This document shows positions 1 through 64,000 of a stretch of DNA of 64,000 nt, one piece after another. Below the pieces are notes generated by a model. The model was not told the origin of the DNA and searched no databases. It was given only the letters and a program-made list of their open reading frames with translations. Position numbers and translations under genes: made by a program. This DNA comes from Methylotenera sp. (GTDB lineage Bacteria > Pseudomonadota > Gammaproteobacteria > Burkholderiales > Methylophilaceae), in NCBI GenBank assembly GCA_005777825.1, contig SXLB01000073.1, positions 1-64,000 on the forward strand, read 5' to 3'. Each line of letters begins with the position of its first letter. Position 1 is the stretch's first letter.

Positions 1-216
1 CAAAAAATTATTGCTAAATTTTTAGAGTGGCAATTTACAAAAACTGAAATTGAAATAGCTCTTCTATTAATTAAGGGGTTTAGCATAAAAGAAATTGCTA
101 ATTTGAGAGGCAATTCAGACAGAACGATTAGCGAACACGCCAGTTCACTCTATCACAAGGCAAAAGTTATAGGGCGTGCAGAGTTGGCTGCCTTTTTCTT
201 GGAAGATATTTTATAG
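1..216 (+). CDS. LuxR-family DNA-binding response regulator, C-terminal HTH fragment (5' end outside window)
   Basis: Frame 1 translates to QKIIAKFLEWQFTKTEIEIALLLIKGFSIKEIANLRGNSDRTISEHASSLYHKAKVIGRAELAAFFLEDIL*, a GerE/LuxR-type HTH pattern. Confidence 0.75.
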   Translation, partial: QKIIAKFLEWQFTKTEIEIALLLIKGFSIKEIANLRGNSDRTISEHASSLYHKAKVIGRAELAAFFLEDIL

Positions 217-458
217 CCTAGTAAATTGGGATAACTGAATCGTCCCTAATACAGTAGACACTTTTTACGATGCAGGTTGGGCTTCTTATGGTTGATTTAT
301 TGAGTGCCGCGACAGCCTTAAATTTTAGTTTTATTGGGTATGTTTGAGGGTACTCGCTAAAATAAACAAAGATAGATTGGCTTATCCATTGCTTTTCATA
401 GATTTGTTTGATTGACCCCAGCCACCATTTTAGTGTTAATTTAGACACGAAAAACCAG

Positions 459-488
459 AAAGCCATGTGCCTTAGGGTGCGTGGCTTT
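459..488. terminator. Hairpin AAAGCCA...TGGCTTT, possible terminator
   Basis: Inverted repeat flanking gtgccttagggtgcg, followed by tta. Confidence 0.45.
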
Positions 489-537
489 TATAGTATTATG
501 CCTAGGCATTAAATTTACTTAAGTGACAGCACGGTTT

Positions 538-1443
538 ATGAAAATTCTTTTGTTGGGCAAAAATGGTCAGGTGGGCTGGGAGTTGCAACGTAGCTTAGCG
601 CCACTGGGTGAGCTGATAGCGCTGGATGCGCGCAGCCAAAATCATTGCGGCGACTTGACGGATTTAATAGGCGTAGCCAAAACAGTACGCGAGGTAGCGC
701 CGGATGTAATCGTTAACGCGGCGGCTTACACGGCGGTGGATAAGGCCGAAAGCGAGCCTGAATTGGCGCAGGCTGTGAATGCCAAAGCGCTAGGGGTTTT
801 GGCGCAAGCGGCTAAAGCTAGCGGTGCTTGGTTGGTGCATTACTCCACCGATTACGTGTTTGATGGCAGTGGCGATGTGCCATGGTTGGAGAGCGATGTC
901 GCGCGACCCTTGAGTGCTTATGGTGCCAGTAAATTGGCGGGAGAACAGGCCGTTATTGAGGCCGGCTGCAAACACTTAATTTTTCGCACCAGCTGGGCTT
1001 ATGCGGCACGAGGCCGAAATTTTGCAAAAACCATGTTGCAACTGGCGCAACAGCAGGATCAGTTAAAGGTCATCAATGATCAAGTGGGCGCGCCTACGGG
1101 TGCGGATTTGCTGGCCGATGTCACCGCGCATGCCCTGCGCGCCGCCGTGCAAAATCCGCAGTTAAGTGGCTTGTACCATTTGGCAGCAGCAGGCGAAACG
1201 ACTTGGCACGCTTATGCGACTTATGTGATTGAGCAGGCTAGGCAGGCGGGTGTAGCGATAAAAGTGGCGCAGTCCGCCATTCAAGCCGTGCCTAGTAGTG
1301 CATTCCCTACGGCCGCGCAGCGCCCTTTGAATTCCCGATTAAATACCAGTAAACTCCAACATGCATTTGGCCTGAGCCTGCCGCACTGGCAGATTGGCGT
1401 CAAGCGTATGTTGACGGAAGTGCTGGACTACCCATCCATTTAG
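538..1443 (+). CDS. rfbD: dTDP-4-dehydrorhamnose reductase
   Basis: [25 protein letters not shown]; family-typical length. Confidence 0.93.
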
Positions 1444-1453
1444 AGAAGCGATT

Positions 1454-2341
1454 ATGGCGCACAGAAAAGGCATTATCTTGGCAGGCGGCTCAGGCACGCG
1501 TCTGCACCCAGTAACCAAGGTGGTTTCCAAGCAGTTGCTGCCGATTTACGATAAGCCCATGATTTATTACCCGCTGAGCACGCTGATGCTGGCTGGGATA
1601 CGCGACATATTGATCATTTCCACGCCGCAAGACACCCCTCGGTTTGAGCAGTTATTAGGCGATGGCCGTGATTGGGGTTTGAATTTGCAGTACGCCGTGC
1701 AAGCCAGCCCCGATGGTTTGGCGCAGGCCTTTATCATAGGTAAAAACTTTGTAGGCAAGGATCCCAGTGCTTTGGTGTTGGGTGACAATATATTTTATGG
1801 TCACGATTTGCACCGGCAGTTGGAGCAAGCTACATCGCGTGAGTCGGGCGCCACGGTTTTTGCCTACCATGTGCAAGATCCGCAACGCTATGGCGTGGTG
1901 GATTTTGACAAGCAAGGTCGTGCCACCAGTTTGGAAGAAAAGCCCTTAAGCCCTAAAAGCAACTACGCGGTCACTGGCTTGTATTTTTACGACAACCAGG
2001 TGTTGGACATGGCGGCCAATCTCAAGCCCTCTGCTAGGGGTGAGCTGGAAATTACCGATTTAAATCGCCTCTATTTAGAGCAAAATCAATTGAGCGTGGA
2101 GATCATGGGGCGCGGTTACGCATGGTTGGATACCGGTACTCACGAGAGCTTGATAGAAGCCAGTAACTTCATTCAAACCATAGAGCACAGGCAGGGCTTA
2201 AAAGTGTGTTGCCCAGAAGAGATTGCCTACTTTAAGGGCTATATCACGGCCGAGCAGTTGCAAAGATTAGCGCAACCCTTATCCAAAAGCGCCTACGGGC
2301 AGTATTTGTTACGCTTGTTAAGCGATAGGGCGCGATTTTGA
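1454..2341 (+). CDS. rfbA: glucose-1-phosphate thymidylyltransferase
   Basis: [45 protein letters not shown]. Confidence 0.97.
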
Positions 2342-2883
2342 AGCTTATACCCACTGCCATTCCAGATGTGCTGATCATTGAACCTAAGGTGTTTGGTGAT
2401 CAGCGTGGTTTTTTTTACGAGAGCTTCAATCGTCGTCAGTTTGCTAGCTTGATAGGCCGCGATTTGGATTTTGTTCAGGACAATCACAGCCGCTCTGAAA
2501 AAAACGTATTGCGTGGCTTGCATTACCAAATTGAACAGCCGCAGGGCAAATTGGTTAGGGTGATACAAGGCGCTGTTTTTGATGTGGCGGTCGACATACG
2601 TAAAAGCTCGCCCACCTTTGGGCAGCACGTGGCCATTGAGTTGTCCGCGGAAAACCAACGCATGTTATGGGTGCCGGAAGGCTTTGCCCATGGCTTTTTG
2701 GTGACTTCAGCGACAGCCGAATTTCTTTACAAAACAACCGATTACTATGCGCCGGAATTCGAGCGCAGCATCGCATGGAACGACCCGGCATTGGCCATCG
2801 CTTGGCCCATAGAAGGTGCGCCGAGTTTATCGGCCAAAGATAAGCAGGCGCCCTTGCTCGCAGACGTGACCTGTTTTGCTTAA
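2338..2883 (+). CDS. rfbC: dTDP-4-dehydrorhamnose 3,5-epimerase
   Basis: [38 protein letters not shown]. Confidence 0.96.
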
Positions 2884-3028
2884 AGCAACTCGCTGTTCCA
2901 ATTAAATCCAGCCCAGATTGAAGCCGACTATTTGCTGACATAGATTATGCCGGCATGGCCCTTGCGCCTTGGATAGGCGAGGCTTTTCTGCGATAATGGT
3001 GTTTTCATTATTTTGAGAGTCCAAGCAA

Positions 3029-3340
3029 ATGGCACAATTTGACAATGTCAGTGTTAAAAAGAAAGCCAACATCTATTTTGACGGCAAGTGCGTCAGTCAC
3101 ACCGTGATGTTTCCGAATGGCACGCGCAGCACCATAGGCGTGATTTTCCCAGGCACCTTAACCTTCAATACTGCGGCACCTGAATTAATGGAAATCAATT
3201 TGGGCGCTTGTAAAGTGCGCCTGCAAGGTGAAGCCAACTGGACAGCTTATAAAGCCGGCGATAAATTTACCGTGCCAGCCAATTCCAGTTTTGATATCGA
3301 CGTCAGCGAAACGCTGGACTACGTTTGCCATTTTGAGTAA
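3029..3340 (+). CDS. ppnP: pyrimidine/purine nucleoside phosphorylase (PpnP/DUF1255)
   Basis: [21 protein letters not shown]...[12 protein letters not shown]. Confidence 0.88.
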
Positions 3341-3380
3341 TGCATGGCGCCTAGCGCCTGCTTGGTATTGAGGAGAGCAT

Positions 3381-3875
3381 ATGCCCAGTTTTGATATTTC
3401 ATCTGAAGTGGATATGGTGGCATTAAAAAACGCCATAGACACGGCCGGTAAGCAAATTACCAATCGTTATGACTTTAAAGGGACGTCGGCCAAAGTGGAG
3501 CTGAATGAAAAAGACGGCATCATCACTTTGTATGGCGATAACGATTTTCAGCTAGATCAAATCAAAGACATCTTGTTGCCTGGCATGGAAAAAAAAGAGC
3601 CGGATTCAACTAAGCGCTTGGAGCATAAAGACGTGCAGAAGGTAGGCGGCAATAAAGTCAAGCAAGAACTTAAAATCAAGGATGGCATAGACAGCGATTT
3701 GGCTAAGCGCATCGTCAAGCTGATTAAGGATTCGGGCTTGAAAGTGCAGGGCAGCATACAAGGCGATACCGTTCGAGTGAATGGCGCCAAGCGTGATTTG
3801 TTGCAAGATGCCATTGCCTTTGTGAAAAAATCCGTGACCGACTTTCCCTTGCAGTTTGGTAATTTTAGAGATTAA
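3381..3875 (+). CDS. YajQ family nucleotide-binding protein
   Basis: MPSFDISSEVDMVALKNAIDTAGKQITNRYDFKGT. Confidence 0.95.
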   Translation: MPSFDISSEVDMVALKNAIDTAGKQITNRYDFKGTSAKVELNEKDGIITLYGDNDFQLDQIKDILLPGMEKKEPDSTKRLEHKDVQKVGGNKVKQELKIKDGIDSDLAKRIVKLIKDSGLKVQGSIQGDTVRVNGAKRDLLQDAIAFVKKSVTDFPLQFGNFRD

Positions 3876-3882
3876 TAAAACC

Positions 3883-3913
3883 GTGCTCCTAGCGTCATTT
3901 TGCTAGGCGGCAC
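3883..3913. other. Intergenic hairpin GTGC-t-CCTAGC/GCTAGG-cg-GCAC upstream of leuC
   Basis: Inverted repeat seen directly; no U-tract. Confidence 0.4.
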
Positions 3914-3935
3914 GTTGTAGGCTTAGGTTAAAAAT

Positions 3936-5345
3936 ATGGCAAAAACGCTGTACGATAAATTGTTTGATAGTCATGTGGTGCACGAGGAAAACGGCGCTGC
4001 CTTGATATACATAGACCGCCATTTGGTGCATGAGGTGACCAGCCCGCAAGCCTTTGAGGGTTTGCGCTTGGCCAATCGTAAGCCATGGCGTGTGGAATCC
4101 ATCGTCGCTACGGCTGACCATAACACGCCTACCAATGGCTGGGATAAAGGCTTGGCAGGCATAGCCGATCCGGTAGCCAGGTTGCAAATTGAAACCTTAA
4201 CGGAAAACATAGCCGAGTTTGGCGCAAAAGCCTACTTCCCATTCATGGATGCGCGACAAGGCATAGTGCACGTGGTTGGCCCTGAGCAAGGTGCAACCCT
4301 GCCGGGCATGACAGTGGTGTGCGGCGATTCCCATACCAGTACCCACGGGGCGTTTGGTGCCTTAGCACACGGCATAGGTACATCGGAAGTGGAACACGTG
4401 ATGGCCACCCAGTGTTTGGTGCAAAAAAAATCCAAAGCCATGCAAGTCTTGGTCGAAGGTCAGTTAGGCCCCATGGTCACGGCCAAAGACGTGGCTTTGG
4501 CCATCATAGGCAAAACCGGCACTGCTGGGGGCAATGGCTATGCCATTGAATTTGCTGGTTCGGCGATACGCGGTTTATCCATGGAAGGGCGCATGACGCT
4601 TTGCAATATGGCGATTGAAGCCGGTGCGCGTGCCGGCATGGTGGCGGTGGATGACACCACCATTAATTACATTAAAGGCCGCCCTTACGCGCCTAAAGCA
4701 GATCAATGGGATGCCGCCGTGGTTTATTGGCGCACCTTGCAATCCGATGCGGGAGCTGAATTCGATTTGGTGGTGCGTTTGCAGGCCGAAGACATTAAGC
4801 CGCAAGTCACTTGGGGCACCTCGCCGGAAATGGTGGTGGCCATAGACGGGCGTGTACCCAGTTTAGATCTGGCTAAAAATGCCGTGCAAAAAGCCGATTG
4901 GGAGCGTGCTTACGCTTACATGGGTTTGCAGCCTAACACGCCAATTAGCGAAATTCGCATAGACAAAGTATTCATCGGCTCCTGCACCAATTCGCGTATC
5001 GAAGACCTGCGTGCAGCGGCTGCCGTTGCCAAAGGTAAACGCGTGGCGGCTAACGTCAAGTTGGCGCTCGTGGTGCCCGGCTCTGGATTGGTCAAAGCCC
5101 AAGCCGAACAAGAGGGCTTGGATAAGGTATTTAGCGACGCCGGTTTCGAGTGGCGTCAGCCTGGGTGCTCCATGTGCTTGGCTATGAACGCTGACCGATT
5201 GGAAGCAGGTGAACGTTGTGCCTCAACCTCAAACCGTAATTTTGAAGGCAGGCAAGGCCAGGGTGGGCGTACGCATTTAGTTAGCCCGGCCATGGCGGCT
5301 GCGGCGGCCATCGCGGGCCATTTTGTTGATATCAGTCAACAATAA
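3936..5345 (+). CDS. leuC: 3-isopropylmalate dehydratase large subunit
   Basis: [41 protein letters not shown]. Confidence 0.98.
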
Positions 5346-5395
5346 TGCCCCTTAATACTTAATTAAAAAAATCAGCAAATTCAAAGACGAAAAAC

Positions 5396-6034
5396 ATGCA
5401 AGCTTTCACCCAATTAAATGGTTTGGTTGCCCCCTTAGACAGAGCCAACGTCGACACCGACGCCATTATTCCTAAGCAATTTTTGAAGTCCATCAAGCGT
5501 TCCGGTTTTGGCGTGAATGCCTTTGATGAATGGCGTTATCTAGATCACGGTGAGCCTGGTATGGATAACATCAAGCGTCAAATTAATCCGGATTTTGTGC
5601 TCAATCAAGCCCGCTATCAAGGCGCCAGCATATTGCTTACCCGTGAAAACTTTGGCTGCGGCTCCAGTCGCGAGCATGCGCCATGGGCTTTGGAAGATTT
5701 TGGCTTCAAAGTGATTATTGCTTCCAGCTACGCGGATATTTTTTATAACAACTGCTTTAAGAATGGCATGCTGCCTATCGTTTTAAGTGCCGATATTGTT
5801 GACAGCTTATTCAAGCAAGTGATGGCAACGCCGGATTATAAATTGCAGGTTGATTTAGCCGCACAAACAGTAAGCACGCCTTCGGGTGAGACCTTTAATT
5901 TTAGCGTGGATGCCTTTCGTAAACACTGCTTATTAAATGGGCTGGATGACATAGGCTTGACCATGCAACACCAAGACAAAATTAAAGCCTTTGAAGCGCG
6001 CCACCAGCAAGCTCAGCCATGGCTTTATAATTAA
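5396..6034 (+). CDS. leuD: 3-isopropylmalate dehydratase small subunit
   Basis: [35 protein letters not shown]. Confidence 0.98.
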
Positions 6035-6065
6035 GATTAAATAAAACCCTAACGGAAAAAAGAAG

Positions 6066-7136
6066 ATGAAATTAGCGATATTGCCAGGCGATGGCATAGG
6101 ACCGGAAATCGTGGCGCAGGCCGTTAAAGTGCTTAAAGCCCTTAATTTAAACATGACCATGACCGAGGCGCCGATAGGCGGTGCCGGTTACGAAGCGTCA
6201 GGTGATCCACTACCAGATGCCACATTGCAATTGGCTTTGGATTCGGATGCGGTGTTGTTGGGTGCGGTAGGCGATTGGAAATACGACAAATTGGAGCGTC
6301 ATCTACGCCCAGAGCGTGGTTTATTGCGCATACGTAAGGCGTTGAATCTATTTGCTAATTTACGACCAGCCTTGCTTTACCCGGAATTGGCTGGCGCTTC
6401 TACCTTGAAGCCGGAGGTGGTGTCCGGTTTGGATATCATGATAGTCCGTGAGCTCACCGGCGACATCTATTTTGGCCAACCTCGTGGCATCAGCACGTTG
6501 TCGAATGGCGAGCGCGAAGGCATAAACACCATGCGCTACTGTGAATCCGAAATTCGTCGCATAGGTCGCGTCGCGTTTGACATAGCCATGAAGCGCCGTC
6601 AATCCGGTCAGAAAGCCAAAGTATGTTCCGTGGACAAAGCCAACGTGTTGGAAACCACCGAGTTATGGCGCCAAGTCATGATAGAGCTATCGGCTGAGTA
6701 CCCTGAAGTGGAGTTAAGCCATATGTACGTGGATAACGCCGCCATGCAGTTAATTCGTGCGCCTAAGCAATTTGATGTGATGGTGACGGGTAATATTTTT
6801 GGCGACATTTTGTCCGACGAGGCCTCCATGCTAACTGGCTCCATAGGCATGTTGCCGTCGGCCTCATTGGATGAGAACAACAAAGGCATGTACGAGCCTA
6901 GTCATGGCTCGGCACCGGACATTGCCGGTAAAAACATTGCCAACCCATTGGCGACCATATTGTCGGCAGCTATGATGTTGCGTTATACCTTTAACGATGA
7001 AAGTAATGCCTTCCGCATAGAAAATGCCGTTAAGAAAGCCTTGGCGCAAGGTTACCGCACGGCCGACATTGCGACGGATGGTTGCAAGCAAGTGGGTTGC
7101 AGCGAGATGGGCGATGCCGTGGTGGCAGCGCTGTAA
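6066..7136 (+). CDS. leuB: 3-isopropylmalate dehydrogenase
   Basis: [42 protein letters not shown]. Confidence 0.98.
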
Positions 7137-7189
7137 AGTCGCAGTGGTAATTTTAAATAACGGATATTTGAAAATTTAGGATGCAGCGT

Positions 7190-8302
7190 ATGTTAAAAGT
7201 GGGTTTGGTTGGTTGGCGAGGCATGGTCGGTTCTGTGCTGATGCAGCGCATGATGGAAGAGCAGGATTTTGCTTTGATAGACCCGCAATTTTTTACCACG
7301 TCGCAAATCGGTGCCACTGCCCCTAACGTAGGCAAAGACACACCACCATTGCAAGATGCCATGAGTGTGGCGCAGTTAAAAGCCATGGACGTGATTATTT
7401 CCTGCCAAGGTGGCGATTACACCAGCGAGGTGTTCCCTAAATTGCGCGCAGACGGCTGGACGGGCCATTGGATAGACGCAGCCTCAACATTGCGTATGGA
7501 AAAAGACGCGGTGATCGTGCTTGATCCGGTCAATATGCATGTGATTCAAGCGGCCTATGCCGCCGGTAACAAAAATTGGGTGGGCGGCAATTGCACCGTG
7601 TCCTTGATGTTGATGGCATTAAATGGCTTATTCAAAGCTAATTTGGTTGAGTGGGCCACCTCCATGACTTACCAGGCGGCATCCGGTGCCGGCGCGCAAA
7701 ATATGCGCGAATTGCTCAAGCAAATGGGCGCAGCCCATGCCTCTGTAAGTAGCCTATTAGCCGATCCTGCTTCGGCTATTTTAGACATAGACCGTCGTGT
7801 TGCTAGCACATTGCGCGACGCGCAATTCCCCACGGAAAATTTTGGCGTAGCTTTGGCTGGCAGTTTGATTCCTTGGATAGACAAAGACCTAGGCAATGGC
7901 CAAAGCAAAGAAGAATGGAAAGGTGGCGTGGAAACCAATAAGATCTTAGGACGCGAAGCCCATCCTATTTTGATTGATGGCTTATGCGTGCGCATTGGCG
8001 CCATGCGATGTCACAGTCAGGCCTTGACCATCAAGTTAACTAAAAATGTGCCACTGGATGAGATTGAGGCCATGCTAGCGGAAGCCAACCCATGGGCAAA
8101 AGTAATACCTAATGAGCGTGAAATCAGCATGCGTGAATTGACGCCAGCCGCCGTCACTGGCAAGTTGACGACTCCAGTAGGTCGTTTGCGTAAACTGAGC
8201 ATGGGTGGCGAGTATCTGTCGGCTTTTACCGTGGGCGATCAGTTGCTTTGGGGTGCTGCTGAGCCCTTGCGCCGTATGTTGCGCATCTTGATTGAGAAAT
8301 AA
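7190..8302 (+). CDS. asd: aspartate-semialdehyde dehydrogenase
   Basis: [53 protein letters not shown]. Confidence 0.97.
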
Positions 8303-8308
8303 TGGCGG

Positions 8309-10015
8309 GTGAGCGTGAGCAAGATTAAATCTATGCCGGTGTTGTTGTTGCTTAGCTTAATGCTGGCGCCGCTAAGTCACGCCGCCAGCTTGGGCAGTTT
8401 GAACCTCAGTTCCAACTTAGGCGAGCCCCTGTTGGCAGAAGTAGAGTTGCTATTAGAGCCACAGGAGTCATTAAATGGTTTGCAGGCGACGCTTGCCAGC
8501 GAAGAAGCCTACGCCAAACAAGGCATCCGTTATCAATCCCATTACCTTGACCTAAAGCTTGAATTGCAACAAAACCCACAAGGATTAGCAGTATTAAAGC
8601 TTAGCTCTAGCTTGCCTATTAATGAGCCGTATCTGGATTTGCTGTTGCAACTCGATTGGCCAGCCGGTCGTTTGCAAAAAGAATACATCGTGTTGCTGGA
8701 TCCGCCACAACTGGCTCAAGCAGAACCCGAGACAATAGTCGCACCGTTAGCGAGTGGCGAGGCAGCCAATATCGATGATCAATTGCAAACCAGAATCCTG
8801 CCTGACCAGCCCTCAGACCAAGTTGATCAGGCACGACCATTAGCCTTAGTTAGTAAGCCAGGCGATAGCTTGTCTAGCCTCGCTAAAGCCATGCCGCAGG
8901 AAGGCGTGAGTTTGGATCAAATGTTGTTGGGCTTATACCAAGCCAACCCGCATGCCTTCGAGGCAGGCAACATGAACCGATTGAAAGCAGGGCAGACCTT
9001 AACGCTGCCATCGCCAGCCGAATTGTTGGCCGCCGAAGCTGCTGCAGCGACAGCTGAAGTAAAATTGCATGCCAATAATTGGCAAGCCTACCGCGCTGCT
9101 TTAGCCAATAAGGTTTTGACTCAGGCAGCCCGCCCCGATGCCGTGCAGGCACAATCGGCATCCGGCAAAATTGCCAGTGCTAAAGACGATGCGGATAAGG
9201 CCAAGACCACAAATAATGACGTAGTTAAATTAAGCGCGGGAGACAAGGAAGCGCCGAAGTCGGCCGATGCCAAACTGTTGGCATTGCAAGAAGACGCCAC
9301 GGCGCGTGAGAAATCCCTAGAAGAATCCGAAGCGCGCGCCCAAGCCTTGCAAAAACAAATCCAAGACATGCAGCAATTGTTACGACTTAAAAACCAATCC
9401 ATGGCCGATCTGCAGAAGCACGCTACAGAAGCGAAACAAGCCAATGATGCCAAACAAGCTGAACATAAGCCTAAAAGAGCCGCATGGGCAGATTGGTTGG
9501 TTTTATCTTTGACTTTGTTGGCCATCGTTGCCGCCTTTACTTGGTTGAGTCGCAGTAATAAGCGCAGAGCGAACTTACTCGATTTTAAAGGCCAAGCCAC
9601 TGGCAGTGAGCAAGCAAATTTAGCGCTTGAAAAGCAGACGCAAGTTCAAGGGCAAGCAAAACCGCAAGCAAAGCCTGAGGCTAACCTGGCTAGCGAACCT
9701 ACAACTATTTCGAGCGATGCGCCGCCTGTGGATTTGGCCGAGCTAGACCTTAACTTCACAGAGCCTGCTGTATTGCCAGTTAAGCCAGCGGAGCAGACGC
9801 TGCCACCTAGTAAAGCAAAAGCCAAGAAAAAAACCGGGCTCACCAGCTTCATTAAGACCGATGCCAATGAAGCGACTGCAGCAGACGGTGACATGGAGGT
9901 GATACGCATAGACCTCTCGGCGATCAGCCTAGACCTAAGCGAGACCGAAGACGAACTGACCTTGGCCAATACCATAGCGCCCAGCACAAAAACACCGAAC
10001 GCCACTGAGACTTAA
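8309..10015 (+). CDS. FimV/HubP-like protein
   Basis: GTG start; signal peptide, LNSNLGEPL-type N-terminus, LysM-like segment, TM segment; position between asd and truA. Confidence 0.8.
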   Translation: MSVSKIKSMPVLLLLSLMLAPLSHAASLGSLNLSSNLGEPLLAEVELLLEPQESLNGLQATLASEEAYAKQGIRYQSHYLDLKLELQQNPQGLAVLKLSSSLPINEPYLDLLLQLDWPAGRLQKEYIVLLDPPQLAQAEPETIVAPLASGEAANIDDQLQTRILPDQPSDQVDQARPLALVSKPGDSLSSLAKAMPQEGVSLDQMLLGLYQANPHAFEAGNMNRLKAGQTLTLPSPAELLAAEAAAATAEVKLHANNWQAYRAALANKVLTQAARPDAVQAQSASGKIASAKDDADKAKTTNNDVVKLSAGDKEAPKSADAKLLALQEDATAREKSLEESEARAQALQKQIQDMQQLLRLKNQSMADLQKHATEAKQANDAKQAEHKPKRAAWADWLVLSLTLLAIVAAFTWLSRSNKRRANLLDFKGQATGSEQANLALEKQTQVQGQAKPQAKPEANLASEPTTISSDAPPVDLAELDLNFTEPAVLPVKPAEQTLPPSKAKAKKKTGLTSFIKTDANEATAADGDMEVIRIDLSAISLDLSETEDELTLANTIAPSTKTPNATET

Positions 10016-10039
10016 GGTCTGCACACGGCGCGTATTTTT

Positions 10040-10702
10040 ATGCATCCATTTGTAAAAATAGCCTGCTTTTTCTTTGTCTTGCTGCTCTTGCAGTTTCTAA
10101 GTTCATCCTCCATCGCAGTCCTGTGCGGCTTTGTCTGCTTGTTGGCCGCCATACTAAATCTTAAGCATTTTTTTCAATTGATTAAGCGCATGCGTTGGTT
10201 GTTTGTGTCCTTACTTTTGATCTATGCCTATGCTACACCAGGAGAATACCTGGTATTTTTGCCGTTAAATGTGGCGCCCAGCTACGAAGGATTGCAGCTA
10301 GGTGCGACGCAAATTGCCAAATTATTGATTGCAGTGGCGAGCTTGTCGGCTTTGTTCGCTAGCACGACTAAAAGCCAATTGATGGCTGGCTTGTGGACCT
10401 TGTTATCGCCATTGCGCCTAGTGGGATTGAATGTGGAGCGCTTCACGGTAAGGATGCTGCTCACTTTGCATTACGTAGAGCAAATGGCGGTTCAACCAAA
10501 GCTAAAGCTGGATTTTACTCAGCTCGATAAGTTGGCTGTAAGCTCCGATGAGTCTGATACATCGCCATCATTGGTTATGGTGCAGCCGGCTTTTACTTGT
10601 TTCGATAAGGCCATGCTGAGCTTGATATTACTGGCCGTAATGGGCTTAAGTTTGAGCAGATTTGTTGGCGTAGCAGGTTTTTTAAAAATGGGGCAAGCAT
10701 GA
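10040..10702 (+). CDS. Hydrophobic CbiQ/EcfT-like transmembrane protein
   Basis: Multi-TM; LKHFFQLIKRMRWLFVSLLLIYAYATPGEYLV; weak EcfT-like pattern. Confidence 0.5.
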   Translation: MHPFVKIACFFFVLLLLQFLSSSSIAVLCGFVCLLAAILNLKHFFQLIKRMRWLFVSLLLIYAYATPGEYLVFLPLNVAPSYEGLQLGATQIAKLLIAVASLSALFASTTKSQLMAGLWTLLSPLRLVGLNVERFTVRMLLTLHYVEQMAVQPKLKLDFTQLDKLAVSSDESDTSPSLVMVQPAFTCFDKAMLSLILLAVMGLSLSRFVGVAGFLKMGQA

Positions 10703-11490
10703 GGCTGGCATTGGGTGTGGCCTATGATGGCTCGGGTTTTTGTGGCTGGCAAAGTCAACCAAGCGCATGCGGTGTGCAAGATGCGCTGGAATTGGCAATA
10801 GCTAAAATTGCCCTTCATCCGATACGTTTGCATGCCGCTGGCAGAACCGATACCGGTGTGCATGGACTGGGGCAGGTGGTGCATTTTGACACCGACAGCG
10901 ACAGACCACTTTCTGCTTGGGTAAGAGGAGTTAATGCCTATCTACCCAGTAGCGTGCGCGTTGAATGGGCGCAGCCTGTCGATGACGAGTTTCACGCGCG
11001 TTTTTCTGCCCTAGAGCGCAGTTACCAATACCTCTTGTATAACGCCCCCGTGTCCTCGGCGCTGATGGCCGGCAAAGCCGGTTGGTTTCATTTGCCGCTG
11101 AATGTAGCCGCCATGGCAGAAGCCGCCTCGTATTTAATTGGCGAACATGACTTCAGCGCATTTCGCGCGGCCGAATGCCAAGCAAAAAGCCCAATTAGAA
11201 CCATGACCAAAGCGCAGGTGCGAGAGCAGGGTGCGTATGTGCTGTTCGATTTTTCAGCCAATGCTTTCCTGCAACACCAGGTGCGCAATATGGTGGGTGC
11301 TTTGGTCTATATAGGCAAAGGCGCCTACCCGGCCAGTTACATGCAGACCATGTTGACCCAGCGCGACCGAAATTTGGCTCCACCTACATTTTCACCAAGC
11401 GGTCTTTATTTGACGCAAGTTCGCTACCATGAAAAATGGGGCTTGCCGCTAGCGAAAAACGATGCGAAATCCATTACCTTGGTGATTTAA
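10699..11490 (+). CDS. truA: tRNA pseudouridine(38-40) synthase
   Basis: LGVAYDGSGFCGWQSQP; AAGRTDTGVHGLGQVVHF. Confidence 0.96.
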   Translation: MRLALGVAYDGSGFCGWQSQPSACGVQDALELAIAKIALHPIRLHAAGRTDTGVHGLGQVVHFDTDSDRPLSAWVRGVNAYLPSSVRVEWAQPVDDEFHARFSALERSYQYLLYNAPVSSALMAGKAGWFHLPLNVAAMAEAASYLIGEHDFSAFRAAECQAKSPIRTMTKAQVREQGAYVLFDFSANAFLQHQVRNMVGALVYIGKGAYPASYMQTMLTQRDRNLAPPTFSPSGLYLTQVRYHEKWGLPLAKNDAKSITLVI

Positions 11491-11551
11491 GCGTTACAAT
11501 ATCGCTGTGACGAAAAGGGTCATGCTGCTAGCCTAAAATGAGACAAAACGA

Positions 11552-12187
11552 TTGAGAACCCGAGTTAAAATTTGCGGTATTACCCGCGTTGAGGATGCGC
11601 TCGCTGCCGTAGCCGCAGGCGCGGACGCCATAGGCTTGGTGTTTTATGAGCGCAGTGCTCGCAACGTCAGTGTGGCGCAAGCCGCTGCCATTAGTCGCGA
11701 ACTGCCGGCCTTTGTTAATACAGTCGGCCTGTTTGTCGATGCGACCCCGGATTTTATACGCTCGGTATTGACCGCTGTGCATTTGGATACCTTGCAATTT
11801 CATGGCGACGAAACGCCGGAGCAATGCGCAGCCTATGGCTTGCCATTTATCAAAGCAATACGGGTTAAGCCTGAGACAAATTTGTTACAATATGCAAACG
11901 GTTTTTCAGCGGCCAAAGCCTTGTTGCTGGATACCTATACAGAAGGGCAAGCAGGTGGCACCGGTCAAGCATTTGATTGGAACTTAATCCCTACTTGCAT
12001 GACCACAGACAGGTCGGTTGAAGCGCCGGTGCTGATTCTGGCTGGTGGATTAAACGACGCTAATGTGGCCTTAGCCATAGAGCAAGTTAGACCTTATGCC
12101 GTGGACGTCAGTGGTGGCGTTGAATCGGCCAAAGGCATTAAAGATCAAACTAAGATTGCGCGCTTTATGCAGGCGGTGAATGGCTAG
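11552..12187 (+). CDS. trpF: phosphoribosylanthranilate isomerase (TTG start)
   Basis: [31 protein letters not shown]. Confidence 0.95.
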
Positions 12188-12235
12188 TGTGAGCGCTTAG
12201 GCGTTTACAAATATATTAAACGTGGGGAAATAAAC

Positions 12236-13438
12236 ATGCAGCTTTATGACATGCCAGATGCACGAGGCCATTTTGGTCAGTACGGTGGTACATTTGTTGC
12301 CGAAACTTTGGTTGAGGCATTAGAAGAATTGCGCGTGATGTATGAAAAATACCGTCACGACCCGGTATTTTTAGCTGAGTACGCCTACGATTTAAAACAT
12401 TTTGTTGGTCGCCCCAGTCCTATTTATCACGCAAAACGCTTGTCGGACAAAGTTGGTGGGGCGCAAATCTATTTAAAGCGTGAAGATTTAAATCACACCG
12501 GCGCACACAAAATCAACAACACCATAGGCCAAGCTTTATTGGCTAAACGCATGGGCAAGCCGCGTGTGATTGCTGAAACCGGTGCCGGTCAGCATGGTGT
12601 GGCAACTGCTACCATTGCCGCTAGGTTGGGCCTGGAATGCGTAGTCTACATGGGTAGCGAAGACGTTAAACGGCAAGCGCCGAATGTGTTTAGAATGAAG
12701 TTGTTGGGCGCGACCGTGGTGCCGGTGGAAAGCGGCTCCAAAACTTTAAAAGATGCGCTTAATGAAGCCATGCGTGATTGGGTGACCAATGTACACAATA
12801 CTTTCTACATCATAGGTACAGTAGCCGGCCCGCATCCTTATCCTATGATGGTGCGGGATTTTCAAGCCATCATAGGCATAGAAGCCAAGCAACAAATGCA
12901 TGAAATGGTAGGGCATCAGCCGGAAGCGGTGGTGGCCTGTGTGGGTGGTGGTTCTAATGCCATGGGTATTTTTTACCCTTATATTGACGTGCCTAATGTG
13001 CGTTTGATAGGTGTCGAAGCGGCAGGCTTGGGCATGGAAACCGGTAAGCATGCCGCACCGTTAACGGCTAACAGTGCCGTTGGCGTGTTGCATGGCAACC
13101 GTACCTATTTGATGCAAGATGCCGATGGCAACATCATCGAGACGCATTCCATCTCAGCCGGCTTGGATTACCCTGGGGTAGGCCCTGAGCATGCCTGGTT
13201 AAAAGATATCAAGCGTGCTGAATATGTCGCCGTAACCGATGACGAAGCCATGGCTGCTTTTCATAATTTATGCCGTACCGAAGGCATCATTCCTGCATTG
13301 GAATCCAGTCATGCCTTAGCCTACGCAGAAAAACTGGCTAAAACCATGAGCAAAGATAAAATTATTTTAGTTAACCTATCGGGTCGCGGTGACAAAGACA
13401 TCAACACCGTGGCTAAGTTGGCTAATATTACTTTGTAA
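12236..13438 (+). CDS. trpB: tryptophan synthase beta chain
   Basis: [27 protein letters not shown]. Confidence 0.98.
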
Positions 13439-13469
13439 GCCATCCGTTTAACTTTTACTGACCATCCTT

Positions 13470-14270
13470 ATGTCTAGAATTAAAACCGTATTTGCCAACC
13501 TAAAACAGCAAGGCAAGACTGCCTTGATCCCGTATATCACAGCCGGTGATCCTCACCCTAAATTCACCGTGAGCTTGATGCACACCTTGGTTGAGCATGG
13601 TGCAGACATGATAGAGTTAGGCGTGCCATTCTCTGACCCCATGGCCGATGGACCAGTAATTCAGCGTGCCAGCGAACGTGCTTTGGTTCATAAAGTGGGC
13701 CTTACAGCGGTGTTGGACATGGTTAAAACCTTTAGGCAAACCGATCAAGCCACGCCCATTATTTTAATGGGTTACGCCAACCCGATAGAGGCGGTCGGTG
13801 CCGTGGCCTTTGCTGATAAAGCCAAAGCAGCCGATGTGGATGGCGTGATTACCGTGGATTACCCACCTGAAGAATGCGGCAGTTTTGTTAAAGAATTGCA
13901 GGACAGGGGCATTGATCCGGTATTCTTGTTGTCGCCCACCACCGATGCTAAACGCGTGGAGCTGATCGTCAAACAAGCCAGTGGCTTTGTTTATTACGTG
14001 TCACTAAAAGGCGTAACCGGTGCAGCCAATCTGGACATCGTCGAAGTAGCAAGTCGGGTGGCCAGCATACGCGAACAAACCAATTTACCGGTGGGCGTGG
14101 GTTTTGGTATACGCGATGCCGCTACGGCTAAGGCCACGGCCGCGATCGCGGATGCGGTAGTGGTAGGCAGTCGCATGGTGCTAGCCATAGAGGGTTCCAA
14201 TGAAGCCAATCTGTTAAGCAATGTGGCGAACTTGATGACGGAATTAAAAACGGCCGTTGACGCGGCCTAA
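13470..14270 (+). CDS. trpA: tryptophan synthase alpha chain
   Basis: [35 protein letters not shown]. Confidence 0.98.
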
Positions 14271-14299
14271 TCAAACGAGCAATAAAGAGGATTAGTCAG

Positions 14300-15163
14300 A
14301 TGAGTTGGTTAAATAAATTACCGCAAAAAATTAAACGGGTGGTTGGCCGCGATAAAAAAACCGTGCCAGAAGGGTTGTGGAGTAAATGCCCAGCCTGCCA
14401 AACCGTCTTGTATAAAAAAGACTTGGAAGACAACGCGGAAGTCTGCCCTAAGTGTGCTCATCACCACCGCATCAGTGCCCGTGAGCGCATAGCCTTATTG
14501 TTGGATGCCGATGGCCAGTTTGAAATTGGCGCTGCCGTGCAACCCATAGACCCACTTAAATTTAAAGACAGCAAAAGCTACGCGGAGCGCATAGTTGAGT
14601 CGCAAAAAGCCGTGGCAGAAAAAGACGCATTGGTGGTCATGCAGGGCAGCATTAAAACCGTGCCTGCGGTGGTAGCGGCGTTTGAATTTAAATTAAAGGG
14701 CGGCTCCATGGGTTCGGTGGTGGGCGAACGTTTTGTGCGCGGCGTGCAAACCGCCATAGACAATAAAATGGCATTCGTTTGCGTCTCTGCTAGCGGTGGT
14801 GCGCGCATGCAAGAAGGCTTACTGTCGCTCATGCAGATGGCTAAAACCAGCGCTGCACTGACGCAGTTGAGCAAAGCAGGTTTGCCCTTTATTTCCGTTT
14901 TGACGGATCCGACCATGGGTGGTGTGTCAGCCAGCTTTGCCATGTTGGGCGATGTCATTATTGCAGAGCCGCAAGCTTTAATTGGTTTTGCTGGCCCGCG
15001 TGTGATTGAGCAGACAGTTCGTGAAACTTTGCCGGACGGATTCCAACGCGCGGAATTTTTACTCGAACACGGCGCCATAGACATGATCGTGGATAGGCGT
15101 GAAATGCGCGATAAATTGGCTAATATATTGGCTAATTTAATGCGTTTGCCGGTGGCGGCTTAA
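14300..15163 (+). CDS. accD: acetyl-CoA carboxylase carboxyltransferase beta subunit
   Basis: N-terminal CxxC...CxxC zinc motif; [19 protein letters not shown]. Confidence 0.98.
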
Positions 15164-15178
15164 TCAACCCAACTAGCG

Positions 15179-15205
15179 CTGGCCTCATTTTGGCCAGTTT
15201 TTTTT
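15179..15205 (+). terminator. Rho-independent terminator after accD
   Basis: CTGGCC-tcatttt-GGCCAG-TTTTTTTT. Confidence 0.85.
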
Positions 15206-15227
15206 GCCAGACTAAAAGGTCTTAGCC

Positions 15228-16592
15228 ATTTCTAACGAGATCACCAGTTCAGCGTTTCAATCTAACGACTTGGCCGCCTGGCTCAGCTACATCGAAAGTT
15301 TGCATCCCAAATCCATCGCCATGGGTTTGGATAGGGTTCAGCAAATGCTGAGCCGATTGCAATTGCAAGCCACGCCATTTCCTCTTATTACCGTGGCGGG
15401 CACCAATGGCAAGGGTTCCACTTGCGCCATGCTAGAGCAAATTTATTGGCAGGCTGGCTATCAAGTTGGCTGCTACACCTCACCGCACATTCTGCAATAC
15501 AACGAGCGCCTTAGAGTGAATGGGGCGCCTGCTAGCGATGCTGTGCTGTGCCAAGCCTTTGCTGTGGTTGAGCAAGCCAGACGCATGGAACCCACCATAG
15601 CGTTAACCTATTTTGAAGTGGGCACCTTGGCCGCTGTTTGGCATTTCATCAAAACAGGGGTGGAGGTCGCCATACTCGAGGTTGGCTTAGGTGGCCGCTT
15701 GGATGCAGTCAATGCCTTCGAACCTAGTTGCACTATCGTCACCAGCATCGATTTGGACCACCAGGAGTTTCTGGGAAACACGCGTGATGCAATTGGCTAT
15801 GAAAAGGCAGGTATTTTCCGTACAGGCGTGCCAGCCATATGCGGCGACCCTAAGCCGCCTGCCACTCTGCTTGCCCATGCTGCCGCAATCGCGGCCCCGC
15901 TGATTTGCTTGGGTAAAGAATTCAATGCCAGCCCGGATCAGAGCGAGTGGCATTATCAAGTGCAGCAGCAAACCCGCTATACCTTGCCCAAGCCGGCTTT
16001 GCTGGGTGCTTATCAGCTGAATAATGCGGCCTGTGCGGTATCGGCCGTTGAGGCCTTGCAAGACCGCTTGCCGGTTGGGCTGTTAAGCATAACAAGGGCG
16101 CTGGCCAATCTAAAATTGCCTGGGCGTTTTCAAATTATCCAAGCCCCTGATAGCGGCACCAAGCGTACTAGCGTGATACTGGACGTGGCACATAATCCGC
16201 ACGCGGCCCGTGCTTTGGCAGCCAACCTGCAGGCTTTGCGTAGCGATCCAGCTAGCGGGCTAGATGGTAAAACCTACGCGGTGTTCGCTATGCTGGCTGA
16301 TAAAGACAGCGGCGGGGTGATTGCGGCGCTAAAAGATCACATAGACGGCTGGTATGTGGCCGATACCCTGCATGCACGTGGTGCATGGGCAAAAGACTTG
16401 GCAGAGCAAATTGCCGGTCTGGCGCCGGCATCCACTATAAAAACCTTTGCCAGTGCAGATAAAGCCTATATTCAAGCATGTATTGATGTAGAAGCCTGTA
16501 TGGATGCAGATGAAAATGCTAAAATAATCGTGTTCGGTTCGTTTTTTACTGTTGCCAGTGTGATGCAAATATTGCCTAATAACGCTGTGTAA
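15228..16592 (+). CDS. folC: bifunctional folylpolyglutamate/dihydrofolate synthase; proposed ATT start at 15228 (ORF track starts at TTG 15270)
   Basis: VAGTNGKGSTCAMLEQIY; LEVGLGGRLDAVNAF. Frame is open back to a stop at 15213, with AAAAGG at 15214-15219. Confidence 0.9.
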   Translation: MSNEITSSAFQSNDLAAWLSYIESLHPKSIAMGLDRVQQMLSRLQLQATPFPLITVAGTNGKGSTCAMLEQIYWQAGYQVGCYTSPHILQYNERLRVNGAPASDAVLCQAFAVVEQARRMEPTIALTYFEVGTLAAVWHFIKTGVEVAILEVGLGGRLDAVNAFEPSCTIVTSIDLDHQEFLGNTRDAIGYEKAGIFRTGVPAICGDPKPPATLLAHAAAIAAPLICLGKEFNASPDQSEWHYQVQQQTRYTLPKPALLGAYQLNNAACAVSAVEALQDRLPVGLLSITRALANLKLPGRFQIIQAPDSGTKRTSVILDVAHNPHAARALAANLQALRSDPASGLDGKTYAVFAMLADKDSGGVIAALKDHIDGWYVADTLHARGAWAKDLAEQIAGLAPASTIKTFASADKAYIQACIDVEACMDADENAKIIVFGSFFTVASVMQILPNNAV

Positions 16593-16631
16593 CAATAGTC
16601 CTATGTTCATGCTATTTTAAGGAATGCAGCA

Positions 16632-17303
16632 ATGCCACCTGATACAGACCACGATCAAGAATTAAGTTTAAAGAAACGTGCTAGGCGTCGCCTGGTCGGG
16701 GCAGTAGGCTTGGTCTTGTTAATGGTCGGTGTCTTGCCCATGGTATTGCAAGATCGCGCTAGTTTGACCCCAAGTGCGGCCATCAAGATTACCATGGCGG
16801 GTGTTGATGCCGGTGTGGTCGAACCGATTGCACCGCCAGCACCTCTTGCAGCGCCAGCGCTGCCCCCTGTATCGCCGCTAGCTGGTGAGGGGGCAGTTGC
16901 TTCGGATACCACGGCTGTTGCAATAAATGAAAGTTCTGCCGGCGCCGATCCTGCTCAAATTAAGCCCACAGAAAAACCAACAGATAAACCAATAGAAAAG
17001 CCAGTAGAGAAAGCACTTGAAGCTAAGCCACAGCCATCACTGGCAAAAGCCGATGGCAGCGCAGCAGCAAAATCCAGTTTTGCCATTCAAATAGGGGTGT
17101 ATTCCTCTATGGCCAGCGTCACTGAAATGGAAGGCAAATTAAAGCAAGCTGGTTATCAGGCCAGCATAAAAAAAGTCAGTACCGATAAAGGTGAGAAAAT
17201 TCGCTTAAGAACCGGCGATTACCCTACGCGTCAGCAGGCTGCCGAAGCAATGCTCAAACTTCAGGCTTTAAATATGCAAGGCATGGTAGTGGCTAATGAC
17301 TAA
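16632..17303 (+). CDS. SPOR domain-containing protein (DedD-like)
   Basis: One TM, Pro/Lys-rich linker (KPTEKPTDKPIEKPVEK), C-terminal FAIQIGVYSSMASVTEMEGKLKQAGYQA. Confidence 0.85.
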   Translation: MPPDTDHDQELSLKKRARRRLVGAVGLVLLMVGVLPMVLQDRASLTPSAAIKITMAGVDAGVVEPIAPPAPLAAPALPPVSPLAGEGAVASDTTAVAINESSAGADPAQIKPTEKPTDKPIEKPVEKALEAKPQPSLAKADGSAAAKSSFAIQIGVYSSMASVTEMEGKLKQAGYQASIKKVSTDKGEKIRLRTGDYPTRQQAAEAMLKLQALNMQGMVVAND

Positions 17304-17332
17304 GTTCTTTAAGCAGCGTGCTGGCCTAAATC

Positions 17333-17824
17333 ATGACTAGTTTTGACTACTTGGTGCTAGCCATATTAGGCCTATCCGTCGCATTGAGCGTCATGCGCGG
17401 CTTGGTGCTGGAAGCCTTGTCCATTGTGTCGTGGGTGTTAGCCTTCTTCGTCGCTAAAAGTTACGCCAGTCAATTGGTGCCCATGATGCCTGAGGCTATC
17501 CCAACCGAACCACTGCGGGTCGCGGCAGCATTTTTAATCGTATTCATAGCGACCTTGCTTATTAGCAGTCTGTTGTCGATTGCGCTGGCCAGTCTGTTTA
17601 AGAAATTAGGTTTGGGTTGGCTGAATCGGCTGTTAGGCGGTTTGTTTGGTTTGACGCGCGGCATCATCATTGTTTGCTTGTTGGTATTTTTAGCCGGCAT
17701 GACCGATTTGCCTAAGGATGACCGTTGGCGAGATGCCATGTTGAGCGCCCCGTTTGAAGCCTTGGTTGGCCATATAATGCCTTGGGTGCCAGATAGCATA
17801 AGCCAATACATTAGGTACGATTAG
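17333..17824 (+). CDS. cvpA: CvpA family protein
   Basis: DYLVLAILGLSVALSVMRGLVLEALSIVSWV; precedes purF. Confidence 0.93.
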   Translation: MTSFDYLVLAILGLSVALSVMRGLVLEALSIVSWVLAFFVAKSYASQLVPMMPEAIPTEPLRVAAAFLIVFIATLLISSLLSIALASLFKKLGLGWLNRLLGGLFGLTRGIIIVCLLVFLAGMTDLPKDDRWRDAMLSAPFEALVGHIMPWVPDSISQYIRYD

Positions 17825-17918
17825 GGCGCATTTGACCCCAGCTTCATGGCATCCGTGCTAGGCATAACGATAAAACGCAGTATTCATTACACAGTATTCA
17901 TTATTTAAGGCTACATCC

Positions 17919-19457
17919 ATGTGCGGAATCATAGGTATTGTTGGTAAAAACCCAGTTAACCAATTGTTGTACGATGGTTTGTTGGTCTTGCAGCACAGGG
18001 GCCAAGACGCCGCAGGCATTGTTACCACCGACGGCAATACCTTTTTTATGCATAAAAATAACGGCTTGGTTAAAGACGTTTTTCAAACCCGCCACATGCG
18101 TAGTTTGGTTGGCAATGTCGGTATCGGACATGTGCGCTACCCAACTGCCGGTTCATCGAGTGCCGCGGAAGCCCAGCCTTTTTATGTCAACTCGCCATTC
18201 GGCATAGTGCTGGGTCACAACGGCAATCTGACCAATTCGGATCAATTGAAATCCGAAATGTTTAAACAAGATTTACGTCACATCAATACCAATTCCGATT
18301 CCGAAGTATTGCTCAATGTGTTGGCGCACGAAATTGAACAAACCTCACGTAATGCCGTGCTAAATACCGACATGACTTTTGATGCGGTGGCTGGCGTGCA
18401 CAGACGCTGCAAAGGCGCGTACGCGGTAGTGGCCATGATTGCCAACTTTGGCTTATTAGCCTTTCGCGACCCCAATGGCATACGCCCCTTGGTGATAGGC
18501 AAGGCCGAGACCGATAAAGGCACCGAGTACATCGTCGCTTCAGAAAGCGTGGCCTTGGATGTGCTTGGCTTCACCTTGGTAAGAGATGTAGCGCCGGGTG
18601 AGGCTATATTTATCGACATGCACGGTAATTTTTTCAGTCGCCAATGCGCCGAGCAAGCCAAGCTCAACCCCTGTATTTTTGAATACGTTTATTTAGCCAG
18701 ACCCGACTCCGTCATCGATGACGTGTCTGTTTACCAAACCCGATTGGACATGGGCAAAACCCTGGCAGAAAAGATCAAGCGTGACTGGGCTGATAAGAAA
18801 ATTGATGTGGTGATTCCTATCCCTGACACCAGTCGTCCCAGTGCCTTGCAGGTCGGTATAGCCTTAGGTTTGGATTACCGGGAGGGCTTTATTAAAAATC
18901 GTTACATAGGCCGTACCTTCATCATGCCTGGCCAAGCTTTGCGTAAGAAATCGGTTAGGCAAAAACTCAATCCCATAGGCATAGAATTTAAAGGTAAAAA
19001 TGTTTTGCTGGTGGACGATTCCATCGAGCGCGGCACCACCTCCCAGCAAATTGTGCAGATGGCTAGGGATGCCGGTGCCAATAAAGTCTATTTTGCTTCT
19101 GCTGCACCGCCGGTGCGCTTTCCTAATGTCTATGGCATAGACATGCCCAGTCGCGATGAATTGCTCGCGACGGGCCGTACCGATGAAGAGATTTGCCGAG
19201 AAATCGGTGCCGACGCCCTGATCTATCAAGATTTGAGCGCCCTAGTTGGGGTGGTGAAGTTAAGTAACCCAAAAATAGTCGATTTTGATTGCTCCTGCTT
19301 TGATGGTAAATACGTGACCGGTGACATCAGTGAGGCTTACTTAGCTAATATAGAATCGGCCCGTGGCGACGTGAATAAAAAACAAAAACCGGCCAACGCC
19401 AGTACGCAAATAGATTTAAATTTAATCGACAGTTTTGAAGACGCCGTGGCCGACTAA
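17919..19457 (+). CDS. purF: amidophosphoribosyltransferase
   Basis: [34 protein letters not shown]. Confidence 0.98.
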
Positions 19458-19471
19458 AAAAGCGTCTTGAC

Positions 19472-19493
19472 GGTATGCCAGCTATGGCATACC
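19472..19493. terminator. Perfect hairpin GGTATGCC-agctat-GGCATACC after purF
   Basis: 8-bp perfect stem, no clear U-tract. Confidence 0.5.
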
Positions 19494-19499
19494 ATCCAA

Positions 19500-19618
19500 T
19501 TGCGCTGATTTGAGTGACTCAACTTAAACAAAGTCTTACTCAGCTTGCGGGCGCATTATAAACACAGCTAAAGCGAGTTCAAAAACCCGTTTAGCTAAGA
19601 CCTAGGCGGGTTTTTTAA
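19500..19618 (+). ncRNA. SAM-II-type riboswitch aptamer plus terminator expression platform upstream of metZ
   Basis: TTGCGCTGATTT...TTGCGGGCGCATTATAAACACAGCTAAAG carries the hallmark SAM-II blocks GCGCUGAUUU, UUGC, GCGC, AUAAA and GCUAAA. It is followed by terminator AAAAACCCG...CGGGTTTTTT. Confidence 0.82.
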
Positions 19619-19641
19619 CGTCTAAATAACACGGGATTATT

Positions 19642-20835
19642 ATGACTATAAATAAATTTCACCCACAAACCTTGTCAGTTAGAGCGGGTAGCGAAATGAC
19701 CGCTTACGGCGAGAATTCCGAAGCCTTGTTTCTGAATTCCAGTTTTCGTTTTGACAGTGCTGCGCAAGCGGCAGCAAGATTTGGCGGCAGCGAGCCGGGT
19801 AATATTTATTCGCGCTTTACCAATCCTACCGTCACCGTGTTTCAAAATAAACTGGCGGCCCTGGAGGGAGCGGAACAATGCGTGGCGACGTCCAGCGGCA
19901 TGTCGGCGATACTGGCTTGCGTCATGGGCTTATGCAGTGCGGGCGATCACATTGTGGCCTCACGCAGCATATTTGGCACCAGCGTGCAGCTGTTTAGCAA
20001 TATATTGGCGCGCTGGGGTTTGCAAGTCAGCTTTGTTTCCCTGACCGATTTGGCTGAATGGCAATCTGCGGTCACTGACCATACCAAATTGTTTTTTGTG
20101 GAAACGCCATCCAATCCGCTGACCGAAGTATGCGACATCGCTGCCTTGGCTGACATCGCACACAAGGCGGGCGCTCACTTGGTGGTGGACAATTGTTTTT
20201 GCACGCCTGCCATACAGCGGCCTTTGGCATTGGGCGCAGACATCATTATTCATTCCGCGACCAAATACATAGACGGCCAAGGTCGTTGCTTGGGCGGAGC
20301 CGTGCTTGGTTCTAAGGCACTAATGGAGCCGGTTTATGGCTTTCTAAGAACCGCTGGCGTCACCATGAGTGCGTTTAATGCCTGGGTGTTTTTGAAGGGC
20401 TTGGAGACCTTGTACGTGCGCATGGACGCGCATGCACGTAACGCCTTGGCTTTGGCTACATGGCTGGAACAGCAGCCTGGTGTGGCGCGCGTCTATTACC
20501 CTGGCTTAAGCTCGCATCCGCAGCATGCGCTGGCGTTGCGTCAGCAAAGCAGTGGTGGTGGTATCGTTAGCTTTGAGGTGCGGGCTAAAGCTGGGCAAAC
20601 GCCACAGCAAGCAGCCTGGGCTTTGATTGATGCGACCAAGCTCATATCCATTACAGCCAATTTGGGTGATGCTAAGTCCACCATTACCCATCCGGCTACC
20701 ACCACCCATAGTCGTGTGACAGCCGAAGCACGAGCAGCAGCAGGTGTAGTGGATGGCTTGGTGAGAATTGCCGTTGGCCTTGAGCATATCGACGACTTAA
20801 AATCCGACTTATCCATGCTCACGGCTCTTGCCTAG
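19642..20835 (+). CDS. metZ: O-succinylhomoserine sulfhydrylase
   Basis: Cys/Met metabolism PLP enzyme: TLSVRAGSEMTAYGENSEALFLNSSF...SATKYIDGQGRCLGG. Confidence 0.93.
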   Translation: MTINKFHPQTLSVRAGSEMTAYGENSEALFLNSSFRFDSAAQAAARFGGSEPGNIYSRFTNPTVTVFQNKLAALEGAEQCVATSSGMSAILACVMGLCSAGDHIVASRSIFGTSVQLFSNILARWGLQVSFVSLTDLAEWQSAVTDHTKLFFVETPSNPLTEVCDIAALADIAHKAGAHLVVDNCFCTPAIQRPLALGADIIIHSATKYIDGQGRCLGGAVLGSKALMEPVYGFLRTAGVTMSAFNAWVFLKGLETLYVRMDAHARNALALATWLEQQPGVARVYYPGLSSHPQHALALRQQSSGGGIVSFEVRAKAGQTPQQAAWALIDATKLISITANLGDAKSTITHPATTTHSRVTAEARAAAGVVDGLVRIAVGLEHIDDLKSDLSMLTALA

Positions 20836-20842
20836 ACGGCTT

Positions 20843-20904
20843 AATTAGTAGGGCTGTGCAGCGATATTCAAGGCTGTTTTAAATCGCTGCTGGCCCTACT
20901 AATT
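20843..20904. repeat. Long imperfect palindrome between metZ and gyrA
   Basis: AATTAGTAGGGC (20843-20854)/GCCCTACTAATT (20893-20904), with inner CAGCGAT (20859-20865)/ATCGCTG (20883-20889). Confidence 0.85.
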
Positions 20905-20962
20905 TGCCGCCATTCCATGCTAAAATTGCACTACACAAAAACAACTAAAAGTCAGTTTAACC

Positions 20963-23533
20963 ATGGATCAATTCGCTAAAGAAACCCTGCCAATTAGTTT
21001 AGAAGACGAGATGCGCAGATCGTATCTGGATTACGCCATGAGCGTGATCGTCGGTCGCGCCTTGCCGGATGTGAGGGACGGCTTAAAGCCAGTGCACAGA
21101 CGCGTACTCTACGCCATGCACGAGCTTAGCAATGACTACAATAAACCGTATAAAAAATCCGCGCGTATTGTTGGTGATGTAATTGGTAAATACCACCCAC
21201 ATGGCGACACGGCGGTGTACGACACCATCGTTCGGATGGCGCAAGATTTTAGCTTGCGTTACATGCTGGTTGATGGTCAAGGTAACTTTGGTTCTGTGGA
21301 TGGCGACAACGCGGCGGCCATGCGTTACACGGAAATCCGCATGGCTAAAATTGCCCACGAGTTATTGGCGGACATAGACAAAGAAACCGTCGATTTTGGC
21401 CCTAACTACGACGGCAGCGAGAACGAACCGCTGATCATGCCGGCTCGTATCCCGAATTTGCTTATCAATGGTAGCTCCGGTATTGCCGTGGGTATGGCAA
21501 CCAATAGTCCGCCGCACAATCTGAACGAGGTGTTGGATGCCTGCGTCGCCTTACTTAAAGACCCGGAAATGGGTGTGGAAGAGCTGATTGAATTGGTGCC
21601 TGCGCCTGACTTCCCAACGGCCGGTATTATTTACGGCACCGTGGGCGTGAAAGAGGGTTACCGCACCGGTCGTGGTCGCGTCGTGATGCGTGGTCGTACC
21701 CACGTTGAAGATTTGGAGCGCGGTGGCCGTCAGGCATTGATAGTCGATGAATTACCGTATCAGGTTAACAAGAAAACCTTTGTTGAGAAAATTGCCGAAT
21801 TAGTCAACGAGAAAAAGATAGAAGGCATTTCAGATTTACGCGACGAATCCGACAAATCGGGTATGCGTGTTGTCATCGAATTAAAACGCGGTGAAATAGC
21901 CGAGGTGGTGCTGAACAACCTGTATAAACAAACGCAATTGCAAGACACCTTCGGTATGAACATGGTGGCCTTGCTAGATGGTCAGCCTAGGTTGCTCAAC
22001 CTCAAGCAAATGCTAGAAGCATTCTTGCGCCACCGTCGTGAAGTCATTACCCGTCGCACCGTTTTTGAACTGAAAAAAGCCCGTGCTCGCGGTCACTTGC
22101 TAGAAGGCTTGGCCGTGGCATTGGCTAACGTGGACGAGATGATCGCTCTTATTAAAGCGGCACCTACGCCACCGGAAGCGAAAGTTGCCTTGATGGCCAA
22201 AGCGTGGAAATCACCGGTAGTGGAAGAAATGCTACAGCGCGCAGCCATGGAGGCCTCACGCCCTGAAGGTTTAAGCATAGACTTTGGTTTAACGCCTAAA
22301 GGTTACAAATTAAGCGACGTGCAAGCGCAAGAAATTCTACAAATGCGCTTACAGCGCTTAACCGGCCTAGAGCAAGACAAAGTGGTCAGTGAGTACAAAG
22401 AAGTGATGGACATCATCGCTGACTTGTTGGATATATTGGCCACGCCAGCACGCGTGACCACCATCATAGGTGACGAGTTAACTGAAATTAGAAAACAATT
22501 CGGTGACAAGCGCCGCAGTGAAATTATTGCCAATGCCCAAGATTTATCACTAGAGGATTTAATCACGCCGCAAGACGTGGTGGTGACCTTGTCGCATACC
22601 GGTTACGTGAAGTCCCAACCTTTGGACGAGTACCGTGCTCAACGTCGTGGCGGACGTGGTAAGCAAGCCGCCCCGACTAAAGAAGACGATTTCATCGACA
22701 AGATGTTTGTCGCCAATACCCACGATTACATTTTGTGCTTCAGTAGCCGTGGTCGTGTTTATTGGTTGAAAGTATATGAAGTGCCACAAGGCAGTCGCAC
22801 CGGTCGCGGCAAGCCTATTGTTAATCTGTTCCCCTTGGAAGAGGGCGAAAAAATTAACGCCATCTTGTCCGTCAAAGAGTTTGATGAAACCCGTTATATT
22901 TTCATGGCCACGGCACTGGGTACGGTTAAGAAAACCGCTTTAATTGAATTCGCTAATCCACGCAAATCCGGCATCATCGCCATCAATCTAGACGAAGGTG
23001 ACTACTTGATAGGCGCAGAAGTGACCAATGGGGCTAACGACATCGTCTTGGTTTCCAATGGCGGCAAGGCGGTCTGGTTTGATGAAGAGGCGGTCAGACA
23101 AATGGGCCGTGCTACCCGCGGTGTACGCGGCATGAAATTGGCTGCAGGTCAGCAAGTGTTGTCTTTGTTGATAGCGGACGACGACAAGCAAACGGTGTTG
23201 GTGGCCACGGAAAATGGCTACGGTAAACGCACACAATTGGCTGACTTCCGCCATTCAGGTCGCGGTACGCAAGGTGTTAAAGCGATTGCCATCAGTGAGC
23301 GAAATGGCTTGGTGGTGGCCGCTAAATTGGTCAACGACGAAGATGAAATCATGTTGATCACTACCGGTGGCGTCTTGATTCGCACGCGTGTAAAAGAAAT
23401 TCGTGAATTAGGTCGCGCCACCCAAGGCGTGACACTGATCAACCTAGGCGAAGGTGAAAAATTATCCGGCTTGGAAAAAATTGTTGAGACGGATGACGCT
23501 GATGCTGAATCAGGCGATGCCGATCTATTGTAA
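20963..23533 (+). CDS. gyrA: DNA gyrase subunit A
   Basis: [52 protein letters not shown]. Confidence 0.99.
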
Positions 23534-23543
23534 AGCCTAGCGC

Positions 23544-24620
23544 ATGACGGGTATTTTCAATTTCTCCGCTGGACCGGCCGTCTTACCTAAACCGGTGTTG
23601 GCGCGTGCGCAAGCTGAAATGCTGGACTGGCATGGCTCGGGCATGAGTGTGATGGAGATGTCGCATCGCGGCAAAGAATTCACTGGCATATTGGCTAAAA
23701 CCGAAGCCGATTTACGTCGTTTATTGGCCATAGGCGATCAGTATAAAGTCTTGTTTTTGCAAGGCGGTGCCATCGCAGAAAATGCCATGATTCCATTAAA
23801 CTTGCTAGCAGGCCGCTCAGCCGATTACGCCATCACTGGGGGCTGGAGTAAGCGCAGCGTGGAAGACGCTAAGGCTTATGGCAAAATTAATGTGGTGGCC
23901 AGCAGCGAGTCCGATCAATATCAGCAAGTGCCGGATTTTGCCAGCTGGCAGTTGAATAAAGATGCCGCCTATTTGCATATCTGCACAAACGAAACCATGA
24001 GTGGTGTTGAGTTCCTTGATTTGCCCAATACCCATGGCGTGCCGATTGTGGCCGACATGTCCTCACACATCTTGTCCAGGCAAATTGATGTGAGCCAATA
24101 CGGGGTCATATACGGCGGCGCGCAAAAAAACATAGGCCCAGCCGGTTTGTGTTTGGTGATTGTGCATGAAGATTTGCTAGGCAAGGCCTCGTCCATGACG
24201 CCGGCGGTATTTAATTGGCAGTTGCAGGCGGAAAATCAATCCATGATTAACACGCCACCAAGTTATGGCATCTACATCGCTGGCTTGGTGTTTGAGTGGT
24301 TGTTGGAGCAAGGTGGGGTAGCCGCCATAGAAAAAGTGAACGTAGCCAAAGCCAAGCTTTTATACGACTGCATAGACGCCAGCGATTTTTACGTTAATCG
24401 GGTGGCGCTGGCAAATCGTTCGCGCATGAACATTCCTTTTTACTTGCAAGACGAAGGCCTTAACGCTGCTTTTCTTCAGGGAGCGGAGGCGCGTGGTTTG
24501 TTGCAATTAAAAGGCCACCGTGCCGTAGGTGGCATGCGCGCCTCTATCTACAACGCCATGCCCATTGAAGGCGTGCAGGCCTTGGTGGCCTACATGCAAG
24601 ATTTTGAGCGTTCTCACTAA
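23544..24620 (+). CDS. serC: phosphoserine aminotransferase
   Basis: FNFSAGPAVLPKPVLARAQAEMLDWHGSGMSVMEMSHR. Confidence 0.98.
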   Translation: MTGIFNFSAGPAVLPKPVLARAQAEMLDWHGSGMSVMEMSHRGKEFTGILAKTEADLRRLLAIGDQYKVLFLQGGAIAENAMIPLNLLAGRSADYAITGGWSKRSVEDAKAYGKINVVASSESDQYQQVPDFASWQLNKDAAYLHICTNETMSGVEFLDLPNTHGVPIVADMSSHILSRQIDVSQYGVIYGGAQKNIGPAGLCLVIVHEDLLGKASSMTPAVFNWQLQAENQSMINTPPSYGIYIAGLVFEWLLEQGGVAAIEKVNVAKAKLLYDCIDASDFYVNRVALANRSRMNIPFYLQDEGLNAAFLQGAEARGLLQLKGHRAVGGMRASIYNAMPIEGVQALVAYMQDFERSH

Positions 24621-24632
24621 GGTGATGCAGAC

Positions 24633-25715
24633 ATGACAGCGCAATTAAAACAACACCGTGATCAGATCGATGCCATAGACGAGCAAGTGCTCAAGTTGGT
24701 GAATGAGCGTGCGCAACTGGCTAGGCAAATTGGCGCCTTAAAAGACGACGGCGTGATATATCGCCCTGAGCGTGAGGCGCAAGTATTACGCCGTTTGCAA
24801 GCCAACAACACCGGTCCTCTTTCTAACGAAGCCGTTAGCAATATCTTTCGTGCGGTGATGTCCAATTGCCGTGCCTTGGAAAAAGAATTGTCCATCGCAT
24901 TTTTAGGGCCATTAGGCACCTACAGCGAAGAGGCCGCGCTTAAGCAATTTGGCTTGGGAAAAATGGCCGTTGTTTGCGCTAGTATCGATGAGGTGTTTCG
25001 CAGTGTGGAAGCCGCCCAAGTCGATTACGGTGTGGTGCCAGTGGAAAATTCCACCGAGGGAGCCATAGGCTTAACCTTGGATTTGTTGTTGGCCAGTTCG
25101 CTCAAAATTTGCGGGGAAGTTACCTTGCCTATCCATCATTGCTTGTTGTCCAAGCAAACCGATATCAGCCAAATTTCCCATGTGTTCTCGCACACACAAT
25201 CCTTGGCGCAGTGCCACGAGTGGCTAAGCAAGCATTTGCCAAAAGCAGAACGTGAAGCCGTGACCAGTAATGCCAGGGCGGCGCAAATGATACACGATCT
25301 GGTTTCCACAGACGGGACCTTTGCTGCAGCGATTGCCAGCAAACGTGCGGCCGATTTATTTGGTTTGAACGTGTTGGCGGAAAACATAGAAGACGACGCG
25401 AAGAATACCACGCGCTTTTTGGTGCTAGGTACGCACGATGTGGCGCCATCGGGCCACGACAAAACCTCGCTGGTCATGACTTCTAAAAATACCCCGGGCG
25501 CCATGGTGCAGTTGCTAGAGCCACTGGCTAGACATGGCGTGAGCATGACTAAATTCGAGTCGCGGCCATCCAAGCAAGGCTTATGGGATTACGTGTTCTT
25601 TGTTGACGTCGACGGCCATCAACATGACGCTAAAGTTAAAGCTGCTTTGGCAGAATGCGCGCAGCGAGCGTCCTTTCTAAAAGTGTTGGGTTCGTATCCA
25701 GCGGCTATTATTTAA
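24633..25715 (+). CDS. pheA: bifunctional chorismate mutase/prephenate dehydratase
   Basis: N-terminal chorismate mutase; FLGPLGTYSEEAALKQFG; ESRPSKQGLWDYVFFVD. Confidence 0.97.
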   Translation: MTAQLKQHRDQIDAIDEQVLKLVNERAQLARQIGALKDDGVIYRPEREAQVLRRLQANNTGPLSNEAVSNIFRAVMSNCRALEKELSIAFLGPLGTYSEEAALKQFGLGKMAVVCASIDEVFRSVEAAQVDYGVVPVENSTEGAIGLTLDLLLASSLKICGEVTLPIHHCLLSKQTDISQISHVFSHTQSLAQCHEWLSKHLPKAEREAVTSNARAAQMIHDLVSTDGTFAAAIASKRAADLFGLNVLAENIEDDAKNTTRFLVLGTHDVAPSGHDKTSLVMTSKNTPGAMVQLLEPLARHGVSMTKFESRPSKQGLWDYVFFVDVDGHQHDAKVKAALAECAQRASFLKVLGSYPAAII

Positions 25716-25755
25716 TGCGCATGCCCATCGCATTAGTGCTCAAGGTTAACCCTGT

Positions 25756-26871
25756 ATGAATTCAGCCCAATCTGCTTTATCCCATTTAGCACCGGAGTAC
25801 ATCCGTGCGATTGCGCCTTATCAAGGCGGCAAACCCATTAGTGAATTGGCCAGGGAAATGGGTTTGCAGGAAGCTGACATCGTTAAATTGGCATCCAACG
25901 AAAATCCCTTAGGCATTAGCCCTAAGGCGGAGAGTGCCATACAAGAAGCCTTGCTAGACATCGCACGTTACCCCGATGGCAATGCCTTTGCGCTGCGCAC
26001 CGTGGTGGCGGGAAAATTTCAGCTTGCACCCGAACAAATTGTCTTTGGTAATGGCTCGAACGACATTTTAGAGCTGGCGGCCCGTGCTTTTTTAAGCAGC
26101 GAGTCGGAAGTGATTTATGCGCAACACGCCTTTGCCGTTTACCCTTTGGTGACGCAAGCAATGGGGGCAAGGGGTGTGGAAGTGCCGGCAACGAACTATG
26201 CACACGATTTGCCGGCTATGTTGGCGGCCATTTCGCCTAAGACCCGGCTGATCTTTATCGCCAATCCAAACAACCCAACCGGTACCTTGCTTGCCAAAGA
26301 AGCCTTGTTAACATTCATGCGGCAGGTGCCTAAGCACGTACTGGTGGTGTTAGATGAAGCCTATGACGAGTATTTGTCGGATCAAGATAAATCGCTGGCC
26401 TTTAGCTGGTTGGCTGACTTTGATAATTTGATCGTATCCCGTTCCTTTTCTAAGGCCTACGGTTTGGCGGGCTTGCGTATCGGTTTTGGCGCATGCCATC
26501 CTAGCGTGGCGGACATGATGAACCGTGTGCGTCAGCCCTTTAACGTCAACAGCGTGGCTCAAGCAGCGGCCATCGCTTCCTTGCAAGACGATGATTTTGT
26601 TGCCCGTTCTTATGCACTCAATCAAGCGGGTATGTTGCAAATCACCCAAGGCCTATCCCAACTTGGACTCAGCTTCATTCCGTCCTACGCTAATTTTGTC
26701 AGTTTTGCCGTTAACGAGGCAGCGAAAGTCAATCAGGCTTTGTTGCAAAATGGCGTTATCGTTAGACCTATTGCCAATTACGGTATGCCGAATTACCTAC
26801 GTGTCAGCATAGGCTTATTCAGTGAAAATGCGCGCTTTCTAAGCGTGTTAGCGCAAATATTAAAAAAGTAA
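25756..26871 (+). CDS. hisC: histidinol-phosphate aminotransferase
   Basis: KLASNENPLGISPKAESAI; VVLDEAYDEY; SRSFSKAYGLAGLRIGF. Confidence 0.96.
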   Translation: MNSAQSALSHLAPEYIRAIAPYQGGKPISELAREMGLQEADIVKLASNENPLGISPKAESAIQEALLDIARYPDGNAFALRTVVAGKFQLAPEQIVFGNGSNDILELAARAFLSSESEVIYAQHAFAVYPLVTQAMGARGVEVPATNYAHDLPAMLAAISPKTRLIFIANPNNPTGTLLAKEALLTFMRQVPKHVLVVLDEAYDEYLSDQDKSLAFSWLADFDNLIVSRSFSKAYGLAGLRIGFGACHPSVADMMNRVRQPFNVNSVAQAAAIASLQDDDFVARSYALNQAGMLQITQGLSQLGLSFIPSYANFVSFAVNEAAKVNQALLQNGVIVRPIANYGMPNYLRVSIGLFSENARFLSVLAQILKK

Positions 26872-26878
26872 TCAATAA

Positions 26879-27949
26879 ATGAGCCATTACCAAAAACTTG
26901 CTACCGATGACGTACGCATACGCGAAGTAAAAAAACTAATCACGCCTTTGGCTTTGCTAGACAAGCTTAAGGAGAGCGCCAGTTCCACCAAAAATATCTT
27001 GGCGACGCGTAAGCAAATACATCAGATTCTGCATCAAGAAGACGATAGATTGCTGGTAGTGGTTGGCCCATGCTCGATACACGATAGCCAAGCCGGATTG
27101 GATTATGCCCGTCGATTGATGAACGTGCGCAATGCCTTAGCCCAAGACTTGTTAATCGTGATGCGCGTTTACTTTTAAAAACCAAGAACCACCGTCGGTT
27201 GGAAAGGTTTGATTAACGACCCGCATTTGGACGGCAGCTATCAGATTAATGAAGGCTTAGAGATTGCGCGTAAATTCTTGTTGGATGTCAATGAGTTAGG
27301 CATGCCAGCAGGGGCCGAATTTTTGGACATGATCACGCCACAATACACCGCCGATTTGGTCAGCTGGGGCGCGATAGGGGCTCGTACCACGGAGTCGCAG
27401 GTGCATAGAGAGTTAACTTCCGGCTTATCGTGTCCGGTTGGCTTTAAAAATGGCACGGATAGCGGCGTTAAAGTGGCCATTGATGCGATTAAAACGGCGT
27501 CCAGCCCGCACCATTTTTTGTCGGTGACCAAGGAAGGCCAATCGGCCATATTCTCGACTACCGGTAACGACGATTGCCATGTCATCCTGCGCGGTGGCAA
27601 GAAACCCAACTACGATAAAGACAGCGTCAACGAAGCTTGCGCAAAGCTTAACGATGCCGGTTTAGCGCCGATATTAATGATAGATTGCAGCCACGGCAAC
27701 AGCAGTAAAAATTATTTGTTGCAAAAAGACGTGGCCTTAGACATTGCCGGTCAATTGGCTGCCGGTGACAAGCGCATAGTCGGCGTCATGGTCGAGTCAC
27801 ACCTAGAAGAGGGCAGGCAAGACCACACGCCTGGCTGTCAATTGACTTATGGCCTATCTATCACTGATGCTTGTTTGGGCTGGTCTGACACGGTGGCCTT
27901 GCTAGAAAACCTAGCCGCAGCCGTACGCCAACGACGACTAAAAAAATAA
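26879..27949 (+). pseudogene. aroG: 3-deoxy-7-phosphoheptulonate synthase (class I DAHP synthase) interrupted by in-frame TAA at 27176-27178
   Basis: Upstream ...LLIVMRVYF, stop, then KPRTTVGWKGLINDPHLDG... in the same frame; family consensus is MRVYFEKPRTTVGWKG. Confidence 0.9.
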
Positions 27950-28033
27950 GCGGCATCATGAATTTCATTAGGCTTTAATCAGTAAGTTCGCAGTGTTACG
28001 TACCTGCCTTAAAGCGCATGATTCGTATCGCGT

Positions 28034-28049
28034 TGTGAGCTTAATCACG
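28034..28049. promoter_or_regulatory. CRP/Vfr-like palindrome upstream of pqqA
   Basis: TGTGA-GCTTAA-TCACG versus TGTGA-N6-TCACA. Confidence 0.4.
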
Positions 28050-28085
28050 GCGATATTTTTAACTAATTAAAAAAGGATCACTATC

Positions 28086-28157
28086 ATGTGGACAACTCCA
28101 GCTGCTACAGAAATGCGTTTTGGCTTTGAAGTAACTATGTACGTAATGAACAAATAA
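28086..28157 (+). CDS. pqqA: coenzyme PQQ precursor peptide PqqA
   Basis: MWTTPAATEMRFGFEVTMYVMNK*: 23 aa with the E-x3-Y pair; directly upstream of pqqB; absent from ORF track. Confidence 0.97.
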   Translation: MWTTPAATEMRFGFEVTMYVMNK

Positions 28158-28173
28158 TTAGTTTATTACTATT

Positions 28174-28206
28174 AAAAAAAGGCTGCCGTTAGACAGCCTT
28201 TTTTTT
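28174..28206. terminator. Terminator/attenuator between pqqA and pqqB
   Basis: AAAAAAAGGCTG-ccgttaga-CAGCCTTTTTTTT. Confidence 0.9.
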
Positions 28207-28269
28207 CATGAAAACCTTGCAGGCTAGCTAGCACTGCATGCATACAGTTAACATCGGAACAGCATAATT

Positions 28270-29196
28270 ATGCACATACACGTTTTAGGCGCAGGCGCAG
28301 GTGGCGGTTTTCCACAATGGAATTGCAACTGCTTCAATTGTGACGGGCTACGCAAGGGCACGATCAAAGCCACCAAGCGCACGCAATCCTCTATCTGCGT
28401 GAGCAGTGATGGGATCAACTGGGTGTTGTTTAATGCCTCGCCGGACGTGTTACAGCAAATACAAGACTTTGCACCATTGCAACCTGGCCGTGCGGTCAGG
28501 GATACCGGCATACAAGCCATAATCCTCATTGATGCGCAAATAGACCACACCACTGGTCTATTTATGTTGCGTGAGGGTCAGGTCAAACGCGAAATATATT
28601 GTACCGACATGGTATACGGTGACCTGACATCGGGTAATCAGATATTGAACATATTGGGCCACTATTGCGGCATCAATCATCACCAAGTACCTACAGACGG
28701 TAAAACCAGTTTTACCATTCCTGGTGTACCAAATTTAAAATTCACTTCAGTCGCACTTAAAAGTGCCGCGCCGCCGTATTCCCCTCACCGCAACAACCCT
28801 CAGTCTGGTGACACCATAGGCGTGTTAATAGAGGAAATCAGCACCGGTAAAAAATGTTGGTATTCCCCAGGATTGGCAGAAATCGAACCGCATTTACCGG
28901 CATTGATGGATCAAGCCGATTGCATCATGGTGGACGGAACATTTTGGACCAATACGGAAATGATAGACCTGGGTTTGATGACGAAAACCGCTCGCAGCAT
29001 AGGCCACAATCCGCAATCCGGTGAGGGCGGCATGATGGAAGATTTGGATAAATTTGGTCAGACTAAGAAAGTCCGCAAAGTGTTGATACACATCAATAAC
29101 ACCAACCCAATATTGCGTGAAGATTCTGCTGAGCGGGCAATATTAAGCCAGCACAACATCGAAGTGGCTTTCGATGGCATGGACATCATACTTTAG
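28270..29196 (+). CDS. pqqB: PQQ biosynthesis protein PqqB
   Basis: MHIHVLGAGAGGGFPQWNCNCFNC. Confidence 0.98.
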   Translation: MHIHVLGAGAGGGFPQWNCNCFNCDGLRKGTIKATKRTQSSICVSSDGINWVLFNASPDVLQQIQDFAPLQPGRAVRDTGIQAIILIDAQIDHTTGLFMLREGQVKREIYCTDMVYGDLTSGNQILNILGHYCGINHHQVPTDGKTSFTIPGVPNLKFTSVALKSAAPPYSPHRNNPQSGDTIGVLIEEISTGKKCWYSPGLAEIEPHLPALMDQADCIMVDGTFWTNTEMIDLGLMTKTARSIGHNPQSGEGGMMEDLDKFGQTKKVRKVLIHINNTNPILREDSAERAILSQHNIEVAFDGMDIIL

Positions 29197-29205
29197 GAGC
29201 GAACA

Positions 29206-29967
29206 ATGACTGCAATGACAAACAAGGCCTTACCATGGACACGCGAAGAATTTGAAGAAAAATTGCGCGAGAAGGGCAAGGGCTACCATATTTACCATCC
29301 TATACACGTGATGATGTACGAAGGCAAGCTGTCTAAAGAGCAGTTGCAATCTTGGGTAGCTAACCGCTTTTACTACCAAATAGCCATTCCTATGAAAGAC
29401 GCGGCCATTTTGTCTAATTGCCCGGATAAGGAAGTGCGCAAGGAATGGATAGTGCGTATTACCGATCACGATGGCGTGGATGGTCAGGTTGGCGGTATAG
29501 AAGCTTGGATACAATTGGGTATGGCGGTGGGCTTAAGCCGCGAAGACGTCACCTCGCTTAAGTATTTAAGCCCGGGCGTGAAATTTGCCGTGGATGCCTA
29601 CGTTAATTTTGCCCGTCAACGGCCTTGGCAAGAATCGGTATGCTCTTCCCTAACTGAGTTGTTTGCGCCGCACATACACCAGCAACGCATTAGTTCTTGG
29701 CCCAGCATGTACCCATGGATAGACGAATCCGGCTTAACTTACTTTAAAAAACGCTTGACCGAAGCCAGGCGTGATGTGGAGCAGGGCTTAAGCGTTACCT
29801 TGGATTACTTTAGCACCTCGCGCGACATGCAACTAAAAGCCTTGGATATATTGCAGTTTAAATTGGACGTGTTGTGGGTCATCGCTGATGCGATTATGTT
29901 GGCCTGTACAGACGTGAAGGTTGAGGGTAAGGATTATTTACGTCAGCCTAGAATTGATTTTAAATAA
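29206..29967 (+). CDS. pqqC: pyrroloquinoline-quinone synthase PqqC
   Basis: [32 protein letters not shown]. Confidence 0.97.
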
Positions 29968-29979
29968 GCGTGGCATGCC

Positions 29980-30261
29980 ATGAGTAATCAGATAAAACAC
30001 ACAGACTGTTACGCCCTAGCACTCCATCACCGTTTTCAATGGGAAGAAGCGCAGCAAAATTACGTGATTCTCTTTCCAGAAGGCATGGTTAAGCTGCACG
30101 GCGGTGCAGGTGAAGTGCTTAAGCGTTTGGATGGCAAAGCCACTGTAGGCGATGTGGTGGCCGACTTAAAAGCCACTTTTCCTGATGCCGTTAACATAGA
30201 AGCCGATATTATCGGTATGTTCGAATTAGCACTAAATAAGGGTTGGTTGCGTCAGCTTTAA
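29980..30261 (+). CDS. pqqD: PQQ peptide chaperone PqqD
   Basis: HHRFQWEEAQQNYVILFPEGMVKLHGGAGEVLKRLDG. Confidence 0.96.
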   Translation: MSNQIKHTDCYALALHHRFQWEEAQQNYVILFPEGMVKLHGGAGEVLKRLDGKATVGDVVADLKATFPDAVNIEADIIGMFELALNKGWLRQL

Positions 30262-30297
30262 TACCATGAATGAAAGTCTAAATTTAGGAGTAGCAAG

Positions 30298-31527
30298 ATG
30301 ACACAAGCTTCATTAGGGCTATCGGCAGTGCAAAAAACCGTGCAGGCCCTGCAAAATAACGGCGTGGCAGCATCGGTAACCCACACGCAACCACTTTGGT
30401 TGCTGGCGGAAGTGACTTACCGCTGTCCTCTGCATTGTGCTTTTTGCTACAACCCAACCGATTACGATAAGCATACGCAAAACGAATTGTCTACCGAGCA
30501 ATGGATACAAGCCTTACGCGACGCCCGTAAATTGGGTGCCTTGCAGCTGGGTATTTCAGGCGGTGAACCGTTGCTGCGTGATGACATAGAAGACATCGTG
30601 GTGGAAGCGAAAAAGCTAGGCTATTACAGTAATCTCATCACCTCGGGTGTGGGTCTTACAGAAAAGCGCATACAAGCTTTCAAAGAAGGCGGCCTGGACC
30701 ATATTCAATTGTCCATGCACGACATTACCGAAGAGATCAATAATTTCATTACCAACACCAAAACGTTTGAATTAAAGAAAAAAGTCGCAGCCATGATCAA
30801 AAATCACGGCTACCCCATGGTGTTAAACGTGGTGATACACCGCTATAACATAGGGCATTTGCGTGAAATACTGGACATGGCAGAGGCTTTGGGCGCCGAT
30901 TACATAGAGCTGGCCAATACCCAATATTACGGTTGGTCATTGGTGAATCGCAGTCAATTGATGCCTACCAAAGAACAAGTGGATGAGGCCGAGGCGATTG
31001 CTAACGAGTTTAGGGCCAATCCGAACAACAAAATGAAGGTTTTTTTTGTGGTGCCGGATTACTTCTCGGATAGGCCAAAAAAATGCATGAACGGTTGGGG
31101 TGAGGTGTTCATGATAGTGACGGCTAATGGGGATGTCTTGCCATGCCATTCTGCTCGAGTGTTGCCCAATATGACTTTTCCTAATGTGCGTGACGACGGT
31201 CTGGCTTATGCCTGGCAAGATTCGCCAGCCTTTAACAAATACCGTGGCGATGCTTGGATGAAAGAGCCATGTCGCAGTTGTTCGGAAAAAGAAAATGACT
31301 TGGGTGGTTGCCGTTGCCAAGCCTTTCTTTTGTCTGGTGATGCGGAAGCAGCCGACCCAGTATGCAGCAAATCACCGCACAGGCATTTGATTGATCAAGC
31401 CATTATTGATTCGCGCAACCCTCAAGCCGTGGCTCAGCCCATCGTTTTCCGTAATGATAAAAATTCCAAAAAGATTTTAGCCGGGGAGTTGGATGATAGG
31501 GTGAAAGCCTTTCATGCCGTGCCCTAA
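30298..31527 (+). CDS. pqqE: PQQ radical SAM protein PqqE
   Basis: LLAEVTYRCPLHCAFCYNP; C-terminal SPASM cysteines. Confidence 0.98.
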   Translation: MTQASLGLSAVQKTVQALQNNGVAASVTHTQPLWLLAEVTYRCPLHCAFCYNPTDYDKHTQNELSTEQWIQALRDARKLGALQLGISGGEPLLRDDIEDIVVEAKKLGYYSNLITSGVGLTEKRIQAFKEGGLDHIQLSMHDITEEINNFITNTKTFELKKKVAAMIKNHGYPMVLNVVIHRYNIGHLREILDMAEALGADYIELANTQYYGWSLVNRSQLMPTKEQVDEAEAIANEFRANPNNKMKVFFVVPDYFSDRPKKCMNGWGEVFMIVTANGDVLPCHSARVLPNMTFPNVRDDGLAYAWQDSPAFNKYRGDAWMKEPCRSCSEKENDLGGCRCQAFLLSGDAEAADPVCSKSPHRHLIDQAIIDSRNPQAVAQPIVFRNDKNSKKILAGELDDRVKAFHAVP

Positions 31528-31567
31528 TGAGTGCTTCATAAGAACGCTAGGCTGTGGTTAAATAGAA

Positions 31568-31605
31568 CGCGCTGGGTGAGACAAGCTTACCAGCGCGTTT
31601 TTTAT
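31568..31605 (+). terminator. Rho-independent terminator after pqqE
   Basis: AACGCGCTGG...CCAGCGCGTTTTTTAT. Confidence 0.85.
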
Positions 31606-31618
31606 CGGTGACTTATTC

Positions 31619-32803
31619 ATGCGTGCATCTTCAGCGTTTACCCTATCATTAGTCTTAGCCGGCCTAGCCGCCTTAGCGCCGTTTGCCATAGACACCTATT
31701 TGCCGGCCTTCCCTGGCTTGGAAACAGCGCTCATGGCCAGTCCATTGCAGTTGCAACAGAGCCTTACTTTTTACTTATTGCCCTATGCTTTAATGACCTT
31801 ATGGCACGGCGCCATTTCCGATTCTATAGGCCGTATCACCACCATTAAATGGGGCTTGGGCGTGTTTGTGCTTGCCTCCATAGGCTGTGCTTTTGCCAAC
31901 AACATTGAAACCTTGTGGTTTTTTCGCGTATTGCAAGGCTTGTCGGGTGGGGCGGGCAACGTGGTGGCACGTGCCATGGTTCGCGACTTATTTGAAGGCC
32001 CGCAAGCTCAACGCGTCATGGCTACCGTGCAAATGTTATTTGGTATTGCACCGGCCGTGGCGCCAATTATCGGCGGCCTGTTATTGGGCATACATTGGCA
32101 AGCCATCTTTGTCTTTTTAGCCCTGTATGCCGCCATCAGTTTATGGGCGGCCGTGCGCTATTTGCCGGAAACCATGCCTAAGGAAAAACGCTTGCCCTTG
32201 TCTGCCAAAAAGGTCTTGAGCAGCTATCGCCTTATTTTCTCTGATAAAGAGTTTAATTTAGTGGTGCTGGCATCCGCAGCCAATTTTGCCGCTTTCTTCC
32301 TATACGTGCTGGCCAGTCCGGTTTTTTTAGTTAAACACTTAGGCTTAAGTGATCAGCAATTTGGCTACATGTTTATTCCTACCGTTTGCGGCATGGTCTT
32401 GGGTTCGTATTTGGCTAAACGTGCGGCGGGGGTCTACACCAGCCAGCAAGTACTGAAAGTTGCATACGCCTGGATGGGCGCTACGGTGCTGCTTAATTTA
32501 GCGGTGTGCTCAAATCTGGCGGTATCGCCGTTTAACAATATTTTACCGGTTGCCTTATTTAACGTGGGCATGGCCTTGGCCATGCCCATACTGTCACTGG
32601 CCGCGCTGGATAGGCATGCAAAAATACGCGGCACGGCGGCTTCTGGTCAAGCCTTTGTGCAGATGTTGCTGTCCACTGTATCGGCTGGCTTGATCGTTCC
32701 ATTGGTCTGGACCGAGCCCTTGGGTTTGGCGATGGCGATGGCTGCCTACCTGTTGTTTAGTGGCTTGGTGTTGCGCTTAAGTGCGCTGTGGCGCAATCAG
32801 TAA
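31619..32803 (+). CDS. Bcr/CflA family MFS multidrug exporter
   Basis: FAIDTYLPAFPGLE; QLQQSLTFYLLPYALMTLWHGAISDSIGR; 12-TM profile. Confidence 0.9.
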   Translation: MRASSAFTLSLVLAGLAALAPFAIDTYLPAFPGLETALMASPLQLQQSLTFYLLPYALMTLWHGAISDSIGRITTIKWGLGVFVLASIGCAFANNIETLWFFRVLQGLSGGAGNVVARAMVRDLFEGPQAQRVMATVQMLFGIAPAVAPIIGGLLLGIHWQAIFVFLALYAAISLWAAVRYLPETMPKEKRLPLSAKKVLSSYRLIFSDKEFNLVVLASAANFAAFFLYVLASPVFLVKHLGLSDQQFGYMFIPTVCGMVLGSYLAKRAAGVYTSQQVLKVAYAWMGATVLLNLAVCSNLAVSPFNNILPVALFNVGMALAMPILSLAALDRHAKIRGTAASGQAFVQMLLSTVSAGLIVPLVWTEPLGLAMAMAAYLLFSGLVLRLSALWRNQ

Positions 32804-32880
32804 AAGCCTGTAGATTGTGGCCTGTCGGGTGACGGTGTATAGTCATTTTATGTACTTGAACTGCGTGCTAAGGAGTCAAT

Positions 32881-33195
32881 ATGAAACCGTTCAATAATGA
32901 ATACAAAGAAGAGCAGTTGGTGGAGGATTTTAAATCCGTGCTTGCCGATTTAGAAGCCTTGTTGCAAGAAACCGCCCAGACCGGCGGCGAGAGATTGACG
33001 GCCATAAGGGCTAAAGCCGAACAATCGCTGGATGCAGTTAAGGCCAATATGGCCGATGCGCCCGCATCCGTGTTAAATAAAGCCAAGGAAGCGGCAACGG
33101 CTGCAGACGATTACGTACAAGACAACCCATGGCGCTCCATAGGCTTGGCTGCTAGCGTTGGCCTCATTGTTGGTTTGCTGATTAGTCGTCGTTAG
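32881..33195 (+). CDS. DUF883/YqjD-ElaB family protein
   Basis: Helical N-terminus, C-terminal YVQDNPWRSIGLAASVGLIVGLLISRR. Confidence 0.9.
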   Translation: MKPFNNEYKEEQLVEDFKSVLADLEALLQETAQTGGERLTAIRAKAEQSLDAVKANMADAPASVLNKAKEAATAADDYVQDNPWRSIGLAASVGLIVGLLISRR

Positions 33196-33203
33196 GCGCA
33201 GCC

Positions 33204-33587
33204 ATGACTGATAGCAATCAAGCAGGGGGCGTGCTGGATAGGTTGGCGAAGTTTGCGGCGGGCTTAGTCGCCATAGCGCATACCCGATTAGAGCTGTTAT
33301 CCACGGACATAGAAGAAGAGCGCGAGCATCTGCTGTCTTTGATTCGATGGTCGCTTATTTCCCTTTTTTTGTTGATGCTGGGCTTGCTGTTAGTGGCTGT
33401 TTTGTTAATCGTGCTGTTATGGGAAAATTACCGTTTAACCGCCATTGGGGGCTTGGCAGGCTTTTTTTTAGCGGCCGGTGCGATCACCTGGTATTGTGCA
33501 AAACGCAAAGCTAAACTGAAGCCTAAACTGTTTTGGTCTAGTTTAATGGAGTTGGAAAAAGACCGGCAACACTTAGACCGCTCTTGA
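33204..33587 (+). CDS. YqjE-like phage-holin superfamily membrane protein
   Basis: RLAKFAAGLVAIAHTRLELLSTDIEEEREHLL; two TM helices. Confidence 0.85.
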   Translation: MTDSNQAGGVLDRLAKFAAGLVAIAHTRLELLSTDIEEEREHLLSLIRWSLISLFLLMLGLLLVAVLLIVLLWENYRLTAIGGLAGFFLAAGAITWYCAKRKAKLKPKLFWSSLMELEKDRQHLDRS

Positions 33588-33618
33588 TTATCCTCGGCCT
33601 ATATTGAGTGCCTAAATA

Positions 33619-33912
33619 ATGAACACTACCCTAGTTAAACTAGCTAAGAAGCGCCAACGCTTAGTTGAAGAAGCGCAAATGCAACGTAGGGCTGTGGCTG
33701 ATCAATTTCAGGCTTGGCATAAACCCATCAGCATGCTCGATTACGCAATCAATATGTTGCGTTACCTGAAGCAGCATCCCGTTTTGGTCGCCAGCGGCGG
33801 CAGTGCTTTGCTATCTATGTTTAAGCCCAATGCCTTAAGTCTATGGTTGCAGCGTGGCTTGCTGGCTTGGCAAATACTCAGCAAGTTTAAAAAAAAGCGC
33901 CAGAGTAATTAG
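33619..33912 (+). CDS. YqjK-like protein
   Basis: Position after yqjD/yqjE-like genes; RQRLVEEAQMQRRAVADQFQAWHKP. Confidence 0.65.
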   Translation: MNTTLVKLAKKRQRLVEEAQMQRRAVADQFQAWHKPISMLDYAINMLRYLKQHPVLVASGGSALLSMFKPNALSLWLQRGLLAWQILSKFKKKRQSN

Positions 33913-34013
33913 CAGCGTATTTAAATGGAATTTAATACTAGGTCGTGCACTCATAGCTGCGGCCTTTCTTTTTGATGGGCAACAAGGAGCCGGTCTAGCC
34001 TGGTTTTTAAATA

Positions 34014-35078
34014 ATGCAAACACCGAATACACGCAAACAAAATGACAACGATTGGGGCTCAAAAAACCACGTGCAGACCTTGGTGATGATGCTGCTTACG
34101 GTCTTAGGTTTGTACTTATGCTATAAGATGGCTATACCGTTTTTGGCCGTGTTGGTCTGGGCCTTGACTCTAGCGGTCTTGTTTTCGCCCCTGCAAAGGT
34201 ATTTGGAAGGCAAGCTAAAAGCGAGCGGATTGGCGGCCATGGTATCGGTTTTAATCATAGGCTTGATTGTGGTTATACCAGCGGTTTTCGTAGGTCAGCA
34301 GTTGTTGTACCAAGCGGTAAAGGGCGCGCAATCGATAGAAGTGAAACTCAGTTCCGGCGAGTGGCAGCAAAAATTAGAGGCGCAACCGCAGCTAGGCCCA
34401 CTATTTGAAAAGATTGAGCAGCGTATTGATTTTCCAGGGGCCTCTGCGGCCTTCACGCAATGGGTTAATACCAGCGCGGCGGATATCGTCAAAGCATCGG
34501 CCGTGCAAATCTTGGGCTTGTGCTTAATTTTTTATGTGTTGTTTTTCTTCCTGCGTGACCGTCGAATGTTTTTACATGCCATTGTCCGGCATTCGCCTTT
34601 GTCGCCCTTGCAAATGGAAGGCCTGCTTGAGCGCATAGGTGACACCATACACGCCACCGTCTATGGCACTTTTGCCGTGGCATCGGTGCAAGGTTTGCTA
34701 GGAGGCTTAATGTTTTGGTGGTTGGGCTTGCCTGCCCCATTGCTGTGGGGCCTCATTATGGGGATGTTGGCGGTGATTCCTATGTTGGGCGCTTTCGTGA
34801 TTTGGGCCCCGGCGGCCTTATTCTTGTTGCTGGAAGGGGCATGGCATGATGCCTTAACCTTGAGCTTATGGGGGATGTTGGTGGTGGGCACGGTGGATAA
34901 CTTGCTCAGACCCGTCTTAGTGGGTGACCGTTTACGCTTGCATACCGTGCTAACATTTTTGTCTGTGGTTGGTGGTTTAATGGTGTTCGGTGCGGCCGGT
35001 TTGATTTTAGGTCCGGTTATTCTGGTGATCACCATGGCCATGTTGGAATTTTGGAGCGCTAGAAACGCAGTTTTATAA
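34014..35078 (+). CDS. AI-2E/PerM family permease
   Basis: Multi-TM; WWLGLPAPLLWGLIMGMLAVIPMLGAFVIWAPAALFLL. Confidence 0.88.
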   Translation: MQTPNTRKQNDNDWGSKNHVQTLVMMLLTVLGLYLCYKMAIPFLAVLVWALTLAVLFSPLQRYLEGKLKASGLAAMVSVLIIGLIVVIPAVFVGQQLLYQAVKGAQSIEVKLSSGEWQQKLEAQPQLGPLFEKIEQRIDFPGASAAFTQWVNTSAADIVKASAVQILGLCLIFYVLFFFLRDRRMFLHAIVRHSPLSPLQMEGLLERIGDTIHATVYGTFAVASVQGLLGGLMFWWLGLPAPLLWGLIMGMLAVIPMLGAFVIWAPAALFLLLEGAWHDALTLSLWGMLVVGTVDNLLRPVLVGDRLRLHTVLTFLSVVGGLMVFGAAGLILGPVILVITMAMLEFWSARNAVL

Positions 35079-35170
35079 ACCCTAAGCGTGGCCAGCATCG
35101 CTCACCATTTTGTCATAATGTTTACTTAAAATTAGTTGGGCTTGGCTAGCTAGCCATGAGGGTATTGGGT

Positions 35171-35176
35171 TATAAT
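35171..35176 (+). promoter_or_regulatory. Candidate -10 element (TATAAT) upstream of nuo operon
   Basis: gggtTATAATctggg, about 110 bp before nuoA; -35 not convincing. Confidence 0.45.
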
Positions 35177-35281
35177 CTGGGATTACGCGGCATTGCCAAG
35201 GTGTGCACTTGGTAGAGTTAGCAAGCGCTTATCCGGTTTTTTCAAAAAAGATTTTTCAGTTATTGGGTCTGGGGCTAGTAA

Positions 35282-35638
35282 GTGTTAGAAAATTACTTTC
35301 CGATATTGATGTTTATCCTTGTAGGCATAGCCGTCGGTGTCGGTCCTCTCGTTCTTGGCCTCATTGTTTCCCCAAACAAGCCCGATACGGCAAAAAACTC
35401 CCCCTATGAATGCGGTTTTGAAGCCTTTGAGGACGCGCGCATGAAATTTGATGTGCGTTATTACTTGGTGGCCATACTGTTTATTTTGTTTGATTTAGAA
35501 ATAGCCTTTCTTTTCCCTTGGGCCGTGGTGCTGCAAGAAATAGGTTTGTTCGGCTTTATAGCCATGCTGGTGTTCTTAAGTGTGCTGGTGATAGGCTTCA
35601 TTTACGAATGGAAAAAAGGTGCCTTAGAGTGGGATTGA
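35282..35638 (+). CDS. nuoA: NADH-quinone oxidoreductase subunit A (GTG start)
   Basis: [41 protein letters not shown]. Confidence 0.98.
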
Positions 35639-35645
35639 GTCTGCT

Positions 35646-36122
35646 ATGAGTATAGAAGGGTTGTTGGAAAAAGGTTTTGTCACCACCACGCTGGACACCG
35701 TGATTAATTACACACGTACTGGCTCAATGTGGCCCATGACGTTTGGCTTGGCCTGTTGCGCGGTAGAGATGATGCATGCCGGTGCCTCGCGTTACGATTT
35801 GGATAGATTTGGTATCGTCTTCCGGGGCAGCCCACGTCAGTCCGATGTGATGATAGTGGCGGGTACCTTGGTCAATAAAATGGCGCCGGCCTTACGTAAG
35901 GTTTACGATCAAATGGCTGAGCCGCGTTGGGTTATCTCCATGGGCTCTTGCGCCAACGGCGGCGGCTATTACCATTACTCCTATTCAGTGGTGCGTGGTT
36001 GCGACCGCATCGTGCCGGTTGATGTCTATGTGCCAGGCTGCCCACCTACCGCTGAGGCCTTGTTGTACGGCATCATCCAATTGCAAAATAAAATTAAACG
36101 CACCAATACTATCGCCCGCTAA
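35646..36122 (+). CDS. nuoB: NADH-quinone oxidoreductase subunit B
   Basis: [37 protein letters not shown]. Confidence 0.99.
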
Positions 36123-36127
36123 AACCC

Positions 36128-36724
36128 ATGTCAGCTAAATTAGATCAACTACATCAAGATGTGCAATCGGCCTTAGGCGCGAAGCTTATACAAGCCAGCA
36201 TTGCGCTAAACGAACTGAATTTGCTGTGCCGTGCGGAAGATTATTTAGCCGTGTGTTTATGCTTGCGCGATGACCCACGCTTTAAGTTTGAACAATTAAT
36301 CGATTTGTGCGGTGTGGATTACCAGACTTACGCGGACGTCGAGCAGTCAGGCCCACGTTACGCGGTGGTATGCCATTTGCTGTCGGTCAGCTTGAACCAA
36401 CGTGTTCGATTGCGTGTGTTTGCTGCGGATGAAGCCTTCCCCATTTTGCCGACCTTGGTCGATGTTTGGCCGGTAGCCAATTGGTATGAACGCGAAGCCT
36501 TCGACATGTACGGCATTATGTTTGAAAATCACCCCGATCTACGTCGCTTGTTAACCGATTATGGCTTTGTAGGCCATCCATTCCGTAAAGATTTTCCCAT
36601 GATAGGCTTAGTTGAAATGCGCTACGACCCAGAGCAGCAGCGCGTGATTTATCAGCCAGTTAGCATAGACGAGCGTAATAATGTGCCGCGCGTCATACGT
36701 AATGAAGGGGCGCACGCTAAATAG
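36128..36724 (+). CDS. nuoC: NADH-quinone oxidoreductase subunit C
   Basis: [31 protein letters not shown]. Confidence 0.98.
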
Positions 36725-36733
36725 GCGTTGATT

Positions 36734-37987
36734 ATGGCTGAAATTAGAAATTACACGATGAACTTTGGTCCGCAGCATCCGGCTGCGCACGGTGTGCTGC
36801 GCTTGGTATTGGAGTTGGACGGCGAAGTCATACAGCGCGCCGATCCGCACATAGGCTTATTGCACCGTGGCACGGAAAAGCTAGCGGAAAACCGCACTTA
36901 TTTGCAGTCTATCCCGTATATGGATAGGTTGGACTACGTGTCCATGATGTCCAATGAGCATGCTTATGTGATGGCCATCGAGAAGATGATGGGCATAGAC
37001 GTCCCATTGCGTGCGCAATACATCCGCGTTATGTTTGATGAAATCACCAGGGTGTTAAATCACTTGCTGTGGTTAGGTGCGCATGCATTGGATGTGGGTG
37101 CCATGACGGTGTTTTTGTACGCCTTCCGCGACCGTGAGGATTTGTTTGATTGCTACGAGGCGGTTTCCGGTGCACGCATGCACGCAGCTTATTACCGTCC
37201 GGGTGGCGTCTATCGAGATTTACCCAATCGCATGCCGCAGTATGCCGTGTCGCCATTGCGCAACGCGAAAACCGTGGCCAAGCAAAACGAAAATCGTCAA
37301 GGTTCCTTGTTGGATTTCATTGAAGACTTTACCCAGCGTTTTCCGAAATACGTGGACGAATACGAGACCTTGTTAACCGACAACCGTATCTGGAAGCAGC
37401 GCACCGTGGACGTGGGCATCGTCACCCCAGAGCGCGCCTTAGCGCTAGGCATGACCGGTCCGATGTTGCGTGGTTCTGGCATAGCCTGGGATTTGCGTAA
37501 AACCCAGCCTTATGAAGTGTATGCCGACATGGATTTTGATGTGCCGGTTGGTGTTAATGGCGATTGCTACGACCGTTACTTGGTGCGCATGGAAGAGTTT
37601 AGGCAATCCAATCGCATCATTCAACAATGCGTGAATTGGTTGCGTGCCAACCCTGGCCCAGTCATTACTAGCGATAATAAAGTCGCACCGCCCGATCGTG
37701 CTGGCATGAAAAGTAATATGGAAGATTTGATCCACCATTTCAAATTGTTTACCGAAGGCTTTCATGTGCCAGCGGGTGAGGCTTATGCGGCAGTGGAACA
37801 CCCTAAAGGCGAGTTCGGTATTTACATGGTGTCCGATGGCGCCAATAAACCTTACCGTCTAAAAATTCGTGCACCTGGCTTTGCCCATTTAGCAGCCTTA
37901 GATGAAATGACGCGTGGCCATATGATTGCTGACTTGGTGGCCATCATAGGCACGCAAGACATCGTATTTGGCGAAATAGATCGATAA
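36734..37987 (+). CDS. nuoD: NADH-quinone oxidoreductase subunit D
   Basis: [26 protein letters not shown]. Confidence 0.99.
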
Positions 37988-38001
37988 AAATTGAGTTAGC
38001 T

Positions 38002-38475
38002 ATGTTAAGTCCAAAAATTACAGAAAAAATTGATTACGAGCTGACTAAATACCCAGCCGATCAGCGCCAAGCCGCGGTCATGAGTGCTTTGCGTATCGTG
38101 CAAACCGAACGCGGATGGTTGTCACAAGATAGCATGAGCGAGGTGGCCGCCTACCTTGGTATGCCAGAGATTGCCGTCATGGAAGTGGCCAGTTTTTACA
38201 ATATGTACGATTTGGCACCAGTGGGTAAATACAAAATCAGCGTCTGTACCAATATTTCCTGCATGTTGCGTAATAGCGATGAAATTGTCGATCACCTTAA
38301 ACACAAGCTAGGCGTGGAGTTTAATCAAGTCAGCGCAGACGGCAAGTTTTGCCTTAAAGAAGGCGAGTGCATGGGTGCATGCGGTGGCGCTCCCCTAATG
38401 ATCATTAACAACCACACCATGCACGAATTTCTAACGCCGGCTAAGGTTGATGCTATTTTGGATGAGTTGAAATAA
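38002..38475 (+). CDS. nuoE: NADH-quinone oxidoreductase subunit E
   Basis: [33 protein letters not shown]. Confidence 0.98.
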
Positions 38476-39812
38476 TGGCCAAACAAGTAGCAAAATTCCC
38501 AGCGCCTGTCATGACCGATCCTAAGGGTCAAACCTTAGTCTGTTTGCGTACCTTGAGCGAAAGTGAGCCGGCCGCACTAGCAACTTACCTGAAGTTGGGC
38601 GGATACCAATCCTTAAAGCGCCTTGTCACAGAAAAAACCAAGGCCACTGATATCATCACCGAGGTGAAAATTTCCGGTCTGCGTGGGCGTGGTGGAGCAG
38701 GGTTCCCTACCGGTCTTAAGTGGAGCTTCATGCCACGCTATTTTGACGGCGTTAAATACTTGGTATGCAATACCGACGAAGGCGAACCCGGCACATTTAA
38801 AGACCGTGACATCATTCGTTATAACCCGCACCAACTGATAGAAGGCATGGCCATTGCTGCTTATACGCTAGGCGCACGCGTTGGCTACAACTACATACAC
38901 GGGGAAATTTGGCAGGATTACGAAACCTTTGAAGCTGCGCTAAAAGAGGCTAAACAAGCCGGCTACCTGGGTGAAAATCTATTTGGCACGAATTTTAGTT
39001 TTGATTTGTATGCCGTGCACGGTTACGGCGCCTACATATGCGGTGAAGAAACGGCACTGATAGAGTCCATAGAGGGCAAGAAAGGCCAGCCGCGCTTTAA
39101 ACCGCCATTCCCAGCCAGTTATGGGGTGTTTGGTAAACCGACCAATGTAAACAATACCGAAAGTTACGCTTCCATTCCATGGATCATGCTGCACGGCGGG
39201 CAAGCGTTTGCCGACTTGGGTGTGGCTAATTCAGGCGGTACTAAATTATTTTCTGTGTCCGGTCACGTGGAAAAGCCCGGCAATTACGAAGTAAAAATGG
39301 GCACGCCTTTCACTGAGCTGTTGGCCATGGCCGGTGGTGTTTGGCATGGTCGCAAGCTAAAAGCGGTGATCCCAGGTGGCCCGTCGACGGCAGTCATACC
39401 GGCCAGCGTGATGGAGTCCACCACCATGGATTATGACGGCTTAAGCAAGGCTAGATCAAGCTTAGGCGCAGGCTCCATGATAGTCATGGACGACAGTACC
39501 TGCATGGTGAAAGCCTTGCACCGCTTGTCCTATTTCTTTTACGAAGAAAGTTGCGGTCAATGCACGCCCTGCCGTGAAGGCACGGGTTGGGTCTACCGCG
39601 TGTTGGATCGCATTGTCAAAGGTCAAGGCAAGATGGAAGACTTGGATCTTCTAACTGACATCAGTAAAAATATTTCTGGTCGTACTATTTGCGCATTGGG
39701 CGAAGCAGCTGCAACGCCAGTGATTAGCTTTATTAAGCATTTTAGAGCGGAATTTGAGTACTACATCGAGCACGGTAAAAGTATGGTTGAGAGTAAGGCG
39801 GAGCAAGCTTAA
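38475..39812 (+). CDS. nuoF: NADH-quinone oxidoreductase subunit F
   Basis: [35 protein letters not shown]. Confidence 0.99.
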
Positions 39813-42247
39813 TGTTAAACATAGAAATTGACGGCAAAGCGTTAGAAGTCGAGCACGGCAGTTCCATCATAGACGCGGCCGACAAAGTCGGCATCGCCAT
39901 TCCGCGTTTCTGCTACCACCCGAAATTATCCGTGGCGGCCAATTGCCGCATGTGTTTGGTTCAGGTTGAAAATTTCAACAAGCCTTTGCCGGCTTGTGCC
40001 ACACCAGTAGCCGATGGCATGAAGATATTCACGCGCTCCAAATCGGCCATAGAGGCACAAAAAAGCGTGATGGAGTTCTTGCTGATTAACCATCCCTTGG
40101 ATTGCCCTATTTGCGACCAAGGTGGCGAATGCGATCTGCAAGACGTGGCGGTGGCTTATGGCACCAGCGGTTCACGCTACACCGAAGAAAAACGCGTGGT
40201 GTTCAATAAAAACATCGGGCCATTAGTCAGCACCGACATGACGCGCTGCATACAATGCACACGCTGCGTGCGCTTCTTGCAAGAAGTCGGCGGCATCATG
40301 GAGTTGGGCATGGTAGGGCGTGGCGAACACGCTGAAATCACTGCTTACGTCGACAAGAGCGTGAATTCCGAATTGTCCGGCAACATCATCGATTTGTGCC
40401 CAGTCGGCGCATTGACCAGCAAGCCATTTAGGTATTCTGCCCGCAGTTGGGAATTAACCCGCAGGCCCAGCATAGCGCCACACGATGGCTTGGGTTCACA
40501 CATAGAAGTGCACGTTAAAGATAATAAAGTCATGCGCGTGTTGCCACGGACAAAAGACAGCATCAACGAATGCTGGTTGTCGGATCGCGACCGTTTTTCC
40601 TACGAAGGCCTCAATAGCCCAGATCGCCTAAAAGTGCCCATGATTAAGCACAACGGCAACTGGGTGGAAACGGATTGGAAAACCGCGCTGGAATTTGCCG
40701 CAGGTCAGATCAAAGACATCACCAACGAGCACGGCGGTGACGCCCTAGGTGTGTTGGTTTCACCTAATAGCACCATGGAAGAAGGCTATTTAGCTAAACA
40801 ACTGGCCACGGCGCTCAACTGCGGTAACGTCGATTACCGTTTGCGTCAAACTGACTTTAGGTTAGACGGCAAACGCATGGGTACACCGTGGATGGGTTGC
40901 AATATCCACGAGATAGAAGACTTGGATCGCATCTTGGTGATCGGGTCCAACCTAAGAAATGAACACCCGCTTCTGGCTAAGCGTTTCCGTAAAGCCGTGG
41001 CCAATGGCGCAGAATTGTCCGTGATCAGCCCATTGGACAACAACCCGCTGATGGATATCGCTCATAAAGTCATAGTGCGCCCTAATGACATGGTGAATGT
41101 CTTGGGCCAAGTGCTAAAAGCCATGTCCGGTTTACAGCGCCTGTCCTTGTGCTTGCCGCCATCGCTCAACCATTTACTGGAAGAAATTAAAGTCAGGCCG
41201 AATACCCAAGCCATTGCCGAGAGCATGGCCGGCCATGGTAAAGACTACGATTTAATCGCACCTAAAGTCGGTATCTTTATCGGTAACATGGCATTGAGCG
41301 ATCCGCGCTTTACTGAAATGTACAGCATGGCTGAAGCCATAGGCGGTATTTCCGGTGCGAAAGGCGGCATCTTGCCGGCTGCATCGAACAGCACCGGCAT
41401 GCACATGATGGGTGTGATGCCCAGCAGCAGCGGCATGCATGCAAGAGCCATGTTAGAAGTGCCACGTAAAGCTTACCTAATAGTTAACATAGAGCCGGAG
41501 TTGGATTGTCAGCACGCGGCATTGGCCAAAGCCGCCATGCAAAAAGCCGAATGCGTGGTCGCGTTAACCGCCTACAAATCCAGCGCCCTAGAGCATGCCG
41601 ATATCTTGTTGCCTATTGCCCCCTTTAGCGAAACCTCAGGCACCTTTATGAGCATGGAAGGGCGCGTACAAAGTTTTGCCGCAGCGGTTAAGCCATTAGG
41701 TGAATGCCGTCCTGCATGGAAAGTGCTGCGCGTGTTAGCCAATACGCTGGGCTTGCCAGGTTTCGACTACGATACCAGTGAGCAAGTTAAACAGGCTATT
41801 TTTGCCGGTGAAAAACCGTCGGCGGTGGTGTGGCGTAGCCTCAATAACAACCTAAAAGATTTGGTGGAGATACAAATCAACATCAAACACGATGGCTTGC
41901 AACGTATCGGTGAAGTGCCACAATACGAATCCGACCCCATCGTGCGTCGGTCTATGCCGTTGAAAAAAACCAAGTACAACATCAAGCCTATGGCGCGCAT
42001 GAGTGCCGCTCAGTTAGCCGATTTGGGCTTGCAAGAAGGCGATCAAGTTTTGGTGAAACAAGACAAAGGCAGTGCGGTGTTGACTGTTAAATTGGATAAT
42101 CACGTGGCTAAAGGTTGCGTACGCGTGGCGGCCGCCCATGAAGACACCATAGGTTTGGGCGATTTAATGGGCGACATCACAGTGGAAAAACTCACAGCAA
42201 AACAATTGGCGGCGTATCAAGCTGGCCTTAAGGAAGTGCACGCGTAA
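39812..42247 (+). CDS. nuoG: NADH-quinone oxidoreductase subunit G
   Basis: N-terminal 2Fe-2S and 4Fe-4S cysteine motifs ([33 protein letters not shown]). Confidence 0.98.
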
Positions 42248-43275
42248 TGGAATGGCTAGTTCAATTATTCGGGGTTTATTGGCCAGGCGTTGAGCTGACG
42301 GCTTGGACCTTAATTAAAATTGTCGCTATCGTGCTGCCCTTAATGGGCGCGGTGGCCTATTTAACCTTGGCTGAACGCAAAGTCATTGGTTACATGCAGG
42401 TGCGCATAGGCCCCAATCGTGTCGGTTACTTTGGCTTACTGCAACCCTTGGCCGATGGCATCAAGTTGTTGTTTAAAGAAATCGTCATTCCCACCGCCTC
42501 TAATAAAACTTTATTTTTATTGGGTCCGGTATTGGCCATTGCCCCTGCCTTTGCCGCTTGGGCGGTGGTGCCGTTTGATATGACCATGGTATTGGCCGAT
42601 GTCGATGCCGGATTGTTGTACATACTGGCCATGACCTCGGTAGCCGTATACGGTGTCATTATTGCCGGTTGGGCCTCCAACTCCAAGTATGCTTTCCTAG
42701 GTTCACTGCGCTCAGCGGCACAGATCGTGTCCTATGAAATTGCCATGGGCTTTGCCTTGGTCGGCGTGTTGATGTGCGCTAACTCATTGAATTTAGGCAA
42801 GATAGTCATGGGTCAGAGCGGCGGTTTTTGGCATTGGTACTTCTTGCCCTTGTTCCCCTTGTTCATTGTTTACTTTATTAGTGCGGTGGCCGAGACCAAT
42901 CGTGCGCCATTTGACGTGGCCGAAGGTGAGTCAGAAATCGTCGCCGGTTTCCACGTTGAGTATTCCGGCATGGCCTTTGCTGTTTTCTTCTTGGCCGAAT
43001 ACGCCAACATGATATTGGTTTCCATGCTGGCTGCTTTAATGTTCTTGGGTGGTTGGTTGTCGCCTGTGCCGTTTATTGCGGATAGCTTTGTTTGGCTATT
43101 AGCTAAAGTAGCGTTCTTATTGTTCCTGTTCTTATGGTTTAGGGCCACGTTTCCTAGGTACCGCTACGACCAAATCATGCGTTTGGGCTGGAAGGTCTTT
43201 ATACCCATTACCATCGTCTGGATAGTCGTGGTAGGTGGCATGATGCAAACCCCATGGGCTTACTTATTCCATTAA
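42247..43275 (+). CDS. nuoH: NADH-quinone oxidoreductase subunit H
   Basis: [39 protein letters not shown]. Confidence 0.99.
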
Positions 43276-43280
43276 ATCTT

Positions 43281-43772
43281 ATGATTAAAACTATAAAAAA
43301 ATCGCTGTCTAGCTTAATGCTGATAGAGCTGTTAAAGGGTATGGCCTTAACCGGCCGCTATTTCTTTGCACCCAAAATTACCGTGCAATACCCAGAAGAA
43401 GTGACGCCGCAATCCAACCGTTTTCGTGGTTTGCATGCGCTTAGGCGTTACGCCAATGGCGAAGAGCGTTGCATCGCTTGTAAATTATGCGAAGCGGTAT
43501 GCCCGGCTATGGCCATCACCATAGAATCGGAACAGCGTGAAGACAATACCCGCCGCACCACGCGGTACGACATCGATTTAACCAAATGCATTTTTTGTGG
43601 CATGTGCGAAGAATCCTGCCCGGTCGATTCCATCGTGGAAACGCGGGTATTTGACTACCATGGCGAGCAAAGAGGCGACTTGCTGTACACCAAGGAAATG
43701 CTATTGGCCGTGGGTGATAAACACGAGAAGCAAATAGCCGCAGACCGCGATTTAGACAAAGCCTTTAGATAA
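43281..43772 (+). CDS. nuoI: NADH-quinone oxidoreductase subunit I
   Basis: [12 protein letters not shown] and [14 protein letters not shown] ferredoxin motifs. Confidence 0.98.
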
Positions 43773-43791
43773 GAGAGAGCCTAGGCCTACC

Positions 43792-44448
43792 ATGACATTT
43801 TTTGGGTTACATTTTCAAGACCTGGTTTTTTACAGCTTAGCGCTTATTCTGCTGTATGCCGCCCTAAGCGTAATTACTACACGCAATCCTGTGTACGCCG
43901 CGCTTTTTTTAGTGCTGGCTTTCTTTACTGCTGCCGGCATATGGCTATTATTGGAAGCGGAGTTTTTAGCCATCACCTTGGTGCTGGTCTATGTTGGCGC
44001 CGTCATGGTCTTGTTCTTATTCGTGGTGATGATGTTGGACATTAATTTAGACCGCCTGCGTGAGGGGTTTTGGCAAGCGCTACCGGTGGCCTTGCCCGTA
44101 GGTGGCTTAATGGCAGTAGAGATGGTCATGATAGTAGGGGTGAATAATTTCGGTGCGGACAAAGTGTTGGCACCTGCGGCTAAACCGGCTGACTACAGCA
44201 ACACGGCCGCCTTGGGTCATGTGCTGTATACCGATTATTTGTTGGCCTTTGAATTGGCCGCCGTGGTGCTGTTGGTGGCCATCGTGGCTGCCATTGCACT
44301 CACATTAAGAAGTCGTAAAGAAAGCAAGCCTACCGATGCCAATAAGCAGGTGGCAGTTAAAAAAGCCGACAGGCTGCGTATTGTCAAAATGGCCGCCTTG
44401 CTGGAGCCTAAAGCCGAGCCCACTGGCAGCACTGAGGAGAAAAAATAA
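43792..44448 (+). CDS. nuoJ: NADH-quinone oxidoreductase subunit J
   Basis: [51 protein letters not shown]. Confidence 0.98.
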
Positions 44449-44753
44449 TGGTCGGTTTATCCCATTACCTAATTCTTGGTGCCTTGCTGTTTGCCATCAG
44501 TGTGGTTGGTATCTTTTTAAATCGTAAAAACGTCATCATTTTATTGATGGCCATAGAGCTGATGCTGTTAGCGGTGAACCTCAACTTTATCGCTTTCTCG
44601 CATTACATGAACGACATCGCTGGGCAAGTGTTCGTGTTTTTTATTTTGACCGTAGCCGCTGCTGAATCGGCCATAGGCTTGGCTATCTTAGTGGTGCTGT
44701 TTAGAAACTTACGCACCATTAATGTTGACGATTTAAATCGCTTAAAAGGGTAA
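44448..44753 (+). CDS. nuoK: NADH-quinone oxidoreductase subunit K
   Basis: [27 protein letters not shown]. Confidence 0.98.
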
Positions 44754-44760
44754 GTTCAGA

Positions 44761-46788
44761 ATGACCATGCAACAGATTTACTTAGCGATACCGATACTGC
44801 CTTTATTAGCTGCTGCCGTGGTGGGCCTATTTAGCAAATTCCTGCCCAGAGCGGCCGCGCATGCATTAACCATCTTGGGTGTGGCTTTATCATTTGCCTT
44901 GTCTCTTTATGTGCTCAACCATGCTATGCACAGTGCGCCGTATAACGAAACGGTGTATTCCTGGTTAAAAACCGGTAACCTTAGTTTTGAAATTGGCTTT
45001 TTGATCGATAATTTGTCGGCCATGATGATGGTGGTGGTGACCTTTGTTTCCCTCATGGTGCACATCTACACCGTGGGTTACATGGCTGAAGACCCAGGTT
45101 ACGCGCGCTTTTTTAGCTACATCTCGCTGTTCACCTTTGCCATGTTAATGCTGGTCATGAGCAATAACTTCATGCAGCTGTTCTTTGGTTGGGAAGCGGT
45201 GGGCTTGGTTTCCTATTTACTCATTGGTTTCTGGTACACACGACCAACCGCCATCTACGCCAACCTAAAAGCCTTCCTGGTTAACCGGGTAGGGGATTTT
45301 GGTTTTCTATTAGGCATAGGCTTGGTCCTCATGCATTTCGGCAGTTTGGATTACGCGTCGGTGTTCTCGCTGGCCCCACAAATGGCCGACGTGCAAATCA
45401 ATTTAATTGGCAGCAGTGCTTGGTCCTTGCTGACCGTCACCTGCATATTGCTGTTTATTGGCGCCATGGGTAAGTCGGCGCAAGTGCCGCTGCATGTATG
45501 GTTACCCGATTCCATGGAAGGCCCGACGCCTATCTCGGCATTAATTCATGCGGCGACCATGGTCACTGCGGGTATTTTCATGGTGGCCAGAATGTCGCCA
45601 CTGTTTGAGTTTTCGTCCACTGCGCTATCTTTCATTATTGTTATCGGCAGCATCACGGCCTTGTTTATGGGCTTTTTGGGCATCATACAAAACGACATTA
45701 AACGGGTGGTGGCGTATTCCACGCTCTCGCAATTAGGCTACATGACCGTAGCGCTTGGCGCGTCGGCTTATTCCGTGGCCATCTTCCACTTAATGACGCA
45801 CGCCTTCTTTAAAGCCTTGCTGTTCTTGGGGGCGGGTGCCGTCATCATGGGCATGCACCACGATCAAGACATACGCAATATGGGTAACTTGAAAAAATAC
45901 ATGCCGGTGACGTGGATCACGTCTTTAATCGGTTCATTGGCCCTAATTGGTACACCGTTTTTTGCCGGTTTCTATTCTAAAGACAGCATCATAGAAGCCG
46001 TGCATGCATCGACCATACCTGGCAGTGGCTTTGCCTATTTTGCCGTGTTGGCCGGGGTGTTTGTTACGGCTTTTTATAGTTTCCGTATGTATTTCTTGGT
46101 GTTTCATGGTGCGGAAAAATGGCGCATTACGCATCACGATGCCGAGCACGACGCCCATCACGATGACCATGACCACCATCATGGTCTGGCACCCACAGAC
46201 GATCCGCATGAACCGGGTTGGGTGATCAAGTTGCCTTTAATCCTCTTGGCCATTCCCTCTGTTTGGATAGGCTATGTGGCCATAGAACCTATGCTATACG
46301 GCGACTTCTTCAATGGCGTCATAGTCGTAGACCATGCTGCGCACCCGGCCATGCAAGCCATGACTCACCATTGGCATAGCACCATGCACAATGCTGCTGG
46401 CATGGCCATACACGGCTTGCTTAGTGTGCCGTTTGCCTTGGCCGCCTCCGGCGTGCTATTAGCCTGGTTCTTCTATACGCAGCGTCCAGACATACCGGCT
46501 AGCATACAAAGCAAGTTAAGCTGGCTTAACCACGCGTTGGAAAACAAGTACGGGTTTGATGCGTTTAATGACAAAGTCTTTGCTGCCGGCTCGCGTTTGC
46601 TAGGTCATAAACTATGGCAAATTGGGGACGTGACCATCATCGATGGTGCCCTGGTCAATGGCACAGCCAATCTGATTGGTAAGGCGGCGGCTGTCGTGCG
46701 TAAGTTGCAAACGGGGCTGATTTACCACTACGCATTCGCCATGATCATAGGCGTGTTTTTAATGCTTACTTTCTTCACTAAAGTTTAA
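44761..46788 (+). CDS. nuoL: NADH-quinone oxidoreductase subunit L
   Basis: FFGWEAVGLVSYLLIGFWYTRPTA; KSAQVPLHVWLPDSMEGPTPISALIHAATMV. Confidence 0.99.
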   Translation: MTMQQIYLAIPILPLLAAAVVGLFSKFLPRAAAHALTILGVALSFALSLYVLNHAMHSAPYNETVYSWLKTGNLSFEIGFLIDNLSAMMMVVVTFVSLMVHIYTVGYMAEDPGYARFFSYISLFTFAMLMLVMSNNFMQLFFGWEAVGLVSYLLIGFWYTRPTAIYANLKAFLVNRVGDFGFLLGIGLVLMHFGSLDYASVFSLAPQMADVQINLIGSSAWSLLTVTCILLFIGAMGKSAQVPLHVWLPDSMEGPTPISALIHAATMVTAGIFMVARMSPLFEFSSTALSFIIVIGSITALFMGFLGIIQNDIKRVVAYSTLSQLGYMTVALGASAYSVAIFHLMTHAFFKALLFLGAGAVIMGMHHDQDIRNMGNLKKYMPVTWITSLIGSLALIGTPFFAGFYSKDSIIEAVHASTIPGSGFAYFAVLAGVFVTAFYSFRMYFLVFHGAEKWRITHHDAEHDAHHDDHDHHHGLAPTDDPHEPGWVIKLPLILLAIPSVWIGYVAIEPMLYGDFFNGVIVVDHAAHPAMQAMTHHWHSTMHNAAGMAIHGLLSVPFALAASGVLLAWFFYTQRPDIPASIQSKLSWLNHALENKYGFDAFNDKVFAAGSRLLGHKLWQIGDVTIIDGALVNGTANLIGKAAAVVRKLQTGLIYHYAFAMIIGVFLMLTFFTKV

Positions 46789-46791
46789 ACA

Positions 46792-48303
46792 ATGCTAAAT
46801 TATTTCTACCATCATCTCTTGAGTTTTGCGATTTGGTTGCCGGTAGTGGCCGGGGTAGTGGTGCTTGCAAGCGCCAACGAAAACAAAGCTAACACCACCC
46901 GTTGGATAGCCTTGCTTGGCGGCTTGCTCAGCTTTTTGGTGACCATTCCGCTTTACACTCAATTTAATTTTGCGGATGGCGGCCTGCAATTTCAAGAAGG
47001 CTTTAGCTGGATACCGGCCTTTAACATCAACTACCATTTAGGGGCCGACGGCTTAGCTGTGCCCTTAATTTTGCTCACCAGCTTCACCACGCTGATAGTG
47101 ATTATTGCCGCCTGGGAAGTGATAGAAAAGCGCGTGGCGCAATACATGGCTTGTTTCTTGATTATGAGCGGCTTAATGATAGGGGTGTTCAGCGCGCTGG
47201 ATGCCATACTCTATTACGTATTCTGGGAAGCGATGCTCATCCCCATGTTCTTGGTGATTGGCATTTGGGGTGGCCCTAACCGCGTTTACGCCACGGTTAA
47301 ATTCTTCCTCTATACCTTGCTCGGTTCACTCTTGATGTTGGTGGCCTTTATCTATTTGTATTTAAATACCGGTAGCTTTGAAATTGCCGATTTCTACCGT
47401 TTTCCTATGCCATTGCAAGTGCAGATTTTAGTGTTCTTGGCTTTCTTTGTGGCCTTTGCCGTCAAAATTCCCATGTGGCCAGTGCACACCTGGTTGCCTG
47501 ATGCCCACGTGGAAGCGCCGACAGGCGGTTCCGTGGTGTTGGCGGCGATTGCCCTGAAACTAGGTGGTTACAGTTTTCTGCGTTTCGCCATGCCCATCGC
47601 ACCAGATGCGGCACACCATTTAACGCCTTACATGATCAGCTTGTCTTTAATTGCCATTGTTTACATTGCCTTGGTGGCCTTGGTGCAAAAAGACATGAAA
47701 AAGTTGATTGCCTATTCATCCATCTCACACATGGGTTTCGTGACATTGGGCTTTTTCTTGTTTAACAACATAGGCCTAGAAGGCGCGATTGTGCAGATGC
47801 TTTCGCACGGTTTTATCTCAGCGGCGATGTTCTTGTGCGTGGGCGTCTTATACGACCGTGTGCACAGCAGGCAAATTGAAGCTTACGGTGGCGTGGCTAA
47901 TACCATGCCAGCGTTTGCTGCCTTTGCCGTGTTCTTCGCCATGGCCAATACCGGTCTGCCCGGTACCTCGGGTTTTGTGGGGGAGTTCATGGTGATATTG
48001 GGCGCCATACAAATTAATTTTTGGTATGCATTCTTGGCCGCTTTCACCCTGATATTCGGTGCGGCGTATACCCTTTGGATGGTGAAGCGGGTATTTTATG
48101 GGGCGGTGGCTAACGATCAGGTAGCAGCCTTAAGCGATTTAAATAAACGTGAATTTTTCATCTTGGCTACATTGGCTGTATTGGTGTTGGCTCTTGGCGT
48201 ATACCCGCAAGCGGTTACCGACATGACCAATGCCACGGTGAATGAACTTCTTACTCATTTCGCACAAAGCAAGCTGCCTACCAGCCTGCCAGCAGGTTTA
48301 TAA
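46792..48303 (+). CDS. nuoM: NADH-quinone oxidoreductase subunit M
   Basis: WEAMLIPMFLVIGIWGG; PVHTWLPDAHVEAPTGGSVVLAAI. Confidence 0.99.
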   Translation: MLNYFYHHLLSFAIWLPVVAGVVVLASANENKANTTRWIALLGGLLSFLVTIPLYTQFNFADGGLQFQEGFSWIPAFNINYHLGADGLAVPLILLTSFTTLIVIIAAWEVIEKRVAQYMACFLIMSGLMIGVFSALDAILYYVFWEAMLIPMFLVIGIWGGPNRVYATVKFFLYTLLGSLLMLVAFIYLYLNTGSFEIADFYRFPMPLQVQILVFLAFFVAFAVKIPMWPVHTWLPDAHVEAPTGGSVVLAAIALKLGGYSFLRFAMPIAPDAAHHLTPYMISLSLIAIVYIALVALVQKDMKKLIAYSSISHMGFVTLGFFLFNNIGLEGAIVQMLSHGFISAAMFLCVGVLYDRVHSRQIEAYGGVANTMPAFAAFAVFFAMANTGLPGTSGFVGEFMVILGAIQINFWYAFLAAFTLIFGAAYTLWMVKRVFYGAVANDQVAALSDLNKREFFILATLAVLVLALGVYPQAVTDMTNATVNELLTHFAQSKLPTSLPAGL

Positions 48304-48306
48304 GTT

Positions 48307-49755
48307 ATGGAAACGATACGTTACGACCTCATTACCGCCTTGCCTGAGCTGATTGTGCTGTGCATGGCCATGGTGATTTTATTGACTGACTTGTTCATCT
48401 CACCAGCCAGACGCATGGTGATATACAGCATGGCGCAGTTGACCTTATTGGCCGCCGCTTACTTTAGTTTTTCTAGCCATGCACCGAGTGTCAGCACCGC
48501 ATTTAGCGGAGCGTTTATCGACGACGCGATGGCGGATGTGCTGAAGCTCATGATGTACCTTGGTACCTCGTTTATTTTCGTATACAGCAGGCAATACCTG
48601 CAGCATCGCGGCATGTTCCGTGGCGAGTTTTACGCCTTGGTCTTGTTCTCATTATTGGGCATGATGATCATGGTGTCAGGTCAAAGCATGCTAACGCTGT
48701 ACGTGGGTTTAGAACTGCTGTCCCTTAGCTTGTATGCCTTGGTGGCGATGGACCGAGATAACGCTAAGGCCACTGAAGCCGCCATGAAGTATTTTGTCTT
48801 GGGTGCCCTGGCGTCGGGTATGCTGTTGTACGGCATGAGCATGGTGTATGGCATGACCGGCAGCTTGAACTTGGCTGAAATTAATATGGCTTTAATGTCG
48901 GGCGCTAAGATCCATGCCGTCATGATATTAGGCTTGGTCTTTATCGTTGCTGGCTTGGCCTTTAAATTGGGTGCCGTGCCTTTCCAAATGTGGGTGCCGG
49001 ATGTCTATGAAGGCTCACCTACTGCCGTGACCATGTTAATCAGTTCGGTGCCTAAGTTAGCCGCCTTTGCCTTCGTTATTCGGATGTTGGTGCAGGCTTT
49101 GCCAACGCTAGCGGTCGATTGGCAGCAAATGCTGATGATCATGGCGGTGCTGTCCATACTGATAGGTAACATCACGGCCATTGCGCAAACCAATCTAAAG
49201 CGTATGTTGGCTTACTCGACTATTTCACATATCGGTTTTGTCTTATACGGTTTAATGAGCGCGACCATGAACGGCTTTATTTTTGCCATGTTCTACGTGG
49301 TCAGCTATGTGCTGATGACGCTAGCCGGTTTCGGGATTATTTTACTGCTGTCACGCCCAGGCTTTGAAGCCGACAAGCTCGATGACCTTAAAGGCCTCAA
49401 TCAACGCAGCCCATGGCACGCTTTTTTGATGTTGATTGTGATGTTCAGCATGGCCGGTGTGCCACCTACATTGGGCTTCTATGCAAAGTTTAGCGTATTG
49501 CAAGCGGCCTTGGCAGCGGGCTATATTTGGTTGGTGGTGTTCGCCGTGTTAATGGCCGTGATAGGAGCGTTTTATTACCTACGCGTCATCAAGTTGATGT
49601 ATTTTGATGACCCCTTGGATACGCATGCCATCAGCGCGCCCATGGACACACGCGTCGTGTTGGGCTTCAATGCCTTGGCTTTATTGGTGATAGGGTTGAT
49701 GCCAGAAAAGCTTATGGAGATCTGCATTTACGCCATCACCAGCAGCTTGAGTTAA
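48307..49755 (+). CDS. nuoN: NADH-quinone oxidoreductase subunit N
   Basis: GLELLSLSLYALVAMDRD; VPFQMWVPDVYEGSPTAVTMLISSVPK. Confidence 0.98.
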   Translation: METIRYDLITALPELIVLCMAMVILLTDLFISPARRMVIYSMAQLTLLAAAYFSFSSHAPSVSTAFSGAFIDDAMADVLKLMMYLGTSFIFVYSRQYLQHRGMFRGEFYALVLFSLLGMMIMVSGQSMLTLYVGLELLSLSLYALVAMDRDNAKATEAAMKYFVLGALASGMLLYGMSMVYGMTGSLNLAEINMALMSGAKIHAVMILGLVFIVAGLAFKLGAVPFQMWVPDVYEGSPTAVTMLISSVPKLAAFAFVIRMLVQALPTLAVDWQQMLMIMAVLSILIGNITAIAQTNLKRMLAYSTISHIGFVLYGLMSATMNGFIFAMFYVVSYVLMTLAGFGIILLLSRPGFEADKLDDLKGLNQRSPWHAFLMLIVMFSMAGVPPTLGFYAKFSVLQAALAAGYIWLVVFAVLMAVIGAFYYLRVIKLMYFDDPLDTHAISAPMDTRVVLGFNALALLVIGLMPEKLMEICIYAITSSLS

Positions 49756-49786
49756 ACGACTCATTTGATACGCTAGCCCGTCAACC

Positions 49787-50362
49787 ATGCTCACCACGCT
49801 TAATGACCTGACGGAAAGCTGCATCACTACTGAAACCATACGTAGCGGTGGCATGTTAACCCTAAAGGTAGACCAAGTGGCGTTGCCTAGCGGCCGCACC
49901 GGCCAGCGCGAATACGTGGTTCACCCAGGCGCGTCGGTAGTCGTCGCGCTATTGCCAAACGGCCATGTCTTGCTGGAAAAACAATTCCGCTACCCCTTGC
50001 ATCAAGTCTTTATAGAATTGCCGGCCGGTAAAATCGATGCATCGGAACCGCCTTTGCTAACGGCGCAGCGCGAGCTGTTGGAAGAAACCGGTTACAGCGC
50101 AAAAGAATGGGTGGCATTGGGTAGGCAACACCCTTGCATAGGTTATTCAGACGAAGTCATCCATATGTATTTGGCCGTAGGTTTAATGGCGGGCCAGCAC
50201 AAGCGTGACGAAGACGAGGCGTTGGAACTGTTCGATCTGAGTTTATCCGATTGCCTAGGCTTAATAAAAAGCGGTCAAATTAGCGACGGCAAAACCATGC
50301 TGGCTTTGTTTATGGCGGAGCGGTATCTGGCCGAGCACCCGCATTTATTAGCCGCTGGCTAA
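49787..50362 (+). CDS. NUDIX hydrolase (ADP-ribose pyrophosphatase-like)
   Basis: NUDIX box: GKIDASEPPLLTAQRELLEETGY. Confidence 0.9.
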   Translation: MLTTLNDLTESCITTETIRSGGMLTLKVDQVALPSGRTGQREYVVHPGASVVVALLPNGHVLLEKQFRYPLHQVFIELPAGKIDASEPPLLTAQRELLEETGYSAKEWVALGRQHPCIGYSDEVIHMYLAVGLMAGQHKRDEDEALELFDLSLSDCLGLIKSGQISDGKTMLALFMAERYLAEHPHLLAAG

Positions 50363-50375
50363 AACAGAGGCGCCC

Positions 50376-51233
50376 TTGGCTAAGATACTCATAGTCGGTT
50401 GCGGTGATTTAGGCTTGGCCATAGCCGATCTTTTAGCTAATAAGCACGCGGTATTTGGTTTAAGGCGGCAGTCACAAGGCCGGTCATTACAGGGTCAGTC
50501 ATCTAATTTCAGCATGTTGCAAGGCGATGTCACCGACCCAGCCAGCCTGCAAATTTTGCATGCGCTCAAACCCGAATTGATTCTTTATTGCGTGGCTGCG
50601 GATGCGCAAACCGATGCGGCCTATCAGGCGCAATATGTAATGGGCTTAGCTAATGTGTTGGCAACTCAGCGGGAAAACACGGCATTGCGCCATGTGTTTT
50701 TTGTTTCCAGCACGCGCGTCTATGGTCAAGATGCAGGCGAGTGCTTAGACGATGCTACACCGGCTAGTCCGGTGGATTTTGGTGGGCAGCGTTTGTTGGA
50801 AGCGGAGCAATTGTTAAAAAGCCTGGCATGCCCAGCCACGGCTTTGCGTTTGTCTGGGATCTACGGCCCAGGCCGTCTACGCATGATTAATTTGGCTAAA
50901 AACCAAACCTGGCCTATGCAAAACACGTGGAGTAATCGTATACACCGTGACGACGCAGCGGCCTTTACGGTTTATTTGATGGAGCAAGTGTTGGCTGCTA
51001 AGGCTGTCTTAGCATGCTACATAGTCAGTGATGCTACTCCCGTTTCGCTTTATACGGTTTTGGCTTGGTTGGCCGAGCAATTGCAGTTAACCAAGCCGGA
51101 AAATTGGCAGCAAGTTGCTAAATCGGGCAAGCGTCTTAGCAGCCGGTTGATGCAGGCTAGTGGTTATAAATTACGCTACCCAAATTACCAAGCCGGTTAT
51201 CAAACCTTGTTGCATGATCAGCCCCAGGAATGA
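50376..51233 (+). CDS. NAD-dependent epimerase/dehydratase (YeeZ-like)
   Basis: Rossmann ILIVGCGDLGLAIADLL; FFVSSTRVYG. Confidence 0.85.
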   Translation: MAKILIVGCGDLGLAIADLLANKHAVFGLRRQSQGRSLQGQSSNFSMLQGDVTDPASLQILHALKPELILYCVAADAQTDAAYQAQYVMGLANVLATQRENTALRHVFFVSSTRVYGQDAGECLDDATPASPVDFGGQRLLEAEQLLKSLACPATALRLSGIYGPGRLRMINLAKNQTWPMQNTWSNRIHRDDAAAFTVYLMEQVLAAKAVLACYIVSDATPVSLYTVLAWLAEQLQLTKPENWQQVAKSGKRLSSRLMQASGYKLRYPNYQAGYQTLLHDQPQE

Positions 51234-51275
51234 GGCTTATGCGCTTGCATGTTTGCCAATAGCCATCTAGAAGGT

Positions 51276-51304
51276 TTGCGCCCAAGGCCACAATCAGCTA
51301 AAAT
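51276..51304 (+). promoter_or_regulatory. Candidate sigma70 promoter of tRNA-Val
   Basis: TTGCGC-17 bp-TAAAAT, about 57 nt before the tRNA. Confidence 0.5.
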
Positions 51305-51367
51305 CGCGCTCTGTTTGAATTTAAGCCAAATGGTTGCTTTAAGCGCTTAAAAAAACCTAAAAAACAC

Positions 51368-51444
51368 AGGCGGTTAGCTCAGTTGGTTAGAGCGCTTGGT
51401 CGACATCCAAGAGGTCAGCAGTTCGAGTCTGCTACTGCCTACCA
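51368..51444 (+). tRNA. tRNA-Val (GAC)
   Basis: Acceptor AGGCGGT/ACTGCCT, D arm, anticodon arm CTTGG-TCGACAT-CCAAG, T arm AGCAG-TTCGAGT-CTGCT, encoded ACCA. Confidence 0.93.
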
Positions 51445-51477
51445 GTAACATGTTTTAAGTAGTCCTAAGTAGTCCAC

Positions 51478-51503
51478 AAAACCAGCCTAAGTGCTGGTTT
51501 TTT
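51478..51503 (+). terminator. Terminator downstream of tRNA-Val, inside the element
   Basis: AAACCAGC-ctaagt-GCTGGTTTTTTA. Confidence 0.85.
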
Positions 51504-51566
51504 AATGACTATTTGTCTTGTATCGTCCAAAGAGTTGCTATCACAGCCTAAATAATTTACAGTATA

Positions 51567-51609
51567 ATTTACGGTATTTTGAAAATACCGTATTTAAAAT
51601 ACCGTAAAT
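51567..51609. repeat. Inverted/direct repeat cluster ATTTACGGTATTTT upstream of the integrase
   Basis: ATTTACGGTATTTT (51567-51580) and its exact reverse complement AAAATACCGTAAAT (51596-51609), with a third half-copy AAAATACCGT between. Confidence 0.9.
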
Positions 51610-51630
51610 TGTCGATTGTGAGGTTGCCTA

Positions 51631-52851
51631 ATGGCTTTAACCGATATTGCAGTGAAAAGTAGCAAGCCTAAAGAAAAGGCTTACAAGCTAAGTGATGGCA
51701 ACGGCTTGTATTTATTTGTCAGTCCAGCAGGTGGTAAATTATGGCGATATGACTATGCCTTTAATGGCACACGAAAAACGCTTGCGCTTGGTAAATATCC
51801 TCTTATGACTTTGTTAGAGGCGCGTGAGGCGCACTTGCAGGCGCGTAAAGGCATAGCGGCTGGCAGAGACCCTGGCGATTTGAAAAAGCAAACCAAAGCC
51901 GATAGCGCAATTAATAATGCCAATACTTTTGAAGTGTGGGCTATTCAATGGCTGGCACATTGGCGGGTAGGTAAAAGTCCACGCCATGCCGATATTATTA
52001 GCAAACGATTAACGGCTAATGTACTGCCTGTTTTAGGCGCGATGCCAATACTAGATATTACAGCGGTTGATATTGCTAATGTAATGCGTGGCATAGCAGG
52101 GCGTGGCGCTTTAGATGTTGCTACAAGCGCTTACCAAACCATTAGCCAAATATTCCGCTATGCGATTGCTAACGATGCAACCGCACGGATTGCCCGCAAC
52201 CCTGCAACCGATATTAAGCCTAGTGATATTGTTCAATCGCGCCCTGTGGTAAATCAAGCCCGTGTCGATATTAAAGAGCTACCTGTTTTATTGCGGGCGA
52301 TTGATACCAGCGAAACAAGAGCGGTGACACGCATTGCCATTAAGTTAATGGCTTTAACTTTTGTGCGTACTAGCGAGCTGATAGGCGCAGAATGGCACGA
52401 AATAGACTTAGAAGCTAAACAATGGCGCATTACAGCCGAGCGCATGAAAATGAAAACACCGCATATTGTGCCATTGGCACAGCAAGCGGTTGAATTGCTA
52501 ACAACACTTAAAGACATAACAGGCTGGAGTACGTTTTTATTCCCACACCAGCACGACCCTAAAAAAACCATGAGTAACAATACCATTTTGCAAGCCCTTA
52601 AGCGCATGGGCTATCAAGGCAAAATGACTGGCCACGGCTTTAGGGGTATTGCCAGCACGGGGTTGCATGAGCAAGGTTACGCGCATGAACATATCGAGCT
52701 ACAGCTTGCCCATGCGCCCCGCAATGCAGTAAGTGCGGCTTACAATCATGCGCTATATTTACATCCACGCACGGTGATGATGCAGCAATGGGCGGATTAT
52801 TTAGATGAACTCAAAGCCGGTGCAAAAATAATAGAATTTAAAAAGGCGTAA
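51631..52851 (+). CDS. Tyrosine-type integrase (P4-like, Arm DNA-binding domain)
   Basis: MALTDIAVKSSKPKEKAYKLSDGNGLYLFVSPAGGKLWRYDYAFNGTRKTLALGKYP; catalytic TGHGFRGIASTGLHEQ. Confidence 0.96.
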   Translation: MALTDIAVKSSKPKEKAYKLSDGNGLYLFVSPAGGKLWRYDYAFNGTRKTLALGKYPLMTLLEAREAHLQARKGIAAGRDPGDLKKQTKADSAINNANTFEVWAIQWLAHWRVGKSPRHADIISKRLTANVLPVLGAMPILDITAVDIANVMRGIAGRGALDVATSAYQTISQIFRYAIANDATARIARNPATDIKPSDIVQSRPVVNQARVDIKELPVLLRAIDTSETRAVTRIAIKLMALTFVRTSELIGAEWHEIDLEAKQWRITAERMKMKTPHIVPLAQQAVELLTTLKDITGWSTFLFPHQHDPKKTMSNNTILQALKRMGYQGKMTGHGFRGIASTGLHEQGYAHEHIELQLAHAPRNAVSAAYNHALYLHPRTVMMQQWADYLDELKAGAKIIEFKKA

Positions 52852-53000
52852 GGGTAAAAGCTTGGGCAATTGAACTGAAGCCTTATTTAGTACAAATAAT
52901 GTAGTAAACCTTAAAATTGAAGGCACCGTGTTAATAATGGTAAGATAGCAAAAAATTTTTGTAAAAAAACAATAGGCGTGAAAACCCCAAGCAAACTATT

Positions 53001-53020
53001 ACAGCACAGCACAGCACAGC
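53001..53020 (+). repeat. Pentanucleotide microsatellite (ACAGC)x4
   Basis: acagcacagcacagcacagc, 7 nt before ATG 53027. Confidence 0.97.
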
Positions 53021-53026
53021 GCGCCT

Positions 53027-56000
53027 ATGCCTAAGTTCAATAAGCCCATCCTTGCCGGCTTATTGGCCTTGCTTCTTTTCTCGCTTCCCTTTGGATTTGC
53101 CCAAAGCGCCGATGAAATCAGCCTGCCCGATTTAGGCGAACCTGCGCTTAACAGTGCCTCCGTGCAACCCAACATCAGTGCCCAAGGCGCAGGTTTTACT
53201 TACCATGACAGCAGCAATGGCAAACGTATCACCCTTACCCCGCAATACACTACCGATAACGGCACGACCATAGGCGGCAGCTTCGCCGGTCCGCTGGCTA
53301 AAAGTATGGCGGTGGGGGTATTGCTGTCTGTTGGTTCGGATAAGAACGAATGGTTACTCAACACTGGCTTTGATTTAAGTAGCAATCAACGCTTTATCTT
53401 CTCGGTGGGGCAGTTACGGCAAAAACAAAACTTTAACTTTAATTCTTCAGACACCCAAAAAACCCAAATCAGACAAAACAATGTTGCTGCCAGTTACCAA
53501 TACTATTTAGCTAAGAACTGGCTTAATGCCGCTGAGGTGGATGCGTATATCAGCAACACCAACAGCGTCAATTTAAGCGATAAAACCTACTTCACCGATA
53601 CCACGTCTTTGTATGAACTGTGGAGTGACCCACGTCGTATTGCTGGGGGCCGTGTCAGTGGCGTGCAAGGTCGCTTGGTATTTACCCCAACGGCCCAATC
53701 CAACCTTAAGCTAGGCTTCGGTGGCGAGCGCCTGGAGTATGACTTATTAAGCGGTAACGACCGTGCCACCCGTGCCACCGGCAGCGCCGAATTCAATCAA
53801 CGCCTGGACCAAGGTTTTAACTTCCGCGCATCCGTCAATGCCGGTGCTGCGCAAAATCGGTATGCCTTAGGCCTAGCTAAAAGCTTTAAAGACGCCCAAC
53901 TGGGTATTGATGTGGCGACCATTCAAGGTCGTAACAACACCTTTAATGACCAACAAGTGATGCTCAGTTACACCCAAAGCTTTGGTAGCAATGCCAGCAC
54001 ACCACTGAACCTAACATCTAACACCGACCAAAACCTCAACCAAACCCCCAACCAAACCCCCAACCCTGTAGACGCAGCAGGCGCACCGATTCATTCGCCC
54101 GCTATGAATACAACAGCGACTGACGACACTGCCACGCCTTGGGCCAGCTCTTTGGTTGACCAAGTGGCGCGCCGCCCCAGTTTCTTGCCTGCCCAAGCAG
54201 TGGCTAAAGTTGATATGACGACCACCCCAACACGGCTCATTGCCATTGATAAGATGGCAGTGCCCGTGGGTAGCAGCATCAACACGGTCACGGGTAATTT
54301 AATTGCACCCACTGGTACTACTGTATCCGTGATTGCGGGCATCACCAAGAATGGTGCTGCCTTTACCAATGGGGGCCAATTTGCCTTATCCGATAGCACC
54401 AATCTTGTCATTAATCCTAAGCTCATTGCGCACCCGGCCGTGGGCATTACGGACACTTACATCGTCACTATGGGCAACAGTTCCGGTGGCGGCACTACCT
54501 TAGCCACCATTACGGTGGTTCATGGCTCAACACACATCATCAGCGTGGTCATGAGCCATCGGCTTGCTCAAACAATCAGCTTCGCTACTTTATCTGCCAA
54601 GGTCATTACCGATGCTACTTTTAATCTAAGCGCTACGGCCAGTTCAGGGTTAGCGGTAAGCTTTACTTCTAACAGTAGCTCGGTTTGTACGCTATCAGGG
54701 AATACCGTGATTTTAGTGGCCATCGGCACTTGCTCCATTACCGCCAGTCAAGCGGGCAATGCGGAGTACAGTGCGGCCGCCAGTGTGACGCAAACCTTTA
54801 GCGTGAATGTTATGCCTACCTTAACTGGTTTTGCTTTAAGTTCATCCAGCGTGATGTTGGGCGCAACCGCCCCTACTATTACCGCACCGACTTCCGCTAG
54901 CAGTGGAGCGATTACCTACACCAGTAGCAATCCTGCTGTCGCAACCATCAGCGGTAGCATTATTACCATCGTGGGGGTGGGCACCACCACGTTTACTGCC
55001 ACCCAAGCGGCTAACGGCAATTATGCCAGCGCTACCGCTACCGCAAGCTTGACGGTAACCGCTGTACCCATTGAAGCGCCCGTAGCTCCGCCGGTTCTTC
55101 CAACGCAACCGACACCCACCTTTAGCCCAGTAGCGGGTCCCATTGCCTTTGGTAGCACGGTGACCATTGCATCAGCCAACGCGGATGCGATTTACTACAC
55201 CACTAATGGTGCAGATCCAACGATTGCATCCACCAACCAAGCCACCACGGCGTTAGTGATTAATGCCGGTGTGACCGTTAAAGCCCTGGCTGTGCGTGCG
55301 GGTTACCCTAACAGTGCTATTGGCACGGCGACCTATACGCAAGCGATGGCCACGGCACCTGCCGTCATCACCTTAGCAGTGGGCGACGCGCAGCCTGTGG
55401 GCGGGGTGACCAATGTGACCATACCAATTGCCGGTGACACGGATAGCACCGGTGCCGTTACCGGTTGGGTGACGACCACGGCTGATAAGATTAAATTTAC
55501 GGTCACTGCGGGTGCAGCAGGCACGTCTACCATCACCATCAACGGCGGGGCTTACACCAGTGGTGCGGCTTACACCATTGGTGCAGTCGGTACACTTACC
55601 ATTGTTGTGACCACGACGGAAGCGGGTAAAACCAATGCGGTGCGTACCTTTAGTGTGGGTGTGACGGGTGATTACATCATACATGGCGGACTCACTTGGG
55701 CGCCTATAAATACAACAGTAGCAAATTGGTCTGCCGCTTCATCAACTTGTAGCAGTTTAAGCAATGCGGTTTTTGCCTCTGGTTGGCGTCAAGCAACTGT
55801 TACGGAACTTTTAGCACTACGTAACGATAGCCTTGTTGTTGGCACGCCAGTTTACCCAGCTGGCTGGGGCGTTCTTAATGGCATCCCAAATGCTGGCTTC
55901 TCGACTGCCGGTGTATGGACGTCTACGGTATCTGCTGCGCCATACGCTAATGGTAATTGGCACGACTATGTTGCTCTGAATCTGGCTGCTGGTGGCACTG

Positions 56001-56053
56001 GCCCCGCTGTAAACAGTATCGCCAATGCCTATACGGCGTGTGTTCACCCATAG
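53027..56053 (+). CDS. Large secreted/outer-membrane protein: signal peptide, N-terminal beta-barrel-like region, Ig-like/chitobiase-C-like repeats, C-terminal DUF1566/Lcl-like domain
   Basis: MPKFNKPILAGLLALLLFSLPFGFAQSADE signal; alternating amphipathic strands about 50-325; QTISFATLSAKVITDATFNLSATASSGLAVSF...; PTFSPVAGPIAFGSTVTIASANADAIYYTTNGADPT; C-terminal GWRQATVTELLALRND...WTSTVSA. Confidence 0.8.
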   Translation: MPKFNKPILAGLLALLLFSLPFGFAQSADEISLPDLGEPALNSASVQPNISAQGAGFTYHDSSNGKRITLTPQYTTDNGTTIGGSFAGPLAKSMAVGVLLSVGSDKNEWLLNTGFDLSSNQRFIFSVGQLRQKQNFNFNSSDTQKTQIRQNNVAASYQYYLAKNWLNAAEVDAYISNTNSVNLSDKTYFTDTTSLYELWSDPRRIAGGRVSGVQGRLVFTPTAQSNLKLGFGGERLEYDLLSGNDRATRATGSAEFNQRLDQGFNFRASVNAGAAQNRYALGLAKSFKDAQLGIDVATIQGRNNTFNDQQVMLSYTQSFGSNASTPLNLTSNTDQNLNQTPNQTPNPVDAAGAPIHSPAMNTTATDDTATPWASSLVDQVARRPSFLPAQAVAKVDMTTTPTRLIAIDKMAVPVGSSINTVTGNLIAPTGTTVSVIAGITKNGAAFTNGGQFALSDSTNLVINPKLIAHPAVGITDTYIVTMGNSSGGGTTLATITVVHGSTHIISVVMSHRLAQTISFATLSAKVITDATFNLSATASSGLAVSFTSNSSSVCTLSGNTVILVAIGTCSITASQAGNAEYSAAASVTQTFSVNVMPTLTGFALSSSSVMLGATAPTITAPTSASSGAITYTSSNPAVATISGSIITIVGVGTTTFTATQAANGNYASATATASLTVTAVPIEAPVAPPVLPTQPTPTFSPVAGPIAFGSTVTIASANADAIYYTTNGADPTIASTNQATTALVINAGVTVKALAVRAGYPNSAIGTATYTQAMATAPAVITLAVGDAQPVGGVTNVTIPIAGDTDSTGAVTGWVTTTADKIKFTVTAGAAGTSTITINGGAYTSGAAYTIGAVGTLTIVVTTTEAGKTNAVRTFSVGVTGDYIIHGGLTWAPINTTVANWSAASSTCSSLSNAVFASGWRQATVTELLALRNDSLVVGTPVYPAGWGVLNGIPNAGFSTAGVWTSTVSAAPYANGNWHDYVALNLAAGGTGPAVNSIANAYTACVHP
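54038..54061 (+). repeat. 12-bp in-frame tandem repeat AACCAAACCCCC x2 (NQTP linker)
   Basis: Direct reading; encodes NQTPNQTPNP. Confidence 0.9.
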
Positions 56054-56404
56054 TTTTAACGTGTGAATAAGGCGCTTGCACGCATGAATAACCTGTATTA
56101 GCAGATGTGTTCTAAGGGGATGCTCTCGTGTTATTACGGTCTATATTTGAATGTTGAGCAAGCATTTGGGATGAGGCAACCATTAATTAGCTAAAGCCCA
56201 GCCAAATCTTGCTGCCCAGCTTTAATTTTCTGCCGCGCTTTCTCAACTTTGATGGCTTTCTGTGTATTTTCAACCTGAGTTTGCATGGATACAATTCTCG
56301 CCTTCTCGGACGTAAGTGATTTTTTTAGCGAGTGATTACTGTGAGTTTGGAAACCATGAAAATTGTAAGAGCATTACCGAGATTAGATATTTAACATACG
56401 GCGA

Positions 56405-57214
56405 ATGATGGCAATGAGTAAATTGATTAATCTAAAAAAATGGCTAACTATTGAAGATGCCTCAAGGCACTTATCATCAATTTTTGATGAACCTGTAAAA
56501 AATTACGACATTTACCGATTTGCATTAGATGGTCATTTGAAGCTTTCAGTAAATTTGGTAAATCATGCTATTGCAAAAAAATGTAGAGTAGCTTCATTAG
56601 AAAATGTCCCCAAAATAAAAGCATTAGACGGCGATGATCTAATTCCTCTTGGGATGCGACTTGATGATGATAATTATTTAGTAAAAGATAAGGACATCAT
56701 ATCTATCAGTGGTGTAATGGATTTAATGATGTTAGGTAATGAGGCGCTGGACATAGAGCATGAATATCAGCGATTAACTAGCGGGGTAAAGGTTACGCTA
56801 GTGTGTCTAGAAGGTGCATATGTCCAAGACCCTAATAATGGTGGCATTTACGAGCTGCAAGACCATTTCAAAAATGATGTTGAAAGCATGAAGAATAAAA
56901 ATAACTATTATCCCGCTGCTAGTCTCCCCAATGATGCAGCTTTGGTGCTGAGAACAAGGGCTATATCAGAATTTATTGAATCTGTAAGTGATATTAAAAA
57001 ATCAGAAAAACCTCTTATAGAAACTGAGCGCAGCACACTATTAACCATTATTGCAGCGCTCGCCAAAGAGGCCCATATTGATATTGGGAAAACATCAAAA
57101 GCAGGTGAGCTAATCGCCAATATGACACAGCAATTAGGCGCAGCTGTTGGCGCAACCACCATTGAAACACATCTAAAGAAAATCCCTCAATCCCTTAAAA
57201 ACCGCGCTAAATAA
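56405..57214 (+). CDS. Hypothetical protein of mobile element
   Basis: Intact 269-aa ORF; WLTIEDASRHLSSIFDEPVKNYDIYRFALDGHLKLSVNL at N-terminus. Confidence 0.75.
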   Translation: MMAMSKLINLKKWLTIEDASRHLSSIFDEPVKNYDIYRFALDGHLKLSVNLVNHAIAKKCRVASLENVPKIKALDGDDLIPLGMRLDDDNYLVKDKDIISISGVMDLMMLGNEALDIEHEYQRLTSGVKVTLVCLEGAYVQDPNNGGIYELQDHFKNDVESMKNKNNYYPAASLPNDAALVLRTRAISEFIESVSDIKKSEKPLIETERSTLLTIIAALAKEAHIDIGKTSKAGELIANMTQQLGAAVGATTIETHLKKIPQSLKNRAK

Positions 57215-57330
57215 GGGTTGTTTCGCCTGCTGGCTATTTGCCGCCGCCCACGGGCGCTTAAGAGATGCCATTTTTTATAAACTGCAAAAAAATCAGCATT
57301 TCGCTGGTTTATTTAGGAGTTATAGAGAAT

Positions 57331-57537
57331 ATGACAGACATCAAAATGAATCAAAAAATCCTGCGCCTCAGCGCTGTAAAAGATTGGACGGGCTTATCCC
57401 GCAGCACCATTTACGCGATGATGAAGTCTCACACATTCCCGCAAAACATTCAGATTGGTATGAGGTCGGTCGGCTGGCTGGAAAGCGACATTCAAGCGTG
57501 GATTGATTCCCGTATCACTGCATCTAAAGCAGCATAG
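57331..57537 (+). CDS. AlpA family phage transcriptional regulator
   Basis: ILRLSAVKDWTGLSRSTIYAMMKSHTFPQNIQIGMRSVGWLESDIQAWIDSRI; SD taggag upstream of ATG 57331. Confidence 0.93.
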   Translation: MTDIKMNQKILRLSAVKDWTGLSRSTIYAMMKSHTFPQNIQIGMRSVGWLESDIQAWIDSRITASKAA

Positions 57538-57547
57538 GGAGTTTAAT

Positions 57548-57847
57548 ATGATTAACGCGAAACCCAGATACGCGGGTAAGTTCTCACGCAAAGCCTTGCC
57601 TGACGCAATTCAATATTACGAAACTCAAAACATCAAACTTAAAGGTGGCGGCGCATGGCGTGATGCTATCTGCCCATTTCATAAAGACACCAAGCCTAGC
57701 CTGCGCATCAATGTAGAAAAAGGCGCATATCGCTGTATGGTTTGCGGCGCACATGGTTGTGATGTGCTGGCTTTTCACATGCACAAACACGGGCTTAACT
57801 TTGTGGAAGCGTGCAAGCAGTTAGGCGCATGGGTGGTGCAATCATGA
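57548..57847 (+). CDS. CHC2-type zinc-finger (primase Zn-binding) protein
   Basis: AICPFHKDTKPSLRINVEKGAYRCMVCGAHGCDVLAFHM. Confidence 0.88.
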   Translation: MINAKPRYAGKFSRKALPDAIQYYETQNIKLKGGGAWRDAICPFHKDTKPSLRINVEKGAYRCMVCGAHGCDVLAFHMHKHGLNFVEACKQLGAWVVQS

Positions 57848-59593
57848 CAACTAGCGAAAAGTATATTTACGTAGATACCGATAACAAGCCATTATTTACT
57901 AAAGAGCGCTATGTAAAAAAAGACGGCAGTAAAGGCTATGCTTATAGCCATGTAATGGATGGTGAAACAATTAACACCATGCCACAGTTTGCCAGTGGCA
58001 CGCCGCTTTATAATTTACACAGACTAGCCAAATACCCCACTGCCACCGTGTATTTAGTCGAAGGTGAAAAGTGCGTAGATGCGCTCACTAAACTAAAGCT
58101 ACTGGCAACCACCAGCGGCGGCGCACAAAGTGATGATAAAGCAGACTGGCAACCACTAGCAGGGCGTGAAGTCATTGCGTGGGCAGATAATGACGATGCA
58201 GGCATAGGTTATATGCAGCGTGCAACAAAAAAGCTAACTGTGCTTAATGCCACAGTTAAGCATATTGATATTGCGCAGCTTAATCTAGCGGTAAAGGGTG
58301 ATTGTGTGGACTGGTTGCAGCAATTCGACCAGTTTAATGGACGCAATGCTATACCGTATGACATTGAGGCTTTGCCGCTTAAACCTGACGGCATACAAAG
58401 CCCTGCAAGCGATTTAAATGACAGGCTTGATACCAACCAATTGGCTATAAATATCAGTTTACGTTGTGCCGCAGACATTACCCCAGAGCCTATACATTGG
58501 TTATGGGATGGTTGGTTAGCAAAAGGTAAGTTACACATATTTGCTGGCATGGCTGGAACAGGTAAAACAACCATAGCCATAGCACTAGCTTCAACAATCA
58601 CGACTGGCGGTAGATTCCCTGATGGCAGTCAATCGCCTATTGGCAGTGTTTTAATTTGGTCAGGTGAAGACAGCCCAGCAGACACACTTGTACCTAGGTT
58701 AATGGCGGCAGGTGCAGATTTAAGCAAGGTGCATTTTGTTGGCGATATAACCGCCGATTATGAATTGCGAAGTTTTGACCCTGCAACGGACATGCCATCA
58801 TTGATGATTAAGGCAGCATCAATACCTGACCTGTCCTTGTTAATTATTGACCCGATTGTGAATGCCGTTGCTGGTGACAGTCATAAAAATGGTGAAGTAA
58901 GAAGGGCTTTGCAACCCGTTGTTGATTTCGGTGAAAAACTCAATTGTGCTGTATTGGGTATCACGCACTTTAGTAAAGGCGGGCAAGGTAAAGACCCATT
59001 AGAGCGGGTAACGGGTAGCCTTGCCTTCGGTGCGCTGGCACGCATTGTTTTAGCCACCGCCAAAATAGTGGATGGGGATAGTGCCAAGCGTATTGTATGT
59101 CGTGCTAAAAGCAACATTGGGGTTGATACGGGCGGCTCAACAACAAGATGTAGGCAATGGGATATTCTCAAGTTATGCCTTGTGGGGTGATTCGGTTGAT
59201 GGAAGCGCTAGGGAATTATTGGCTGAACCTGATAACCGTGAAACGGGTGAAAACGGCAATAGTGCGCTAGATGAGGCCAAGGACTTTTTGCAAGAATTGT
59301 TAGCCGATGGTGAAATGGCACAAAAAGAAATTGAAGTTGAAGCCAAAGGCGCAGGGTTAGCGATGCGCACTATCCAAAGAGCTAAAAAAGAACTGAACAT
59401 TCATTCAAGTAAAAGCCTATTAGATAAACGCTGGTATTGGAAATTAACCATCAACATCGCCAAAGATGACCAACATTGCCAACATCGCCATATAAATTAT
59501 GTGGCAACCTTGGCGACCTTACATGAAATTAAGCATATTTCACAAGAAAATAGCCTAATCAGCAGTAGCGTTGATGAATCCATGAGGTTTTAA
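57844..59593 (+). pseudogene. Toprim/RepA-like AAA helicase replication protein, frameshifted near 59128-59138
   Basis: Toprim-like VYLVEGEKCVDAL; Walker A FAGMAGTGKTTIAIALAS. Frame 0 ends at 59190 (GVDTGGSTTRCRQWD...), while the +1 frame continues QQQDVGNGIFSSYALWGDSVDGSARELLAEPDN...RTIQRAKKELNIHSSKSLLDKRWYWKL to 59593. Confidence 0.82.
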
Positions 59594-59595
59594 CC

Positions 59596-59826
59596 ATGAC
59601 CACACCACAAACAGCAAATGAACTATTGGATGCTATGCGCGGTTGTGGGTTTACCATCAACCTCAGTGGCGATTCGCTAGAGGTAAGGTGGGCGCGATGG
59701 GTTGATGACGAACTGGCAGAGTTAATCAAAACGCATAAAACAGGCTTAATCAAATTATTAGAAAGTGAGGTAAAAAATGACGAGCAAAAAGAAAACACCA
59801 CTAGCAAAACAAGACAAGCAATCTGA
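59596..59826 (+). CDS. Small protein resembling TubC-type N-terminal docking domain
   Basis: NELLDAMRGCGFTINLSGDSLEVRWARWVDDELAELIKTHKTGLIKLL. Confidence 0.6.
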   Translation: MTTPQTANELLDAMRGCGFTINLSGDSLEVRWARWVDDELAELIKTHKTGLIKLLESEVKNDEQKENTTSKTRQAI

Positions 59827-60376
59827 AAGCGAGAAATATGCAAAAGTGAGTTTGTCAGCTTCATACATGGGTGCGATATTAACGGACAGCTTCACCAGCG
59901 CCATATTACCAAAAGCTGAATTAGCCGATGTAGCTAGTGAGTTAAGTGAAAAAATAAAGACTATTCAAGCGGGTGATATGCAACCGATTGAAGCCATTCT
60001 GATTAGCCAAGCCCAAACACTGCAAACAATGTTTGTGACCTTAGGGCGCATGGCAGCAAGTAAAACGGGCTTGCAACAATATACCGCGTTTATGAATATG
60101 GCACTTAAAGCCCAAAGCCAAAGCCGTGCAACCATTCAAGCATTAACCGAGCTTAAATATCCGAAACGGGCAACCTTTGTAAGACAAGCGAATATTTCAC
60201 ATGGGCATCAACAAGTGAATAACGGGACTAGTACGCAAGCACCCGCGCACGCGAAAGCAATTGAAAATCAACCAAACGAACTATTAGAGGCTAATCATGG
60301 CGGCAAGAAAATGGACAGAAGATCAGCGCAAACAGCAATCACAAAAGATAAGGCAATGGCAACCGTGGCAACATAG
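59777..60376 (+). CDS. Hypothetical mobile-element protein
   Basis: Intact 199-aa ORF, helical; overlaps the 3' end of the preceding ORF by 50 nt. Confidence 0.7.
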   Translation: MTSKKKTPLAKQDKQSESEKYAKVSLSASYMGAILTDSFTSAILPKAELADVASELSEKIKTIQAGDMQPIEAILISQAQTLQTMFVTLGRMAASKTGLQQYTAFMNMALKAQSQSRATIQALTELKYPKRATFVRQANISHGHQQVNNGTSTQAPAHAKAIENQPNELLEANHGGKKMDRRSAQTAITKDKAMATVAT

Positions 60377-60509
60377 CACAGGGGCTAAAACTATTGCAGG
60401 TAAGGCAATAGCTTCACGCAATGCTTTTAAAGGTGGATTTAGGCAACAATTAAAAGAGCTTAGGCAATTGCTGCGTGACCAGCGCGGTGCGCTTAATGAA
60501 ATAGGATAA
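60297..60509 (+). CDS. Hypothetical small basic protein
   Basis: MAARKWTEDQRKQQSQKIRQWQPWQHSTGAKT...; overlaps preceding ORF by 80 nt. Confidence 0.6.
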   Translation: MAARKWTEDQRKQQSQKIRQWQPWQHSTGAKTIAGKAIASRNAFKGGFRQQLKELRQLLRDQRGALNEIG

Positions 60510-60616
60510 CTTGCTTTGTTAGTGGGGTGGCTGGAAAGTCTGTTGCGTTTGCACTAACAACCAATGCGAGTGCTTCATTAATTCTAAATCACTAGTTTTT
60601 AGATTTTTTAGTCGTG

Positions 60617-60622
60617 TATAAT
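60617..60622 (+). promoter_or_regulatory. Candidate -10 (TATAAT) that could drive thrS
   Basis: tagtcgtgTATAATcccgcc, about 200 bp upstream of thrS. Confidence 0.45.
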
Positions 60623-60672
60623 CCCGCCTCAAGCCGTTAAATGCAATTAATTAAAAAATAGTCAAATTTTGT

Positions 60673-60686
60673 ATTTGCGGTATTTT
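60673..60686 (+). repeat. ATTTGCGGTATTTT, right-end copy of the integrase-proximal repeat
   Basis: 13/14 match to 51567-51580, same orientation. Confidence 0.85.
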
Positions 60687-60780
60687 TAACGGTATCTGTA
60701 TTTTTATACAATCATAATTATCAATTAAAACAATTTATTGCATTGTTAATTAGGATTAGCTACTGACCAGATATGCCAGC

Positions 60781-60804
60781 AAAAGCCGTTGATTAACGGC
60801 TTTT
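60781..60804. terminator. Hairpin AAAAGCCGTT-gatt-AACGGCTTTT upstream of thrS
   Basis: 10-bp perfect stem ending in TTTT. Confidence 0.8.
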
Positions 60805-60824
60805 CTATTTGAGATGAGGGTGTT

Positions 60825-62732
60825 ATGCCTATAATTCGTTTGCCAGATGGCTCTGAACGTAGTTTCCCAGCTGCAGTAACTGTAGCGGAGGTGGCCATGA
60901 ATATTGGTGCCGGCTTAGCCAAAGCGGCCTTGGCCGGTAAGGTTGATGGGGTGTTGGTCGACACTTCCCATCTGATCACCCAAGACGCAGACCTAGCCAT
61001 CATTACCGATAAAAGCGACGAAGGTTTAGACGTCATCCGTCATTCCACGGCACACCTTTTAGCTTATGCGGTTAAAGAGTTATTCCCCGATGCGCAAGTG
61101 ACCATAGGCCCGGTTATTGAGCACGGCTTTTTCTATGACTTTTCATACAAGCGCCCCTTTACTCCTGAAGATTTAATTGCCATAGAAAAGAAAATGCTGG
61201 AGTTGGCGAAAAAAGACGAGCCTGTCGTTCGTCAAGTTCTGCCACGTGATGAGGCTGTCGCTTATTTCAAATCCATCAACGAACTGTATAAAGCGGAAAT
61301 CATTGCCAGCATTCCGGCTGGCGAAGACGTTTCTTTGTATAGCGAAGGTAGTTTTACCGATTTGTGTCGTGGCCCGCATGTGCCTAATACGGGTAAGCTA
61401 AAAGCCTTTAAGTTGATGAAGTTGGCCGGTGCATATTGGCGCGGTGACAGCAACAACGAGATGCTGCAGCGCGTTTACGGAACAGCATGGCGCAATAAAG
61501 AAGAATTAGAAGCGCATTTGTTTCAGTTGGAAGAAGCGGAAAAGCGTGATCACAGGAAGTTGGGTAAGCAGTTGGATTATTTCCATATGCAAGACGACGC
61601 GCCCGGCATGGTGTTTTGGCATCCACGTGGTTGGAGCATTTGGCAGGAAGTGGAACAGTACATGCGTAAAATGTTCCGCGAATACAATTACCAAGAAGTG
61701 CGCACGCCCACCATCATGGATAAAACCTTATGGGAGAAATCCGGCCATTGGCAAAACTACCGCGAGGGCATGTTTGTCACGGCCTCGGAAAGCCGTGATT
61801 ACGCCGTCAAGCCGATGAACTGCCCTGGCCACGTGCAAATTTTAAATAGCAGCTTGCACAGTTACCGCGATTTGCCCTTACGCTTGGCAGAGTTTGGTTC
61901 TTGCCATCGTAATGAGCCGTCCGGATCTTTGCATGGCCTCATGCGTGTACGCGGCTTTACCCAAGACGATGCGCATATATTCTGTGCTGAAAACCAAGTT
62001 GAGGCCGAAGTGGCCGATTTCATTAAGATGCTCTACAAGGCCTACGGTGACTTTGGCTTTAGTGACGTCTTGGTTAAGCTTTCCACTCGCCCGGAAAAGC
62101 GCATAGGCAGCGATGCCGATTGGGATAAAGCCGAAACGGCTTTGGCCAATGCGCTTAAATTAAACAACTTGGATTTTGAATACCAAGCGGGTGAGGGCGC
62201 ATTTTACGGTCCTAAAATTGAATTTACCCTCAAGGATTCATTGGGCAGGTTGTGGCAGTGCGGCACCATACAGTTGGATTCCAACTTACCCGAGCGCCTT
62301 GGTGCCGAGTACGTTGCGGAGGACAACAGCCGTCAACGTCCGGTCATGTTGCACCGAGCCATAGTCGGCTCCATGGAGCGCTTTATAGGCATATTGATAG
62401 AGCATTACGCCGGCGCCATGCCACTTTGGTTAGCGCCAGTGCAGGTCATGGTGTTGAATATTTCCGAAAACCAAGCTGATTACGTGCGCCAAGTGGTTGA
62501 AAAGCTGAAGAAAAATGGCATACGTTGCGAATTTGACTTGAGAAATGAGAAGATAACCTATAAAATACGCGAACATAGTATGCAAAAAATGCCTTACTTG
62601 TTAGTAGCAGGTGAGCGTGAGATGCAAACAGGACATGTGGCCGTGCGTACCAGAAAAGGCGAAGACTTAGGTTCTATGCCGATTGAGGCGCTAATTGAGC
62701 GCTTAAAAGCAGAATTGGAAACTAAGGTTTAG
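60825..62732 (+). CDS. thrS: threonyl-tRNA synthetase
   Basis: TGS domain; [44 protein letters not shown]. Confidence 0.99.
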
Positions 62733-62801
62733 CTTGTTAAGTATTAGCTTTAATACTTAATCATCTGAAAATGCGCGGCTTAACTATTTGGAGAATTTGA
62801 T

Positions 62802-63326
62802 ATAGCACAGGAAAAAGAAACGCGAATTAACGGCGATATAACAGGATCGCAAGTTCGCTTGGTGGGCATAGAAGGTGAGCCTTTAGGCATCATGTCTTTA
62901 ACGGAAGCGTTTGCAAAAGCCGAAGAAGCGGACATTGATCTTGTGGAAATCGCGCCGAATGCTGAGCCGCCTGTGTGTAGGTTGATGGATTACGGTAAGT
63001 TTAAATACGCTGAAAGTAAAAAACAGCACGAAGTTAAACTTAAGCAAAAGCAAGTAAGCATAAAAGAAGTGAAGTTTCGCCCAGGAACGGATGACGGGGA
63101 TTACGCCATTAAAGTGCGCAACATCATTCGATTTATCCAAGATGGCGATAAAGCAAAAATTACATTGCGTTTTAGAGGACGGGAAATTACCCATCAAGAG
63201 TTCGGTTTGGCTCTGTTAAGACGGGTAGAGGCTGACACTAAAGACGTAGCAGTGGTGGAGCAATTTCCTAAAATGGAAGGCCGCCAAATGGTGATGGTTT
63301 TAGGCGCACCAAAAAAGAGTTCATAG
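62802..63326 (+). CDS. infC: translation initiation factor IF-3 (ATA start; ORF track begins at 62859)
   Basis: ATA-GCA-CAG-GAA-AAA-GAA-ACG-CGA-ATT-AAC = (M)[35 protein letters not shown] 8 nt upstream. Confidence 0.95.
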
Positions 63327-63341
63327 TTTTAGTAGGATCCC

Positions 63342-63375
63342 GAGTGATACGGCTTAACGGCATGCCTAAGCACTC
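63342..63375 (+). promoter_or_regulatory. Possible r-protein leader hairpin upstream of rpmI
   Basis: GAGTG(63342-63346)...CACTC(63371-63375) with inner CTTA/TAAG. Confidence 0.35.
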
Positions 63376-63400
63376 ATAACTTAAGTTCAAGGAGAACAAA

Positions 63401-63598
63401 ATGCCAAAAATGAAAACCAAGAGTGGCGCTAAAAAGCGCTTCAAATTCTTGGGTAATGGTAAAGTGAAACGTACTCACTCTCACTTACGCCATATCCTAA
63501 CCAAAAAGACCACCAAGCAAAAGCGTAAACTACGCGGCACGGCGATCATCTCAGCAACAGACGTCAAACGCGTTCGCGCAATGATGCCTACACGATAA
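63401..63598 (+). CDS. rpmI: 50S ribosomal protein L35
   Basis: [37 protein letters not shown]. Confidence 0.98.
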
Positions 63599-63608
63599 GG
63601 AGACCGAT

Positions 63609-63968
63609 ATGCCTAGAGTAAAACGTGGTGTCATCGCTCGCGCAAGACACAAGAAAGTATTAAAAGCCGCAAAAGGTTACCGCGGTCGTCGTAAAAACGT
63701 TTACCGCGTTGCCAAGCAAGCGGTAATGAAAGCCGGTCAATACGCATACCGTGACCGTAGACAGAAAAAACGTCAATTCCGCACCTTATGGATTGCCCGT
63801 ATTAATGCCGGTGCTCGTGAGTGTGGTTTAACTTACAGCCGCTTCATGAATGGCTTGAAAAAAGCCGCAGTGGAAGTGGATCGTAAAGTGTTGGCTGACT
63901 TAGCAGTATTCGACAAAACGGCATTTGCTCAGTTTGTTGAAATGGCTAAAAAGGCCTTGGCTGTTTAG
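63609..63968 (+). CDS. rplT: 50S ribosomal protein L20
   Basis: [51 protein letters not shown]. Confidence 0.99.
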
Positions 63969-64000
63969 TTAGCAAACTTATTTAAAAAATAAGTAAAAAA

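Follow-up and report, generated by a model that had tools for sequence, protein, structure and literature searches.

The SAM-II riboswitch (RF00521, SAM_alpha; PDB 2QWY) accompanies methionine genes, and some RF00521 members have a terminator as their output. Thirteen letters of its pocket are fully conserved, namely U10-U12, which form the triplex strand of the SAM pocket, U20-C23 and G42-A47 (position numbers from PMC3764141). SAM-II was mentioned in Beta- and Gammaproteobacteria in 2007 (PMC2258182) and 2009 (PMC2704228), and a long-loop variant was reported in 2010 (Weinberg et al., PMC2864571), meaning that loop growth is already known. The Rfam long-loop family (RF01726, SAM-II long loop), with a SAM-II core and longer loops, is listed for Bacteroidetes and marine samples. 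The SAM-II riboswitch of S. meliloti metZ is predicted to terminate transcription, and high SAM brings more of the short leader RNA and less metZ mRNA (PMC9373788).

Two further descriptions concern the same kind of locus. The metXZ RNA element of Betaproteobacteria lies upstream of metX or metZ (in three Methylophilales it precedes metZ), and has a pseudoknot built from regions 1-4 and 2-6 with a terminator downstream; it was counted apart from SAM_alpha, its ligand was unnamed and its conserved region 3 was unexplained (Leyn et al. 2014, PMC4239095). RF02424 (Bp2_287, ‘Burkholderia sRNA’) belongs to the same locus type, with a model that runs along the opposite strand; those who described it suggested a cis element for methionine metabolism (PMC3521395).

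The window analyzed here is a whole stretch of 64,000 nt of Methylotenera sp. DNA (contig SXLB01000073.1). Its host is a methanol-eating bacterium, and metZ is a methionine-making gene. A leader of ~140 nt (19500-19641, + strand) is flanked by purF on one side and metZ on the other, and contains an H-type pseudoknot aptamer followed by an intrinsic terminator, some of whose bases also belong to an antiterminator. The features are as follows.

17919-19457, + strand: purF, amidophosphoribosyltransferase, upstream of the leader (NCBIfam TIGR01134, 533 bits vs. a cut-off of 350)
19467-19495, + strand: sigma-70-type promoter TTGACG-17-TACCAT; predicted RNA start at ~19501-19503, the first base of P1
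19501-19506, + strand: P1, 5' strand UGCGCU, pairing with 19550-19555
19507-19511, + strand: 5' part of L1, GAUUU; U19509-U19511 are U10-U12 of 2QWY
19512-19541, + strand: enlarged L1 hairpin GAGU-GACU...AGUC-UU-ACUC (covariation in relatives)
19545-19548, + strand: UUGC, equivalent to U20-C23, P2b 5' strand (conservation; positions from PMC3764141)
19550-19555, + strand: P1, 3' strand GGCGCA, pairing with 19501-19506 (covariation)
19556-19566, + strand: L3, 11 nt, A-rich (UUAUAAACACA), of conserved length
19567-19572, + strand: GCUAAA, equivalent to G42-A47, P2b 3' strand and SAM contacts (conservation; positions from PMC3764141)
19575-19578, + strand: GAGU, possible distal P2 with ACUC 19538-19541; competes with the base of the L1 hairpin and is weak within any group
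19566-19596, + strand: antiterminator, AGCUAAA 19566-19572 with UUUAGCU 19590-19596 (predicted in nascent RNA ending at 19598)
19581-19616, + strand: intrinsic terminator AAAAACCCGUUUAG-CUAAGAC-CUAGGCGGGUUUUUU (-16.6 kcal/mol, z -4.33)
19642-20835, + strand: metZ, O-succinylhomoserine sulfhydrylase, the regulated gene (NCBIfam NF006003, 683 bits; TIGR01325, 574.7 bits)

An earlier sequence-only reading had named metZ as the target of a SAM-II-type riboswitch, and the downstream ORF is indeed metZ by NCBIfam, exceeding the cut-offs of both NF006003 and TIGR01325, with PDB 9iqh as a further basis. At the other end of the leader, a TTGAC box and a -10-like box are equally spaced from GCGCTGATTT in 14 relatives. 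A perfect inverted repeat, GGTATGCC-AGCTAT-GGCATACC (19472-19493), overlaps the spacer and -10 box of this promoter; it was rejected as an operator, not being conserved in close relatives.

The leader and the metXZ element are alike in position, host group and architecture, and on these grounds the leader corresponds to metXZ. With SAM-II (RF00521) it shares P1, the UUU triplex strand, the UUGC/GCUA P2b, the 11-nt A-rich L3 and the association with methionine genes, and it differs in its 33-nt L1 spacer and an extra covarying hairpin. The SAM-II fold would explain region 3 of metXZ, in that UUGC pairs with GCUA and builds the SAM pocket. We did not find metXZ equated with SAM-II in open-access literature text.

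Assignment to the SAM-II class

Searches with existing Rfam models do not recover the leader. At the gathering threshold, a score that is a detection cut-off and not a structural feature, Rfam reports only a tRNA; RF00521 (221 nt searched) gives 19.8 bits vs. a cut-off of 36 (E = 0.016), and RF01726 gives 12.4 bits vs. a cut-off of 44. Over the window’s own genome another spot also scores 19.8 bits with RF00521, and the site is not separable from background by this measure. The miss arises because 33 nt lie between U12 and U20. The RF00521 search named by the sequence-only reading thus falls short on the window itself and succeeds through relatives: an orthologous short-loop metZ leader from the Methylophilaceae (L050) scores 36.9 bits, over the cut-off. 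The Rfam SAM-II model overlooks many long-loop members.

We relied on a covariance model of our own (R1), built from 28 short-loop class elements, none of them from Methylophilaceae. P1 is the only structure it encodes, and neither the window nor any family leader went into it. R1 matches the window at 19500-19580 with 48.5 bits (E = 2e-11), the next match scoring 9.8 bits. Within the order, R1 has matches (E ≤ 0.001) in 111 of the 150 genomes searched. Among alphaproteobacterial SAM-II loci it recovers 20 of 22 (E < 1e-4), a success that is not independent because the R1 seeds are themselves RF00521 matches.

The SAM-II blocks listed by the sequence-only reading are all found at 19501-19572 in the order given there. 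None of the 13 pocket letters is missing from the window, and 117 of 118 elements have the full set. The 64 kb contain a single match to a loose descriptor (TGATTT-N6-36-TTGC-N14-24-GCTAAA), where chance would give 0.01.

Relatives were gathered by gene rather than by RNA similarity: metZ orthologs were identified in 117 of 120 Methylophilaceae genomes, and leaders were taken from 70 loci. Among these leaders, whose alignment the earlier reading had put forward as a check, the element is found in 65 of the 70, with P1, GAUUU, UUGC, L3 and GCUAAA kept. Between UUGC and GCUAAA lie 18 nt in 63 of the 65 (and in 17/24 alphaproteobacterial aptamers). In two other Methylophilaceae genera (L041, L053) the metZ leader has no detectable element, which suggests loss or a moved gene.

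P1 has 6 pairs in the window and closes GAUUU...UUGC. It is paired in 96-97% of cells (96% across class, family and Alphaproteobacteria), and four of its six pairs show changes on both sides in the class set; over the whole structure there are 41 cells with both-sided changes vs. 16 in shuffles. The P2b core, UUGC/GCUA, is invariant across the elements compared, and covariation cannot test it because it never varies. Relatives in which the P1 and pseudoknot bases neither persisted nor covaried would have counted against the class; P1 covaries and the P2b letters are kept. To judge from its sequence, with the R1 score, the complete set of pocket letters, the P1 covariation and L050 in agreement, the metZ leader is a genuine SAM-II-class riboswitch with an L1 hairpin, as the sequence-only reading had proposed for the class.

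The enlarged L1 loop

The L1 spacer (19512-19544, from U12 to U20) measures 33 nt vs. 7-12 nt in short-loop aptamers (8-12 nt in the short-loop class set and in Alphaproteobacteria). That this loop can fold on itself, as had been claimed, follows from the relatives and not from the fold of this one sequence, which taken alone does not reach significance (z -1.26; equally good folds in 20 of 200 shuffles). A comparison of 25 distinct family loops close to this one in length shows 92% of cells paired in the hairpin GAGU-GAC...GUC-UU-ACUC, and two of its pairs change on both sides (G-C becomes A-U in 8 sequences and C-G becomes U-A in 6). Its covariation score exceeds that of every shifted register and of each of 500 shuffles, in a shuffle test that kinship can inflate.

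The suggestion that the insertion may be an unusual variant was overstated. An enlarged loop is common to most Methylophilaceae metZ leaders and is the common form in the family; across its elements the UUU-to-UUGC loop ranges from 8 to 45 nt, with the other blocks kept. A scan of named genomes also shows enlarged loops in other Betaproteobacteria (e.g., Noviherbaspirillum, Lacisediminimonas and Keguizhuia), and because the hairpins sitting there are unrelated, L1 looks like a site tolerant of hairpin insertion. Enlarged-loop pattern matches in Pelagibacteraceae and several other records were discarded as false: the true element is compact, and the impression of a long loop comes from a second GATTTGA upstream. 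Among 80 parsed pattern matches, 24 are without the GCGC of P1 beside GATTT.

The base of the L1 hairpin and distal P2 both need ACUC 19538-19541 in the window, and the GAGU copies at 19512-19515 and 19575-19578 are identical, either being able to pair with it. The hairpin might then take part in an active strand exchange with distal P2 that tunes SAM affinity or folding speed, instead of being a passive insertion; this would refine the SAM-II attenuator and is compatible with it. Conservation of GAG...CUC and GCGAG in nearly all family leaders speaks for such an exchange. As a trait of the SAM-II class, distal P2 covaries across groups at pairs 2-3 (0 of 300 shuffles attain their paired fraction, and pair 3 has 21 cells changed on both sides, again matched in 0 of 300) but not inside the short-loop group. 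Against strand exchange, distal P2 is weak within groups (pairs 3-4 are paired in 34-38% in the short-loop group, and shuffles do equally well), and the unrelated hairpins at L1 elsewhere suggest a tolerated insertion. We regard the exchange as rather unlikely. Equally speculative is a broader proposal, that metXZ is the betaproteobacterial branch of SAM-II, its L1 hosting grafted hairpins, and that the Methylophilaceae hairpin may set the amount of SAM needed for pocket closure through competition between GAGU/ACUC and distal P2.

A second insertion site lies in L3: some betaproteobacterial elements, including metX and metH leaders, have a hairpin there that separates P1 from the AAAU block (L302, L303, L304, L305, L144, L145, L149, L158).

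Ligand, terminator and switching

A SAM-II-related aptamer with an altered ligand, or with a preference for another methionine-cycle metabolite (e.g., SAH), could still terminate, and two points favor it: the case for SAM is built from sequence, and Leyn et al. (2014) took the element as new and named no ligand. We consider it improbable, since the pocket letters, including U11 and U21 that read the positive sulfonium of SAM, are kept in all but one of the elements compared, and relatives precede metK, metF, metN, metX and metH.

The terminator stem comprises 14 bp, A-U pairs counted. In predicted folds, RNA to 19598 adopts the antiterminator and the complete leader prefers the terminator, and the two are mutually exclusive because TTTAG of TTTAGCT lies in the terminator stem. 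The sequence-only reading had paired AGCTAAA with a TTTAGCT inside the terminator and described the two pairings as interleaved. TTTAGCT (19590-19596) is where that reading requires it, with its first five bases in the stem, and the interleaving holds; AGCTAAA lies at 19566-19572, not at 19565-19571 as had been given. A downstream complement (at least 6 nt) of the aptamer 3' strand is present in 72 of 94 relatives, vs. 8% with a shuffled query, and overlaps the terminator 5' arm in 64 of the 94, both counts being approximate, with 6-7 leaders mis-anchored. Shared bases in the window and complements in relatives thus support the overlap of terminator and antiterminator.

The strong terminator in the leader would also suit a leader that senses no metabolite, whether a plain constitutive attenuator or some other device (peptide attenuator, T-box), but this is highly improbable given that T-box and all other leader families fall short of their cut-offs, that ATG is absent from 19500 to the metZ start and that conservation of the aptamer far exceeds a terminator’s needs.

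Sequence, homology, covariation, gene context and mutually exclusive pairings are the basis on which we judge it very probable that the leader is a SAM-II-class riboswitch with a hairpin in L1 (from U10-U12 to the P2 5' strand), most likely acting by transcription attenuation. We infer SAM as the ligand, the direction of switching and termination in the cell. At low SAM, AGCUAAA would pair with UUUAGCU in the terminator 5' arm and RNA polymerase would read into metZ. When SAM is ample, its binding would lock UUGC and GCUAAA in the P2 pseudoknot, freeing UUUAGCU; the terminator could then form and metZ would be off. The S. meliloti metZ riboswitch is a precedent for this termination logic in the Methylotenera leader.

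A SAM-II riboswitch on metZ is a largely expected find, as plentiful SAM should turn metZ off. Methyl transfer is central in methylotrophs, and the prediction for these organisms is that SAM directly caps homocysteine synthesis. The novelty is modest because SAM-II in Betaproteobacteria and ‘long loop’ variants have already been reported. What appears to be added is the link between metXZ and SAM-II, the covarying loop hairpin and evidence for RF02424 as a reverse complement; a likely ligand, SAM, can be assigned to a betaproteobacterial element published without one, along with an explanation for its unexplained conserved region.

Distribution and related elements

RF00521 has matches at E ≤ 0.001 in 77 of 229 genomes of the class, and in 21 of the 229 they are over the cut-off. 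The genes 3' of the relatives are metZ, metX, metK, metF, metN and metH, as read from N-termini rather than by family search, and elements preceding genes that read as metK, metF, metN, metX and metH occur at L085, L094, L096, L100, L103, L104 and L303-L306. The SAM-II gene set in the class seems, from these sequences, to be wider than metX/metZ.

Tandem SAM-II-like aptamers are present at several loci in Burkholderiales (L293-L299, L301). The first aptamer has a terminator, and ~40-110 nt later there is a divergent second one, GCGCCGATTTAA...ACAACTTGCGGGGCGC, which is without a clear terminator and absent from Rfam output. We dropped these as a new arrangement; tandem SAM-II riboswitches were published in 2022 (PMC9481103).

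RF02424 matches the strand opposite the SAM-II element at L050:184-297, L293:149-285, L294:1668-1804 and other loci. Both searches of the order have five genomes in common, and in each of the five the two are on opposite strands. By these matches, RF02424 looks like the reverse complement of a SAM-II leader, its model having been built on the wrong strand.
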